A stretch of DNA of 64,000 nt from Acidocella sp. KAb 2-4. GTDB taxonomy: Bacteria; Pseudomonadota; Alphaproteobacteria; Acetobacterales; Acetobacteraceae. The stretch lies in contig NZ_JAJDJU010000007.1 of NCBI RefSeq assembly GCF_020567705.1, positions 62,001-126,000 on the forward strand, in the 5' to 3' direction. This document shows, piece by piece, positions 1 through 64,000 of the stretch (the stretch's first letter is position 1; each line of letters starts with the position of its first letter). The notes below the pieces were generated by a model, which made no database searches, had not been told where the DNA came from, and worked only from the letters and a program-made list of their open reading frames with translations. The position numbers were made by a program, and so were the translations under genes.

Positions 1-815
1 TGGTCATCACCCATAACGGCCGCACCTATGGCCCGATCAAGGTGAGCGCTGAGCGTGACCCGTCCAAGGTGCCCCTGCAGGGCGTGGACGTGGCGATGGA
101 ATGCACCGGCCTGTTCACCAAGCGCGAGGCCGCGGCCCAGCTCCTCGCTGCGGGCGCGCGCAAGGTCGTCGTCTCCGCCCCGGCTGACGGCGTGGACGCC
201 ACCATCGTGTTCGGCGTGAACCACAAGACCCTGACCAAGGACATGCAGGTGATCTCCAACGCCTCCTGCACCACCAACTGTCTGGCCCCGGTCGCCAAGG
301 TGCTGCACGAAAACTTCGGCATCGAGCGCGGCTACATGGTCACCATCCACTCCTACACCGGCGACCAGAAGACCGTGGACACCCTGCACAAGGACCTGCA
401 CCGCGCCCGTGCCGCCGCGCTCTCCATGATCCCGACCTCCACCGGCGCCGCCAAGGCCGTTGGTCTGGTGCTGCCGGAGCTGAAGGGCAAGCTGGACGGC
501 ACCGCCATCCGCGTACCGACCCCCAACGTGTCGCTGATCTCGCTCGACGTGGTGCTGAAGAAGCAGGGCACCGTGGAAGAGATCAACGCCGCCATGAAGA
601 CGGCTTCCGAAGGCGAGCTGAAGGGCATTCTCGGCTACTCCACTGACAAGCTGGTGAGCCAGGACTTCAACCACTGCCCGGCCTCCTCCACTTTCGACGC
701 GCCGCAGACCACCATCGTCGATGGCGGCCTGACCCGCGTGCTGTCCTGGTACGACAATGAGTGGGGCTTCTCCAACCGTATGTCCGACACCGCCGCCTAT
801 TTCGGTGCGCTGTGA
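1..815 (+). CDS. gap: Glyceraldehyde-3-phosphate dehydrogenase, type I (5' truncated)
   Basis: Cytosolic glycolytic enzyme that oxidises glyceraldehyde 3-phosphate to 1,3-bisphosphoglycerate with NAD. The window opens inside the gene: the frame runs from base 3, so part of the N-terminal Rossmann domain is missing and the in-frame GTG at 42 is not the true start. The catalytic motif [12 protein letters not shown] is intact, with the active-site Cys codon at 267-269, followed by the HSYTGDQ segment and the usual C-terminal [11 protein letters not shown]. The stop overlaps the GTG start of pgk by four bases, so the two genes are almost certainly one transcript with coupled translation. Identity is secure; only the 5' end is unseen. 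Confidence 0.97.
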
Positions 816-2017
816 GCAACACGCTCGATGATGTGAAGGTGCAGGGGCGGCGCGTGCTGCTCCGCGCCGACCTCAACGTGCCGGTGCATGAGGGCAAGGT
901 GAGCGACCTCACCCGGCTGGAGCGTCTCGCCCCCACCATCCGCGAGCTGTCGGAGAAGGGCGCGAAGGTGATCGTGCTCTCCCATTTCGACCGCCCGAAG
1001 GGCAAGCGCGTCGAGAGCATGTCGCTCAAGCCGATCGCCGAGGCGCTGGCCCAGGTGCTGGGCAAGCCGGTCGCCTTCGCCGAGGATTGCGTCGGCCCGG
1101 TGGCGGAAGCCGCCGTCGCCAAGCTGCATGACGGCGACGTGCTGGTGCTGGAGAACACCCGCTTCCACCCCGGCGAGGAGGAGAATTCCCCCGAATTCGC
1201 CGCCGCCCTGGCCAAGCTGGGCGATATTTTCGTCAACGACGCCTTCTCCGCCGCGCACCGCGCCCATGCCTCCACCGAGGGCGTGGCGCATCACCTGCCG
1301 GCCTTCGCCGGGCGGCTGATGCAGGCCGAGCTGCATGCGCTGGAGCAGGCCCTGGGCCACCCGCAGCGCCCGGTGGCGGCGATCGTCGCCGGCTCCAAGG
1401 TCTCGACCAAGCTCGACCTGCTGAACAACCTGGTCGCCAAGGTCGATATCCTGGTGATCGGCGGCGCCATGGCCAATACCTTCCTGGCGGCCCAGGGCGT
1501 CAATGTCGGCAAGTCGCTGCAGGAGCCTGACCTGCACGAGACCGCGCGCAAGATCATGCAGACCGCCGCCGCCAAGGGCTGCGAGATCATCCTGCCGCAG
1601 GACGTGGTGGTGGCCGAGAAATTTGAGGCCAACGCCCCGACCCAGGTGGTGAAGGTCGACGCCATTCCGCACAACGCCATGGCGCTCGATGTCGGCCCGG
1701 CCACCGTGGCCGCCTTCATCCACCGCCTGCCGGAGATCAAGACGATCATCTGGAACGGCCCGCTCGGCGCCTTCGAGACCAAGCCGTTCGACGCCTCGAC
1801 CAACGTGCTGGCCGAGGCCATCGCGCTGGCCACCAAGGAGGGCAAGATCGTCTCCGTCGGCGGTGGTGGCGACACCGTGTCGGCGCTGAAGCTGGCCGGT
1901 TACCATCAGCACATGACCTATCTCTCCAGCGCGGGCGGCGCCTTCCTGGAGTGGATGGAAGGCAAGGTCCTGCCCGGCGTGATCGCGCTGAGCAAGGATC
2001 TGTCGAACATGGGCTGA
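812..2017 (+). CDS. pgk: Phosphoglycerate kinase
   Basis: Transfers phosphate from 1,3-bisphosphoglycerate to ADP, the step directly after gap. I chose the GTG at 812, which overlaps the gap stop (GTGA) and gives 401 aa, the normal family length; the longer open frame upstream lies inside gap. Visible motifs: RADLNVPV near the N-terminus (substrate-binding Arg), HFDRPKG in place of the more common Hx[14 protein letters not shown], and the nucleotide-binding GGGDTVSAL near the C-terminus. The gene is followed by a strong intrinsic terminator, so gap-pgk ends here. Other Calvin or glycolytic genes are not adjacent on the 3' side. Confidence 0.97.
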
Positions 2018-2059
2018 GACCCCGAACCTTGGCGTGCAAATCCAGCCGAAGGCATGAGA

Positions 2060-2085
2060 GGGGTCCCGTAGCGGACCCCTTTTTT
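2060..2085 (+). terminator. Rho-independent terminator of gap-pgk
   Basis: Perfect 7-bp stem GGGGTCC/GGACCCC (2060-2066 with 2073-2079) with a 6-nt loop, followed directly by six T residues. It lies 43 nt after the pgk stop and before the next gene's ribosome-binding site, so it separates pgk from the transporter. Confidence 0.92.
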
Positions 2086-2111
2086 GCGGCCATGGGCAAA
2101 AGAGAGTTTCG

Positions 2112-2993
2112 ATGATTTCGCGGCTGCAAGCCTTTGCGCTGATTTTTCTGGCCGTCATGCTCTGGGGCTGGGCGCCGGTCGGCACCCGCTACATGCTGGG
2201 CAACGACCATGCGGCGCTGCCCTGGGCCGCCTTTACGGGTTTGCGCTACGGGCTGGCCGCTTTTTGCTTCCTGCCCTGGCTATTGCGGGCGCTGCGCCGC
2301 TGGCCCCGGCGTGAATTAATGTTCGCCGCGTTTTGCGGCCTGACCGGTGTGACGTCGTATAATCTCGCCTATGCGTTCGGCAGCCGCACCGTCTCGGCCG
2401 GGATGGTCGGGCTGATCACCGCCACCGAGCCGCTGCTCATCGTGCTGCTGATCAGCCTGCGCAACCGCCGCCTGCCCGGCGGGTGGACGGTGCTGGCCGG
2501 GCTGACCGGCTTTGCCGGCATCGCCCTGCTGGCGGGCAGCGCCGGCCCGGCCCAGGGCGATTGGCTGGGCATGGCGCTGGTGCTGTTCGCCGCTTTCACC
2601 TGGGCCTGGTATTGCGTGCTCACACCGCCGCTGCTAGCCGGGCGGCCGGCCGTTGAGGTGTCGGCGGTGACGATGACGGGCGGAGGGGTGCCCCTGCTCC
2701 TTGCCGGGGCGCGGCAAATGCCACATCTGCTGACGCAGATGGACCCGCCGCGCTGGGCGATCGTGCTGGGGCTGGTATTTGGACCGTCGGTGCTGGCGAT
2801 GGTGGCGTGGAACAAAGGCACCAGCGCCCTCGGGCCCGAGGCCTCGGGCTGGTTCCTCTATCTGTTGCCGTTGGTGGCGCTGGGGGGCGGGGCGCTGTTG
2901 CTGGGCGAGAAGCTCACCCTCATGGAACTCGCGGGCGGCGTGCTGATCCTGCTTTCTGTGTTCCTCAGCCAGCGCGCCCCGGCTCGGGTTTAG
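2112..2993 (+). CDS. DMT-superfamily (EamA) transporter
   Basis: Inner-membrane protein of 293 aa with about ten hydrophobic segments arranged as two repeated five-helix halves, the layout of EamA drug/metabolite exporters. The start ATG at 2112 is preceded by AAAAGAGAG as a ribosome-binding site. The conserved N-terminal pattern ([13 protein letters not shown], then GLRYGLA) fits this family. The substrate cannot be read from the sequence; members export amino acids, sugars or metabolites. It is separated from pgk by the terminator and its stop overlaps the convergent yacG stop by a few bases. Family assignment is secure, function open. Confidence 0.9.
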
Positions 2994-3160
2994 CGCGGCG
3001 GCGGCTCCGGCGCGCGTTCTTCCTCGTCATCCTCATCCACCTGCTGCGGGATCTTGTAGCTGTCGGTCAGCCAGCGGCCGAGATCGATATCGGCGCAGCG
3101 CTTGGAGCAGAATGGCTTGTGGCCGGGCGCAGCGGGCTTGCCGCAAATCGGGCATTTCAT
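2990..3160 (-). CDS. yacG: DNA gyrase inhibitor YacG (small zinc protein)
   Basis: A 56-aa protein. It begins MKCPICGK and continues with [16 protein letters not shown], giving the four cysteines of the CPxC...CxxxC zinc site and the DLGRW motif of YacG; the C-terminus is very acidic and ends in PPPR. E. coli YacG binds GyrB and inhibits gyrase. The start overlaps the RNase E/G-family stop (ATGA), so it is the last gene of the hisG-to-yacG run. Its 3' end overlaps the convergent DMT transporter by four bases. Length and motif make the call firm. Confidence 0.93.
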
Positions 3161-4008
3161 CGGGACAACAGCTCATGCAAAGGCGGCCGGACGCGCCGCC
3201 GGTTGATCTCGGCGAAGCCGAGATGGGAGAAGCCGAGCAGGCTCGGGCGCAGCGGATCAGCGCCCAGCGCCGCGCGCAGGGGCTCGGCCAGCTTCTGCCG
3301 CTGCGCCGGTTTCAGCCCGGCGAAATCGATCAGGATCCCACCCGAGAGGTTGCGCAGCACGATCTGGCGGCAGAGTTCGGGGATGACGGCGAGGTTCAGC
3401 GCCAGCGGGTTGGCCGCACTGGCGGGCCCGGCGTCGATATCGAGCAGCGTGGCGGCCGGGGCGGGGGTGATGTGCAGGCGCGCGCCCTGCGGCAAGGCGG
3501 CCTCCGGCTCGGCCAGGGTGGCGATCTCATCTTCCAGCACCGCGTCGAAGGCCTGGGGGCTGTGGCGTATCCGCCCCTCCAGCGCCGGGCGCAGCTCGGC
3601 GATCAGCGCGTAATCGTCGAGCAGGATCTCCTCGCCCGGCAGGCTTGCCGCCAGCTCCAGCAGCGGGCCGGGGCCGCGCCGCTTCAGGCTGGGCGCGTCG
3701 CCGGGCGGTTCGTCCGCCACCGCCAGCCGCGGCCCCTTGCCGCCCTGCGGCGCGCGGGTGACGCGCACGGCCACATAATCGCCGATGGTGAGGCTCTTGC
3801 CTCCGGCGCTGTCCGGCAGAAACCCGGTTTCCGCGCCCAGGTTGAGAAAGCGCCCGGCCAAAGCCGGCATCACCGCCTCCACCCGGCCGGTATAGACATC
3901 GCCCACGCCATCCGGCGCGGCCAAGTTCCAGAGCCAGTATCCGGCCAGCATATCCCCGCGCAGCAGAGCGACGCGCACAAATTCGCCGCGCCGGGAGGCG
4001 GCGATCAT
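3157..4008 (-). CDS. Ribonuclease E/G family protein (short form)
   Basis: A 283-aa member of the RNase E/G family, much shorter than E. coli RNase G (about 490 aa). The N-terminal S1-like stretch ([15 protein letters not shown], then GAETGFLPD) is present. Two candidate metal-binding aspartates are retained: one in LLDIDAG and one in [10 protein letters not shown]. The Zn-link and C-terminal scaffold of RNase E are absent. Such short forms commonly sit between maf and yacG in alphaproteobacteria. The gene overlaps maf and yacG by ATGA at both ends. Role in RNA processing is inferred from family; catalytic activity of the short form is less certain. Confidence 0.85.
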
Positions 4009-4571
4009 GCCCGCTGCCAGCCCAGCCCGCGCAGCAGCGCCGCGGTTTCATGCAGCGGCAGGCCGACCACGCCGGAATAAGACCCGGCGATGAAATCGAT
4101 GAAGGTCGCGGCGCGGCCCTGGATGGCATAGCCCCCGGCCTTGCCCCGCCACTCGCCGCTGTCGAGATAATCGCGCAATTGCGGCTCATCCAGCCGCGCG
4201 AAGCCGACCACGCTCTCCACCACCCGGCGCGCCACGCGGCCATCGGGGGCGCGCACCGCCACGCCAGTGAACACTTTGTGCCGCCGCCCGGAGAGCAGGC
4301 GCAGATAGGCCTCGGCCTCGTCCCGCGCCTCGGTCTTGTGCAAAATCCGCCGGCCGGCCGCCACCACCGTATCGGCGGCGATCACATAGGCATCGTCCTG
4401 CGCTGATAATTTGGCGAGCGCCATGCGCGCCGCATAGGCGCGCGGCAGCTCCCCCGGGGCGGGCGTCTCGTCGATCTCGGGGGCGAAAATCCGGTCCGGC
4501 GTAATGCCGATCTGCCGCAGCAATTCCAGCCGCCGCGGGCTGGCGGAGGCCAGACTTACTTGAAGCGGAAT
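4005..4571 (-). CDS. maf: Maf family nucleotide pyrophosphatase (start uncertain)
   Basis: House-cleaning nucleoside triphosphate pyrophosphatase. The family signature [15 protein letters not shown] is encoded, followed by [29 protein letters not shown] and the GYAIQG segment. The problem is the start: the first ATG/GTG/TTG in frame is TTG at 4523, which would cut off the essential SASPRR motif. Upstream in frame are only CTG (4553) and ATT (4571); the interval is drawn to the ATT, which has AAGG about ten bases before it and gives 188 aa, the normal length. Either way the gene overlaps the 3' end of infA. Function secure, start not. Confidence 0.88.
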
Positions 4572-4774
4572 GTGATCCGGCCCTTGGTCAGGTCATACGG
4601 GGTCATCTCGACATTCACCCGGTCCCCGGCCAGCACGCGGATGCGGTTCTTGCGCATCTTGCCGCTGGTATGGGCAAGGATCACGTGGTCGTTGTCCAGC
4701 TTCACGCGGAACATCGCATTGGGCAGCAGCTCGGTCACCATGCCGCTGAATTCGATCATATCTTCTTTAGACAA
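4556..4774 (-). CDS. infA: Translation initiation factor IF-1
   Basis: A 72-aa OB-fold factor that binds the ribosomal A site during initiation. The sequence from [10 protein letters not shown] to the end (GRITFRFK) follows the family almost residue by residue. The start is TTG at 4774, placed six bases after AGAGGT; the ORF continues upstream without stop but the extra residues do not belong to the family. It lies 58 bp after hisD on the same strand and its 3' end overlaps maf. The hisD-infA-maf-yacG order is typical of alphaproteobacteria. Confidence 0.96.
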
Positions 4775-4832
4775 ATATACCTCTGATACTGTTGGAGCGC
4801 CTGCGTTCACATGGGCCGGGTTTTTGTTCCGG

Positions 4833-6122
4833 TCAAGTTGTCCCCAGGCGGATGGCCACGGAGCGGGCATGCGCGCCCAGCCCCTCGGCCTCGGCCAGGG
4901 CCACGGCGGCGGGGCCGATCTCGGCCAAGGCCGAGGGCGGCACGCTGAGATGGGTGGTGCGCTTCATGAAATCGTACACCGACAGCCCGGAGGCGAAGCG
5001 CGCCGTGCCCGAGGTTGGCAGCACATGGTTCGGCCCAGCCACATAATCGCCCACCGCCTCGGGCGTGCTGCGCCCCAGGAAGATCGCGCCCGCGTGGCGG
5101 ATCTGGTTGAACACACGGTCCGGCTCGGCCAGCATCAGCTGCAGATGCTCGGGCGCGATGCGGTTGGCCAGCTCCACCGCCTCGTCCCACTCGCGCACCA
5201 GGATGATGGCGCCGTGGCGCGACCAGCTTTCGCGCGCGATGGCGGCGCGGGGCAGGGTGGCCAGCGCCTCTTCCACCGCGCTCTCCACCGCCGCGGCCAG
5301 GGCGCCGCTATTGGTGATGAGGATGGATTGCGCGTCCTCGTCGTGCTCGGCCTGGGCCAGCAGGTCGATGGCGATATGCGCGGGGTCGCAGCCATCCTCG
5401 GCCAGGATCAGCACTTCCGACGGCCCGGCGATGGAGTCGATGCCGACCCGCCCGAATACCTGCCGCTTGGCCTCGGCCACATAGGCGTTGCCGGGGCCGA
5501 CGATGCGGTCCACCGGGCGGATGCTCTGCGTGCCATAGGCCATCGCCGCCACCGCCTGCGCCCCGCCGATGCGGTAAATCTCGGTCACCCCGGCCAGCGA
5601 GGCCGCGGCCAGCACCAGCGGGTTGAGCTCGCCATCGGGCGCGGGCACGCACATGGCCAGCCGCCGCACCCCGGCCACCTTGGCCGGAATCGCGTTCATC
5701 AGCACCGAGGACGGATAAGACGCCTTGCCCCCCGGCACATACAGCCCGGCGGCGTCCAGCGGCGTCCAGCGCATGCCCAGCCGCGCCCCGGCATCGTCGG
5801 TGAACTCGAAATCGCGCGGCAACTGCATGCGGTGGAAGGTCTCGATTCGCCGCGCCGCCAGGGCCAGCGCCTCGCGCAGCGCCTTGGGCGTGGCGGAAAA
5901 CGCGGCCTGAATCTCATCACGCGAGACGCGCAGGCGCTCGGCGCTCAATTCCACGCGGTCGAAGCGTTTTGTGTAGTCGAACAGCGCGGCATCGCCCTCG
6001 GCGCGCACGCGCTCGATGATCGCGGCCACGGCGGCGCTCACCTCGGGCTGGGTGACGGCGCGGGCCAGCAGCGCCTGGAAGGCGGGCTCGAAAACCGGGC
6101 TCTTGGTCGATAGCAGCTTCAT
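4833..6122 (-). CDS. hisD: Histidinol dehydrogenase
   Basis: Zinc enzyme performing the last two NAD-dependent oxidations of histidine synthesis (histidinol to histidine). At 429 aa it has the normal length. Visible signatures include [10 protein letters not shown], the [12 protein letters not shown] motif, GPSEVLI, and APEHLQL near the C-terminus. The start ATG at 6122 overlaps the hisG stop (ATGA). The open frame extends much further upstream, but that part lies inside hisG and is not translated. hisG-hisD are clearly co-transcribed; the rest of the his genes are not in the window. Confidence 0.97.
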
Positions 6123-6766
6123 GGCGTCAGGGCCTTCCGGAATGCCTCGATCCAGGCGCCGATCTCGTCGGGCCGGGTTTTCAGCGCGATGCGGTTCACG
6201 ATCAGCCGCGAGGAAACCTGCGCGATCACGTCGGTTTCGACAAGGCCATTGGCCTTGAGCGTGCTGCCGGTCTGCACCAGATCGACGATCAGCCGCGACA
6301 GCCCCAGCCCCGGCGCCAGTTCCATGGCGCCGTTCAGCGGCACGATCTCGGCCTGGATGCCCTTGGCGGCGAAATGCTTCTTGGCCATGTTCGGGTATTT
6401 GCTGGCCACCCGGATGCGCGAGGCGCGGGTGAAATCGGTCTGCCCGGCATCGTCCTTGGGCTCGGCCACCGAGATGCGGCACTGCCCGATGCCGAGATCC
6501 AGTGGCGCGTACACCTCCGGATAGTCGAACTCCATCAGCACATCGGACCCGCAAATGCCGATCTGCGCCGCGCCGAAGGCGACGAAGGTGGCGACATCGA
6601 AGGAGCGGACGCGGATCACGTCCAGCCCCGGATGGTTGGTGGGGAAGCGCATGCGGCGCGAGGATTCATCGGCGTAATCCGCTTCCGGAAAAATCCCGGC
6701 GCGGGCCAGCAGCGGACCGGCGTCCTTCAGAATGCGCCCTTTGGGCAAAGCAAGAACGATCGACAT
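6119..6766 (-). CDS. hisG: ATP phosphoribosyltransferase, short form
   Basis: First enzyme of histidine synthesis, joining ATP and PRPP. The 215-aa length and the N-terminus LALPKGRILKD identify the short HisG_S form, which lacks the C-terminal regulatory domain and in known organisms works as a hetero-octamer with HisZ. The motif GICGSDVL and the PRPP-loop region near residue 150 are present. hisZ is not in the window and must be elsewhere if the usual arrangement holds. The start ATG at 6766 is followed by hisD through an ATGA overlap. Confidence 0.95.
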   Translation of the reverse strand: MSIVLALPKGRILKDAGPLLARAGIFPEADYADESSRRMRFPTNHPGLDVIRVRSFDVATFVAFGAAQIGICGSDVLMEFDYPEVYAPLDLGIGQCRISVAEPKDDAGQTDFTRASRIRVASKYPNMAKKHFAAKGIQAEIVPLNGAMELAPGLGLSRLIVDLVQTGSTLKANGLVETDVIAQVSSRLIVNRIALKTRPDEIGAWIEAFRKALTP

Positions 6767-6816
6767 GGCGCTGGCCTTACCATCCGGGGCAGGGGGAAGC
6801 TAGGGTGGCGGGCGGT

Positions 6817-7569
6817 TCAACTCATGTTGAATTCATGCTTCTGCACCCGCAAAATCCAGTCCGCGCTGGCTTCGTCCGCCAGCTTCTCCAGCCCGGCGCC
6901 GGGGGGCAGGTCGCAGCGCAGGGGCAGCCCGGCCGCCTCGGCGATCGCGCGCAGGGCGATGTTGATATCCGCCTCGAACGCCTCGTAGCGCAGCCGCAGC
7001 GGGGTGATGCCCTGGCAGGAGAACCAATCCTCCCACAGTCGGTTTTCGGCGGCGATGTTGCGCATGATCTGGCGGAGGCGCGGCAGGTCGAATGCCGCCG
7101 CCGCCTCGGCCGCGGTGAGGCGCCGATGCGGCTGGCCGGGGCGGGCGTGCCAGATGTTCAGCACCTCGCCGCGCAGCAGCGACACCGCCTGCGCGATGGC
7201 ATTGCGCCGCTCGATGAACACCACGCGCAGCCGCGGAAACAGATGCGGCACGGCGGGGGCCAGCGGGGCGAGGTCGTGCCAGGTGGTCTTGAAGATGAAG
7301 GCCGGGTCGGGGTCGGCGAACAGCGCGGCCAGATAAGCGGCGAAACCCTCAACCCCGCGCCGCGCCCGCTCCTGCGCCGCCGGGCCGCGCGGGCTGAGGA
7401 TTTCCGTGGGCTCCACGCTTTGCCCGGCCGCGTGCAGCGCGGCGCAGAGATGCGTGCTGCCGGTGCGCGGGGTAATCGCCAGCATTACCACTGGCTTGGG
7501 GCAGGTGATGCCCGCGAAATCCCGCGCCCGCAGCGCCTCGAAATCCGGAAAGACCGCCTCCAGCCCCAT
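6817..7569 (-). CDS. Stf0-type sulfotransferase family protein
   Basis: Predicted PAPS-dependent sulfotransferase of about 250 aa. The motif AITPRTGSTHLCAAL matches the 5'-phosphosulfate-binding loop of Stf0 (trehalose 2-sulfotransferase) proteins, and VVFIERRNAIAQAVSL resembles the 3'-phosphate-binding segment. The start is set at the ATG at 7569 (MGLEAVFPDFEAL), because the in-frame extension upstream is low-complexity Arg/Ser-rich and unlike the family. The acceptor is unknown; it may be a glycan or glycolipid. It lies 50 bp before hisG on the same strand. Confidence 0.82.
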   Translation of the reverse strand: MGLEAVFPDFEALRARDFAGITCPKPVVMLAITPRTGSTHLCAALHAAGQSVEPTEILSPRGPAAQERARRGVEGFAAYLAALFADPDPAFIFKTTWHDLAPLAPAVPHLFPRLRVVFIERRNAIAQAVSLLRGEVLNIWHARPGQPHRRLTAAEAAAAFDLPRLRQIMRNIAAENRLWEDWFSCQGITPLRLRYEAFEADINIALRAIAEAAGLPLRCDLPPGAGLEKLADEASADWILRVQKHEFNMS

Positions 7570-7630
7570 TACCGCCCCGTTTGCAACCTCGCCGCGATTA
7601 GACGCAACGCCCGCGCGGCGGCAAGGGGGA

Positions 7631-7885
7631 TTAGTGGACGAAGCTGGGCACCATCTCCTGCTGGATGATCGCAGCCGCCGCCAGCTTCGCATCCGGGGCG
7701 ATCGCGATCGGCGTGCCGTCCGCCGCGTGGATGGCGAAGGCCGGGCCCTGCTCGGTCATCACCGGCTTCACGAAGGCGATTTCCTCCATGCCCAGCATAG
7801 CGAGCTGGGACGGGGAAATATGATGAATGTCCAGCACCGTGCCGGGGACGAAATTGGCCGTGCCGTCATGGTTTTTGATGTTCAT
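7631..7885 (-). CDS. DUF1150 family protein
   Basis: An 84-aa protein of the DUF1150 family, a small alphaproteobacterial protein usually found just after an Hsp20 gene, as here. The start ATG at 7885 follows AAGGATATCACG, a good ribosome-binding site, and the upstream ORF extension (MPLCDRSAAP) is rejected. The central region (MLGMEEIAFVKPV, then GPAFAIHAADG) is the conserved core. No catalytic residues are evident. It is the second gene of an hsp20-DUF1150 operon, suggesting a role linked to heat shock or protein quality control; the molecular function is unknown. Confidence 0.85.
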   Translation of the reverse strand: MNIKNHDGTANFVPGTVLDIHHISPSQLAMLGMEEIAFVKPVMTEQGPAFAIHAADGTPIAIAPDAKLAAAAIIQQEMVPSFVH

Positions 7886-7963
7886 CGTGATATCCTTTCT
7901 GGCCGCTGGGGCCGCAGAACGATCACACAGCGGCAATATGTCTCTTTTATGCCCGCCGCGGCC

Positions 7964-8434
7964 TTAGCCCCCGGCGTTTTCCACATCCCTGTCCACCACC
8001 CGCGCCGGGGCCACGGCCTTGCCCTGACCACGCGAGATGGGGATCGTCTTCACCACCGGCTGCGGCACGGGGCGCACGAGGTCCACATGCAGCAAGCCGT
8101 TATCAAGCCATGCGCCCTTCACCTCGATCCCTTCGGCCAGCACGAAGGCGCGCTGGAATTGCCGGGCCGCGATGCCTCGGTGCAGGAAGATCCGCCCCTG
8201 CGCGTCGTCAGTCTGCCGCCCGCGAATGACTAATTGGTTATCCTCGAGCGTGATTTGCAGGTCGTCCATGGTAAAACCGGCCACCGCCAGGGTGATGCGC
8301 AGCGAGACCGGGCTGAGCTGCTCGATATTGTAGGGCGGATAGCCGTCCGACGAAGTTTTGGCGGCGCGTTCGATCATCTGCTCCAGGTGGTCGAAGCCGA
8401 GAAATAAAGGCGAGGTGAATACGCGTGTATTCAT
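7964..8434 (-). CDS. Hsp20/alpha-crystallin small heat-shock protein
   Basis: A 156-aa chaperone of the IbpA type that holds unfolding proteins. The alpha-crystallin domain runs from about residue 37 to 130, with YPPYNIEQ, ITLAVAGF, LVIRGRQ and the HRGIAARQFQRAF stretch typical of IbpA relatives. The C-terminal IxI-like anchor (TIPIS) is present. The ATG at 8434 follows GGGGGAGC nine bases upstream, and this SD can be paired into a hairpin (see the leader feature). It is co-transcribed with the DUF1150 gene 78 bp downstream and diverges from def. Confidence 0.93.
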   Translation of the reverse strand: MNTRVFTSPLFLGFDHLEQMIERAAKTSSDGYPPYNIEQLSPVSLRITLAVAGFTMDDLQITLEDNQLVIRGRQTDDAQGRIFLHRGIAARQFQRAFVLAEGIEVKGAWLDNGLLHVDLVRPVPQPVVKTIPISRGQGKAVAPARVVDRDVENAGG

Positions 8435-8443
8435 AACGTAAGG

Positions 8444-8490
8444 GCTCCCCCGAGTTGAGCGAAGCAGGTTGATGGACCCCGAAGGCGTCC
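8444..8490 (-). promoter_or_regulatory. ROSE-like RNA thermometer in the hsp20 leader
   Basis: Read on the minus strand, GCUUCGCUC (8465-8457) can pair with the SD-containing GGGGGAGC (8451-8444), leaving one bulged G and a short loop. The pairing strand contains UCGCU, which fits the UYGCU core of ROSE thermometers that melt to free the SD on heating. A second hairpin upstream (8474-8490, GGAC/GTCC ends with an internal G-G mismatch) resembles the multi-hairpin ROSE layout. Spacing from SD to the ATG is about nine bases. This is a pattern match by eye, not a covariance hit. Confidence 0.5.
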
Positions 8491-8569
8491 GATAACCATG
8501 TTGTCATAACTGGGGCGGGATGCAAGAGGCGCGTTGCAGGCGCGGGGCCGGCAGACTACATCCTGTGGC

Positions 8570-9103
8570 ATGTTAGAGACACATAGCGAAGCCGAGTTGC
8601 TGCCCATCCTGATCTGCCCCGACCCCAAGCTGCGCAAGGCCGCGCGCGCGGTCACGCCTGACGACGCCGAGGAGCTGCGCGAGCTGATCCCCGATATGTT
8701 CGCCACCATGTATAAGGCGCCGGGCATCGGGCTGGCCGCGCCGCAGGTGGGGCGGCTGCTCAGGGTCATCACCGTCGATGTCGCGCCCAATGACGAGCCG
8801 GCCCCGATCGCGCTGATCAACCCGGAGATCATCGCCAAATCCGAGGAGACGGCGGTGCATCAGGAGGGCTGCCTCTCGGTGCCCGACCAATATGCCGAGG
8901 TAACGCGCCCGGCGCGCGTGGCCGTGCGTTACCTGGATGAGAACTGGACCAAGCGCGAGATTGAGGCGGATGGCCTGCTCTCCGCCTGCTTGCAGCACGA
9001 GATCGACCATCTCAACGGCGTGCTGTTCGTCGATTACCTCACCCCGCTCAAGCGCAATATTCTGCTCCGCAAGCTGGCCAAGGCGCAGAAGGACAAGAAA
9101 TGA
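8570..9103 (+). CDS. def: Peptide deformylase
   Basis: Removes the formyl group from the N-terminal methionine of new proteins. At 177 aa it has all three family motifs: [10 protein letters not shown] (residues 52-61), EGCLSVP with metal ligand Cys101, and QHEIDHLNG with His143, Glu144 and His147. The start is the ATG at 8570; a longer in-frame start exists at 8534, but those residues are atypical. The stop overlaps the fmt start (ATGA), so def-fmt-truA form one operon, pairing the deformylase with the enzyme that adds the formyl group. Confidence 0.96.
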
Positions 9104-10005
9104 AGCTGGCCTTCATGGGCTCGCCGGATTTCTCGGTTCCGGCGCTGCAAGCCCTGGTGGCGGCGGGGCACGAGGTGGCGGCGGTCTACGCGCAGCCGCC
9201 CAAGCCCGCCGGGCGCGGGCAGAAGGAGCAGAAATGCCCGGTGCATCAGGCCGCCGAGGCGCTCGGCCTGCCGGTACGCACCCCACGCAAGCTGCGCGGC
9301 AATGACGAGGAGCTGGCGGTTTTCCAGTCGCTCGGGCTGGAGGCCGCGGTGGTCGCCGCTTACGGGCTGATCCTGCCGCAGGTCTTTCTCGATGCCCCCA
9401 AGCGCGGCTGCCTCAACATTCATGCCAGCCTGCTGCCGCGCTGGCGCGGCGCGGCGCCGATCCAGGCCGCCATCGCCGCGGGCGATGCCGAGACGGGCAT
9501 CACCATCATGCAGATGGAGGCTGGGCTGGATACCGGCCCGATGCTGCGGCGTGAGGCCCTGCCCATCGGCGCGCACGACACCGCCGCCGACCTGCATGAC
9601 AGCCTGGCCGAAATCGGCGCCAAGCTGATCCTGGCCGAGCTGGCCGCCCCCAGCGCCCCGGTGGCGCAAAACGAGGCCCTGGCCAATTACGCGCCCAAGC
9701 TCACGCGCGAGGATGCGCGGCTGGATTTCACCCAGCCCGCCGTGGTGCTGGAGCGGCGCATCCGCGCCTTCACCCCCTGGCCCGGCGCGCTCGGCCTGCT
9801 GGGCGACATGGTGATCAAGATCCTGGCCGCCGAGGTGGTGGCGGGCGAGGGTATCCCCGGCACGATCCTGGATGATCAGCTCACCATCGCCTGCGGCGAG
9901 GGGGCGCTGCGCCCTACGCGGCTGCAACGCGCCGGCAAGGCGGCGATGGCCACGGCCGATTTCCTGCGCGGCTTCACCCTGCCCGAGGGAGCGCGGTTTT
10001 ATTGA
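9100..10005 (+). CDS. fmt: Methionyl-tRNA formyltransferase
   Basis: Formylates initiator Met-tRNA using 10-formyl-tetrahydrofolate. At 301 aa it carries the N-terminal [16 protein letters not shown], the folate-binding [17 protein letters not shown] segment with the catalytic Asn-His, and [17 protein letters not shown]. The C-terminal OB-like domain follows ([13 protein letters not shown]). The ATG at 9100 overlaps the def stop by four bases, and the fmt stop overlaps the TTG start of truA in the same way, implying translational coupling. Confidence 0.96.
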
Positions 10006-10763
10006 GCCTCTGGGCTTTAGAGATCGAGTATGACGGCCGGCCCTTCATGGGCTGGCAGCGGCAGAAACACGGCCTCGCCATCCAGCAGGTGGTGGAGGAG
10101 GCGGCTGCGCGCCTGCGCGGCGGCGCGGAGGTGACCGAGGCCGTCTCCGCCGGGCGCACCGATGCCGGGGTGCATGCGCTGGCGATGATCGTGCAGATCG
10201 AACTGCCCGGCCTCACCCCCTTCCGCATCCGCGAGGCGATGAATTTCCACCTCAAGCCGCACCCGATCGTGGTGCGGCGCTGCTGCCCCGCGCCCGAGGG
10301 GTGGAATGCCCGCTTCTCCGCGCTCTGGCGCTCCTATCGCTACATCATCTCCAACCGCGCCGTGCCGCCGGCGCTGGAGGCCGGGCGGGTCTGGCATGTG
10401 CGTCAGACGCTGGATGCGGCGCTGATGCACCGCGCCGCGCAGCATCTGCTCGGGCATCACGATTTCTCCTCGTTCCGCGCCGCCGCCTGCCAGGCGAAAT
10501 CGCCGATGCGCACGCTCGACCATCTGGCCGTGTGGCGCGAGGGCGAGAAGATCATCGTCGAGGCGCGGGCGCGCAGCTTTTTGCACCATCAGGTCCGCAA
10601 CATGGTCGGCAGCCTGGCGAAAGTGGGCGATGGCAGCTGGCCCGAGGCGAAGCTGGCCGCCGTGCTGGGCGCCAAGTCGCGCGCCGCCGCGGCGATGACC
10701 GCGCCTGCCGAAGGGCTGTATTTCACCGGCGTGGCCTATGAGCCGGGGCTGAATCTGGTCTAA
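10002..10763 (+). CDS. truA: tRNA pseudouridine(38-40) synthase
   Basis: Makes pseudouridine at positions 38-40 of the tRNA anticodon arm. At 253 aa the start is TTG at 10002, overlapping the fmt stop (TTGA), and the protein begins [20 protein letters not shown] as in other TruA. The catalytic Asp is in the GRTDAGVHA motif. The C-terminal [14 protein letters not shown] motif is also present. It is the last gene of def-fmt-truA and is followed by dnaE after 24 bp on the same strand. Confidence 0.96.
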
Positions 10764-10787
10764 CCTCCCCGCACACCGGGAGTCGCC

Positions 10788-14198
<3,411 letters not shown>

Positions 14199-14207
14199 GG
14201 GGATCGC

Positions 14208-16427
14208 ATGAGGGTATCGCGCCGCCGGTTTCTCGCCACCACCGCCAGCCTGGCCCTGGCGGCCCCGGCCTGGGCGGCGGAAGATTATGTGAATCCGGTG
14301 GCTTACACCCCGGCTGGCGGCCCGCCCGTGGCGCCGGTGCGCCCGGTGACAGAGACGCTCTGGGGCCACAAGATCACCGATCGCTACCGCTGGATGGAGG
14401 CCGAGGGGCCGGAGTGGCAGGCCTATATGCGCGCCCAGGGCGCCTATGCCGCCAAGGTGCTGGGCGCGATTCCAGGGCGCGACGCCCTCGCCGCGGCGAT
14501 CAGCAAAAACTCCGCCGCCACGGCTGCGGTGGTTTCGGTGCAGAGCGCCGGCCAAGCCTTGTTCATCGAGCGCCGCCCACCCGGCGCCAACACCACCAAG
14601 CTATTCCTGCGCCCCACCGAGGCGGCGACCGAGACGCTGCTGATCGACCCTGACAGCTTCGCCCCGCCCGGCGCGCATGCGGCGCTGGATTGGTGGGCCG
14701 CCTCGCCCGAGGGCGCGCATGTGGTGTTCGGCATCTCCACCGGCGGTTCCGAGCGCTCGGTGCTGCATATCCTGGCCATCGCCACCGCCACGCTGCTGCC
14801 CGAGAGCATCGACCGCACCAACTGGGCCAGCCCGAGCTGGCTGCCCGATGGCTCCGGCTTCTTCTACAACCGGCTGCAGGATGTGCCCCCCGACAGCCTG
14901 GATTACGAGAAGAACAGCCTGTGCTGGCTGCACCGGCTGAACACCGACCCGGCCCAGGATGTGAAGATCTTCGGCCACGGCCTGGCGGCGGCTGTGCCGG
15001 TGCGTGACATCGACGCGCCGGGCGTCACCGTGGCGCCCGGCTCCGGCCTTGCCATCGGCACGCTGGAAACCGGCGTGCAGAACGAGCTGACGCTCTACGC
15101 GGCGCGGCTCGACGCTGTGCTGGCCGGGCACCCGGCCTGGGTGAAAATCTGCGGACCGGAGGATGATGTCACCGATTACGCCCTGCGCGGCGACGAGATC
15201 TTCCTGCTCAGCCACAAACACGCCTCGCATTACCGGGTGCTGAAGGTCACGGCCCAGGCGCCGCAGATCGCCCATGCCGCCGAGGTCGTGCCGCAAAGCC
15301 CGGCGGTGCTGCGCGCCATCGAGGCCGCGCGCGACGGGCTCTACATCCATGAGCTGGAGTCCGGGCTGGCCGGGCTGCGGCGTCTGGGGCCGGATGGCGC
15401 GATCACGCGCATCGCGCTGCCCTTCTCCGGTGCCATCGACGATGACAGCTTCTATGCCGACACGCTGCATGACGGCGCTTGGTTCAGCCTGGAATCCTGG
15501 GTCCACCCGCAGGTGATCTGCCACGCCACCCCGGATGGCAGCGTGACCCAGACCGACATCGCCGCGCCACCCGCCATCGACGTCTCGCCTTATATGTCGG
15601 AGGAGATGTTCGCCACCGCGCGCGATGGCGTGCGCGTGCCGCTCTCGCTGATTTACCGCAAGGGGCTGGCGCATGACGGCTCCGCGCCGCTGCTGATGGA
15701 GGCCTATGGCGCCTACGGCATCACGCTGGACCCGGTATTCATGGGGCGCTGGCTGCCCTTTCTCGATGCGGGCGGGGTGTTCGCGGTGGCGCATGTGCGC
15801 GGCGGCGGCGAGTTGGGCGAGGAGTGGCATCTGGCCGGCCAGAAGGCGACCAAATATCACACCTGGCAGGATGCCGAGGATTGCATGCAGCACCTCATCG
15901 AGGCGGGCTATACCTCGCACCGGCGCGCGGCGGTGATCGGCGGCTCGGCGGGCGGCATCACGGTTGGGCGGCTGCTCACCGAGCGGCCCGATCTGGTCGC
16001 GGTGGTGATCGACATGGTCGGCGTCTCCGATGCGCTGCGCAGCGAGTTCTCGCCCAACGGCCCGCCCAACATCCCCGAATTCGGCTCTGTGAAGACCGAG
16101 CAGGGCTTTCACGATCTGCTGGCGATGGACGCCTATCAACATGTGCATGACGGGGTGAAATACCCAGCCGTGCTGCTCACCACCGGGCTCAACGACCCGC
16201 GCGTGGCGCCCTGGGAGCCCTCGAAGATGGCGGCGCGGCTACAGGCGGCCACGGCCTCGGGCAATCCGGTGCTGCTCAGGGTCGAGGCCGATGCCGGGCA
16301 CGGCATCGGCGCCACCCGCGACCAGCGCGATCAGGAGACCGCGGACATCATGGCGTTTGTGCTGTGGCGGACGGGCGATCCGCGTTACCAGCCGCACGCT
16401 ACATCGGCATTGGCGGAGGACGGTTGA
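14208..16427 (+). CDS. S9 family peptidase (prolyl oligopeptidase type) with Tat signal
   Basis: Predicted exported serine peptidase of 739 aa. The N-terminus SRRRFLATTASLALA followed by an AWA cleavage-like site looks like a twin-arginine signal, so it should act in the periplasm. A beta-propeller-like N-terminal domain precedes the alpha/beta-hydrolase part. The catalytic triad can be assigned: Ser in GGSAGG, Asp in the LNDPRV region, and His in DAGHGIG. The closest families are oligopeptidase B and prolyl oligopeptidase; substrate specificity cannot be read. The gene follows dnaE after nine bases and could be co-transcribed. Its last bases abut the acetyltransferase frame. Confidence 0.9.
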   Translation: MRVSRRRFLATTASLALAAPAWAAEDYVNPVAYTPAGGPPVAPVRPVTETLWGHKITDRYRWMEAEGPEWQAYMRAQGAYAAKVLGAIPGRDALAAAISKNSAATAAVVSVQSAGQALFIERRPPGANTTKLFLRPTEAATETLLIDPDSFAPPGAHAALDWWAASPEGAHVVFGISTGGSERSVLHILAIATATLLPESIDRTNWASPSWLPDGSGFFYNRLQDVPPDSLDYEKNSLCWLHRLNTDPAQDVKIFGHGLAAAVPVRDIDAPGVTVAPGSGLAIGTLETGVQNELTLYAARLDAVLAGHPAWVKICGPEDDVTDYALRGDEIFLLSHKHASHYRVLKVTAQAPQIAHAAEVVPQSPAVLRAIEAARDGLYIHELESGLAGLRRLGPDGAITRIALPFSGAIDDDSFYADTLHDGAWFSLESWVHPQVICHATPDGSVTQTDIAAPPAIDVSPYMSEEMFATARDGVRVPLSLIYRKGLAHDGSAPLLMEAYGAYGITLDPVFMGRWLPFLDAGGVFAVAHVRGGGELGEEWHLAGQKATKYHTWQDAEDCMQHLIEAGYTSHRRAAVIGGSAGGITVGRLLTERPDLVAVVIDMVGVSDALRSEFSPNGPPNIPEFGSVKTEQGFHDLLAMDAYQHVHDGVKYPAVLLTTGLNDPRVAPWEPSKMAARLQAATASGNPVLLRVEADAGHGIGATRDQRDQETADIMAFVLWRTGDPRYQPHATSALAEDG

Positions 16428-16428
16428 G

Positions 16429-17040
16429 TTGCGATGGTTGTTTGGAAAGCGAAAAATCAAGGTTGATGCGCATGCACGCTTCAAAGCCCATGCCGCTACA
16501 CAAGGCTGGGAAATCGGCGACCATAGCTATGGTGTCCCCGAACTTATCGACGCCGCCCCAGAAACTAAACTGAAAATCGGACGCTTCACGTCTATTGCCG
16601 TGGGTGTCAAGATTGTGTTCCAAAATCACCGGACCGATCTCGTGACAACTTATCCCTTCACCGCGCTCCGGCATCGCTGGCAGTCCGCAGCGGCGTTGTG
16701 CGACGACCATGTCGGCAAGGGCGATATTGTCATAGGCAATGATGTGTGGATCGGCACTGATGCCCTTATCACGCCAGGCATTACCATCGGCAATGGCGCC
16801 GTCATCGGTGCCAAGAGTGTGGTGACCAAAGACGTGCCAGCCTATGCGGTCGTCGCCGGTGTACCCGCCCGGCTCATCCGCTTTCGGTTTTCCCCCGCTT
16901 TGATCGCAGACCTTGAAGAGGTGCGCTGGTGGGATTTGCCAGACGCTGCCATTGATGAGCTTTTGCCTCTCATCATGTCCACCGACATTGAGGCGCTTAT
17001 CCGCGCTGTGCGGGCCCGCCGCGCCGAGATTGACGGGTAA
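16429..17040 (+). CDS. CatB-related O-acetyltransferase (left-handed beta-helix)
   Basis: A 203-aa acyltransferase of the hexapeptide-repeat type. Repeats such as IVIGNDVWIGTDALI, TPGITIGNGAVIGA and SVVTKDVPAYAVVAGVPA form the left-handed beta-helix, with a CatB/VatD-like N-terminal part (KIGRFTSIAVGVKIVFQNHRTD). The start is unclear: TTG at 16429 or 16438 are the first options after the S9 stop, and neither has a strong SD. Lower GC and different codon use from its neighbours mark the beginning of an acquired stretch. It probably acetylates a surface glycan, given the rhamnan-synthesis-F gene facing it. Confidence 0.83.
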   Translation: MRWLFGKRKIKVDAHARFKAHAATQGWEIGDHSYGVPELIDAAPETKLKIGRFTSIAVGVKIVFQNHRTDLVTTYPFTALRHRWQSAAALCDDHVGKGDIVIGNDVWIGTDALITPGITIGNGAVIGAKSVVTKDVPAYAVVAGVPARLIRFRFSPALIADLEEVRWWDLPDAAIDELLPLIMSTDIEALIRAVRARRAEIDG

Positions 17041-17201
17041 CGGCGCAAGAACCGCCGCGAACTGATGCAGGCCAAGATTGGAGGCGCGCGGAACCCCGTA
17101 TGCAGCATAGTGTGGGAGAGCCTGGCTCACAGCGATGAAAGGTGGGTTTGGGACGCTCAACCTAACGGCATAAACTTGGCGCGCTCTTACGGCGAGGGCT
17201 G

Positions 17202-18395
17202 TTATGCCTGGTCGTAATGGTTTTCGTCGCTTACTTGCTGAGCGCGAAAGCCCGCCACACGGGCGGTGTGAGTGAAGAGCCGTTCCAGGGCATGCTCTAC
17301 TGCGCCATCCAAGTAACCTGATTGTGCGGGGTCAAATTCTGCCGAGAGACCCAAATCTTTCAAGGGGGCAAGGGCGGCTGGCCGCACCCAGAACATAGTG
17401 CCCGCAAAAAAATCAAAATCACCATCTTGGATTGGACGGCCCATCCGCGTGGCGATTGCCTCTACGGCCGCGCGGTTGTTGCCGAACACATCGCGCGGCT
17501 CCAAGTGTGTGGACGCTATGCGGTAACGGCCCGGGCCAACGATGCCAATTTGTGGGTCGCGCTGAAAAATATTGATGATGCTTTGGACTTTCTCGTTTGT
17601 GGCGATCAGGTCCAAAAATGTTGCGCGGCGGAAGATGTCGCCAAAAATTGGCAAACGGCCATGGCCGAGGGATTTCTTGCCGTGAATTTTGCAGACAAAA
17701 TCGAACCCGTTGAAGGCGCCATCCTCGAGCAGCAACAGGAATGGCCGCACATCGCGGCCGGAATTCTCGACAATGCGGATTATGCTGCCGGGGAAAGCAG
17801 CGTTCACGCGCCTCGCCAGCTCTTGGTCTTCCTGTGTCAGGGTTAGGAACAACGTGAAAGGAAGCTGCCAGCGCCCAAGCAGGGTTTCAATTTCCGGCCA
17901 TAGGTCGGTGTAATACAGATGCAGTGCCACGGCGATGCGCGGACCGCCCACAACTTTTGGAGTTTCAACCGCCGGAGCCAGCGGCCATCCGGTGATCAAC
18001 TCCGGGTGATCGCGCATAATTTGTCCGTCGGGCGGTATGCGGAAGTTGCGGGCGTGGATCACATGCCTGCAATAGGTTTTGTACTGCTGCTTTCCTCCAG
18101 CTGGAAAAATTGTGACATTACCAAAATTAAGCACGCCGTGACGCAGAGGTTTCTTTAAGTACCAGGGCAGCCGCGCAAGAGCAGCCGTGGCCCAGCCCGC
18201 GGGTTTTAGCACGGCCTGATCCTGGGTGAATGTGAGCTTCACCTCTCGCCCGGTGGTCACGAAAAAACTGAAGCCTCTGTCCACGGGGAGTAGACAGGTG
18301 CGTGGCTGGAGCCCCGCTTCCTCGATCTGGATTTGCAGATACCCGCGCGCCTTAGCTGAATCTCCTGGATGCAGGATGTAGGTGCTTTGGCGCAT
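17202..18395 (-). CDS. Rhamnan synthesis F (RgpF-like) family protein
   Basis: A 397-aa protein of the rhamnan synthesis F family, used in polysaccharide side-chain building. Diagnostic segments are VALHLYYTDLWPEI, ENSGRDVRPFLLLL, DFVCKIHGKKS and DGDFDFFAGTMFWVRPAAL. The start is taken as ATG at 18395 (MRQSTYILHPGDS); a TTG at 18461 would add 22 residues without family support. Composition is lower in GC than flanking genes, with many A/T third positions, as in the convergent acetyltransferase. The two genes look like one transferred cell-surface module. The sugar and acceptor are unknown. Confidence 0.83.
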   Translation of the reverse strand: MRQSTYILHPGDSAKARGYLQIQIEEAGLQPRTCLLPVDRGFSFFVTTGREVKLTFTQDQAVLKPAGWATAALARLPWYLKKPLRHGVLNFGNVTIFPAGGKQQYKTYCRHVIHARNFRIPPDGQIMRDHPELITGWPLAPAVETPKVVGGPRIAVALHLYYTDLWPEIETLLGRWQLPFTLFLTLTQEDQELARRVNAAFPGSIIRIVENSGRDVRPFLLLLEDGAFNGFDFVCKIHGKKSLGHGRLPIFGDIFRRATFLDLIATNEKVQSIINIFQRDPQIGIVGPGRYRIASTHLEPRDVFGNNRAAVEAIATRMGRPIQDGDFDFFAGTMFWVRPAALAPLKDLGLSAEFDPAQSGYLDGAVEHALERLFTHTARVAGFRAQQVSDENHYDQA

Positions 18396-18709
18396 CGGGG
18401 GATACTTTCGGCATTGGTTAGTTGACTGTGGTCTGTGTGTATGGCTGTGCTCGTTTGTCAATGGATCGAGGCGTCATTGTATCTAGCGCTGCCAAGTTGC
18501 ACCGTTTTCAAAAGCCGAGACAAGCTCGCGCGGCAGCAGATGCGAGGAAGGCGGCATCAACGCCGCCCTCCGAGCGCTTGGCATAGACCGCATCCAGGCG
18601 CAGCGAGCCAAGCCATGACCATTTGGTCTGCCGCAATCATTCGCCCCCGCACGTCCTAAGCAGCGTTTACAATACCTGTTCAGGCATAGGCCACACAAAT
18701 AAAAATGAT
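18396..18709. other. Intergenic stretch with no supported gene
   Basis: This 314-bp stretch lies between the RgpF-like gene and the ClC gene. A few short frames cross it on both strands but none has a start with a ribosome-binding site or a recognisable family. On the minus strand, a short GC-rich coding-like stretch (roughly 18630-18505) reads LDAVYAKRSEGGVDAAF and then stops, which could be a remnant of a lost gene. No terminal inverted repeats or transposase motifs were found. A hairpin near 18694-18719 may end clc transcription. Confidence 0.5.
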
Positions 18710-18719
18710 TTATTTTGTG
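18694..18719 (-). terminator. Possible AT-rich terminator hairpin after the ClC gene
   Basis: CACAAATAAA (18694-18703) pairs with TTTATTTTGTG (18709-18719) with one bulged T around a 5-nt loop. The arm overlaps the stop codon of the ClC gene (18710-18712). It is AT-rich and lacks a distinct GC stem, so it is only a weak terminator candidate. Confidence 0.3.
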
Positions 18720-20071
18720 GTCCTATGAGTAGGTTGTTCAGCGCTGTCGGCAGGAGGGCGATCCGCGCTATCAGCCGAAGCCCTGAGAAAATTCCGCGAG
18801 AGCGCGTGATAGAGCGGCTCGCGCGAGACCAACCGCGAGGCGCCGAGCCCGATCATCGCCGCCAGCATCAGCGGGATCACATTGGCGTCGTTGCCGGTCA
18901 TCTCCAGAATGATGACGAAGGCGGTCATCGGCGCCTGCACCACCCCGGCGAAATACCCGGCCATGCCGAGCACCGCGCCCAGGCTGGCGCCGCTGGCGCC
19001 GCCCAGCCAAGCGCCCAAACCCGCGCCCACCGCCAGCGACGGCGCGAAAATCCCGCCCGGCAGGCCGGAGATGGCGGTGATCAGCGTCGCCGCCAGCTTG
19101 GCCAGCCAGAAATACCAGGGCGGGGCGTGCCCCTCCACGGCGGCGCGGGCCACGCCGTAGCCGGTGCCGAAGGTGGCGCCGTGCGTGGCCAGCCCGAGCA
19201 GCGCCACGGCGATGCCGCAGCCCAGCGGAAACAAATAGCGCCGCCGCGCCTCATGCGCCGCGATCCAGCCACTAGCCAGCCGCCCGCCCTCCAGCATCAG
19301 CCGCGAAAACGCGCCCCCGGCCAGCCCGCCCAGCGCGCCGCAGCCGATGGTGAGCAGCCAGTCGCGCGGCTGCGTGACCGCGGCATGGGTGATGCCGAAA
19401 TAGGTGTAATTCCCGGCCAGGCCGAGCGAGACGAGGCCGGAGATGATCACCGTGGTCAGCACCAGGCCATTGGTGCGCACCTCAAAGGAGCGGCTCATCT
19501 CCTCGATGGCGAAGACGATGCCCGCGAGCGGCGCGTTAAACGCGGCGGCGATGCCCGCGGCCGACCCGGCCAGGATCAGCCCGCCTTCATTGGCCAGCGA
19601 CTCGATGCGCGCCACTTGCAGCATCAGCGCCGCGCCCACCTGCACGGTCGGCCCCTCGCGCCCCACCGAGGCGCCGCAGAGCAGCCCGATCACGGTCAGC
19701 CCGATCTTGCCGAAGCCGATGCGCAGCGACAGCAGCCGTTGCAGCGCCTGCCCGCGCGGCAGCTGGCGTGCCGCGATCGCCTGCGGGATGCCGCTGCCCT
19801 GCGAGCCGGGGAAGAATTCCCGCGCCGCCCAGGCGCAGAACACGAAGCCCGCCGGGGTGAGCAGCGCCGGCAGCGCCCAATAGGCATGGCTGGCCGCGCC
19901 AAACACCGCCTGCGCCCAGTTGGCCATCTGGGCGAACACGATGCTGACCCCGCCCACCACGAGCGCCCCCAGCCAAAACGCCAACCGGCGCGACCATTGG
20001 CGCCACGCCCGCCACAAACGGCGCCGCCATCGCTTTTCTTTCTCAGCCAAGCCCTTGCCTCTTTGTCTCAT
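18710..20071 (-). CDS. ClC-type chloride channel/transporter
   Basis: Multi-helix inner-membrane protein of 453 aa in the ClC family. The three anion-pathway motifs are present: GSGIPQ, GREGPTVQ (with the gating glutamate) and GIFAPSLAVGAG. An N-terminal basic stretch and a Ser/Asp/Pro-rich C-terminal tail flank the core; there are no CBS domains. The retained gating glutamate fits a proton/chloride exchanger, often used in acid resistance, but the mode cannot be proven from sequence. The start is ATG at 20071; the longer GTG at 20089 would run into the tRNA leader region. Confidence 0.92.
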   Translation of the reverse strand: MRQRGKGLAEKEKRWRRRLWRAWRQWSRRLAFWLGALVVGGVSIVFAQMANWAQAVFGAASHAYWALPALLTPAGFVFCAWAAREFFPGSQGSGIPQAIAARQLPRGQALQRLLSLRIGFGKIGLTVIGLLCGASVGREGPTVQVGAALMLQVARIESLANEGGLILAGSAAGIAAAFNAPLAGIVFAIEEMSRSFEVRTNGLVLTTVIISGLVSLGLAGNYTYFGITHAAVTQPRDWLLTIGCGALGGLAGGAFSRLMLEGGRLASGWIAAHEARRRYLFPLGCGIAVALLGLATHGATFGTGYGVARAAVEGHAPPWYFWLAKLAATLITAISGLPGGIFAPSLAVGAGLGAWLGGASGASLGAVLGMAGYFAGVVQAPMTAFVIILEMTGNDANVIPLMLAAMIGLGASRLVSREPLYHALSRNFLRASADSADRPPADSAEQPTHRTTK

Positions 20072-20097
20072 CGCCGCTAGTAAGCCCACGTGGATAT

Positions 20098-20172
20098 GGG
20101 CGCTTAGCTCAGCGGTAGAGCATCACCTTGACATGGTGGGGGTCACAGGTTCAATCCCTGTAGCGCCCACCA
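20098..20172 (+). tRNA. tRNA-Val (anticodon GAC)
   Basis: A 75-nt cloverleaf including an encoded CCA. The acceptor stem is GGGCGCT/AGCGCCC, the D-arm is TAGCTCAGCGGTAGAGCA, the anticodon stem CACC/GGTG holds the loop TTGACAT with anticodon GAC, and the T-arm ACAGGTTCAATCCCTGT carries the usual TTCAATC. GAC decodes GUC and GUU valine codons. An extra 8-bp helix can form between leader GTGGATAT (20090-20097) and trailer ATATCCAC (20172-20179). Confidence 0.96.
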
Positions 20173-20231
20173 TATCCACCAGAAAATCAGAAACTTGCTG
20201 AATTTTCCTCGGGCAATACCGCAGCCCGGAC

Positions 20232-21149
20232 TCAGCCCTGCGCTGGGCTCGGGTCAGAGCTGGCCGCTTCGTCCGGCCTTATAAAGGCTTGGGCGTATTT
20301 CGCGTCGATGATCTGTTGGCAGAAGGTGAGCAGGCGCAGCAGCGCCGCGCTGGCCGCCTCGGCATCGCGCAGATCCGGCACGCACGCGCGCAGAGTCGGC
20401 GGAAACACCGTGCGCAGGAAGGCCATGTTGGCGGCGAAATACACTGGCCGGATGCCGGCGCAGACATAATCCTCGGCGATTTCCTCCTGGCGGCGGAAAA
20501 AATCCTGGCCGTATTCGCCCGCGAACAGGCTCTCCAGCCATTCGGCATGCATCTGCCGCAGCCGCGCCTCCCGCCCGGCGATTAGCGCCGCCATATGCGG
20601 CTCGGCCTTGAGCACGGCATAAAACCTCTCGGTCAGCCCGGGCAGGGCGGCGCGCACATCCGGCCAGAGCCGGGTCAGCAGCTCCTGGTCGGCGCGGGTG
20701 AAGCCGGCCGCGTTGTGCAGCATCTTCACCATCCGGTCGGCCTGTTCGGCGGCGGTGACGGGGGCGGGCTCCACCGGCACGTCCTCAAAACGGCTGGCGA
20801 TGCTGGCGGCGGCATTGGCGGTGGCGAGCAGCAACGTGCCCAGCTTTACCGCCGGGCTGCCGAGCGCGCACAACACCGCCTCCGGTCCGGCCTCGCGCAG
20901 CAGCATGTGGCCCGCCTCGCCGGTGAGCAGCATTTGCTCCAGCCGTCCACGGCCAAATCCGGCAGAGAGCGCCGTCGCGGGCGGCATCATGGCGGCGACG
21001 GTGGCGCTGATCTGCGTCTCGTCACACCCTGTCGGCAGTTGCGCGGCGATCACCCGGCCGTCGGTGCAGAGCACCGCCGCGCCATCCACATGCGGGGTGT
21101 TGCCGACCAAGGCTTCCAAAACGTCGCAGACCCGGACGTCACGTAGCAT
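20232..21149 (-). CDS. Roadblock/LC7 - sensor-globin fusion protein
   Basis: A 305-aa protein with two parts. Residues about 8-115 have the Roadblock/LC7 layout (strand, helix, two strands, helix), including LEQMLLTGEAGHMLL and ALGSPAVKLGTLLLATANAA. Residues about 150-270 match the protoglobin/globin-sensor fold (ALPGLTERFYAVLK, QMHAEWLESLFAGEY). At the F-helix the family pattern IAxxHxRIGLxP reads IAEDYVCAGIRP, so the proximal heme ligand is Tyr228 instead of His. There is no kinase, GGDEF or methyl-accepting domain. The ATG at 21149 follows AGAGGG. The next gene upstream on the same strand is the S24 regulator. Confidence 0.75.
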   Translation of the reverse strand: MLRDVRVCDVLEALVGNTPHVDGAAVLCTDGRVIAAQLPTGCDETQISATVAAMMPPATALSAGFGRGRLEQMLLTGEAGHMLLREAGPEAVLCALGSPAVKLGTLLLATANAAASIASRFEDVPVEPAPVTAAEQADRMVKMLHNAAGFTRADQELLTRLWPDVRAALPGLTERFYAVLKAEPHMAALIAGREARLRQMHAEWLESLFAGEYGQDFFRRQEEIAEDYVCAGIRPVYFAANMAFLRTVFPPTLRACVPDLRDAEAASAALLRLLTFCQQIIDAKYAQAFIRPDEAASSDPSPAQG

Positions 21150-21275
21150 CGCACCCTCTAAAAAATTAGATTAGGTCCTGTTTCCGGACTATTTTTGCAT
21201 TAACGAATTTTTAATATACGTTCATCCGGCTGAACCCGCAATAATTATTCCGCTGCCGCGCCTAACACTTATTGG

Positions 21276-21917
21276 TTACTGGCTGGCCCAGATGATTCGG
21301 TGCATCCACAGAATTTCGGCCGCGCTGAAGCGCAACTCGGGATGAGCGGGGTTGAGACTCGCGAGTTGGACGCGCGTGGCGGTGCGGCGGATCAGCTGCT
21401 TGGCCATCACCGCGCCATCGGCAGTGCGGGCGACCACGCGGTCTCCCGCGCGAACCGGGGCGGCGGGGGAGACGATGATGGTGTCGCCCTCGCGATACGC
21501 TGGTTCCATCGAGTCGCCGCTGATTGTCAGCGCATAGGCGTTGGCGTCGCTGGTGGCGGGCATGTCCACCTGATCCCATCCCGCCCCGGCGGGATAGCCG
21601 CCATCGTCGAAGAATCCTTCCGCCCCGGCCTGGGCCATGCCGATCAGTGGAATCGTGCTGCGTCCGCGCCGGGTTTCGGGCACCGCGCGGGCGCCGCTCA
21701 CCAGGGCGGTGAATTCCTCCAGCCGCGCCCCGGTGGCGGCCAGGATCTTGGCCAGGCTCTCGGTCGAGGGCCAGCGCAGCTTGCCGTCGGCGGTGCGCCG
21801 CTTGGAGAGGTTGAAGCTGGTCGGGTCCAGCCCGGCCTTGCGCGCGAGGCCCGAAGGCGAGAGCCCATGCTCCGCCGCCAGCGTATCGATCGCGCGCCAG
21901 ATATCGTCGTGCCGCAT
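21276..21917 (-). CDS. Helix-turn-helix regulator with S24 peptidase (LexA/CI-like) domain
   Basis: A 213-aa regulator. An N-terminal lambda-repressor-like HTH (LSPSGLARKAGLDPTSFN) is joined to an S24 serine peptidase domain with Ser136 in SGDSMEP and the general base Lys173 in VMAKQL. AQAGAEG (residues 95-101) is a possible cleavage region. Chromosomal relatives of this type are common in alphaproteobacteria outside prophages, and no phage gene is near. An AAACCC-N5-GGGTTT palindrome sits upstream of its start and could be its operator. It runs divergently from the small gene at 22112. Confidence 0.87.
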   Translation of the reverse strand: MRHDDIWRAIDTLAAEHGLSPSGLARKAGLDPTSFNLSKRRTADGKLRWPSTESLAKILAATGARLEEFTALVSGARAVPETRRGRSTIPLIGMAQAGAEGFFDDGGYPAGAGWDQVDMPATSDANAYALTISGDSMEPAYREGDTIIVSPAAPVRAGDRVVARTADGAVMAKQLIRRTATRVQLASLNPAHPELRFSAAEILWMHRIIWASQ

Positions 21918-21943
21918 GCCTTTGCCGCCAATGCCGTAAGCTC

Positions 21944-21960
21944 AAACCCTTAACGGGTTT
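21944..21960. promoter_or_regulatory. Palindrome AAACCC-N5-GGGTTT, possible operator
   Basis: A perfect 6-bp inverted repeat with a 5-nt centre, 26 bp upstream of the S24-regulator ATG, followed by two GTTAAGG/GTTAAAGG-like repeats. Its position between the regulator and the divergent small gene fits an autoregulatory site, but binding is only inferred. Confidence 0.4.
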
Positions 21961-22037
21961 GGTTAAGGCGTTAAAGGCGAAATAGGAATCTTGTCCGAAA
22001 TTTTACCCGAAAAATGGGATTGGCGGGCAAAAAGTTC

Positions 22038-22066
22038 TTGTTTCGTTCCGGCTATAGGAATATAAG
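22038..22066 (+). promoter_or_regulatory. Sigma-70-like promoter before the 22112 gene
   Basis: TTGTTT (22038-22043) and TATAAG (22061-22066) are separated by exactly 17 bp, close to the housekeeping consensus, and lie about 45 bp before the ATG at 22112. The AT-rich setting in a GC-rich genome adds weight. Confidence 0.55.
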
Positions 22067-22111
22067 CCTCGCATTAACACAACCTTAAGTTTTCTGAAAA
22101 GGAAAGACTGC

Positions 22112-22345
22112 ATGGCCTTCTCGCTGCGTAACCTCTCGGTGCTTGCTTATGCCAACGGCTTCACGCTGTGGCATTACAAGGCCGGGAATGACAATTTCAG
22201 CCGCACGGCCGAGGCGGGTTATTTCGCCGATGCGGCGGATTTGTTGTGCGAGGGCGATATGGTGATGCTTACCGGCAGCGACGGCGGGCGCATCGTCAGC
22301 GTCGCCGGGCAGGGGCGGCGGATCGCCCTGGTACCCTTGGCGTAG
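22112..22345 (+). CDS. Small conserved hypothetical protein (77 aa)
   Basis: A 77-aa protein starting MAFSLRNLSVLAYANGFTLWHY, preceded by GGAAAG as ribosome-binding site and by a good promoter. It has no signal peptide or membrane segment, and no known domain that I recognise. The central part (AEAGYFADAADLLCEGDMV) followed by MLTGSDGGRI suggests a compact all-beta or alpha/beta domain, similar in flavour to small modules next to tail-fibre or surface proteins. Similar short proteins seem to occur in related alphaproteobacteria, from memory only. It diverges from the S24 regulator, which may control it. Confidence 0.75.
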   Translation: MAFSLRNLSVLAYANGFTLWHYKAGNDNFSRTAEAGYFADAADLLCEGDMVMLTGSDGGRIVSVAGQGRRIALVPLA

Positions 22346-22346
22346 G

Positions 22347-22369
22347 GGGCAGGCCGCGCGGGCCTGCCC
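22347..22369. terminator. GC-rich hairpin between convergent genes
   Basis: GGGCAGGCC pairs perfectly with GGCCTGCCC around a 5-nt loop. It sits between the stops of the 77-aa gene and pepA, which face each other. There is no T-run, so it may be a weak terminator or an RNA-protecting hairpin. Confidence 0.45.
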
Positions 22370-22378
22370 GGTGGGCGC

Positions 22379-23875
22379 TCAGGCCTCGAAATTGTCGTGC
22401 ACGAAGCGGTCGAGCAGGCGCACGCCGAAGCCGGTGGCGCCCTTCGGGGCCACGGCGGAGTCCTTGCTGGCCCAGGCCATGCCCGCGATATCCAGATGCG
22501 CCCAGGGTTTGCCATTGACGAAGCGTTGCAGGAATTGCGCGGCGGTGATCGAGCCGCCCGCGCGCCCGCCGCCGACATTCTTCACATCCGCGATCGCCGA
22601 GGCCAGCTCCTTGTCGTAGCTCTCGCCGGGGGCGGCCAGCGGCATGCGCCAGAGCTTCTCGTCCACCGCCGCCCCGGCGGCGGCCAGCTTGGCGGCCAGA
22701 TCGTCGTCATTACTGAACAGCCCGGCATATTCATGCCCGAGCCCGACGATGATCGCCCCGGTCAGCGTGGCGAGGTCGATCATCGCCTTGGGCGCGAAGC
22801 GCGACTGCGCGTAATGCAGCACATCCGCCAGCACCAGCCGCCCCTCGGCGTCGGTGTTGATGATCTCGATGGTTTGGCCGGAATAGCTCTTCACCACATC
22901 GCCCGGCCGGGTGGCGCTGCCCGAGGGCATATTCTCCACCAGCCCGACCAGCCCGACCACGTCCAGCTTCGCCTTGCGCGCGGCCAGCGCGGCCATCAGC
23001 CCGACCACGGCGCCCGCCCCGGCCATGTCCCATTTCATGTCCTCCATCCCCGCGGCGGGCTTCAGCGAGATACCGCCCGTGTCGAAGGTCACGCCCTTGC
23101 CGACGAACACCAGCGGCTCCTTGGGCTTGCGTGTCTTCTTGCTGTCCTCATGGCCAGGGGCGCCGAGCCATTGCAGCACCGCCATGCGCGCCGGGCGGGC
23201 GCTGCCCTGGGCCACGGCCAGCATGGAGCCGAAGCCGAGCTTCTTCAGCTCGTCCTCGTCGAACACCTCCACCTTCAGGCCCAGCTTCTTCAGTTCCTCG
23301 ATGCGCTCGGCGAATTCCGCCGGATACAGCGTGTTGGCCGGTTCGCTCACCAGATCGCGGGTCAGCTCCACGCCCTGCGCCACGGCGGCGAGCTGCTTAT
23401 ACGCGGCTTCGGCCTTGCGCGGCTCGGGGGTGAGGATGGTGAGATGGCGCAGCTTGAGCTTTTCGTCTTCCTTCTGCGTGGTGCGGTATTTGTCGAACCG
23501 GTACGCGCGCAGCCGGGCGCCGAAGCCGATCTGCGCCGCCTGGTCCGGCGTGAAATCCTCGGCCAGCACCGCCGCCTCGCTCTCGCGCGTCAGCGCCGCG
23601 GCGATCGCCCCGCCCAGCGCCTCGGCCATGCGCGCCGCGCCCGGCTTGCCGGTGCCCAGCACCAGCACGCGCTTATAGCCCTTGGGCGCGAGCAGCGCCG
23701 CCTGGCTGCCCTTTTTGCCCTTGAACTCCGCCGCCTCCAGCGCGCGCGCCAGCCCGCCATCCAGCGCCTTGTCCAGCGCCGCGGCATGGCCGGCGGGGGC
23801 CGCGCCCTCGGCCAGCGGCAGCACCAGCACGCCCGATTTCGGCAGTTCCGGCTTCGCGAACGAGATTTCCAGCAT
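22379..23875 (-). CDS. pepA: Leucyl aminopeptidase
   Basis: Cytosolic M17 metallo-aminopeptidase of 498 aa that trims N-terminal residues from peptides. The dinuclear metal and active-site motifs are present: VGKGVTFDTGGISLKP, MKWDMAGAGAVVG and NTDAEGRLVLADVL. The ATG at 23875 (MLEISFAKPEL) was chosen over an in-frame start 13 codons earlier, which lacks family support. In E. coli PepA also acts as a DNA-binding protein in recombination and carAB control; this cannot be judged here. It faces the 77-aa gene and diverges from cysQ. Confidence 0.95.
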   Translation of the reverse strand: MLEISFAKPELPKSGVLVLPLAEGAAPAGHAAALDKALDGGLARALEAAEFKGKKGSQAALLAPKGYKRVLVLGTGKPGAARMAEALGGAIAAALTRESEAAVLAEDFTPDQAAQIGFGARLRAYRFDKYRTTQKEDEKLKLRHLTILTPEPRKAEAAYKQLAAVAQGVELTRDLVSEPANTLYPAEFAERIEELKKLGLKVEVFDEDELKKLGFGSMLAVAQGSARPARMAVLQWLGAPGHEDSKKTRKPKEPLVFVGKGVTFDTGGISLKPAAGMEDMKWDMAGAGAVVGLMAALAARKAKLDVVGLVGLVENMPSGSATRPGDVVKSYSGQTIEIINTDAEGRLVLADVLHYAQSRFAPKAMIDLATLTGAIIVGLGHEYAGLFSNDDDLAAKLAAAGAAVDEKLWRMPLAAPGESYDKELASAIADVKNVGGGRAGGSITAAQFLQRFVNGKPWAHLDIAGMAWASKDSAVAPKGATGFGVRLLDRFVHDNFEA

Positions 23876-23960
23876 TGCGTGTCCCTCTGTGGTGATCTGC
23901 GCCGACCATAACAAACCGGCGCGGCTTGGCCAGAGCCGGGGGCGGGGCTACAGGTGAGCC

Positions 23961-24716
23961 ATGCGCGAATTGATGAATCTGGCCGTGCGGCTGGTGGAAG
24001 AAGCGGCCGCCGTGATCATGGCGGTGCGGGCGGCGGGCTTCGCCGTGGATGCCAAGGCCGATGCGACGCCGGTGACGGTGGCCGACACCCGCGCCGAAGC
24101 GCTGATCGTGGCCGGGCTGCGCGCGGCCGCGCCCGAGATCCCGGTGATCGCGGAGGAGGAGGTAGCCGCCGGGCGCGTCACCGCCCCGAGCGCCCGTTAT
24201 TGGTTGGTGGACCCGCTGGACGGCACCCGCGAATTCGCCGCCGGGCGGGATGAGTTCGCGGTGAATATCGGGCTGATCGATGGGGGCGCGCCGGTGCTGG
24301 GCGCGGTCGCCTCGCCGGCGCTGGGCGAGGTGCATTTCGGGCTGGTGGGGCAGGGGGCCTGGCGCCGCCGCGCCGGGGCGGAGGCGCGCATCGCCGCCCG
24401 CCGCGCCCCGCCCGAGGGGCTGACCGTGTTCGCCTCGCGCCATTATGCCGACGACCCCCGCCTCGCGGAATTCCTGGCGCAATACCAGGTCGCGCATCTC
24501 ACCAATATCGGCTCGGCGCTCAAATTCCTGCGCCTGGCCGAGGGCGTGGCCGATTTCTACCCCCGCCTGGGCCGCACCATGGAGTGGGACACCGCCGCCC
24601 CCCAGGCCGTGCTGGAGGCCGCGGGCGGTGCCGTGCTCACGCGCGCCGGGCAGCCCCTGCGCTACGGCAAGCCAGGCTGGAAGAATCCTGATTTCTTTGC
24701 CTGGGGATTGCGCTAA
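23961..24716 (+). CDS. cysQ: 3'(2'),5'-bisphosphate nucleotidase
   Basis: A 251-aa member of the inositol-monophosphatase superfamily that hydrolyses PAP, the by-product of sulfate assimilation and sulfotransfer. The motifs EEEVAAG (metal ligand), WLVDPLDGTREF and MEWDTAAPQAVLEAAGG mark the CysQ subgroup; the DPLDGTREF form separates it from inositol phosphatases. A PAP-removing enzyme is also relevant to the Stf0-type sulfotransferase in this window, whose product is PAP. Start ATG at 23961. It is followed after 42 bp by the lipoprotein gene. Confidence 0.88.
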   Translation: MRELMNLAVRLVEEAAAVIMAVRAAGFAVDAKADATPVTVADTRAEALIVAGLRAAAPEIPVIAEEEVAAGRVTAPSARYWLVDPLDGTREFAAGRDEFAVNIGLIDGGAPVLGAVASPALGEVHFGLVGQGAWRRRAGAEARIAARRAPPEGLTVFASRHYADDPRLAEFLAQYQVAHLTNIGSALKFLRLAEGVADFYPRLGRTMEWDTAAPQAVLEAAGGAVLTRAGQPLRYGKPGWKNPDFFAWGLR

Positions 24717-24758
24717 TCTCGCCGTAATGCCGCCATGGTGGGGGAGGAACGTAACGCT

Positions 24759-25229
24759 ATGAAAAAGCTCCTGGCTGTTCCCTTTGTTTTTGGCTTGGCC
24801 CTCGCGGGATGCACCTACGAAGGCGGTTATTACGGTAGTGGTTATTATGGCGATGGCGGTTATTACGCCCCGCCGCCGCCGGTTTATGGCGGCGGTGTGT
24901 TCATTGGCGGTGGTGACGGCGATCACCACGATGAGGACGGTGATCACGGCCCGGGCGGCTGGCACGATCATCAGCCCCCGCCGCCCCCGCCACAGCAAGA
25001 GGGTGGTTGGCAACACCAGGGGCAAGGTTATGGCGGCGAGCCGCCGCCGCCCCGGCCGCAGGACGGCAACTGGCAGCGTCAGCAGCAGCAAGATGGCGGC
25101 TGGCAGCGTCAGCAGCAGCAGCAACAGGGCGGCGGCTGGCATCCGCAGCAGGATAACCAGCCCCCGCCGCCGCATGATGGCAATAACGGCAACGATAACG
25201 GCCAGCAGCCCTGGCAGCACAGCTTCTAA
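24759..25229 (+). CDS. Gln/Gly/Pro/Trp-rich lipoprotein, function unknown
   Basis: A 156-aa protein with the N-terminus MKKLLAVPFVFGLALAGC, a clear lipoprotein signal with lipidated Cys18. The mature part is low-complexity: Gly/Tyr repeats (YYGSGYYGDGGYY), an Asp/His stretch (DGDHHDEDGDHG), and Trp-Gln repeats of type GGWQRQQQQ. Histidines and aspartates could bind metals, and the Pro/Gln-rich chain could span the periplasm, but both are guesses. The ATG at 24759 has GGGGAGGA upstream. It is followed by a strong terminator. No family match is known to me. Confidence 0.8.
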   Translation: MKKLLAVPFVFGLALAGCTYEGGYYGSGYYGDGGYYAPPPPVYGGGVFIGGGDGDHHDEDGDHGPGGWHDHQPPPPPPQQEGGWQHQGQGYGGEPPPPRPQDGNWQRQQQQDGGWQRQQQQQQGGGWHPQQDNQPPPPHDGNNGNDNGQQPWQHSF

Positions 25230-25240
25230 GCCGCAAATAG

Positions 25241-25273
25241 CCACCGCCCCACTCTAAGGGGCGGTGGTTTTTT
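25241..25273 (+). terminator. Rho-independent terminator after the lipoprotein gene
   Basis: A 10-bp perfect stem CCACCGCCCC/GGGGCGGTGG (25241-25250 with 25258-25267), a 7-nt loop and six T residues. It lies 11 bp after the lipoprotein stop and just before the convergent trpA stop. Confidence 0.93.
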
Positions 25274-25280
25274 ATGGGCG

Positions 25281-26077
25281 TTACGCCGCCTGCCGCGCCC
25301 CGTGCACACCCTCAGCCAGCGCCTTCACGTCGCGCAGCACGGCGTCCACATTCTCGCGCACCAGCGTCTCGATCAGCGCCGAGGCGACGATCGCGCCATC
25401 CGCGTGCTGGGCAACCACCGCCGCTTGCTCAGGCGTGCGCACGCCAAACCCCACGGCGATCGGCAGATCGGTGGCGGCGCGGATGCGCGGAATGTCGCGC
25501 GCCAGATCGGCGGCGGAGGCCGTGCGCGTACCAGTGATGCCGGTAATGCTGACGTAATAAACAAAGCCCGAGGAGCCGGCGAGCACCAGCGGCAGGCGCG
25601 CGTCGCTGGTGGTCGGCGCCACCAGGCGGATCACGTCCAGCCCGTTCTTGCTGGCGTCGGGCAGCAGCAGGTCAGCCTCCTCGGTCGGCAGATCGACCAC
25701 GATCAGCCCATCCACCCCCAGCCGCGCCGCATCGGCGCAGAACGCCGCCACGCCATAGGAGAGGATCGGGTTGAGATACCCCATCAGCACCAGCGGCGTA
25801 TGGTTGTTCTCGCGGCGGAATTCCTCGACTAGCCCGAGCGTGCCGCGCAGCGTCGCCCCGGCCAGCAGCCCGCGCCGCCCGGCGGCCTGGATGGTGGGGC
25901 CATCCGCCATCGGGTCGGTGAAGGGCATGCCGATCTCGATGATGTCCGCCCCGTTCGCGGCCATGCCGTGCAGCAGCGTCAGCGAGGTTTCGCGGCTCGG
26001 GTCATAGGCCTCGACGAAGGGGATTAGCGCCGCCCGGCCTTCGGCCTTCAGCGCGGCGAACACGGTCGCAATGCGGC

Positions 26078-26081
<4 letters not shown>
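25281..26081 (-). CDS. trpA: Tryptophan synthase alpha chain
   Basis: Cleaves indole-3-glycerol phosphate to indole for the beta chain. At 266 aa it has [16 protein letters not shown] with the catalytic Glu and Asp, plus [12 protein letters not shown] and [11 protein letters not shown] for phosphate binding. One variation is PFVEAYDPS, where most members have an AGDP sequence. The start overlaps the trpB stop (ATGA), so the two subunits are coupled. trpF, usually just upstream in this class, is not present. Confidence 0.96.
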
Positions 26082-27295
<1,214 letters not shown>

Positions 27296-27346
27296 TGTCC
27301 GGCTTTAGCCCAAGCGCCGCGCCGGATAAAGGCCGGTGAGGGGCAG

Positions 27347-27378
27347 AAAAAACCCGGGGCGGCGGGGCCGTCCCGGGT
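27347..27378 (-). terminator. Rho-independent terminator of icd
   Basis: On the minus strand, ACCCGGGA pairs with CCCGGGT (27353-27378 region) and is followed by six T residues (27352-27347 on the plus strand shown as A). It begins about 12 bp after the icd stop and isolates icd from trpB. Confidence 0.85.
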
Positions 27379-27389
27379 GGTGTCTGGCG

Positions 27390-28868
27390 TTAGCCTTCGC
27401 CTTGCGGGCGTTCAAAGGCGTCCTTGCCGTCGAAGCGCTGCAGCTTCTCGATATGCATCCACGGGAACTTGGCGCCGATGCGCTGCACCAGATAGCTGAT
27501 CTCGGGCTGCCCCTCGGAGGTGTTGCCGGTCAGCGGGATAGGCGTCTTGAACATGAAGCGGCAGGAGAAATGGTCGACCAGGAAGGTCTCGCCGCCGGTC
27601 GCCGGGTACACGGTCACGCCGCGATTAGCGATGCCGGTGAGCGTGAACATGCTGTATTGCGACAGCTCTTCCAGCTGCTTGCCCAGCTCCTCGGACGAGA
27701 GGCCGGTCTCGATGAACACATCGATGCCGACCAGCTCGCGGGTGTTCGGCTCCAGATGCGCGGTCAGCTTCGGCCAGGTCTTCAGCTCCAGCTTCTTGTA
27801 GTCGCGCGAGGGCATGTGCGAAATGCGGCCCAGATTGGCGATCACCTGGTCGGTGAAGGCGTCGGTGCCCACGCCATGGCCGCGCGGGGCGAGGTCGCCG
27901 GTCAGGTTGCGGCCCTCCGCCAGGGTCACGAACAGCGCCTGCTCCACCTTCGCCGCCACGTCGAACGCGCCGATATGGCGCAGCAGCATGATGGCGGCGC
28001 TGAGCAGCGCGGTCGGGTTGGCGAGGCCCTTGCCCGCGATGTCCGGGGCGGAGCCATGCACGGCCTCGAACATGGCGGCATTGTCGCCGAGGTTGGAGGA
28101 GGGCGCGATGCCCAGCCCGCCGACGAGGCCCGCCGCGAGGTCGGAGATGATGTCGCCGTTCATGTTGGAGGTCACGATCACATCGAACGCCTCCGGCTTG
28201 ATCACCAGCTGATGCGCGCAGTTATCGATGATGATGTTGCCCGGCTTGACGCTCGGGAACTCGGGCGCCACCTTTTCGCCCATGCGCTTCATCATGCCCT
28301 CGGTGAGCTTCATGATGTTCGCCTTGTGCGCCACGGTTACGCCCTTGCGCCCCTCGGCCTCGGCCAGGGCGTAGGCGGCGCGGATGATGCGCTCGCAGCC
28401 CGGCGCCGTCATCAGCTTCAGGCACTGGGCGACGGTGGTGGTCTGCATATGCTCGATGCCGGCATACACGTCCTCCACGTTCTCGCGCACGATCACCATG
28501 TCGATGCCGCGGCCCGAGAACGGGGTCTGGATGCCCGGCAGTTCGCGCACCGGGCGGATATTGGCGTAAAGCTCGAAATATTTGCGCAGCGTGACGTTGG
28601 CGGATTTGCCGCCATAGCCGATCGGGGTTTCCAGCGGCGATTTCAGCGCCAGCTTGTTGCGGGCGATGCTGTCCAGCGTCTCGCGCGGCACGCCGGTGAC
28701 CACGCCGCGCTCAAACGCCTTGCCGCCAGCCTCGGCATATTCCCACTCGATCGGCGCGCCCGCGGCGTCCAGGATGCGGATGGTGGCGGCCATCACCTCG
28801 GGGCCGATGCCGTCCCCCGGCAAAGCTGTGACTTTGGTTTTCGGGGTATGCGCGGCGCTGGCATTCAT
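27390..28868 (-). CDS. icd: Isocitrate dehydrogenase, alphaproteobacterial long type
   Basis: A 492-aa TCA-cycle enzyme converting isocitrate to 2-oxoglutarate. It belongs to the roughly 480-490-aa homodimeric group, with GDGIGPEV, the substrate loop [25 protein letters not shown] and the [10 protein letters not shown] metal-binding segment. Coenzyme-determining residues after HGSAP are Asp276-Ile277, whereas NADP-specific enzymes have Lys-Tyr there; this predicts NAD use. A C-terminal domain of about 150 aa follows the core. Start ATG at 28868. It is flanked by a terminator, so it is likely transcribed alone. Confidence 0.93.
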
Positions 28869-28986
28869 GGTGTGATGTCCTGCTCTGTTAAAACCGCGGC
28901 CTTATAACCCGCGGTTGCGTTACCGGATATACGGCATGCTCAAACCGGCCATGGGTTTTCAGCGCCCCTTGCGCGGGCGGCGCGGC

Positions 28987-31689
28987 TCAATGCGCCTTGC
29001 CCCAGTTCTTGCCGGTCCCCGTCTCCACCACCAGCGGCACCGAGAGTTCCGCCGCGTTTTGCATCACTTGGCGCGCCAGCGCCGCCGCCGCCTCGGCCTC
29101 GTCATCCGGCGCCTCGAACAGCAATTCGTCATGCACCTGCAAGATCAGCCTTGCCTTCAGCCCTGCCGCGCGCAGCGCGCTGGGCAGCTTCACCATCGCG
29201 CGTTTGATGATATCCGCGCCCCCGCCTTGCAGCGGCGCGTTGATCGCCTGGCGCTCGGCATAGGCGCGCAGGCTCGGGATTTTGTCCTTGATCTTGGGCA
29301 CCCAGCAACGCCGCCCGAACGGGGTGAGCACATAGCCATGCGTGCGCGCCTGCTCCTTCGCTGCCTCCATATAGGCGCGGATTTCCGGGTAGCGCTGGAA
29401 ATAGGCGTCGATATAGGCGCGCGCCTCCCCGGGCGCGATGCCGAGCTGGCGTCCCAGCCCGAAGGCGGAAATGCCGTAGATGATGCCGAAATTGATCGCC
29501 TTGGCGCGGCGCCGGGTGAGCGCGTCCATCCCCTCCATCGGCACGCCGAACACCTCGGAGGCGGTGCGGGCATGGATGTCCTCGCCCTTGGCGAAGCTCT
29601 CCTTCAGCGCCGGGATATCGGCCACATGCGCGAGCAGGCGCAGCTCGATCTGCGAGTAATCGGCCGAGATCAGGCTGTGCCCCGGCGCGGCGATGAAGGC
29701 CTTGCGGATCCGCGCCCCCTCTTGCGTGCGGATCGGGATGTTCTGCAGATTCGGGTCGGTGGAGGAGAGCCGCCCGGTGGTCGTCGCCGCCATCTGGAAG
29801 CTGGTATGCACGCGCCCGGTGCGCGGGTCGATCTGCCCGATCAGCGCGTCGGCATAGGTGCTCTTGAGCTTGGCGAGCTGGCGCCAATCCATCACACGCT
29901 GCGCGATCTCCACGCCCTGCTCGGCCAGTCCCTCCAGCACCGAGGAATCCGTGCCCCAGGCGCCGGTCTTGCCCTTTTTGCCGCCGGGCAGGCCCATCGT
30001 CTCGAACAGGATCTCACCCAGCTGCTTGGGGCTGCCGACATTGAAATCCTGCCCGGCGAGGCGGTGGATCTCCGCCTCGATCTGCGCCATGCGGCCCTCG
30101 AACTCGGTGGACATGGCGGCGAGATCGGCCCGGTCCACCATCACGCCATGCGCCTCCATATCGGCCAGCACGGCGATCAGCTTTTTCTCCACCAGCTCAT
30201 ACAGCGCCAGCGATTTATGAGCGCGCAGCATCGGCTTCAGCGCCTGCCATAGCCGCAGCGCCACATCCGCCGCTTCCGCCGCGTAGGCGGTGGCCTGGTC
30301 CAGCTTCGCCGCAGCGAAGGACACGCGCGCCCGCCCGCTGCCCGTGGCCGACTCGGCCTCGGTGGCGGTGTGGTTGAGATGCACGCGCGCCAGCGTGGCG
30401 GCGTCATGCGCGAAATTCCCGGCATCCTGGGCGTAGGAGACGAGCATCACGTCATCCAGCGGCGCCACCTCGGCCAGCCCGGCGCCGCGCAGCACCTCCA
30501 GCCCCTGCTTGGCGTCGTGGAAAATCTTCAGCACGCCCGGCTCGGCCAGCAGCGGCGCCAGCAGCGCCTTGGCCTCGTCCAGCGATAGATGCGGCGCGTC
30601 GCCCAGAATCAGCTCATGCGCCAGCGGCAGATAGGCCGCCTCGCCGGCCCCGGTGGCGAGGCCCAGCCCGACCAGATCGCCATGCAGCGCGCCGGGCGTG
30701 GCCGTTTGCACCGCCAGCGCCAGCAGCCCGGAGGCCCGTGCCTGCGCCACCAGCGCCTCCAGCGCCGCGCGGGTGGTGATGGCGGCATAGGGCCCGAAGG
30801 CGGCGGCGCTCACCGGCGGCGGCGCTTCTTCCTGCGCCTCGCCCTCCAGCCCCAGCCGGTGGCGCAGGCTGCGGAAATTATTCTGCACCAGGAATTCGCG
30901 CAGCACCGCCGGGTCCCAGGGCTGTACCGCGAAGCTCTCCACCGGCGCGGGCAGGGGGGCGTCGTCGCGCAGCACCACCAACTCACGCGAGAGCCGCGCC
31001 GCTGCGGCGTGTTCCAGCAGCGCCTCGCGCCGCTTGCTCGGCTTCATCGCGGGGGCGGCGTCCAGCACCTGCTCCAGCGAGCCATATTCGTTGATCAGCG
31101 CCGCCGCGCCCTTCGGCCCGATGCCCGGCACGCCCGGCACGTTATCCACCGGATCGCCGATCAGGGCCTGCACCTCGACCACCTTCTCCGGCGCCACGCC
31201 GAATTTTGCCTCCACCTCGGCCAGGCCGATCGGTGTGTTCTTCATCGGGTCGAGCATGCTCACCCCCGGGCGCAGCAGCTGCATCAGGTCCTTATCGGAG
31301 GACACGATCACCGCCTCGCCCCCGGCCTCGGTGGCGGCCTTGGCATAGGCGGCGATCAGATCATCCGCTTCCCAATCGGCCAGCTCCACCGCCGGTACGC
31401 CAAAGGCGCGTGTCGCCTCGCGGATCAGCGCGAATTGCGGCACCAGCTCGGGCGGCGGCGGCGGCCGGTGGGCCTTGTACTCGCCATAAATCCGGTTGCG
31501 GAAGGTGTGCCGTCCGGCATCGAACACCACGGCGATATGCGTGCCGGAATGCTCCTTGAGCAACCGCGCCAGCATGTTGCAGAAGCCGAACACCGCGTTC
31601 ACATGCACGCCATCGGGGCGCGTCATGTCCGGCAGGGCGTGGAAGGCCCGGAAGATGAAGCCCGAGCCGTCGACGAGAACGAGCCTCAA
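28987..31689 (-). CDS. polA: DNA polymerase I (proofreading domain inactivated)
   Basis: A 900-aa repair and Okazaki-processing polymerase. The 5' nuclease domain (LVLVDGSGFIFRAFHAL, then SSDKDLMQLL and GDPVDNVPGVPGIG) and the polymerase domain (SADYSQIELRLLAH, RRAKAINFGIIYGIS, QVHDELLFE) are intact. The 3'-5' exonuclease domain is present but all four catalytic carboxylates are replaced: Ala326 and Gln328 for the DxE pair, Gly396, and Ala473. The start is TTG at 31689, overlapping the zinc-finger gene stop (TTGA). Confidence 0.95.
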   Translation of the reverse strand: MRLVLVDGSGFIFRAFHALPDMTRPDGVHVNAVFGFCNMLARLLKEHSGTHIAVVFDAGRHTFRNRIYGEYKAHRPPPPPELVPQFALIREATRAFGVPAVELADWEADDLIAAYAKAATEAGGEAVIVSSDKDLMQLLRPGVSMLDPMKNTPIGLAEVEAKFGVAPEKVVEVQALIGDPVDNVPGVPGIGPKGAAALINEYGSLEQVLDAAPAMKPSKRREALLEHAAAARLSRELVVLRDDAPLPAPVESFAVQPWDPAVLREFLVQNNFRSLRHRLGLEGEAQEEAPPPVSAAAFGPYAAITTRAALEALVAQARASGLLALAVQTATPGALHGDLVGLGLATGAGEAAYLPLAHELILGDAPHLSLDEAKALLAPLLAEPGVLKIFHDAKQGLEVLRGAGLAEVAPLDDVMLVSYAQDAGNFAHDAATLARVHLNHTATEAESATGSGRARVSFAAAKLDQATAYAAEAADVALRLWQALKPMLRAHKSLALYELVEKKLIAVLADMEAHGVMVDRADLAAMSTEFEGRMAQIEAEIHRLAGQDFNVGSPKQLGEILFETMGLPGGKKGKTGAWGTDSSVLEGLAEQGVEIAQRVMDWRQLAKLKSTYADALIGQIDPRTGRVHTSFQMAATTTGRLSSTDPNLQNIPIRTQEGARIRKAFIAAPGHSLISADYSQIELRLLAHVADIPALKESFAKGEDIHARTASEVFGVPMEGMDALTRRRAKAINFGIIYGISAFGLGRQLGIAPGEARAYIDAYFQRYPEIRAYMEAAKEQARTHGYVLTPFGRRCWVPKIKDKIPSLRAYAERQAINAPLQGGGADIIKRAMVKLPSALRAAGLKARLILQVHDELLFEAPDDEAEAAAALARQVMQNAAELSVPLVVETGTGKNWGKAH

Positions 31690-31880
31690 TGGCTGTCGTC
31701 CGCCGCGCCCTCATCCAGCACGTAAATGCGCGAGCAATACGGGCAGGCGATTTGCTTGCCGGTGATTCGCAGGTAAATACGCGGATGACCAAGCGGCCCG
31801 CCGCCGCCATCGCAGGAGATCGCGGGGGTTTTCACATGAATGATCTCGGTCGCGTTCACCGCGTCTGTCTGCACGCTCAT
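31686..31880 (-). CDS. Small zinc-finger domain protein (zf-CHCC type)
   Basis: A 64-aa protein matching the zf-CHCC domain also found in mitochondrial NDUFS6. The zinc ligands are in ISCDGGGGPLGHPR and IACPYCSRIYVL (one His and three Cys). In the mitochondrial case the domain belongs to complex I; in bacteria the role is not settled. The ATG at 31880 starts SVQTDAVNATEII, and its stop overlaps the polA start by four bases, so both are in one unit. It is divergent from the hydrolase at 31935. Confidence 0.87.
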   Translation of the reverse strand: MSVQTDAVNATEIIHVKTPAISCDGGGGPLGHPRIYLRITGKQIACPYCSRIYVLDEGAADDSH

Positions 31881-31934
31881 CGTCTCTTGCCTCGTTTGGT
31901 CAAACTCGCGCGCATCATAACGGCATTCCGCGCA

Positions 31935-32909
31935 TTGCCCAAACCGGCGCGGGCGCTGCCGCTGCTGGCCCTGCTCGTGGCCTGCGCCTCGCCGCCCTTT
32001 GGCGTGCCCCGGGCCACGCCCGGCCATCCCATCGTCACCAGCGGTGTTTTCGCCCTGCCCGACGGCGCGCGCCTGCCGTACCGGCTCTACCCAGCGTCGG
32101 GGCAGGTCAAGGCCGTTATTCTCGCATTGCATGGCTATACCGACAGCCGCGACGGTTGGGCGATGCTCGCGGCCTATCTGGCGCCGCACGGCATCGCGCT
32201 TTACGCGCCCGACCAATCCGGCTTCGGTGCCGCCCCCAATCGCGGCCATTGGCCCGGCACGGAAACTCTGGTGGATGAGGCGCGGGCCGAGGCCGTGCAG
32301 CTGCGCGCGCAATATCCGGGGGTGAAATTGTTCGTCATGGGCGAGAGCATGGGCGGCGCGGTCGGGCTGCTGCTGGGGGCGGAACCCAACCCGCCGCCGG
32401 TGGATGGCTATATCCTCTCCGCCCCGGCGGTGTGGGGCGGCCCGGCGATGAACCCGTTTTACCGCGAGGTGCTGCGCGTGGCGGCGTATGTCGCGCCAGG
32501 CAAGCGCCTCACCGGGCAGGCGGTGCGGGTGCGCGCCTCGGACAACATGGCCGCGCTGATCGCCTTTGGCGAAGACCCGCTCACCATCCATGCCTCACGG
32601 CTCGACAATATCGCCGGGCTGGTGCGGCTGATGGGGTGGGCGCAGGATGCCTGCGCCGCCTTCCGCCAGCCCGCGCTCATCCTCTATGGCGGGCATGACG
32701 AGCTGATCCCGAAAGCGGCGATGCGGCGCTGCTGGCAGGCGATTCCGCCCGCCGCGCCGGTGACGCTCGCCTACTACCCGCCGGATTACCACCTGCTCCC
32801 GCGCGACCTGGAGCGCGCCACCCCGAGCGCCGATATCCTGGCCTATATCGAGGGGCGCGGCCTGCCATCATCGGCGCCAAGCGCCGCCACGGTGTTTCTG
32901 GCCGATTAA
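31935..32909 (+). CDS. Lipoprotein alpha/beta hydrolase (monoacylglycerol-lipase-like)
   Basis: About 324 aa. A short hydrophobic N-terminus ends in LLALLVAC, a lipobox, so the protein is probably a lipoprotein. The hydrolase triad is clear: Ser in GESMGGAV, Asp in YGGHDELIP and His in PDYHLLPRDLE. LALHGYTDSRDGWAML is the oxyanion-loop segment of the lysophospholipase/monoacylglycerol lipase group. The start is uncertain: TTG at 31935 is used; another TTG at 31896 is possible, and the frame further upstream only overlaps the opposite gene. The 3' end overlaps the thioesterase stop by four bases. Confidence 0.84.
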   Translation: MPKPARALPLLALLVACASPPFGVPRATPGHPIVTSGVFALPDGARLPYRLYPASGQVKAVILALHGYTDSRDGWAMLAAYLAPHGIALYAPDQSGFGAAPNRGHWPGTETLVDEARAEAVQLRAQYPGVKLFVMGESMGGAVGLLLGAEPNPPPVDGYILSAPAVWGGPAMNPFYREVLRVAAYVAPGKRLTGQAVRVRASDNMAALIAFGEDPLTIHASRLDNIAGLVRLMGWAQDACAAFRQPALILYGGHDELIPKAAMRRCWQAIPPAAPVTLAYYPPDYHLLPRDLERATPSADILAYIEGRGLPSSAPSAATVFLAD

Positions 32910-33301
32910 GGCGCGTGCACTGGGCGCGGCTTGCCCTGCTCGTCGATGGCGACGAAGGTGAAGGTCGCCTTGGTCACGCGGTATTCCTCGCCGCCCACGC
33001 GGGCGCGGCGCCAGGCCTCCACGGCGATCTTCATCGAGGTGCGGCCGGTGGCGAGCAGCTCGCAATACACGCTCACCTCGTCGCCCACCTTCACCGGGCG
33101 GATGAAGCTCATCGCGTCCGCCGACACGGTGACACAGCGCCCGCCGGAGACGCGCGAGGCGAGATTCCCGGCGGCGAGGTCCATCTGACTCATCAGCCAA
33201 CCGCCAAAAATGTCGCCATTGACATTGGTGTCGGCGGGCATGGCGATGACGCGCACCATCGGAATGCCCTCAGGCGGGCGTTCCGCTACGGTTTCCGTCA
33301 T
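32906..33301 (-). CDS. Acyl-CoA thioesterase, YciA-like hotdog
   Basis: A 131-aa hotdog-fold enzyme predicted to hydrolyse acyl-CoA. The core MPADTNVNGDIFGGWLMSQMD with the NGDIFGGW motif is the signature of the YciA/BFIT group, and VSADAMSFIRPVKVGDEV follows. The start ATG at 33301 was preferred over the long upstream frame, which overlaps trxA. The gap to the trxA stop is only two bases, so trxA and this gene share a transcript. The exact chain-length preference is unknown. Confidence 0.88.
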   Translation of the reverse strand: MTETVAERPPEGIPMVRVIAMPADTNVNGDIFGGWLMSQMDLAAGNLASRVSGGRCVTVSADAMSFIRPVKVGDEVSVYCELLATGRTSMKIAVEAWRRARVGGEEYRVTKATFTFVAIDEQGKPRPVHAP

Positions 33302-33303
33302 GC

Positions 33304-33621
33304 TCAGAGGTGCTTTTCGATGAACGCCTTGAGCACCGATTTCGGCGCGGCGCCAACCTGGGTGGCGGCGGGCTTGCCGTCCTTGAAGATGATCAGCGTC
33401 GGGATGCCGCGCACGCCGAAGGCGCTCGGCGTCATCGGGTTTTCGTCGATATTCACCTTCACCACTTCGAGCTTGCCCTCGAACTCCTTGGACAAATCCT
33501 CCAGCGACGGCGCGATGGACCGGCACGGCCCGCACCACTCGGCCCAGAAATCGACCAGCACGGGGGTGCCGGATTTCAGCACATCGGTTTCGAAGGTCGC
33601 GTCGGTAACGGCTTTGCTCAT
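33304..33621 (-). CDS. trxA: Thioredoxin
   Basis: A 105-aa general protein disulfide reductase with the active site WCGPC (Cys30 and Cys33), the buried Asp24 region (LVDFWAEW), and the cis-proline in GIPTLIIF. It reduces ribonucleotide reductase and other targets. It lies in the common alphaproteobacterial order addB-addA-trxA, 55 bp after addA, and is followed by the thioesterase. No matching thioredoxin reductase gene was found in the window; the reductase at 40493 is a ferredoxin-NADP type. Confidence 0.96.
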
Positions 33622-33676
33622 GGTTCACCCAATAAAACTGCGATGGCCGGTAACATGGCGGCGAACCGCCCGCCGA

Positions 33677-36600
33677 TCAAGCCGGGGCGGCGCCATCCAG
33701 CGTCGCGCCGGGCACATCCATCGCGGTCGCGCTCTGCGTCCAGATCAACACGGCCCGCACCGCCCGGCCGGGATGGATGTCGCGCAGGATGGCGCGGTAG
33801 GCGGCGAGCTGGGTGAGGTATTGGGGCGGAATCCCGGCCGGGCTGGCGGGCGGGGCGCGGTCGGTCTTGTAATCGGCCAGCCAGATCTCCCCCGGCGTCA
33901 GCGCCAGCCGGTCCACCATGCCGCCGATCTCGCGGCCATTCACCACCCCCGCCAGCGGCACCTCGGCTCGCGATTCCGGCCCGAAGAGCGGCGCCAGGGT
34001 GGGGTTGGACAGGATCGCCAGCACCGCGGCGGAGATCTTCTCCGATTCATCCGCCAGGCCCGGCTGCGCGGCCAGATACGCCGCCGCCGTTTCCGGGCGT
34101 TGGGCGGCGGGCAGATCGGGCAAATGCTGCAATAGCGCGTGGATCGCCGTGCCGCGTTCCATCGCCACCATCCGCGCCGCCCGCGCGGCGGCGAGCCCGG
34201 TGCCGAGCGGGCTGGCGGCGATGGCGCGTTTTGCCGCCTCGTCCACGCCGCGGCTGGGCACGATGCGCTCGGGTTTCGCCGCCTCCTTGGGCGGGGGCGC
34301 GGCCTGCCAGCCTGGCGCGCCGGAGAGCCAGCCGGGCAGGGCGGCGGGCTGCGCGGCCACATGAAGCTCGGCGCGGTCCGGCGGGGCGCTCTGCTCGCAA
34401 TCATAAACCTGCACGCCGTTTTCATCGCGCGCGGGCAGCCGGGCGAAGCCCTCGCGCACCGCCTCATACCAGCAATGCTCCGGCAGGCCCTTCTTGCCCT
34501 CGGCGCCGCAGACCAGCAGCTCATCCTCGGCGCGGGTGAGGGCGACATAGAGCAGGCGGTTATATTCCTGCCGCGCCGCCTCCTTATTCGCCTCCGCCGC
34601 GCGCGCCACCGCCTCTGAGCGCGCGTCGCTGCGCGGGCAGAATACCGGCACCTGCGCGTTTTCCTGCGGCACATCCAGCCAGAACAGCGTGCGGTCATGG
34701 TCCGGCATCGCCGCCGTGTCGGGCAGGATCACGATCGGCGCCTGCAACCCCTTGGCGCCATGCACGGTCATGATCCGCACCTCGTCGCCCCCGGCCTCGG
34801 TCTCGCGCTTGATGGTGGCGCTGGTCTGGCGCAGCGCGGCGGTGAACATTTGCAGCGAGCCCGGCTCGCGCCCAGCGAAGGCCAGGGCCTCGGCCAGGAA
34901 TTCGTCGATCGGCTCCGCCGCCTCCGCCCCCAGCCGCCGCAGCAGCTTCGCCCGTCCGCCGAGTGGCCCCAGCGCCTCGGCCAGCAGCGCGTAAGGCGGC
35001 AGGAAATCGGCCTTGGCCCGCAGCGCCTCGAAGAAGCTCTTCGCCGCCGCCCAATCCTCGCGTTCTCCGGCGCGGGAATAGAGCGCCTCCACCAGCTTCT
35101 TGGCGCCCCGGCCCAGGGCGAGCTCCATCAGCGCCGCGTCGCTCAGCCCACCCAGCGGCGAGGCCAGGAATTGCCCGAAGGCGAGGTCGTCATCGGGCAG
35201 CAGCAGCGCGTCGCACAGCGCCAGCAGGTCGCTCACCGGCTGCTGCGCCGTCAGCACCATGCGGTCCAGCCCGGCGACGGGAATGCCCCGCGCTTTCAGC
35301 GCCGCCGTCACCGCCCCGACCAGCGCGTCGCGCCGGCGCACCAGGATCAGAAAATCGCCGGGCCGCGCGCGGCGGTGGCGCGAGGGCAGGGGCTGGCGCA
35401 GCCGCTCGGCCACCCAGGCGGCGATGTCGCGCGCCAGCACCGCGCGGGCCGAATCGGCGCTGGCGTAATCCTCGGCCAGGCCCCAGGCGGGCAGTTCCCC
35501 CGCCTCGCGCGCTTGCGCCAGCGGCCAGAGCAGCACCCGCCCGGCCTGGCCGGCGCGGCTCACCTCATGTTTCAGCGTCTCGCCCGGCGCCACCACGCCA
35601 GCGCGCGCCGGCCCGGCGGCGAACACGGCGTCGGTGAGCGCCAGCACCGGCGCGGTGGAGCGGAACGAGACGGAGAGTTCGCCATCGAGCCAGCGGCGCC
35701 CGGCGCCGACCGCCTTGGCTTTGAAGCGCTCCCGGTATTTGCCGAAGCTGCGCAGATCGGCGCCCTGGAAGGAGAAGATCGACTGCTTGGCGTCGCCCAC
35801 CGCGAAGATGCTGCGGCTGGCCTCGCGCGCGCCCTCCCCCGCGAAGAACTCCCCGGCCAGGGCGGTGGCGATTTCCCATTGCTCGGGCGCGGTGTCCTGC
35901 ACCTCGTCGAGCAACAGATGCTCCAGCCCGCCATCGAGCTTATACAGCACCCAGGCGGCGCCGGGGTCGATCAGCAGTTTTTCGGTGTGGCTGATCAAGT
36001 CGCCATAGCTGAGCTGCGAGGCGAGCAGCTTCTCCCCGCGCTCGCTGGCCGCGATCGGCAGCAGCAGCCGCGCCAGATGCGCGTTGAGCGCCGCCAGCCG
36101 CGCCGCCTTCAGCGCCTCCAGCGCGGCCAGGATGCGGGAGGCCTCGCGCAGCAGCGCGGCCTTGTAGTCGTCCTCCTCGGTTTTCAGCTTCGCGCCGCAA
36201 TAGCCCTTGAAGGTACGCGGCTTGCCCTCGGTGAGAAACCCGTGCGCCCAGTCATCCCAGTGCGCGGCGCGGGCTTCGGGGGGCAGGGCCAGCCAATCCA
36301 GCAGCGGATAGGCGTTTTTCACCCCGGTCGCGTTGCCGCGTTCGGCGATGGCCTGGAGGATCTCGCGTAATTCGGCCTCGCGCGGGATATTCACCGCCGC
36401 CGCCAGCAGTTCCGCCTCGCTCAGCTCGCCCGCCCCCAGCGCGCCGCGCTGCTGCGCCGCCAACTGGTCCAGGCCGATGCCGCCATTGAGCAGGGCCACC
36501 GGCGCTTCCAGCACGAATTGCTGCGTCAGTTCCGCGAAATCCTGCTCATTGGTTTGGGCCGCCAGCGCCCGCACCGCCTCGCGCGCGCCGGGGTCGGCCA

Positions 36601-37087
36601 GCGCCGCCTCGCGCGCCTCGCGCAGCCGCCGCGTCGCCTGCTCGTCATCCGCCACCTCGAAATGCGGCGACAGCCCGGCCTCCAGCGGAAAGCGCCGCAG
36701 CAGCGACTGGCAGAAGGCGTGGATCGTCTCGATCCGCATCCCGCCCGGCAGGTCCAGCACCTGGGCGAAAAGCTGGCGCGCCAGGGCCAGCGTGGCGGCG
36801 CTGGCGGGCACGTTGAGCGCGGCGAGATCGGCGCGCAACGCCGCGTCCTCCTTCACCACCCATTCGCCCAGGCGCTTGTTCAGGCGGATGCGCATCTCCG
36901 CCGCCGCCGCCTTGGTGTAGGTGAGGCACAAAATCTTCTCCGGCGCGGTGCCGGCCAGCATCAGGCGCAACAGCCGGTCGGTGAGCAGCTTGGTCTTGCC
37001 CGAGCCCGCCGAGGCGGCGACGAAGGCCGATACCGCCGGGTCGGAGGCCTGAAGCTGCTGGGCGTTGGCGATGACAATGGCGCTCAT
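33677..37087 (-). CDS. addA: AddA helicase-nuclease for double-strand break repair
   Basis: A 1136-aa subunit of the AddAB (RecBCD-like) enzyme that processes DNA ends. Motifs: Walker A AASAGSGKTKLLTDR at the N-terminus, helicase DEVQDT near residue 395, the UvrD-like GTAIHALLQHL region, and a C-terminal nuclease with WLADYKTDR. ATG at 37087 overlaps the addB stop (ATGA); the six-residue extension is not used. The alphaproteobacterial type is named AddA because of the two nuclease domains of the complex. Confidence 0.95.
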   Translation of the reverse strand: MSAIVIANAQQLQASDPAVSAFVAASAGSGKTKLLTDRLLRLMLAGTAPEKILCLTYTKAAAAEMRIRLNKRLGEWVVKEDAALRADLAALNVPASAATLALARQLFAQVLDLPGGMRIETIHAFCQSLLRRFPLEAGLSPHFEVADDEQATRRLREAREAALADPGAREAVRALAAQTNEQDFAELTQQFVLEAPVALLNGGIGLDQLAAQQRGALGAGELSEAELLAAAVNIPREAELREILQAIAERGNATGVKNAYPLLDWLALPPEARAAHWDDWAHGFLTEGKPRTFKGYCGAKLKTEEDDYKAALLREASRILAALEALKAARLAALNAHLARLLLPIAASERGEKLLASQLSYGDLISHTEKLLIDPGAAWVLYKLDGGLEHLLLDEVQDTAPEQWEIATALAGEFFAGEGAREASRSIFAVGDAKQSIFSFQGADLRSFGKYRERFKAKAVGAGRRWLDGELSVSFRSTAPVLALTDAVFAAGPARAGVVAPGETLKHEVSRAGQAGRVLLWPLAQAREAGELPAWGLAEDYASADSARAVLARDIAAWVAERLRQPLPSRHRRARPGDFLILVRRRDALVGAVTAALKARGIPVAGLDRMVLTAQQPVSDLLALCDALLLPDDDLAFGQFLASPLGGLSDAALMELALGRGAKKLVEALYSRAGEREDWAAAKSFFEALRAKADFLPPYALLAEALGPLGGRAKLLRRLGAEAAEPIDEFLAEALAFAGREPGSLQMFTAALRQTSATIKRETEAGGDEVRIMTVHGAKGLQAPIVILPDTAAMPDHDRTLFWLDVPQENAQVPVFCPRSDARSEAVARAAEANKEAARQEYNRLLYVALTRAEDELLVCGAEGKKGLPEHCWYEAVREGFARLPARDENGVQVYDCEQSAPPDRAELHVAAQPAALPGWLSGAPGWQAAPPPKEAAKPERIVPSRGVDEAAKRAIAASPLGTGLAAARAARMVAMERGTAIHALLQHLPDLPAAQRPETAAAYLAAQPGLADESEKISAAVLAILSNPTLAPLFGPESRAEVPLAGVVNGREIGGMVDRLALTPGEIWLADYKTDRAPPASPAGIPPQYLTQLAAYRAILRDIHPGRAVRAVLIWTQSATAMDVPGATLDGAAPA

Positions 37088-39972
37088 TCCGGCTCGCCCT
37101 CCCATTCCGCGCGGCGGGAGATGCCGGCATAGGCGTCATAGGGGGTCTCCCGCGCCGGGTGCGGCGCGGCGAGATACGGCATCTCGGCCCGCGCATAGCG
37201 GGCGAACAGCTCGGGCAGCGCCGCGGCGGCCTGGTCCACCGCCTCGTCCAGCTCGGCCTTGCTCCTGAACGGCCGCGTCTCCTCGCCCGGCGCGGCCCGG
37301 CCGGAGAGTTTGAGATAGCTCATTTCGGCCACGTCGCCATGGAACTCAGCGCCGAACGCCCCGGCCTCGGCCATCACCGCCTCCAGCGGCAATTGCGGCG
37401 CGGCGCCGGATTTCACCGCCTTGGCGCTGGGCACGGTGCCGGTCTTGTAATCGATCAGGCTCACCCCGCCACCGGCGGCGCGCTCGATGCGGTCGGCGCG
37501 GCCAACCAGGGTGAAGCCGCCCGGCAGGGCCAGCTCGCCCTTCACCTCATGCGCCAGGGCCAGCGGCGTGCCGTGCTCCTTGCGGCGGCGCTGTTCCTCC
37601 CGGATCACCCACTCCGCGATCCGCTCCAGCCGCGCCGCCCACCATTGCTCCAGCGCCGCGCGCGGGCGCTGCTGGCGCATGGCGGTGAGCAGCGCCGTGG
37701 TCAGCGTGGCGGTTGCGTCAGGGCGGTTGGCGGCGTGCTTGTCGGCGAAAAATTCCGCCAGCCCGGCATGCACGATCTCGCCGAACAGGCTCTGGTCGCT
37801 TTCCTCGTCCAGCGCGTCCAGCTCCGCGATGCCCAGCACCTTGCGGCAATAAATCGCGTAGGGGTCGGCCATCAGCGTGGCGATCTCGGTGACCGAGAGC
37901 CGTTTTGGTCGCGCCGCGGCGGGCGGGGCGGGGCGCGGCTTGGGGCGGCGCTCGCGGCGCGCGGGCAGGTCGAGCTGCGCGGCCCAGGAGGCGGCGCCGT
38001 GCCGGGGCAGGGCCAGCTTCGCCCCGGACAGCATCGCCTCCAGCCGGGTGAGCCAGCGCGCGGGCACGGCCGGAGCGCGTTCGCGCCGCAGCGGCGCGGC
38101 CAGCACCACCTCGCGGCAGGCGCTGGCCAGCGCGAAGAATTGATGCGCCGCCTGGCCGATTTTCTGCTCCGGCGAGGGCAGCCCGGCCAGCTTGCGCATG
38201 GGGCGCGAGAGCCAGGGGCCGGGCTCGGCCGGGGCGGGCCAGACGCCCTCCACCAGCCCGCCCAGCACCGCCACGTCCACCTGTTGCAGCGCGGCCTCCT
38301 GAATACCCCAGATGGCGATGCGCGGATGCCCGTCCTTGGCGCGGGGGCGGCGCACCACCGGGCCGTGCAGCAGCTCGTCTAGCAATTCGGCCAGTTCGGC
38401 GGGATGGATGTCCGGCAGGCCCTCCAGCGCGCCCAGCACCTCCAGCAGCCGCTCGGAGAGCGCCAGCCCGGCCTCGCCCGACCACAGCGCCGCCGCGCCC
38501 TCGGCCTCGTTGGTGGCGGCCAGGGCCTCGGCGGCGGCGAGCAGCCGGCGCAGCGCCTCGGCGGGGGGCAGCGCCGCGGGCAGGGCCAGGGGCGCCAGCC
38601 GCAACTCCAGCCGGTCGAGGAAATCCCGCTCCGCCTGCCGCGACTCCTTCAGCCGGAATTTCAGCCCGTCGAAGCCCGGCCCCGGACGCGGCCCGCGCAA
38701 GGCGCGCAGCTCCAGCCGGCGCGCCTGGGCGCGGAACTCCTGCGGCGCCAGCCCCCCGGCGGCGAGCGGATGCTTGAGCAAGGCGAGCAGCGGCAGCGGC
38801 GCGTATTCGGCGGCGGCGGCGCGGGCGAGCAGGCGCAGGAAGGCGGCGGGCGGGGTTTGGGCGAGCGGCTCGCCCGCGCTGTCATCGGCGGTGATGCCGA
38901 AGCGGTGCAGCGCCGCCGCCACCCGCGCCGCCAGCCCACGATCCGGGGTGATGAGCGCCGCCGTGGTGCCGGGCGTATCCAGCGCCCCGCGAAGGATCAT
39001 GGCGATGGCGGTGGCGTTCTGCGCCTCGTCCGGCGTTTCCAGCCGCGCCAGCCCGGTGATGTCGAGGGCCGCGTCATCCTGCCAGGCGGATAGCGCGGCG
39101 GCGGGCAGCAGGGCGCGGGAGAGCACGGCGCCGCGCCCTGCGGGCACAACGCCTCGCGGGGCGGGCAGGGGGCGCACTTCCTCGCGCCGGGCGCCGATCT
39201 GCGCCAGCAGCCGGGCGATGCCGCCTTGGGCGTGGCTGTCATCCAGGGCGTCCCAGGCTTTGTCGTCCAGGCCCGGGTCGAAGCCGGGCAGGATTAGCAG
39301 CCCTTGCGGCAGGCTGGCGACCACCCCGGCCATGCGGGCAATGGCCGGGGTGCCTTCGGCGGCGACCATCCAGACCCGGTGCGCGGGCGGCGCGGCGCGC
39401 CAGGCGGCGGCCTGGGCGTCGATCAGCTTCACCAGCCGCGCGGCGGGGTTGAGCAGCCCGTTCGCGGCCAGATGCGCGGGCCAGGCATGGGTGACGATGC
39501 TCAGGAATTGCAGCGTCTTCTGCCAATGCTCGGCCAGTTCCGCGGCCACCACATTGGGCAGGGTGGCGGCGAGGTCGGTCTCGGCATGGTCGGCTTCGTC
39601 GAGCAGCGCGGCCAGCTCCGCCGCCAGCGCCCAGGCGGCGCCGAGCCGTTGCGGCGCTCCGGCCTCGCCGTTCATGGCCAGGATCAGCCGGGCCAGATGC
39701 GCCTGGCGCTGCGCCGCCGGAATCGCCGGGGGCAGGCTGAAGCCGGTGGTCAGCAGCAGCCCGGCCTCGTCGATATTGCCGAGCGCGATGATGCGCGGCA
39801 GCAGCAGCGCCTGGCCGCCATTGGCCTCGAGAAACGCCCCGGCCAGAGCCTGGGCGGCGCGGCGGCTGGGCAGGATGATCAGCCCCTCATGCGCGGCCTT
39901 GTCCGACTCCAGCCACAGCCGGGCGAGCGCGGGCAGGAAGGGCGCCTGTGGGGCGAAGGCGCCGAGCTTCAT
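37084..39972 (-). CDS. addB: AddB subunit of double-strand break repair enzyme
   Basis: A 962-aa partner of AddA. It lacks a clear Walker A helicase site, as usual for alphaproteobacterial AddB, but keeps the C-terminal PD-(D/E)xK nuclease region (VSLIDYKTGTVPS) and a Cys pattern that could bind an Fe-S cluster (YCRKVLGIAELD onward). The ATG at 39972 follows GGAGG eight bases upstream; the ATG 18 bp earlier is less likely. It overlaps addA by ATGA and lies close after tsaE. Confidence 0.9.
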   Translation of the reverse strand: MKLGAFAPQAPFLPALARLWLESDKAAHEGLIILPSRRAAQALAGAFLEANGGQALLLPRIIALGNIDEAGLLLTTGFSLPPAIPAAQRQAHLARLILAMNGEAGAPQRLGAAWALAAELAALLDEADHAETDLAATLPNVVAAELAEHWQKTLQFLSIVTHAWPAHLAANGLLNPAARLVKLIDAQAAAWRAAPPAHRVWMVAAEGTPAIARMAGVVASLPQGLLILPGFDPGLDDKAWDALDDSHAQGGIARLLAQIGARREEVRPLPAPRGVVPAGRGAVLSRALLPAAALSAWQDDAALDITGLARLETPDEAQNATAIAMILRGALDTPGTTAALITPDRGLAARVAAALHRFGITADDSAGEPLAQTPPAAFLRLLARAAAAEYAPLPLLALLKHPLAAGGLAPQEFRAQARRLELRALRGPRPGPGFDGLKFRLKESRQAERDFLDRLELRLAPLALPAALPPAEALRRLLAAAEALAATNEAEGAAALWSGEAGLALSERLLEVLGALEGLPDIHPAELAELLDELLHGPVVRRPRAKDGHPRIAIWGIQEAALQQVDVAVLGGLVEGVWPAPAEPGPWLSRPMRKLAGLPSPEQKIGQAAHQFFALASACREVVLAAPLRRERAPAVPARWLTRLEAMLSGAKLALPRHGAASWAAQLDLPARRERRPKPRPAPPAAARPKRLSVTEIATLMADPYAIYCRKVLGIAELDALDEESDQSLFGEIVHAGLAEFFADKHAANRPDATATLTTALLTAMRQQRPRAALEQWWAARLERIAEWVIREEQRRRKEHGTPLALAHEVKGELALPGGFTLVGRADRIERAAGGGVSLIDYKTGTVPSAKAVKSGAAPQLPLEAVMAEAGAFGAEFHGDVAEMSYLKLSGRAAPGEETRPFRSKAELDEAVDQAAAALPELFARYARAEMPYLAAPHPARETPYDAYAGISRRAEWEGEPE

Positions 39973-39996
39973 ACGCGGCCTCCGGGCCATGGCGCG

Positions 39997-40434
39997 CTAG
40001 AGACCATCGAGCCACCGTGCCTCTCCGCGCAATTCCGCCAGCCGCCCCGCGCCGTCATGGCTCAGGCGCAGATGCAGCGCGTGGGGCGGGGTGAGGTCAC
40101 CCAGCCGGTCCGGCCATTCCACCAGCACGATGCCGTCCTGCGCCTCGTCCCAGCCCAGCTCCTCCAGCCCGGCCGGGCCGTCCAGCCGCCACAGATCGTA
40201 ATGCCAGATCTCCACCCCCGAAGGCGCGGTGTAGCTCTGCACCAGGGTGAAGGTGGGGCTCGGCACGGTTAGGCGCGGGGCGTGCAGCAGGGCGCGGATG
40301 AAGGCGCGCGCCAGCGTCGATTTGCCGGCGCCGAGCGGGCCTTCGAGCAGCAAAACGTCGCCGGGCTGGGCCTTCGCCGCCAGCCGGCGGCCGAGATCCT
40401 GGGTCGCGTCATCATCGGGCAGGCGGAGTCGCAT
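39997..40434 (-). CDS. tsaE: tRNA threonylcarbamoyladenosine biosynthesis protein TsaE
   Basis: A 145-aa P-loop ATPase that works with TsaB and TsaD to make t6A in tRNAs. The Walker A is LLEGPLGAGKSTLARAF, followed by SPTFTLVQSY and the HYDLWRLDG motif, all typical of the YjeE/TsaE family. The start is ATG at 40434 (MRLRLPDDD); the longer frame overlaps the divergent reductase start. It is 24 bp before addB. In many alphaproteobacteria amgK and murU sit between tsaE and addB, but they are absent here. Confidence 0.93.
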   Translation of the reverse strand: MRLRLPDDDATQDLGRRLAAKAQPGDVLLLEGPLGAGKSTLARAFIRALLHAPRLTVPSPTFTLVQSYTAPSGVEIWHYDLWRLDGPAGLEELGWDEAQDGIVLVEWPDRLGDLTPPHALHLRLSHDGAGRLAELRGEARWLDGL

Positions 40435-40492
40435 GCCCCTGTTTTGCCCGCCCGCGCTTGATTGTGGAAGGGCGCTGCGCCAAAGCAGCCGC

Positions 40493-41503
40493 ATGGAACA
40501 GATTTCTACCGATGTCGCGATCATAGGCGCCGGCCCGGCCGGCATGTTCTCGGTGTTTGAATGCGGGATGCTGAAAATGTCCTGCGTGCTGATCGACGCG
40601 CTGGACGAGCTCGGCGGGCAGTGCGTGGCACTGTATCCCGAGAAGCCGATCTACGACATTCCGGCGCATCCCAGCATCGAGGGCGCGGCGCTGATCGCGC
40701 AGCTGGAGCGGCAGATCGCGCCGTTTGACTGCGCCAAGCTGCTCGGGCGGCAAGTAACCGGCTTAAGCGGCGGGCCGGGCGCTTTCACGCTCACCACCAG
40801 CGCCGGGGATATTGTGCGGGCCAAGGCGGTGATCCTGGCCGCGGGAGCCGGGGCGTTCGGGCCGAACCGGCCGCCACTGGAGGGGCTCTCGGCCTTCGAG
40901 GCCAGCGGCGCGGTGCGCTATTATGTGAAGCGGCGTGAGGATCTGCGCGGCAAGCGCGTGGTCATCGCCGGCGGCGGCGACTCGGCGGTGGATTGGGCGC
41001 TGGCGTTGCAGGGCGTGGCCGCGCATATCGCCGTGGTGCACCGGCGCCCGAAATTCCGCGCCGCGCCCGAGAGCACCGCGCAGCTCGACCAGTTCGCCGC
41101 CGAGGGCAAGGTGGAGATGGTGATCCCCTATCAGCTGCATGCGCTGCACGGGCAAAGCGGGGCGCTGGCGGCGGTGGAGGTCGCGGATCTCGACGGCAAC
41201 ACCCGCAAGCTGGCGGCCGATGTGCTGCTGCCCTTCTTCGGGCTGGCGATGGAGCTGGGGCCGATCGCGGAATGGGGGCTGGAGCTGACCCAGCACCATG
41301 TGAGCGTGACCCCGGCGACCATGCAGACCTCGCTGCCCGGCGTGTTCGCGGTGGGCGATATCGCCACCTATCCGGGCAAGCTGAAGCTGATTTTGCAGGG
41401 CTTCGCCGAGGGCGCGATGGCGGCGCACGCCATTTACGGGCTCGTGAACCCGGACAAGGCGCTGCATTTCGAGTATTCCACCACCAAGGGCGTGCCCGGC
41501 TGA
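40493..41503 (+). CDS. Ferredoxin-NADP reductase, type 2 (thioredoxin-reductase-like)
   Basis: A 336-aa FAD protein. The N-terminus AIIGAGPAGMFSVFECG binds FAD; the NADP domain is at VVIAGGGDSAVDWAL with HRRPKFRA; and the C-terminal FAVGDIATYPGKLKLIL holds the second flavin motif. There is no redox-active CxxC, unlike thioredoxin reductases. Together these match the YumC/type-2 FNR group. The product moves electrons between NADPH and ferredoxin or flavodoxin. ATG at 40493; followed by a shared terminator. Confidence 0.9.
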   Translation: MEQISTDVAIIGAGPAGMFSVFECGMLKMSCVLIDALDELGGQCVALYPEKPIYDIPAHPSIEGAALIAQLERQIAPFDCAKLLGRQVTGLSGGPGAFTLTTSAGDIVRAKAVILAAGAGAFGPNRPPLEGLSAFEASGAVRYYVKRREDLRGKRVVIAGGGDSAVDWALALQGVAAHIAVVHRRPKFRAAPESTAQLDQFAAEGKVEMVIPYQLHALHGQSGALAAVEVADLDGNTRKLAADVLLPFFGLAMELGPIAEWGLELTQHHVSVTPATMQTSLPGVFAVGDIATYPGKLKLILQGFAEGAMAAHAIYGLVNPDKALHFEYSTTKGVPG

Positions 41504-41533
41504 GCGGGCATTAACCGCAATCTGGTTAATATG

Positions 41534-41563
41534 AAAAAAAGCCGCTCACTGAGCGGCTTTTTT
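41534..41563. terminator. Bidirectional terminator between reductase and Roadblock-like gene
   Basis: GCCGCTC/GAGCGGC stem with a 3-nt loop, flanked by an A-run (41534-41540) on the left and six T residues on the right. It can end transcription from both sides, fitting the convergent genes around it. Confidence 0.9.
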
Positions 41564-41577
41564 GCGGGCTGGCGGGT

Positions 41578-41982
41578 TCAGATCGCCATTTCGATTTCTG
41601 GCGCGCAGGCTCGCGCCTTGGTCAGCGCCATGCCGAGATTCACCGTTTTGCGGCAGACGAAGCAGATCACGTAATCGGCGTTGCGCCGCCCGCGCAGGAA
41701 GACGTGCAGCAGGTTTTTGCTGGTGATGAAGATCTCTTCGAAATAATGCTCCACACTGTCCACCCCGCGGGATTTCTTGAACATGGTCTCGATGGCGGTG
41801 ACGTTGGGGCCCTGGAACAGATCGGAGGTGGCGGCGGCCAGCAGGTCGATCACCGCGCTGGGGTGGGAATCTACCGTCTTGATGTCGAGCAGCAGGCCCG
41901 ATGCGACATCGACGACGCCGGCGGCCAGGCACTCGGGGACGGTCGTGACGGCTTTGCTGATCACGGCGGCGAGATCGGTCAT
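41578..41982 (-). CDS. Roadblock-like domain protein, function unknown
   Basis: A 134-aa protein without signal or membrane segment. The pattern is strand (AAGVVDVASGLLLDI), helix (AVIDLLAAATSDLF), long helix, then strands NLLHVFLRGR and DYVICFVCRKTVNLG. This follows the Roadblock/LC7-like fold, though the sequence is not a textbook member. Similar stand-alone proteins are known in other bacteria as regulators of small GTPases, but there is no GTPase nearby. ATG at 41982; it runs convergent to the reductase. No motif for catalysis is seen. Confidence 0.65.
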   Translation of the reverse strand: MTDLAAVISKAVTTVPECLAAGVVDVASGLLLDIKTVDSHPSAVIDLLAAATSDLFQGPNVTAIETMFKKSRGVDSVEHYFEEIFITSKNLLHVFLRGRRNADYVICFVCRKTVNLGMALTKARACAPEIEMAI

Positions 41983-42112
41983 GGTCGAAACACTCCTGAC
42001 GGAACAAGGGACGCCGCCGCGGCGGCGATTTGGGAAACGTTACACAGCCACGGGCGGGAGAACAATCAGGCGCCGAAAGTTTTGATCTGGATCATGGACG
42101 GCGCCGCCCGGA

Positions 42113-42568
42113 TCAGATCGGCAGGGCGCCGTCCTTCATCCGCTCCATGGCGAAGCGCGAGGAAACATTGCGCAGCGGCACCGCCGCGATGAGCTTGCGG
42201 TAGAACGAATCATAGGCCGCGATGTCGGGCACCACCACATGCAGCAGATAATCGACATCGCCGCTCATCCGCCAGGCGCCGACGATTTCGGGCGTCTGCG
42301 CGATGGCCTGGGCGAAGCGGGCCAGCCATTCGGCGGAATGGTCGGAGGTTTCCACCGACACGAAGACCGAGACCGGCAGGCCGAGCTTGTCGGCATCCAG
42401 CACCGCGATGCGGCCCTTGATGATGCCGAGCTCCTCCATGCGCTTGATGCGCTTCCAGCAGGGGGTGGCGGTCAGCCCCACCTTGTCGGCGATGTCGTTG
42501 AGCGAGAGCGAGGCGTCGGCCGCCAGCAGGCGGAGGATGGCGCGGTCGATATTGTCGAGGTCGGGCAT
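42113..42568 (-). CDS. Lrp/AsnC family transcription regulator
   Basis: A 151-aa regulator with an N-terminal HTH (SLNDIADKVGLTATPCWKRIKRM) and a C-terminal RAM ligand-binding domain (VDYLLHVVVPDIAAYDSFYRKL). Lrp-type proteins sense amino acids. It diverges from serC, so the intergenic stretch at 42569-42684 probably carries its site; regulation of serC-serA is a reasonable inference but is not shown. Confidence 0.93.
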   Translation of the reverse strand: MPDLDNIDRAILRLLAADASLSLNDIADKVGLTATPCWKRIKRMEELGIIKGRIAVLDADKLGLPVSVFVSVETSDHSAEWLARFAQAIAQTPEIVGAWRMSGDVDYLLHVVVPDIAAYDSFYRKLIAAVPLRNVSSRFAMERMKDGALPI

Positions 42569-42640
42569 GATTGTCTCGGCTTGGCTGCGGAATGAGTATT
42601 GCGGCGGCGGCGGAACTGGGCTAGACGGCTTCCTGGGTCA

Positions 42641-42684
42641 CGCCCCCCCACCGGGGCGCTTTTCTTCTGCAAGGGAGAGGTTTC
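42641..42684 (+). promoter_or_regulatory. Hairpin in the serC leader, possible attenuator or serC motif
   Basis: CGCCCC (42641-42646) pairs with GGGGCG (42653-42658) and is followed by CTTTTCTTCT, so the RNA could form a terminator-like hairpin just before the ribosome-binding site AAGGGAGAGG. A structured RNA called the serC motif is known in alphaproteobacterial serC leaders; this fits it in position, but I did not match the full consensus. Confidence 0.4.
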
Positions 42685-43857
42685 ATGGCAGAATTTTCTT
42701 CAACCGCCAAGCCTGCGGTTCGTCCCCAAAATCCGAATTTCTCGTCCGGCCCGTGCGCCAAGCGCCCAGGCTTCACCCTGGCCGCGCTCGAATGCGCGAT
42801 GCTGGGCCGCAGCCACCGCGCCAAGGGGCCGAAGGCGAAGCTGGCCGAGGTTATCACCCGCTCCAAGGAGATCTTGGGCATGCCCGCCGATTGGCGGCTG
42901 GGCATCGTGCCGGCCTCCGACACCGGGGCGGTGGAGATGGCGCTGTGGTCGCTGCTGGGCGCGCGCCCGGTGGACGTGCTGGCGCATGAATCCTTCTCCG
43001 AAGCCTGGGCGACCGATGTGGTCAAGCAGCTCAAGCTGGCCGATGCCCGCGTCATCAAGGTCGCTTACGGGCAGCTCCCCGATGTCACCCAGATCGATTT
43101 CAGCCACGACGTGGTGCTGGCCTGGAACGGCACCACCTCGGGCGTGCGCTTCCCCAATGGCGATTTCATCCCCGCCGAACGCGAGGGGCTGGTGATCGCG
43201 GACAGCACCTCCGCCGCCTTCGCCATGGAGCTGCCATGGGAGAAGCTGGATGTGGTCACGTGGTCCTGGCAGAAGGTGCTGGGCGGCGAGGGCGCGCATG
43301 GCATGCTGGCGCTCAGCCCGCGCGCGGTGGAGCGGCTGCTCACCTACAAGCCGGCCTGGCCGCTGCCGAAGATTTTCCGCCTGACCTCGGGCGGCAAGCT
43401 GAGCGAAGGCATTTTCGTCGGCGAGACGATCAACACGCCGTCGATGCTTTGCGTGGAAGACGCGCTGGACGGGCTGCGCTGGGCGGAGTCGGTGGGCGGG
43501 CTCAAGGGGCTGATCGCGCGCTCCAACGCCAACCTCAAGGCCGTGGCCGATTGGGTTGAGGGCAATGAGCGCGTGCGCTTCCTGGCCGAGACGCCGCAGA
43601 CGCGCTCCAACACCTCGATCTGCCTGGCTATTGCCGCGCCGTGGTTCACCAAGCTGGATGCCGAGGCGCAGGCCAAGGCGGCCAAGGCCGTCGCCAGCCT
43701 GCTGGAGAAAGAGAATGTGGCGCTGGATGCCGGGGCGTATCGCGACGCGCCGCCGGGCCTGCGCATTTGGGGCGGCGCCACCGTGGAGACCGCGAATATC
43801 ACGGCGCTGCTGCCCTGGATCGACTACGCCATCGACACGGTGGCGAACGAGTTCTGA
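42685..43857 (+). CDS. serC: Phosphoserine aminotransferase
   Basis: PLP enzyme of 390 aa making 3-phosphoserine in serine synthesis; it can also serve vitamin B6 synthesis. The start [15 protein letters not shown] matches the alphaproteobacterial long SerC group. The PLP lysine is in [16 protein letters not shown]. The C-terminal part ([22 protein letters not shown]) is also typical. The ATG at 42685 has AAGGGAGAGG upstream. serA follows after 145 bp of structured DNA, so the two genes form a serine unit with some internal control. Confidence 0.93.
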
Positions 43858-43858
43858 T

Positions 43859-43978
43859 CGCTTCTTTTTCGTAGAAAAAAAGCGAAGACTTTCGTGCCTT
43901 TCGCCTGGGGTTTTTGCGCGCAAACGCCCCAGGCCCCGCCCGAGCCACGTTTTTGGTGCCGCTATTTGCAAAAGCGGC
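43859..43978 (+). promoter_or_regulatory. Three hairpins between serC and serA
   Basis: Hairpins: 43859-43884 (AT-rich, CGCTT...AAGCG), 43903-43934 (GCCTGGGG/CCCCAGGC plus inner TTGCGCGCAA palindrome) and 43958-43978 (GCCGCT/AGCGGC). Together they fill the 145-bp space before serA, directly after the serC stop. They could be a processing or attenuation region, or a dispersed repeat; none has a clear T-run. Confidence 0.45.
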
Positions 43979-44002
43979 GTGAAACCCAGGGAAATTCCTC
44001 AC

Positions 44003-45589
44003 ATGGTCAAAGTTCTCATTTCCGATAAGCTGTCCCCGGCCGCGATTGAAATTTTCAAGGAGCGCGGTGTCGAGGTGGACGTGAAGACCGGCCTCACCCC
44101 GGCCGAGCTGCGCGAGATCATCGGGCAGTATGACGGCCTCGCCATCCGTTCCGCCACCAAGGTGACGAAGGAAGTGCTGGATGTGGCCACCAACCTCAAA
44201 GTGGTCGGCCGCGCCGGTATCGGCGTGGACAATGTGGATGTGAAATCGGCCACCTCGCGCGGCGTGGTGGTGATGAACACCCCGAATGGCAACGCCATCA
44301 CCACCGCCGAGCACGCCATCGCCATGATGTTCGCGCTCGCCCGCCAGCTGCCGGAGGCCACCGCCTCGACCAAGGCCGGCAAGTGGGAGAAGAACCGCTT
44401 CATGGGCGTGGAGGTCACCGGCAAGACCCTCGGCCTGATCGGCTGCGGCAATATCGGCTCCATCGTGGCCGACCGCGCGGTGGGGCTGAAGATGAAGGTG
44501 CTGGCCTATGACCCGTATCTCACCGAGGGCCGCGCCGTGCAGCTCGGCGTGGAGAAGGCGGAGCTGGACACGGTGCTGGCCAAGGCCGATTTCATCACCC
44601 TGCACACGCCGCTGATCGAGGCCACCCGCAACATCATCTCGCGCGAGGCGATCGCCAAGACGAAGAAGGGCGTGCGCATCATCAACTGCGCGCGCGGCGG
44701 GCTGGTGGACGAGGCGGCGCTGTATGACGCGCTGAAAGCCGGCCATGTCGCCGGGGCGGCGCTGGACGTGTTCGAGGTCGAGCCGGCCAAGGAGAACCCG
44801 CTTTTCGAGCTGGAGAACGTGGTGTGCACGCCGCATCTCGGCGCCTCCACCAACGAGGCGCAGGAGAACGTGGCGCTGCAGGTGGCCGAGCAGATCTCCG
44901 ACTTCCTGCTCACCGGCTCGGTGGTGAACGCGCTCAACATGCCGAGCGTGTCGGCCGAGGAGGCGCCGCGCCTGCGCCCCTATATGGAACTGTGCCGCCT
45001 GCTGGGCGCCTTTGCCGGGCAGCTCACCCGCGCGCAGGATGGCGTAATCAAGCAGGTGCTGATCGAGTATGAGGGCGTGGCCGCGCCGCTCAACCACCGG
45101 CCGCTGAACGCCGCCGCCTTGGCCGGGCTGCTCGGCCCGGTGATGGAGGGCGTGAACATGGTCAACGCCCCGATGCTGGCGCGCGATCATGGCATCGAGG
45201 TGGCGGAAGGCTCGAACGACCATATCGGCGACTACCAGACGCTGGTGCGGATCACCGTGACCACCGAGAAATCGACCCGCGCCGTGGCCGGCTCGCTGAT
45301 CGGCAATGGCCGCCCGCGCCTGGTTGAGATCAAGGGCATCAAGGTGGAGGCGGATTTCGCTCCGCACATGCTGTATGTGACCAATAAGGACAAACCGGGC
45401 TTCATCGGCCGCTTTGGCATGCTGCTGGCCGAGGCGGGCGTGAACATCGCCACCTTCCACCTCGGCCGCGCCGCCGAGGGCGAGGATGCGATCTGCCTCG
45501 TCTCCACCGATGGCCCGACGCCGGACGAGGTGCTGAACCAGGTGCGCGGCCTGCCGCTGGTGATGCAGGCGACGACGCTGGCGTTCTGA
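44003..45589 (+). CDS. serA: D-3-phosphoglycerate dehydrogenase
   Basis: First enzyme of serine synthesis, 528 aa, of the long type with catalytic, ASB (allosteric) and C-terminal ACT domains. Motifs: VVGRAGIGVDNVDV, the NAD-binding GLIGCGNIGSIVADRA, the active-site Arg in CARGGLVDE, and the catalytic His in CTPHLGAST. The ACT domain (YVTNKDKPGFIGRFG to the end) usually gives serine feedback inhibition. ATG at 44003. The protein is in line with serC. Confidence 0.96.
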   Translation: MVKVLISDKLSPAAIEIFKERGVEVDVKTGLTPAELREIIGQYDGLAIRSATKVTKEVLDVATNLKVVGRAGIGVDNVDVKSATSRGVVVMNTPNGNAITTAEHAIAMMFALARQLPEATASTKAGKWEKNRFMGVEVTGKTLGLIGCGNIGSIVADRAVGLKMKVLAYDPYLTEGRAVQLGVEKAELDTVLAKADFITLHTPLIEATRNIISREAIAKTKKGVRIINCARGGLVDEAALYDALKAGHVAGAALDVFEVEPAKENPLFELENVVCTPHLGASTNEAQENVALQVAEQISDFLLTGSVVNALNMPSVSAEEAPRLRPYMELCRLLGAFAGQLTRAQDGVIKQVLIEYEGVAAPLNHRPLNAAALAGLLGPVMEGVNMVNAPMLARDHGIEVAEGSNDHIGDYQTLVRITVTTEKSTRAVAGSLIGNGRPRLVEIKGIKVEADFAPHMLYVTNKDKPGFIGRFGMLLAEAGVNIATFHLGRAAEGEDAICLVSTDGPTPDEVLNQVRGLPLVMQATTLAF

Positions 45590-45671
45590 GGTTTCGTAAT
45601 TCTCCGGTCTTGCTGCGACTGCCGCGCACGGGCTAGAGCCAGCGGCAAGAGGCTGCGGGATCGGTGAGTTA

Positions 45672-47126
45672 ATGTTTAATTTGGTTGGAAGCCTGCAGCG
45701 CTATAGCGGCAAATCCGCCGTTATGGCGCTGTTTGTTTTGTGCGCCTTGCCGGTTTTGGTGTTGACGGCTCTGCTGACCCCGCCGGGGCAGAGTCCGGAC
45801 GAGCCGACGCATGTGGCGCGCGCCGAAGGGCTGCTGCACGGCGCCGTGCTGGGCGCGCGCGCGCAGGAGCCAGACCCGGATATAAGCGGCACGAAATTGC
45901 TCGCCGGCGTGCGCGTCAATCAGAGCCTCATCGCCGCGTCATTTGGCGTGACGACGCCGGTTGACGGGCGTCCGGTGGTGACGGAGCAGGATTTTCAGGC
46001 CATGCTGGCCCAGCCGCCGCAGCCCCAGCGCGTCTTTGTCAATATCCCCAATACTGTCACCTATTTTCCGGCAACCTATGTGCCCGCCGCGCTCGGCTTG
46101 GCGGCCGGAGAGCTGTTTGCCGGGGGCAGGCCGTTTTTCTGCATCATGCTGGCGCGGTTTGGCATGGCGGCGGCGTATCTGGCGCTGGGGCTGCTGGCCT
46201 TGCGTGTCGCCGCCTATGGCGAGGCGCTGCTGCTGGCCGTGCTGCTCATGCCGATGAGTCTGTTTCTGGCCGGAACGGTGAATCAGGATGGTGTGCTGAT
46301 CGCGCTGGCGGCGGTCGCCGGCGCGGCGCTGACCCGCGAGACGGCGGGATACCGCGCCCTCGGCTTGGTGGCGCTGACGCTGGCGCTGATGGCCAAGCCG
46401 CCTTATTTGCCGCTGCTGGCGCTATTTTTGTTGCCGCTCTCGCCGCCCGGCCTGCTCACGCGGTTGCGCAACGTGGCACTGGCGGCGCTGCCAGTGCTGC
46501 TCTGGGCCGCGCTGATTTCGGCCTTCATCGTGGTGCCGTTTTACAAGCCGCCATATTACGCCGGCCCGCTCTTCGCCGGGGATCATTCGACTCTGCTCGA
46601 CCACACCGATGCGGCGGCGAATCTACAGATCCTGCTGGCGCAGCCCCAGCGCCTGTTCACCCTGCCGTGGCATACGCTGGGGCTTTGGGGGGTGGTGTGG
46701 CTGGGAGAAATGGTGGGGGTTCTCGGCTTGCTGCAAATCTCCATGCCGGTTGGATATTACGTGCTTTGGTCCGTGGCCATTGGGGGGGCGGTGGCGGGGC
46801 TGCTGTGTAGCGGCCGCCCGGTGGCTTATGCCGCCCGGCAGCAGGCGGCGCGCCTGCTCTGGGTCGTCGGGCTGATTGCCGTGAATGCCTGGCTGATCAT
46901 GCTGACCTTTTATCTCGACTGGAGCAATGTCGGGATCGATTACATCGATGGCATTCAGGGGCGGTATCTGCTCCCCTTCATCCCGTTTCTCGCCGTGGCG
47001 GTGCCGAGCCTGATGCCGCGCCTGCGTCTGGCGCCGCTGCTGCCGGCCGTGCCGGTGGTGCTGCTCGGGCTGTTTGACATCGGCTATATCCCGATGCGCC
47101 TGCTCCAAACCTACTACATGCATTGA
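45672..47126 (+). CDS. DUF2142 family membrane protein
   Basis: A 484-aa protein with about 10-12 hydrophobic segments. The periplasmic-side motif PPGQSPDEPTHVARAEGL is the hallmark of the DUF2142 family, which is related to GT-C glycosyltransferases and often sits in surface-polysaccharide loci. ATG at 45672. It is followed after ten bases by a GtrB-like glycosyltransferase, so the pair may flip or transfer lipid-linked sugars, like GtrA/B/C sets. No GtrA-type flippase is seen. Confidence 0.85.
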   Translation: MFNLVGSLQRYSGKSAVMALFVLCALPVLVLTALLTPPGQSPDEPTHVARAEGLLHGAVLGARAQEPDPDISGTKLLAGVRVNQSLIAASFGVTTPVDGRPVVTEQDFQAMLAQPPQPQRVFVNIPNTVTYFPATYVPAALGLAAGELFAGGRPFFCIMLARFGMAAAYLALGLLALRVAAYGEALLLAVLLMPMSLFLAGTVNQDGVLIALAAVAGAALTRETAGYRALGLVALTLALMAKPPYLPLLALFLLPLSPPGLLTRLRNVALAALPVLLWAALISAFIVVPFYKPPYYAGPLFAGDHSTLLDHTDAAANLQILLAQPQRLFTLPWHTLGLWGVVWLGEMVGVLGLLQISMPVGYYVLWSVAIGGAVAGLLCSGRPVAYAARQQAARLLWVVGLIAVNAWLIMLTFYLDWSNVGIDYIDGIQGRYLLPFIPFLAVAVPSLMPRLRLAPLLPAVPVVLLGLFDIGYIPMRLLQTYYMH

Positions 47127-47136
47127 GCCGAGCGCT

Positions 47137-48074
<938 letters not shown>

Positions 48075-48078
<4 letters not shown>

Positions 48079-50711
48079 GCCCCGGCCTCGATTCCGGCGC
48101 GGACCGCTCTCAGCGCCTCGGCCGCCTGCGCGGCGTTGGGGCCGCCGGCCTGGGCCACGGCCTTATTGCCGCCGCCGCCCTGGCCGCCCACGGCCGCCGC
48201 CGCGGCGCGCACCAGCTCCACCGCGCTGTGCGGCAGATCGTCGGACACCGCGACGACGATGGCGGCCTTGCCCTCGGCGGTGGAGACAAGCGTGACCACG
48301 CCCGTGCCCAGCCCCTTGAGCAGATCGGTGGCGATGGGGCGCAGCTCCTTGGCGGACACCTCGCCGACATTGCGCAGGATCGCCCTGACCCCGGCCACGT
48401 CCTCGAATTCGGTGGCGGTGGCCAGCACCAGCTTCTTTTGCAGCTCGGCCACCTGGCGCTCCAGGCGCTTCTTGTCTTCCTGCAGCGCCGTGATGCGCGC
48501 GGGCAGCTCGGCGGGCTGGGCTTTCAGCGCGGCGGCGGCTTCGGCCAGCAGGCGGGATTCATCCTCGATGGCGGCGACGGCGGCGGCGCCGGCGAGGGCC
48601 TCGATCCGGCGCACCCCGGCCGCGACCGCGCCCTCGGAGACGATGCGGAACAGCCCGATATCGCCGGTGCGGGAGACATGGGTGCCGCCGCACAGCTCGA
48701 TGGTCCAGGCGGCTTTGTCCTCCTGTGGATAGCCCATGGAGACGACGCGCACCTCATCGCCGTATTTCTCGCCGAACAGGGCCATGGCGCCGAGTTTCAC
48801 GGCCTCCTCGGGCGTCATCAGCCGCGTGGTGACTTCGGTGTTTTCGCGGATGCGGGCGTTCACGTCGCGCTCCACCGCCGCCAGTTCATCGGCCGTGACC
48901 GGGCGGGGCTGGGAGATGTCGAAGCGCAGCCGGTCCGGGCTATTTAGCGAGCCCTTCTGGGTGACATGGCCGCCCAGGGTGCGGCGCAGCGCCTCGTGCA
49001 GCAGATGCGTGGCCGAGTGGTGCGCGCGGATGCGGGTGCGGCGCCCGTGATCGATTTCGGCCAGCACGGGCTGGCCGACGCGGGCGGTGCCGGCCTCGAC
49101 CACGCCGACATGCACGAACAGCCCGCCGAGTTTTTTCTGCGTGTCGGTGATGCGAATGCGTAGGTTATCGGGCCCGGTGATGTAGCCGGTATCGCCCACC
49201 TGGCCGCCGCTTTCGGCGTAGAACGGCGTCTGATTCAGCAGCAGGTAGACGTCTTTTTCCAGCAGCGCCTCATCGGCGGGCTGGCCATCGACGACCAGGG
49301 CGGTGATGGTGCCCTCGGCGGCTTCGGTGGAGTAGCCGAGGAACTCGGTCGGCCCGAGCTTCTGCTCCAGCTCGAACCACACGGCCTCGGTCGCGGCCTC
49401 GCCGGAGCCGGCCCAGGCGGCGCGGGCGCGGGCTTTCTGCTCGGCCATCGCGGCGTCGAACCCGGCCACGTCCACGGTCTTGCCCTGTTCGCGCAGCGCG
49501 TCCTGGGTGAGGTCGAGCGGGAAGCCATAGGTGTCGTAGAGCTTGAAGGCGACTTCACCCGGCAGGGCGCCGCCCGCGGGGATGCCCTCGGACTCGTCGC
49601 GCAGCAGCGAAATGCCGCGGTCAAGCAGCGAGCGGAAGCGGTTTTCCTCGAGGTTCAGCGTCTCGATGATGAGCGCCTCGGCCTGGTTCAGCTCGGGATA
49701 GGCCTGGCCCATCTGGCGGGTGAGGGCGGGCACCAGGCGGTGCATCAGCGGCTCCTTGGCGCCCATCATGTGCGCGTGGCGCATGGCGCGGCGCATGATG
49801 CGGCGCAGCACGTAGCCGCGGCCCTCATTGGAGGGCAGCACGCCATCGGCCATCAGGAAGGCGGAGGAGCGCAGATGGTCGGCCACCACGCGGTGGCTGA
49901 CGCGGAAGGCGCCGTCCGGGTCCTGGCCGGTGGCCTCGGCGGAGGCCAGGATCAGGGCGCGTAGCGTGTCGGTATCGTAATTATCGTGCTTGCCTTGCAG
50001 GATGGCGGCGAAACGCTCCAGCCCCATGCCGGTGTCGATCGAGGGGCGCGGCAGCGGGGTGCGCGTGCCGGGTGGGCCTTCCTCGTATTGCATGAACACG
50101 AGGTTCCAGATCTCGATGAAGCGGTCGCCGTCTTCGTCCGGGCTGCCGGGCGGGCCGCCGGGGATGCGCTCGCCATGGTCGTAGAAAATCTCGGAGCAGG
50201 GGCCGCAGGGGCCGGTATCGCCCATACGCCAGAAATTATCGTCGGTGGGGATGTGGATGATCTTCTGTTCGGGCAGGCCCGCGATCTTCTGCCACAGCCC
50301 AGCGGCCTCGTCGTCGGTGTGGTACACCGTGACCAGCAGCTTCTCCGGCGGCAGGCCGAAATCCTTGGTCAGCAGCGTCCAGGCGTGGAGGATCGCCTGT
50401 TCCTTGAAATAATCGCCGAAGGAGAAATTCCCCAGCATCTCGAAGAAGGTGTGGTGGCGGGCGGTGTAGCCCACATTGTCGAGATCGTTATGCTTGCCGC
50501 CGGCGCGCACGCATTTCTGGGCCGAGGTGGCGCGCACATAGGGGCGCTTCTCCTGGCCGGTGAACACGCTCTTGAACGGGACCATGCCGGCATTGGTGAA
50601 CAGCAGGGTCGGGTCGTTGCGCGGCACGAGGGGCGCGCTCGGCACGATCTGGTGCCCGTTGCGGGCGAAATAATTGAGGAAGGTGGCGCGGATATCGTTG
50701 CTGGTGACCAT
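48075..50711 (-). CDS. alaS: Alanyl-tRNA synthetase
   Basis: Charges tRNA-Ala; 878 aa. The aminoacylation domain starts [15 protein letters not shown] and has the motif 2/3 region ([15 protein letters not shown]), the editing domain has [14 protein letters not shown] and [13 protein letters not shown] (zinc site), and the C-terminal domain ([14 protein letters not shown]) is complete. The start ATG at 50711 is preferred over an in-frame site 12 codons earlier. It lies downstream of recA on the same strand, with a terminator between them. Confidence 0.97.
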
Positions 50712-50782
50712 GGGGCCTGGATTACAAGGCCGCAGGGTTTTCGCCAAGTCCGGGCTGGACGGCGATTCGCGCGCGGCGGGGA

Positions 50783-50816
50783 GAAAAAACGAAAAACCCC
50801 GGCACGGGGGCCGGGG
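50783..50816 (-). terminator. Rho-independent terminator of recA
   Basis: On the minus strand, CCCCGG (50816-50811) pairs with CCGGGG (50802-50797), followed by a T-rich run (TTTTTCGTTTTTT on 50796-50784). It directly follows the recA stop and separates recA from alaS. Confidence 0.85.
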
Positions 50817-50827
50817 CGGTTCGGGGC

Positions 50828-51970
<1,143 letters not shown>

Positions 51971-52059
51971 AGCGTGTTTTTCCTCAAAGGCCAGAGTGAT
52001 TCGGTGAGAATGACGCTGGCATGGCGCGAACAAAATGGCAACATCCTTGTTGACTATTT

Positions 52060-52074
52060 GTTCGTTTTTTGTTC
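52060..52074. promoter_or_regulatory. SOS (LexA) box GTTC-N7-GTTC before recA
   Basis: GTTC GTTTTTT GTTC on the plus strand reads GAAC-N7-GAAC in the recA direction. This direct repeat is the LexA-binding consensus in alphaproteobacteria. It lies 90 bp before the recA ATG, in the gap after argG. A single upstream site is consistent with DNA-damage induction of recA. Confidence 0.8.
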
Positions 52075-52136
52075 GCGGCTGAAGTTTTACCTTTATTCGA
52101 GCGTAGGGCCAAAAGTTTTACTGGCGCGGGCGCAGC

Positions 52137-52167
52137 AAAAAGGGCGCCCCTTGGCGGGAGCGCCCTT
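52137..52167 (-). terminator. Rho-independent terminator of argG
   Basis: On the minus strand, AAGGGCGC (52167-52160) pairs with GCGCCCTT (52147-52140), followed by a short T-run (AAAAA at 52137-52141 in the plus strand). It follows the argG stop at 52192 after 24 bp. Confidence 0.8.
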
Positions 52168-52191
52168 GCTGGTGTGCGGTGCCGGGGCGGG

Positions 52192-53418
<1,227 letters not shown>

Positions 53419-53430
53419 GGGGCCTCGTTA

Positions 53431-54393
53431 TTACGTTGCCTGGCCGCCGCCAAGGGGGCGTTTGGGGGCAAACAGGGCGGCGAAGAACATTTTCGCGCCG
53501 CAGATCTGCTGTTCGAGATAGGAGCCGGTGGCCAGGGCCTCGGGCGCGCGGGCATCGCCGGTGGGCAGCCAGACATTGGAGAAATCGGCGGTGCGGAAGA
53601 TGATGTCCCAGATCGGGAAGACGCCGCCGTAATTGCAGGAGACCCGCCCGGCCGCGCGCAGGGCGTGGTGCAGCCGGTGGAAGCGCGGGGAGACGATGAG
53701 CCACTCAAGCGGGCCATAGGAGAGCTTGATGTTGGCGTGGGAGAAGCTCTCGATGAAGCGCAGCCCCAGGATGAGCAGGGGGAATTGCAGCGGCGGGATG
53801 CCGATGAGCAGGCCGAGCGTGAAGAACCAGACGAAGGCGATGGCGTCGTCGAAGAAATGATTGCGGTCGTCGGACCAGAAGGACATCTGGCGCTGGGCGT
53901 GGTGCAGGGCGTGCAGCGCATACCAGGCGCGGAAGGTGTGCGAGAGCCGGTGGCGCCAGTAATCGGCGAAATCCAGGATCAGCGCGTAAATCCAGAAAGT
54001 GAGCAGCGGGTGGCCGAACAGGCCGGGGATCACACTGTCCAGCGTCGGCGGGATGAAGCCCATACTCACCACCCAGCCGGTGAAGGCGGTCTGCGCCTGA
54101 TAGAACAGCAGGAAGGTGATGACCGGGATCACCCCGACGCGGTTGAGCAGGGTGTAGAACACGTCCACCAGCACCGCCTTCTGGTTGGGCCAGTGCTCGA
54201 TGGGGCGCAGATGCTCCAGCGGCCAGCAGATGGCGTAGGTGAGGATGACCGCGAACAGGCCATAGACGCAGACCAGGCACCAGTCGAAGGACAAGTCGCC
54301 CCATTCCATCCAATGAAAATGGTACAGGACCGGCAGCACGGCGTATTGGTCCATGTAGCCGGCGAGGATGGAGAAGATGCGGTCGATGCTCAT
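53431..54393 (-). CDS. Sterol desaturase / fatty acid hydroxylase family protein
   Basis: A 320-aa integral membrane di-iron enzyme. The histidine boxes are HRLSH, HALHH, and RFHRLHH, with an extra HAN, the pattern of this superfamily. Several hydrophobic segments surround them. Substrates of bacterial members include carotenoids, hopanoids, sphingolipids and fatty acids; which applies here is unknown. ATG at 54393. The stop is close to the argG start, suggesting read-through from this gene into argG. Confidence 0.9.
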   Translation of the reverse strand: MSIDRIFSILAGYMDQYAVLPVLYHFHWMEWGDLSFDWCLVCVYGLFAVILTYAICWPLEHLRPIEHWPNQKAVLVDVFYTLLNRVGVIPVITFLLFYQAQTAFTGWVVSMGFIPPTLDSVIPGLFGHPLLTFWIYALILDFADYWRHRLSHTFRAWYALHALHHAQRQMSFWSDDRNHFFDDAIAFVWFFTLGLLIGIPPLQFPLLILGLRFIESFSHANIKLSYGPLEWLIVSPRFHRLHHALRAAGRVSCNYGGVFPIWDIIFRTADFSNVWLPTGDARAPEALATGSYLEQQICGAKMFFAALFAPKRPLGGGQAT

Positions 54394-54411
54394 CGGCGGG
54401 GCCTGTCGGGG

Positions 54412-55395
54412 CTAGAAGTTTTCGGCCGTCAGCTTGCCTTTGTGGCTGAGGCAGGTGCTGAGGTAGAGGCCGTGCGGAGAGCGGCCGACGGGGATGGTAT
54501 CATAATCGCCCGTGGCCGGGTCCATCACCGCGACTTCCTCGGCGAAGCGCAGCGCGATCCAGATCTTGCCGTCCGGGGCGATGCCGATATCGTCCGGTCC
54601 GCCGGCGATGGGATAGGTGCGCCGGACCTCCAGCGTCACCGGGTCGAGGGCGGAGAGCGAGGTGTCGCCAGGGCCGCGATTGGAGATGTAGAGGATCTGG
54701 TTGCCCTCGTCGAAGAAGATATTGTGCGCGCCGGGGCCGGTTTCCTGGCGGCGGGTGATGCTGCCATCCACCGGATCGACCTCGATGATGCCGTTTTCGC
54801 CCATGATGCAGACTAGCACCTTGCCGTTGTGCCAGAGCACGCCGGCCGGGGTGCTGCCGATATGGCGCGTCCAGCGCGGTTCCAGGGTCTGTGTGTCGAA
54901 GGAGAACAGCGAATCGGTGCCCTGTTGCGAGGAGAAGCACCAGCGCCCGTCGGGCGAGAAATCGAGATGGCTCGGCAGCTTGCCGACGTGGAAGCGCTTG
55001 ATCAGCGTGAGACTGGCGGCGTCGTAAACATCGACGAAGTTGAGGCGCAGCGCGTTGACGACGAGCAGCTTGCCGTCGGGCGAATAGGCGAGCTGGTAGG
55101 GGTCGGCGATGCGCATATGGCCGAGCGGCGCGCCAGTGAGCGGGTCGAAGGCGAAGAAGGCGTTGCCGCCGGCATCGGTGACATAGAGCGTTTTGCGGTC
55201 GGGGGTTAGCGCCCAATGGCTCGGCTCGCGGAAGGCCGGGTGGGTGCCGATCACCTGCCGGGTGGTCATGTCGATGACGCTGATCGAGGCGCCGGCCGAG
55301 TTCATCACCATGGCGATGGGCGGGGCGCTCTGCGCCGCGGCGGCGGGGGCGAGCAGGCCAAGGGGAAGGGCGAGAGCGGTGCGGCGCGTGATCAT
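54412..55395 (-). CDS. Exported beta-propeller (YncE/40-residue YVTN) protein
   Basis: A 327-aa protein with an N-terminal ITRRTALALPLGLLAPAAAAQ signal (Tat-like) and repeated blades containing VTDAGG, LAYSPDGKLLVVN, LDFSPDGRW, ISNRGPGD and IGIAPDGKIWIA. The blades fit the YncE/YVTN beta-propeller family. The function is unknown; relatives bind DNA or act in periplasmic metabolite detection. ATG at 55395 overlaps the O-antigen-ligase-like gene stop (ATGA). It is 18 bp before the sterol-desaturase-family gene, forming a short operon. Confidence 0.85.
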   Translation of the reverse strand: MITRRTALALPLGLLAPAAAAQSAPPIAMVMNSAGASISVIDMTTRQVIGTHPAFREPSHWALTPDRKTLYVTDAGGNAFFAFDPLTGAPLGHMRIADPYQLAYSPDGKLLVVNALRLNFVDVYDAASLTLIKRFHVGKLPSHLDFSPDGRWCFSSQQGTDSLFSFDTQTLEPRWTRHIGSTPAGVLWHNGKVLVCIMGENGIIEVDPVDGSITRRQETGPGAHNIFFDEGNQILYISNRGPGDTSLSALDPVTLEVRRTYPIAGGPDDIGIAPDGKIWIALRFAEEVAVMDPATGDYDTIPVGRSPHGLYLSTCLSHKGKLTAENF

Positions 55396-56603
55396 GCGGT
55401 CGGTGTAGTCCCATTTTCCGCGCGTGCGAAGATGCAGCTTGCCCACAGGAAGAATACCGAGCCGGTGGTGGCGATGAGGGTGTTGTCCGTGCTAGAATGC
55501 AACGCGAAGCCAATGAAAATCAGTCGCATGAGCCAGCGTTGCGGCGGCGGCATCGGGCTTGTGCCGCGCGCCACCCAGAAGCCGAGCAGAACCACCAGCA
55601 GGGACAGGCCGAACAGCCCGCCCTCGGCGCCGATGCGCAGATATTCATTATGCGCGGCGTTGGTGCCGAGCAGGGCCTCGAGCAGCGAGGTGACCGGCAC
55701 GATCACCTTGCCCGCGCCCACGCCCCAGCCGAAGAGCGGGGAGGCGATTATGGCCTTCTCGAAATAGGGCCAGATAAGGTTGCGGTTGGAGAGGTTGGTG
55801 GCTTCGCCCAGTTCGGTGAGGCCGACCATGCGGATGAAGGTGAGCGCCTTGGCCGCCAGCACCGCCGCGCCGCCCAGCACGCCCGCGGCGGCGAGCAGCA
55901 GCAGGCGCCGCTGCAGCAGCAGCACGGCCAGGATGTCCACCCCCGCCAGCAGCAGCGGCATGCGCGCGCCGGTGAGCAGGATGATGAGGAGATTCGCCCC
56001 CACCAGAAGCGTTTTGCCGAGGGTTGGGGTGGTCAGGCTCTCGAGCAGCGCGGCGTAAACGCCGACCAGCGCGAAACCGGCCAGCACGGCGGGTTCGCCC
56101 GCGGCGCAGAGGCGCAGCGTTCCCTGTTCGAGGACATAAACATGGCCGAGCCCGGCCAGTGCCAGCAGCGCCCCGGCGGTGGTGGCGCAGAGCGGCCCCC
56201 ACATCACGGCGCGCAGCACTCCGGCGATGAGGCGCGGCGGTAGGCGCACGAAGGAGAACAGGAACGGCGCCGCCGAGCCGATGAGCGAGCGCAGCGAGGC
56301 GAGCGGGGTGAGGCCGGGGTAGAGCCCATGCACCAGCCCGATGAGGAACATCGCGGCGAAGGCGAAGGCGGGGTTGAAGCGATCCCACCGTACGCCCTGG
56401 CGGATGGCCAGGATGGCGGCCAGCCCCAGGCCGGAGGCCTTGATCAGGGCGATGATCGTCTCATGCCCGCCGGTGAGCTGGGCCAGCCAGGCATCGGGCG
56501 AGGTTTCCAGGATCACCACCCAGAGGATGGCGGTGGCGGCCGGGAAATAAAACATCAACCCAAGACAGCAAAGCGCGGCAAGGACAACCAGAGCTAGAAT
56601 CAT
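55392..56603 (-). CDS. O-antigen ligase / Wzy-like membrane protein
   Basis: A 403-aa protein with about ten hydrophobic segments and a periplasmic loop including GWGVGAGKVI and AHNEYLRIGAEGG, the region expected in the Wzy_C/O-antigen ligase superfamily. It probably ligates or polymerises a surface glycan. The ATG at 56603 is divergent from the hydrolase at 56672, 68 bp away. It overlaps the propeller gene by four bases. Whether it is a WaaL, Wzy or another activity cannot be decided. Confidence 0.82.
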   Translation of the reverse strand: MILALVVLAALCCLGLMFYFPAATAILWVVILETSPDAWLAQLTGGHETIIALIKASGLGLAAILAIRQGVRWDRFNPAFAFAAMFLIGLVHGLYPGLTPLASLRSLIGSAAPFLFSFVRLPPRLIAGVLRAVMWGPLCATTAGALLALAGLGHVYVLEQGTLRLCAAGEPAVLAGFALVGVYAALLESLTTPTLGKTLLVGANLLIILLTGARMPLLLAGVDILAVLLLQRRLLLLAAAGVLGGAAVLAAKALTFIRMVGLTELGEATNLSNRNLIWPYFEKAIIASPLFGWGVGAGKVIVPVTSLLEALLGTNAAHNEYLRIGAEGGLFGLSLLVVLLGFWVARGTSPMPPPQRWLMRLIFIGFALHSSTDNTLIATTGSVFFLWASCIFARAENGTTPTA

Positions 56604-56671
56604 GCCGGGCTCATACCTGGATTCGCGCTGGCGCGCTTGAGATTTCTGCGCGCGGGTGTTGAACTATCACC

Positions 56672-57436
56672 ATGATATTAAACGCGACCCAGATGGGGGA
56701 AGGTAAGCCGCTCGTGCTGCTGCATGGGCTGTTTGGGGCGGCGCGGAATCTTGGCGTGCTGAGCCGCGGCTTGAGCGGTGGGGCGCGGGTGATCGCGCTG
56801 GATTTGCGCAACCATGGCGAGAGCCCGCACGGGCTGCCGATGGATTTCGCCACCATGGCGGCGGATGTGGCGGAGACGCTGGCGAGCCTGGGGCTGAGCC
56901 GGGTGAAGCTGGCCGGGCACTCGCTGGGCGGCAAGACCGCGATGGCGCTGGCGCTGACCAGGCCGGATCTGGTGGAGCGGGTGGCGGTGCTGGATATCGC
57001 GCCGGTGCCGTATGACCATGATTACGACGATTACGTCGCGGCGATGCTGGCGATCGAGCTGCATCCAGGGCTGACGCGCGCCGCCGCCGAGCAGGCGCTG
57101 GCGCAGACGGTGAAGGCGGCGCCGATGCGGGCGTTTCTGCTCAATAATCTGGTCCTGGGCGCGGCGCCGCGCTGGCGGGTGGGCTTACGCGAGATCCAGG
57201 CGGCGATGCCGGATATGCTGAACTGGGTGGACCCGCCGGGGACGCGGCCCTTCACCGGCCCGGCGCTGTTTCTGAGCGGGGCGGAGTCAGATTACGTGAC
57301 GCTGGCGGCGGCGGGCGAGATCGGGCGGCTGTTCCCCCACGCGCAATGCCAGGAGATCGCGGGGGCGGCGCATTGGCTGCATGCCGATAAGCCAGCCGAG
57401 GTGATCGCCGCCTTGCGGGAGTTTTTTGGCGTATGA
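56672..57436 (+). CDS. Alpha/beta-fold hydrolase (YbfF-like esterase)
   Basis: A 254-aa hydrolase. The oxyanion region VLLHGLFGAARNLG, the nucleophile Ser in GHSLGGKTAM, the Asp in FLSGAESDYV and the His in GAAHWLHADKP form the expected triad; the LDLRNHGESPH motif is typical of the YbfF subgroup. ATG at 56672. It overlaps the FAD-dependent oxidoreductase (ATGA), so both are in one operon. Natural substrate unknown. Confidence 0.87.
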   Translation: MILNATQMGEGKPLVLLHGLFGAARNLGVLSRGLSGGARVIALDLRNHGESPHGLPMDFATMAADVAETLASLGLSRVKLAGHSLGGKTAMALALTRPDLVERVAVLDIAPVPYDHDYDDYVAAMLAIELHPGLTRAAAEQALAQTVKAAPMRAFLLNNLVLGAAPRWRVGLREIQAAMPDMLNWVDPPGTRPFTGPALFLSGAESDYVTLAAAGEIGRLFPHAQCQEIAGAAHWLHADKPAEVIAALREFFGV

Positions 57437-58542
57437 GCGGCGATTGCGATGTCATCATCATCGGCGCCGGAATCGCCGGCGCCGCAGTGGCGGCGGGGCT
57501 GGGCGGCACGCATAAGGTGGTGCTGCTGGAGCAGGAGGCGCAGGCCGGATACCACACCACAGGGCGCTCGGCGGCGATCTGGGTGCGCAATTACGGGCCG
57601 CCGGATGTGCGCGTGCTCACCGGGCTGTCTTACGATTTCTATCAGCACCCGCCCGCCGATATCGGCACTGACCGGCTCGCCGTGGGGCGCAAGATCCTCT
57701 ACCTCGCGCCGCCGGAGCAGACCGGGGCGCTGGACGCGCTGATCGGGCAGGGGTTGGGGGTCGAGGAGATTTCGCTGGCCGAGGCGAAGGCGCTGTGTCC
57801 GGCGATCATCGATGGCTATGCCGCGCGCGCCGGGGTGGAGTCGGACGGGTTCGATATGGATGTGGCGGCGCTGCACCAGTTTTATCTGCGTCGGATGCGC
57901 GAGGCGGGCGGGCGGATCATGCTGCGCCATCGCGCCGGGCGGATCGAGCGCGAGGGCGGGCTCTGGGTGGTGGAGTGTTCGGACGGGACGGTGATGCGCG
58001 CGCCGGTGGTGGTGAACGCGGCCGGGGCCTGGGGCGATGAGGTGGCCAAGCTCGCTGGGCTGGCGCCGCTGGGGCTGGTGCCGCGGCGGCGCACGGCGGC
58101 GATCATCGACCCCGCGCCCTATGAGGTGGAGCATTGGCCGATGGTGCAATCCGCCGCGCATGATTGGTATGTGCGGACCGAGGCGCGCACGCGGCTGATG
58201 GTGACGCCCTGCGACGAGACGCCCGATACGCCGCATGACGTGCAGCCCGAGGAGATCGACGTGGCGATCGGCATCGACCGCATGCAGAAGGCGCTGAACA
58301 TTCCGGTGCGGCGCGTGGAGCGGGCCTGGGCTGGCTTGCGCACCTTCACGCCCGACCGCTCGCTGGCCTTTGGCTGGGATAATGCGGTGCCGGGATTCTT
58401 CTGGTGCGTGGGCCAGGGCGGCTATGGCATCCAGACCGCGCCCGCCGCCAGCACGCTGGTGAGCGCGATGATCAAGGGTGAGGACCCCGGCCCGGCGGCG
58501 GCGATTCTGCCCGCGATCGACCCGATGCGGTTCCGCCAGTAG
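57433..58542 (+). CDS. FAD-dependent oxidoreductase (DAO family)
   Basis: A 369-aa flavoprotein. IIIGAGIAGAAVAAGL is the FAD-binding N-terminus, and the C-terminal GWDNAVPGFFWCVGQGGYGIQ is the usual second motif of glycine/D-amino-acid oxidase relatives. Substrates in the family are amines and D-amino acids; the exact one here is unknown. It overlaps the hydrolase by four bases and ends three bases before the convergent AIM24 gene. Confidence 0.87.
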   Translation: MSGDCDVIIIGAGIAGAAVAAGLGGTHKVVLLEQEAQAGYHTTGRSAAIWVRNYGPPDVRVLTGLSYDFYQHPPADIGTDRLAVGRKILYLAPPEQTGALDALIGQGLGVEEISLAEAKALCPAIIDGYAARAGVESDGFDMDVAALHQFYLRRMREAGGRIMLRHRAGRIEREGGLWVVECSDGTVMRAPVVVNAAGAWGDEVAKLAGLAPLGLVPRRRTAAIIDPAPYEVEHWPMVQSAAHDWYVRTEARTRLMVTPCDETPDTPHDVQPEEIDVAIGIDRMQKALNIPVRRVERAWAGLRTFTPDRSLAFGWDNAVPGFFWCVGQGGYGIQTAPAASTLVSAMIKGEDPGPAAAILPAIDPMRFRQ

Positions 58543-58545
58543 GGG

Positions 58546-59250
58546 CTAGCGCGCCCCGCCGGGCGGGGGCGGCAGATAGGGCGCGATGGCGTGGGCGAGG
58601 CCCGGCACGGTGAGGCTTTGCAGCCAGACCCGGCCGGGGCCGGTGAGCTTGGCGATGAACAGGCCGTCGCCACCAAAGATCACGTTTTTGATGCCGCGCA
58701 GCAGCACGATGTCGAACCCCACCGTGTCTTCGAACATGCCGACATGGCCCGGATGCACCTGGAGGGTCTCGCCGGGGCGCAGGTCGTAGATCACGCTCTC
58801 GCCGCCGAGTTCGACGAAGGCGGTGGTGGGGCCGCTGAGGCGCTGCATGATGAAGCCGTTGCCGCCGAACAGCCCGGTGCCGAGCTGGCGCTGAAAGCCG
58901 ATGGCAAGCTGCACGCCGGGCGTGGCGCAGAGGAAGCCCTGCTTGTGGATCATGTAGGAATGTCCGGTGGGGACATCGACCTGATGGATGCTGCCCGGCA
59001 GCTTGGCGGCGAAGGCGACCATGCCCGGCCCGCCGCTGGCGGTGTATTCGGTCATGAACAGCCCGCCGCCGCCGAGCGCGCGGCCGATGGCGCTGAGCAG
59101 GCCGCGGGCGCCGGCTGTCTGCGTCGTGGTGTTGAGCTGGATGTTGCCGCTCATCCAGGAGAATTCACCGGGTTCGGCGATAACCGACTCGCCCGGGGCG
59201 AGGCTGATCTGCAGGACGGGCAGGGTGGTGCCGGTGATATCCGCTTTCAT
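58546..59250 (-). CDS. AIM24 / TIGR00266 family protein
   Basis: A 234-aa beta-rich protein of the AIM24 (DUF124) family, with PGEFSWMSGNIQLNT, GGLFMTEYTASGG, LGTGLFGGNGFIMQ and IFGGDGLFIAKLTGPG as internal repeats. Family members in bacteria have no proven activity. ATG at 59250. It is separated by 70 bp from phoB and could be transcribed with either neighbour. Confidence 0.9.
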   Translation of the reverse strand: MKADITGTTLPVLQISLAPGESVIAEPGEFSWMSGNIQLNTTTQTAGARGLLSAIGRALGGGGLFMTEYTASGGPGMVAFAAKLPGSIHQVDVPTGHSYMIHKQGFLCATPGVQLAIGFQRQLGTGLFGGNGFIMQRLSGPTTAFVELGGESVIYDLRPGETLQVHPGHVGMFEDTVGFDIVLLRGIKNVIFGGDGLFIAKLTGPGRVWLQSLTVPGLAHAIAPYLPPPPGGAR

Positions 59251-59320
59251 GCTGGGGGCTCCGGTTTATGGCTGCCGGATAGGAGCATGGTTCCGCGCCG
59301 ACGCAAAGCCGCGCGGCGGG

Positions 59321-60028
59321 TCAGGCGATGTCTTCGACGTCCAGCGCGTAACCGGCGGCGCGCACGGTGCGCACGATGTCGATCTCGCCGGGGCCGTTGA
59401 TGGCCTTGCGCAGGCGGCGGATATGCACGTCCACGGTGCGCGGCTCGACATGGATGTCGCGGCCCCAGACGGCGTTCAGCACATCCTCGCGCGAGAACAC
59501 CCGCTTGGGGTGACGCAGGAAGAATTCCAGCAGGCGGAACTCGGTGGGGCCGAGATGCAGGGCGCGGCCGTTGCGGGTAACGCGGTGCGAGGCGGGGTCG
59601 AGCGAGATGTCGTGGAAGGCGAGCTTGGTCTTCTGCGGGACCGAGCCGGTGCGCCGCAGCAGGGCGCGGATGCGCGCGATCAGCGCCTCGGTGGAGAAGG
59701 GCTTGGTGATGTAGTCATCGGCCCCGGTGTCGAGGCCGCGCACCGCGTCCTGGTCTTCGGCGCGGGCGGTGAGCATGATGATCGGCAGGGCGCGCGTGGC
59801 CGGGCGGCGGCGGAGCTGGCGGCAGACCTCGATGCCCGACATGGTGGGCAACATCCAGTCCAGCAGCAGCAGGTCGGGCGGGGCCTCGGTAACGCGGGCC
59901 AGGGCCTCGCCGCCATCGCCGGTATCCTCGACGCGGAAGCCCTGTTTCTCCAGATTATAGCGCAGCAGGGTGACCAGCGGCGCTTCGTCCTCGACGATCA
60001 GGACGTAGGGCTTGTTGAGGTCGGACAT
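59321..60028 (-). CDS. phoB: Phosphate regulon response regulator PhoB
   Basis: A 235-aa regulator. The receiver domain has the acidic pocket (IVEDEAPLV), the phosphorylated Asp in LLLDWMLP, and the Lys in ITKPFS. The C-terminal winged-helix domain has VFSREDVLNAVWGRDIHVEPRTVDVHIRRLR. The sensor kinase phoR is not in the window. It is the third gene of pstB-phoU-phoB, two bases after phoU, so it is controlled by the four-repeat Pho box and is probably self-activating. Confidence 0.95.
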   Translation of the reverse strand: MSDLNKPYVLIVEDEAPLVTLLRYNLEKQGFRVEDTGDGGEALARVTEAPPDLLLLDWMLPTMSGIEVCRQLRRRPATRALPIIMLTARAEDQDAVRGLDTGADDYITKPFSTEALIARIRALLRRTGSVPQKTKLAFHDISLDPASHRVTRNGRALHLGPTEFRLLEFFLRHPKRVFSREDVLNAVWGRDIHVEPRTVDVHIRRLRKAINGPGEIDIVRTVRAAGYALDVEDIA

Positions 60029-60030
60029 CG

Positions 60031-60747
60031 TCAGCCGTTGCTGGGCAGATAGGCGGCCGTGGTGTCGCCCTTGGGCCGGAAATCGGGGAGGTTTTCACCG
60101 GTGACGGCGTAGTAGACCAGCTCGGCGATGTTGGTGGTGTGGTCGCCGATGCGCTCGAGGTTTTTGGCGATGAACAGCAGATGCGTGCAGGCGGTGATAT
60201 TGCGCGCGTCTTCCATCATGTAGGTGATCAATTCGCGGAAGATGGTGTTGTAAAGGTCGTCCACCGCCTGATCGGCGCGCCACAGGGCGATCGCCTTTTG
60301 CGGGTTGGCCTCGCCCACCGTGTCGATGCTGGATTTGAGGTTCTGCTGCACCAAAGCGGCCATCTGGCCGAGGCTGGAGAGCGAGAAATTGCTCGCCACC
60401 TGGTTGATGACGATGCTGCGCTTGGCGATGTTGGCGGCGTAGTCGCCGACGCGCTCAAGATCGGTGACGACTTTCAGCGCCTGGATGATCTGGCGCAGAT
60501 CATCGGCCACGGGCTGGCGCAGGGCCAGCAGGCGCACCGCGAATTGCTCCACCGCGTGCTGCTCGGCATTGATCTGGGCGTCATGCTCAATGACATTCGC
60601 CGCAAGATTGGCGTCGTGCGTGAGCAGGGCGGTCGCGGCGTCGGCCACGGCGCGCTCCACCAACCCGCCCATGGCGGCGATCATATCGTGCAGTTTTTTG
60701 AGGTCTGCCTCGAAGGAGGAGACGATATGCTTGGATTCGTTGGGCAT
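60031..60747 (-). CDS. phoU: Phosphate signalling protein PhoU
   Basis: A 238-aa protein made of two repeated three-helix PhoU domains; metal-binding motifs with the ERVGDYAANIAKR and ERIGDHTTNIAELVY sequences are clear. PhoU transmits phosphate state from the Pst transporter to PhoR and limits phosphate import. It is 11 bp after pstB and two bases before phoB. ATG at 60747. Confidence 0.96.
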   Translation of the reverse strand: MPNESKHIVSSFEADLKKLHDMIAAMGGLVERAVADAATALLTHDANLAANVIEHDAQINAEQHAVEQFAVRLLALRQPVADDLRQIIQALKVVTDLERVGDYAANIAKRSIVINQVASNFSLSSLGQMAALVQQNLKSSIDTVGEANPQKAIALWRADQAVDDLYNTIFRELITYMMEDARNITACTHLLFIAKNLERIGDHTTNIAELVYYAVTGENLPDFRPKGDTTAAYLPSNG

Positions 60748-60758
60748 TGAGAAGCTCC

Positions 60759-61589
60759 TCAGCCGAAGCGGCCGGTAATGTATTCCTGCGTCTTGCGCTC
60801 GCGCGGGGCGGTGAAGATCTGGCTCGACGGCCCAACCTCGACCAGTTCGCCCAGATAGAAGAATGCCACCTGGTCGGCGCAGCGGCCCGCCTGCTGCATG
60901 TTATGGGTGACGATGACGATGCAGAAATCGCGCTTCAACTCATCCACCAGCTCCTCGATCTTCAGCGTGGAGATCGGGTCGAGCGCGGAGGTCGGCTCGT
61001 CGAGCAGCAGCACGTCCGGCCGCACGGCGATGGAGCGGGCGATGCATAGGCGCTGCTGCTGGCCGCCGGAGAGGCCGAGGGCGGAGCTGTGCAGGCGGTC
61101 TTTCACCTCGTTCCACAGCGCGGCGCGGGTGAGCGCCCATTCCACGCGCTCGTCCATCTCGGCCTTGCTCAGCCTTTCGTGCAGGCGCACGCCGAACAGC
61201 ACGTTGTCGTAGATGGATTTGGGAAAGGGCGTGGGTTTCTGGAACACCATGCCGACGCGGCGGCGCAGGCGGTTGAGATCCTGCGTGGGGGCGATGATGT
61301 TGTTGCCGCCGATCAGCACCTCGCCCTCGGCGCGCTGGCCGGGGTAGAGGTCATACATGCGGTTGAGCACGCGCAGCAGGGTGGATTTGCCGCAGCCGGA
61401 GGGGCCGATCATGGCCGTGGTCTGGCGGTCGGGGAAGTCGATCGAGACGTTTTTCAGCGCGTGCGTCTCGCCGTAATAGAAATTGAGATTGCGGATGGAG
61501 ACACGAGCCGTCTGGCCCTGCATGTCGGGACGAAGGGCGCCGGCCAGGGCCGTGTCGGATGTCATGGTCTGATGACTCGCTATTTCCAT
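60759..61589 (-). CDS. pstB: Phosphate ABC transporter ATP-binding protein
   Basis: A 276-aa ATPase of the Pst phosphate importer. Walker [10 protein letters not shown], signature LSGGQQQR, and Walker [12 protein letters not shown] are intact, with the PstB-specific [19 protein letters not shown]. The longest frame starts at GTG 61619, but that lies inside a Pho box, so the ATG at 61589, with GGAA upstream, is preferred; ATG 61601 is also possible. pstS, pstC and pstA are absent next to it, so the transporter membrane parts must be elsewhere. It leads the pstB-phoU-phoB operon. Confidence 0.93.
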
Positions 61590-61612
61590 GGGCGCTTCCA
61601 TAAGCGCGTTGC

Positions 61613-61652
61613 GTGACACTACGATGACGGTAGCGTGAAGCTTGGGTGACAG
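61613..61652 (-). promoter_or_regulatory. Four-repeat Pho box before pstB
   Basis: Four 7-nt PhoB half-sites read on the minus strand as CTGTCAC, GCTTCAC, CCGTCAT and GTGTCAC, each separated by exactly four bases (61652-61613). The 11-bp period matches the PHO box. It lies between the aspS terminator and pstB, so it should make pstB-phoU-phoB phosphate-starvation induced. Confidence 0.85.
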
Positions 61653-61675
61653 GAAGGGGGGTGCGGCGGCGGATA

Positions 61676-61708
61676 AGAAAATGGCCAGGCGGGGTGGGCC
61701 GCCTGGCC
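61676..61708 (-). terminator. Rho-independent terminator of aspS
   Basis: A 10-bp perfect stem GGCCAGGCGG/CCGCCTGGCC with a 6-nt loop, followed on the minus strand by ATTTTCTT. It ends aspS transcription just before the Pho box. Confidence 0.85.
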
Positions 61709-61716
61709 GGATAATT

Positions 61717-63513
61717 TCAGGATTTGACCGGCTTGGGCGGCAGCGCCAGGGCGATTGAGAGTTCCTTGAGCCGCGGCGCGGGCACCGGGGCGGGGGCGCC
61801 CATCATCAGATCCTCGCCCTGCTGGTTGAGCGGGAAGGCAATGACCTCGCGGATGTTCGGCTCATCGGCCAGGAGCATGACGATGCGGTCGATGCCCGGG
61901 GCGGAGCCGCCATGCGGGGGCGCGCCGTAGCGGAAGGCGTTGAGCATGCCGCCGAAGCGGGCCTCGACTTCCTCGGGGCCGTAACCGGCGATCTCGAAGG
62001 CCTTGAGCATGATGTCCGGCCGGTGGTTGCGGATGGCGCCGGAGGACAGCTCGATGCCGTTGCAGACGATGTCGTATTGGAAGGCCTTGATGGTCAGCGG
62101 GTCCTGGGTCTCCAGCGCCTCCAGCCCGCCTTGCGGCATGGAGAACGGGTTGTGGGAGAACACCACCTGCTTCAGCTCCTCGTCGTATTCATACATCGGG
62201 AAATCGACGATCCAGCAGAATTTGAACTCGCCCTGCTTGATCAGGCCGAGATCGTTGCCGAGCTTGGTGCGCACGGTGCCGGCGAATTTGGCGGCGTCAA
62301 GCTCCTTGCCGGCGGCGAAGAACACGGCGTCGCCCGCCTTCAGGCCGCAGGCCTCGCGGATGGCCTCGGCGCGCTCGGGCGAGAGGTTTTTGGCGATCGG
62401 GCCCTGGGGGGCGGCCTCGGAGAAGGTGATGTAGCCGAGCCCGCCGGCGCCCTCGGCGCGTGCCCATTCATTCAGCTTGTCGAAGAAGGAGCGCGGGTTG
62501 GCGCCAGCGCCCGGGGCCGGAATGGCGCGGACGATGCCGCCGCCCTCGATGATGCGGGCGAACAGGCCGAAGCTGGAGTCGCGGAACGCCTCGGTGACGT
62601 CGGAGATCACAATCGGGTTGCGCAGGTCCGGCTTGTCGGAGCCGTATTTCAGCAGCGCTTCGTCATACGGAATGCGCACGAAGGGCGGCTTGCCCACCTC
62701 GCGGCCGGAGGCGAATTCGTCGAACACGCCGTGCAGGATCGGCTCGATGGTGTTGAACACGTCCTCCTGCGTCACGAAGCTCATCTCGAAATCGAGCTGG
62801 TAGAACTCGCCGGGCGAGCGGTCGGCGCGGGAGGCCTCGTCGCGGAAGCAGGGGGCGATCTGGAAATAGCGGTCGAACCCGGCGACCATGAGCAACTGCT
62901 TGAATTGCTGCGGGGCCTGGGGCAGGGCGTAGAACTTGCCGGGATGGTTGCGCGAGGGAACCAGGAAGTCGCGCGCGCCCTCGGGGCTGGAAGCGGTGAG
63001 GATCGGGGTCTGGAACTCGGTGAACCCGGATTCGATCATGCGGCGGCGGAAGGAGGCGATGACCCCGGCGCGCAGCATGATGTTTTTATGCACCTGCTCG
63101 CGGCGCAGATCGAGGAAGCGGTATTTCAGGCGCAGCTCGTCCGGGTAGTTCTCATTGCCCGCGACCTGGATGGGCAGCACGTCGGCCGGGCCTTGGACCT
63201 CCAGCGCGTCTACCCGCAGCTCGATCTCGCCGGTGGGCAGCTTGGGGTTCGTGGTGCCCGGCGCGCGCTCGACCACGGTGCCGGTGACGGTGATCACCGA
63301 CTCGACGCGCGCATGCTCGGCGGCGGCGAAGGCGGGGGTGCCGGCGGCGAACACGCATTGCGTGAGGCCGTAATGGTCCCGCAAATCGATGAACAGCAGA
63401 CCGCCATGGTCGCGCTTGGCGTGCACCCAGCCGGAAAGCCGGGCGGTTTTGCCGATGTCGGAGCTGCGCAGGGCGGCGCAATTATGGGTGCGATAGGCGT
63501 GAATCTGTTCCAT
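61717..63513 (-). CDS. aspS: Aspartyl-tRNA synthetase, likely non-discriminating
   Basis: A 598-aa class II synthetase. The N-terminal anticodon domain has [15 protein letters not shown], the catalytic domain has [24 protein letters not shown] and the motif 3 region [15 protein letters not shown], with the GAD insertion between. His36 and Gly86 occupy the positions that mark non-discriminating AspRS, in contrast to Leu and Lys in E. coli. ATG at 63513 ([15 protein letters not shown]); the longer frame upstream lies on rnd. It diverges from rnd across 60 bp. Confidence 0.95.
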
Positions 63514-63573
63514 GCCGGGCAAAGAAACCGGGGGCTGCTTCCTGTCAAGCCGGGAGGCGGCTAAGGGAGGAGC

Positions 63574-64000
63574 ATGACCGAGACACAGACCCAGTTCATC
63601 ACCACCACCGAGGCCCTGGCCGGCCTCTGCGCGCGCCTGGCCAATGAGGAATTCATCACGGTGGACACCGAGTTCATGCGCGAGAAGACCTATTACCCGG
63701 AGCTGTGCCTGGTGCAGCTCGCCGGCACCGACGACGTGGCGGTGGTGGATGCCATGGCCCCGGGGCTGGACCTCGCGCCGCTGGGCGAGTTGCTGGCCAG
63801 GCCGGAGCCGGTGAAGGTGTTCCACGCCTGCCGCCAGGATGTGGAAATCTTCCTGCTGCTGTTCGGGGCGGTGCCGGCGAACCTGTTCGACACCCAGGTG
63901 GCGGCGATGGTGGCCGGGTTTGGCGATCAGGTGGGGTATGACAGCCTCGTGCAGGCCCTGACCGGCGGGCATATAGATAAGACGCACCGCTTCTCCGATT
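63574..64000 (+). CDS. rnd: Ribonuclease D (3' truncated)
   Basis: 3'-5' exoribonuclease that trims tRNA 3' ends. The window ends after 142 codons. The exonuclease motif I ([23 protein letters not shown]) with Asp-x-Glu, and [14 protein letters not shown] with the second metal-ligand Asp, are visible; the later motif and HRDC domain are beyond the end. ATG at 63574 follows AAGGGAGGAGC, a strong ribosome-binding site. It is divergent from aspS. Confidence 0.93.

Follow-up and report, generated by a model that had tools for sequence, protein, structure and literature searches.

A single protein of Acidocella sp. KAb 2-4, which we call P0001, joins an N-terminal Roadblock/LC7 domain to a C-terminal sensor globin in which the proximal heme histidine, at position F8, is replaced by a tyrosine. 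Fused globins of this kind in Acidocella have one origin, and position F8 has changed more than once among them; P0001 may be an adaptor that works by protein contact and makes no use of the ordinary globin heme site. The gene and its surroundings in the window (the whole stretch of 64,000 nucleotides that was analyzed) are set out in Table 1, together with adjoining single-domain genes found at related loci elsewhere.

Table 1. Features of the fusion locus (positions in the window), and adjoining single-domain Roadblock and globin genes outside Acidocella (locus handles).
Feature	Location	Strand	Evidence or source organism
Roadblock-sensor globin fusion gene P0001	20232..21149	-	305-aa reading frame, Pfam, dN/dS
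Roadblock/LC7 domain, residues 12-95	20865..21116	-	Pfam PF03259, E 8.6e-12; folds 9jue, MglB
Residues 96-140, end of Roadblock part and linker	20730..20864	-	AlphaFold2 model
Sensor globin (protoglobin-type) domain, residues 141-287	20289..20729	-	Pfam PF11563, E 8.8e-20; HemAT and 2w31 folds
Tyr228 codon TAT (F8; proximal heme His in relatives)	20466..20468	-	Alignment, 4 solved sensor globins and 47 related globin domains
Codon CAT of His201, E11, second heme ligand position in Geobacter GCS globin	20547..20549	-	Alignment to 2w31
Upstream gene, Peptidase_S24 domain (LexA/repressor-like)	21276..21917	-	Pfam PF00717, 78.4 bits; conserved synteny
tRNA-Val(gac), convergent, far side of conserved locus	20098..20172	+	tRNA prediction
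Adjoining Roadblock and globin genes	L058, L059		Acidithiobacillus ferrivorans
Adjoining Roadblock and globin genes	L075		A. sulfuriphilus
Adjoining Roadblock and globin genes	L079		Acidithiobacillus MAG
Adjoining Roadblock and globin genes	L060, L074		Acidobacteriaceae MAGs
Adjoining Roadblock and globin genes	L066		Chromatiales MAG

The P0001 reading frame is real and opens with an ATG, and both of its halves are recognized well above the Pfam cut-offs: the N-terminal part scores 45.1 bits against Robl_LC7 (cut-off 23) and the C-terminal part 71.7 bits against Protoglobin (cut-off 25). Up to an E-value of 10 these are the only Pfam matches, and thus an output domain is absent, as an earlier note on this DNA had stated. 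P0001 is also the sole Roadblock and the sole protoglobin match in its genome (E 1e-3), and the species therefore seems to be without an ordinary sensor globin of the protoglobin kind. An AlphaFold2 model built with 47 natural sequences has a mean pLDDT of 87.6 and a pTM of 0.63, the latter making the relative placement of the two domains less certain. In the model, a helix spanning residues 103-121 ends the Roadblock part and the next helix starts at residue 133. The globin half matches the folds of HemAT (residues 134-283, Z 19.5, rmsd 1.9 over 149 residues) and of the Geobacter globin-coupled sensor (GCS) globin 2w31 (residues 138-287, Z 19.0), and the Roadblock half those of the archaeal Roadblock3 9jue (residues 3-123, Z 18.2) and of MglB (residues 1-126, Z 16.5); the fold comparison was also run with Foldseek. 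The domain arrangement read from the letters in the earlier note, which had named structure prediction as the check, is thus borne out at both ends of the protein, with neither half departing from its expected fold.

The two heme-site segments that had been quoted from the sequence, the F-helix motif IAEDYVCAGIRP and QMHAEW, were read correctly. Tyr228 aligns with the F-helix histidine of 2w31 (chain residue 93, counted by hand) and, in sequence alignments, lies opposite the F-helix histidine of 8h17, HemAT and AfGcHK as well. Since these four solved sensor globins and the 47 relatives all place Tyr228 at F8, the possibility that it is a misaligned neighbor was ruled out, and the proposed replacement of the proximal histidine by Tyr228 stands. 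As no other histidine is found in the F helix, P0001 lacks the proximal heme ligand expected of a sensor globin or protoglobin (PF11563). His201 is retained, as had also been claimed: it aligns with chain residue 66 of 2w31 (counted by hand), which a figure legend in PMC4476040 names His66(E11), and the reference list of the same article cites the bis-His structure of the Geobacter globin. Opposite His201, HemAT has Leu and AfGcHK has Met, and an adjacent gap leaves the pairing with 8h17 unsure. In the family alignment P0001 keeps both the E11 histidine and Tyr177, which we take to be B10.

Across the family, the state of F8 divides along the line between single-domain and fused proteins. In single-domain globins the residue is His in 28 of 28 (six of them from Acidocella), although this represents fewer independent cases because several rows are near-copies (L058/L059, L072/L073, L076/L078, L077/L080, L082/L083); in fused globins it is His in 14 of 20, Lys in 4, Phe in 1 and Tyr in 1, the last being P0001. 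Gene calls in relatives came from our own hexamer script, with predicted start positions, and the F8 counts exclude Roadblock-only rows and fragments that lack the F helix (L038_8599 and the truncated L046_8957). Beyond the counts, six further globins read by eye all have His at F8; one of them, from L099, is without the E11 histidine. On a tree of 47 globin domains, from which the partial L081 was additionally left out, the fused globins form one clade (support 96/92), and F8 needs three changes, all within that clade and all forced by well-supported branches. When the F-helix motif columns are removed, the clade stays (96/91) and three changes are again needed, but only two of them are imposed by well-supported branches; long branches lead to the Phe row (L045) and to one of the Lys rows (L033). 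The Roadblock tree resolves no single fusion (5 changes, weak). The tyrosine at F8 is therefore present in P0001 as described in the earlier note but is not a family-wide trait, being one of three F8 changes, with histidine kept in the two closest orthologues. We infer that HisF8 became dispensable more than once within the fused clade; the single-domain globins, which keep it, may still do the sensing. The F helix is strongly altered in the Lys-F8 fused paralogues (L036 12297-13211, L039 1192-2109, L040 9268-10185 and L033 2160-3041).

Position E11 behaves differently from F8. It is His in all six fused globins that have lost HisF8, and in 45 of 47 readable rows regardless of the F8 residue; the only exceptions, L032_1676 (Tyr) and L075_4083 (Ile), both carry HisF8. 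Because the residue is kept whatever stands at F8, its retention in P0001 says little about heme, and we rejected it as heme evidence.

The protein is kept under purifying selection, as seen from a dN/dS of 0.37 overall and 0.34 in the globin domain against the closest orthologue (G034, A. aromatica); against G012 the value is 0.31. The G034 and G012 orthologues are more tightly constrained relative to one another (0.16). All of these values were computed with a script of our own, and synonymous change is close to saturation. For the 19 codons of the F region (positions 218-236), dN/dS is 0.75 for P0001 against G034 and 0.61 against G012, compared with 0.013 between those two orthologues, each value resting on few changes. 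We also asked how many of the positions with at least 80% conservation across the 42 His-F8 rows are altered in P0001: 3 of the 6 such positions within the F region versus 3 of the 30 outside it (uncorrected Fisher P 0.045, with F8 counted), and 2 of 5 versus 3 of 30, no clear excess, without F8. Position 234 also differs in both His-F8 orthologues. The same test applied to four of the five other non-His rows (L040 was left out) did not reach 0.05 (P 0.057 to 0.34), so the excess in P0001 is a hint only; eight His-F8 control rows likewise gave no F-region excess at 0.05.

At the locus itself, the Peptidase_S24 gene lies upstream in a gene order common to five other loci (L031, L032, L043, L044 and L045), and tRNA-Val(gac) follows the fusion genes in L031, L043 and L045 and is absent in L044. 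A second fused gene is present in L031, L032, L043 and L044, and an additional single Roadblock gene in L045; the window has neither. A scan of 19900-22400 gave zero promoter-like sites; terminator-like sites numbered 4, compared with 2.6 in shuffled sequence. Elsewhere in the window, a serC leader RNA motif (RF00517) at 42631-42683 lies upstream of a predicted gene (42799-43857) without any match in Pfam at E 0.001.

The domain order that the earlier note suggested looking for in relatives was found in 17 of 38 Acidocella genomes, the window genome included and one fusion being cut by a contig end. The fused proteins are either about 300 aa long or about 370-440 aa with a long proline-rich linker, and in many Acidocella genomes they are adjoined by single Roadblock (about 121 aa) and single globin (about 184 aa) genes. 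A large gene of another kind adjoins a single Roadblock gene in one Acidocella locus (L050 4113-9125), encoding a 1670-aa protein with CheB, CheR, PAS, histidine kinase, receiver and LuxR-type parts. One Acidocella genome, G061, has no Roadblock match. P0001 finds matches in 24 of 61 genomes chosen as relatives, its own included (E 1e-3); a related-locus search with P0001 as the sole query confirmed no relative, and plasmid records gave no match to it. In samples drawn evenly from larger groups, with at most 7 (family) or 5 (phylum) candidates scored per genome, uninterrupted full-length matches at E 1e-10 were confined to Acidocella in the family sample of 299 genomes (where the genomes listed include 5 of Acidocella with a match and 2 without) and to the window genome in the phylum sample of 398; match rows with an internal stop can be adjoining single-domain genes. 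A widespread fusion was rejected on these grounds.

By our own reading, 17 of 31 related loci lie outside Acidocella, and a fusion was seen in none of them. In 7 of the 17 the Roadblock and globin domains are encoded by adjoining single-domain genes (Table 1), and the other 10 have a globin with no Roadblock match in the stretch examined. In L059 (1063-6393), two such pairs flank a gene for a globin-GGDEF-EAL-CZB protein.

The suggestion that P0001 serves a small GTPase, raised in the earlier note, gains some support from relatives and fails as a general rule. In L066 a small GTPase (ATP_bind_1, 62 bits; PDB matches include SEC4 at E 6e-7 and MglA at E 6e-5) lies directly upstream. A search with it turned up such a GTPase in 11 of 15 genomes picked for Roadblock or globin matches, and among six stretches read from these, four (L096 to L099) cluster a Ras/MglA-type GTPase with Roadblock and globin genes; in the remaining two, L100 with Roadblock and globin and L101 with Roadblock, the stretch is free of a GTPase, and the genome carries it on another contig. 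Single-domain homologues therefore cluster with such a GTPase in five loci, establishing that the association exists; its frequency is not given by L096 to L099, because the sample was picked for matches. An ODP-family beta-lactamase-fold gene is present in L096, L097 and L098, and these clusters are possibly an oxygen- or redox-linked GTPase system. In L098 (990-10604), the GTPase, sensor globin, Roadblock and short Roadblock-like genes and the ODP-family gene are accompanied by a calcineurin-like phosphoesterase gene. Against a general link, 16 of the 17 loci outside Acidocella have no GTPase in the stretch examined. Within Acidocella only 3 of 38 genomes (that of the window, G007 and G020) have a GTPase of this kind, whereas 18 of the 38 have Roadblock matches, and in 15 of these 18 the searches found no such GTPase; since so many Roadblock-bearing genomes lack one, a GTPase partner cannot be the general rule, and we rejected it as such. 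A GTPase partner for P0001 itself is possible: the window genome carries one on contig C1 (L087 9309-10771), not beside P0001 and between two short genes, one of which reaches Robl_LC7 with no better than E 0.075, while its counterpart has no Robl_LC7 match. The C1 GTPase cluster adjoins a glutamate-synthase-domain gene.

A globin-coupled sensor has an N-terminal globin joined to a C-terminal transmitter or output domain, and P0001, with its globin at the C terminus and no output domain found, does not fit this layout. Its globin belongs to the same family and fold as those of HemAT, 2w31 and AfGcHK, and shares HisE11 with the Geobacter protein; however, those sensors have HisF8, whereas P0001 has Tyr at F8 and a Roadblock partner. 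MglB and other Roadblock GTPase regulators share the predicted Roadblock fold, and some single-domain homologues of P0001 cluster with small GTPases as noted above, but P0001 is fused to a globin and has no adjoining GTPase gene, and none was found in most relatives.

The nearest precedent for the combination is HGbRL of the acidophile Methylacidiphilum infernorum (PMC4476040; PDB 3WFW/3WFX), which likewise joins a globin and a Roadblock/LC7 domain in one chain. The pairing is therefore not new, and the statement in the earlier note that no described family has this combination is not supported in that form. HGbRL has the globin first and the Roadblock last, with an HGbI-type globin whose closed form places LysE10 opposite the proximal histidine; its authors propose signaling from globin to Roadblock and note an MglA/MglB-like gene pair in the genome. 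P0001, in contrast, has the Roadblock first, a PF11563-type globin last and Tyr at F8. Neither 3WFW nor 3WFX is among the 12 PDB sequences matched by P0001 (E up to 10), and the two fusions are probably separate inventions. Among the matches listed in the literature searches, which cover few subscription papers, HGbRL is the sole globin-Roadblock protein. A heme-less globin also has a precedent: PMC4476040 describes the globin domain of RsbR from Bacillus subtilis as having lost HisF8 and heme and as acting in a signaling complex. P0001 resembles RsbR in its missing proximal histidine and differs in its partner domain, which is a Roadblock and not the STAS domain of the stressosome protein.

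Our preferred reading is that P0001 is a fused adaptor that works by protein contact without using the ordinary globin heme site and is probably heme-free; taken as a whole we hold it to be about evenly balanced. For the heme question by itself, we lean slightly toward a heme-free globin, with heme bound via HisE11, either alone or aided by Tyr228, a distinctly weaker candidate and some other state an unlikely remainder. P0001 would consist of a Roadblock/LC7 platform with the sensor globin as its input part. The ancestral Roadblock and globin pair would have reported gas or redox state to the Roadblock platform, and to a GTPase where one is present; the presence of HisE11 plus HisF8 suggests an ancestral bis-His heme as in the Geobacter globin. 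Fusion would then have tied the globin input to the platform. With HisF8 changed to Tyr, along with the other F-helix differences, heme would no longer be held through F8 in P0001, and the heme-free globin would serve for protein contact and for shaping the dimer, relaying the signal of a partner to the Roadblock half of a putative dimeric adaptor, in a mode that may be comparable to that of the RsbR globin.

Tyrosine is a ferric heme ligand in catalases, and the main rival, which would also be the more novel outcome, is that P0001 binds heme through His201 alone or together with the Tyr228 phenolate, in an inverted or Tyr-His arrangement, and keeps the Roadblock half informed of redox or ligand state. 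We regard this as tentative. The residue opposite His201 in the Geobacter GCS globin is a heme ligand (PMC4476040), Tyr177 and the E11 histidine are retained, and the Lys-F8 paralogues likewise keep E11; yet E11 is nearly invariant in all rows and not specially kept, and the changes at 225 and 230 beside F8 resemble loosening more than re-tuning. That a gas/redox module linked to Roadblock has become, in Acidocella, a family of one-chain sensors that re-ligate heme through HisE11, so that Tyr, Lys or Phe can take the F8 position, seems rather doubtful to us. If E11 re-ligation were true, P0001 would represent a naturally occurring heme sensor, of the Tyr/His or the E11-only kind, which shapes a Roadblock platform directly and signals without a kinase, cyclase or methyl-accepting output.

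The Roadblock half might instead be an MglB-like regulator of the C1 GTPase with the globin as its switch, a reading that overlaps with the protein-contact adaptor and does not exclude it. The GTPase clusters of single-domain homologues, the presence of a GTPase in the window genome when so few Acidocella have one, and the model's likeness to MglB all point this way, but we consider it improbable: the C1 GTPase has two short neighbors of its own, one of them weakly Roadblock-like, and no PDB sequence match at E 0.01; 14 other Acidocella genomes carry the fusion without a GTPase; and P0001 reaches 15.1 bits against the NCBIfam MglB GAP profile (NF052242), far under its equivalog cut-off of 200. 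Somewhat less probable still is that P0001 is a decaying paralogue with a functionless globin half, on its way to being lost. Such decay would accord with three F8 losses in the fused clade, with the second fused gene present at four of the five other loci and missing from the window, and with the looser dN/dS of P0001 relative to the G034-G012 comparison, but the reading frame is intact, the globin domain remains constrained, both domains score well over the Pfam cut-offs and the fold is confidently predicted. Finally, Tyr228 is known from one genome only, and codon 228, TAT in P0001 and CAT in the closest orthologue, differs by one C-to-T change, such that a sequencing or assembly error could hide a true HisF8. 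We think this very improbable, as positions 225, 227 and 230 likewise differ from the closest orthologue, which makes Tyr228 more than a lone-base oddity, and the same residue has changed in two other lineages of the fused clade.

What appears to be new is a protoglobin-type Roadblock fusion in reversed order, found so far in one genus only, together with the repeated loss of HisF8 and the GTPase/ODP neighborhood of some of the single-domain genes. The fused family offers a natural F8 series (His, Tyr, Lys and Phe), each type with the E11 histidine, and so lets one ask how a heme sensor domain becomes a heme-free or re-ligated signaling part. The clusters of single-domain genes with GTPases, three of them with an ODP-family gene, hint that bacteria have a Roadblock-GTPase system with a possible link to the sensing of oxygen or redox state.
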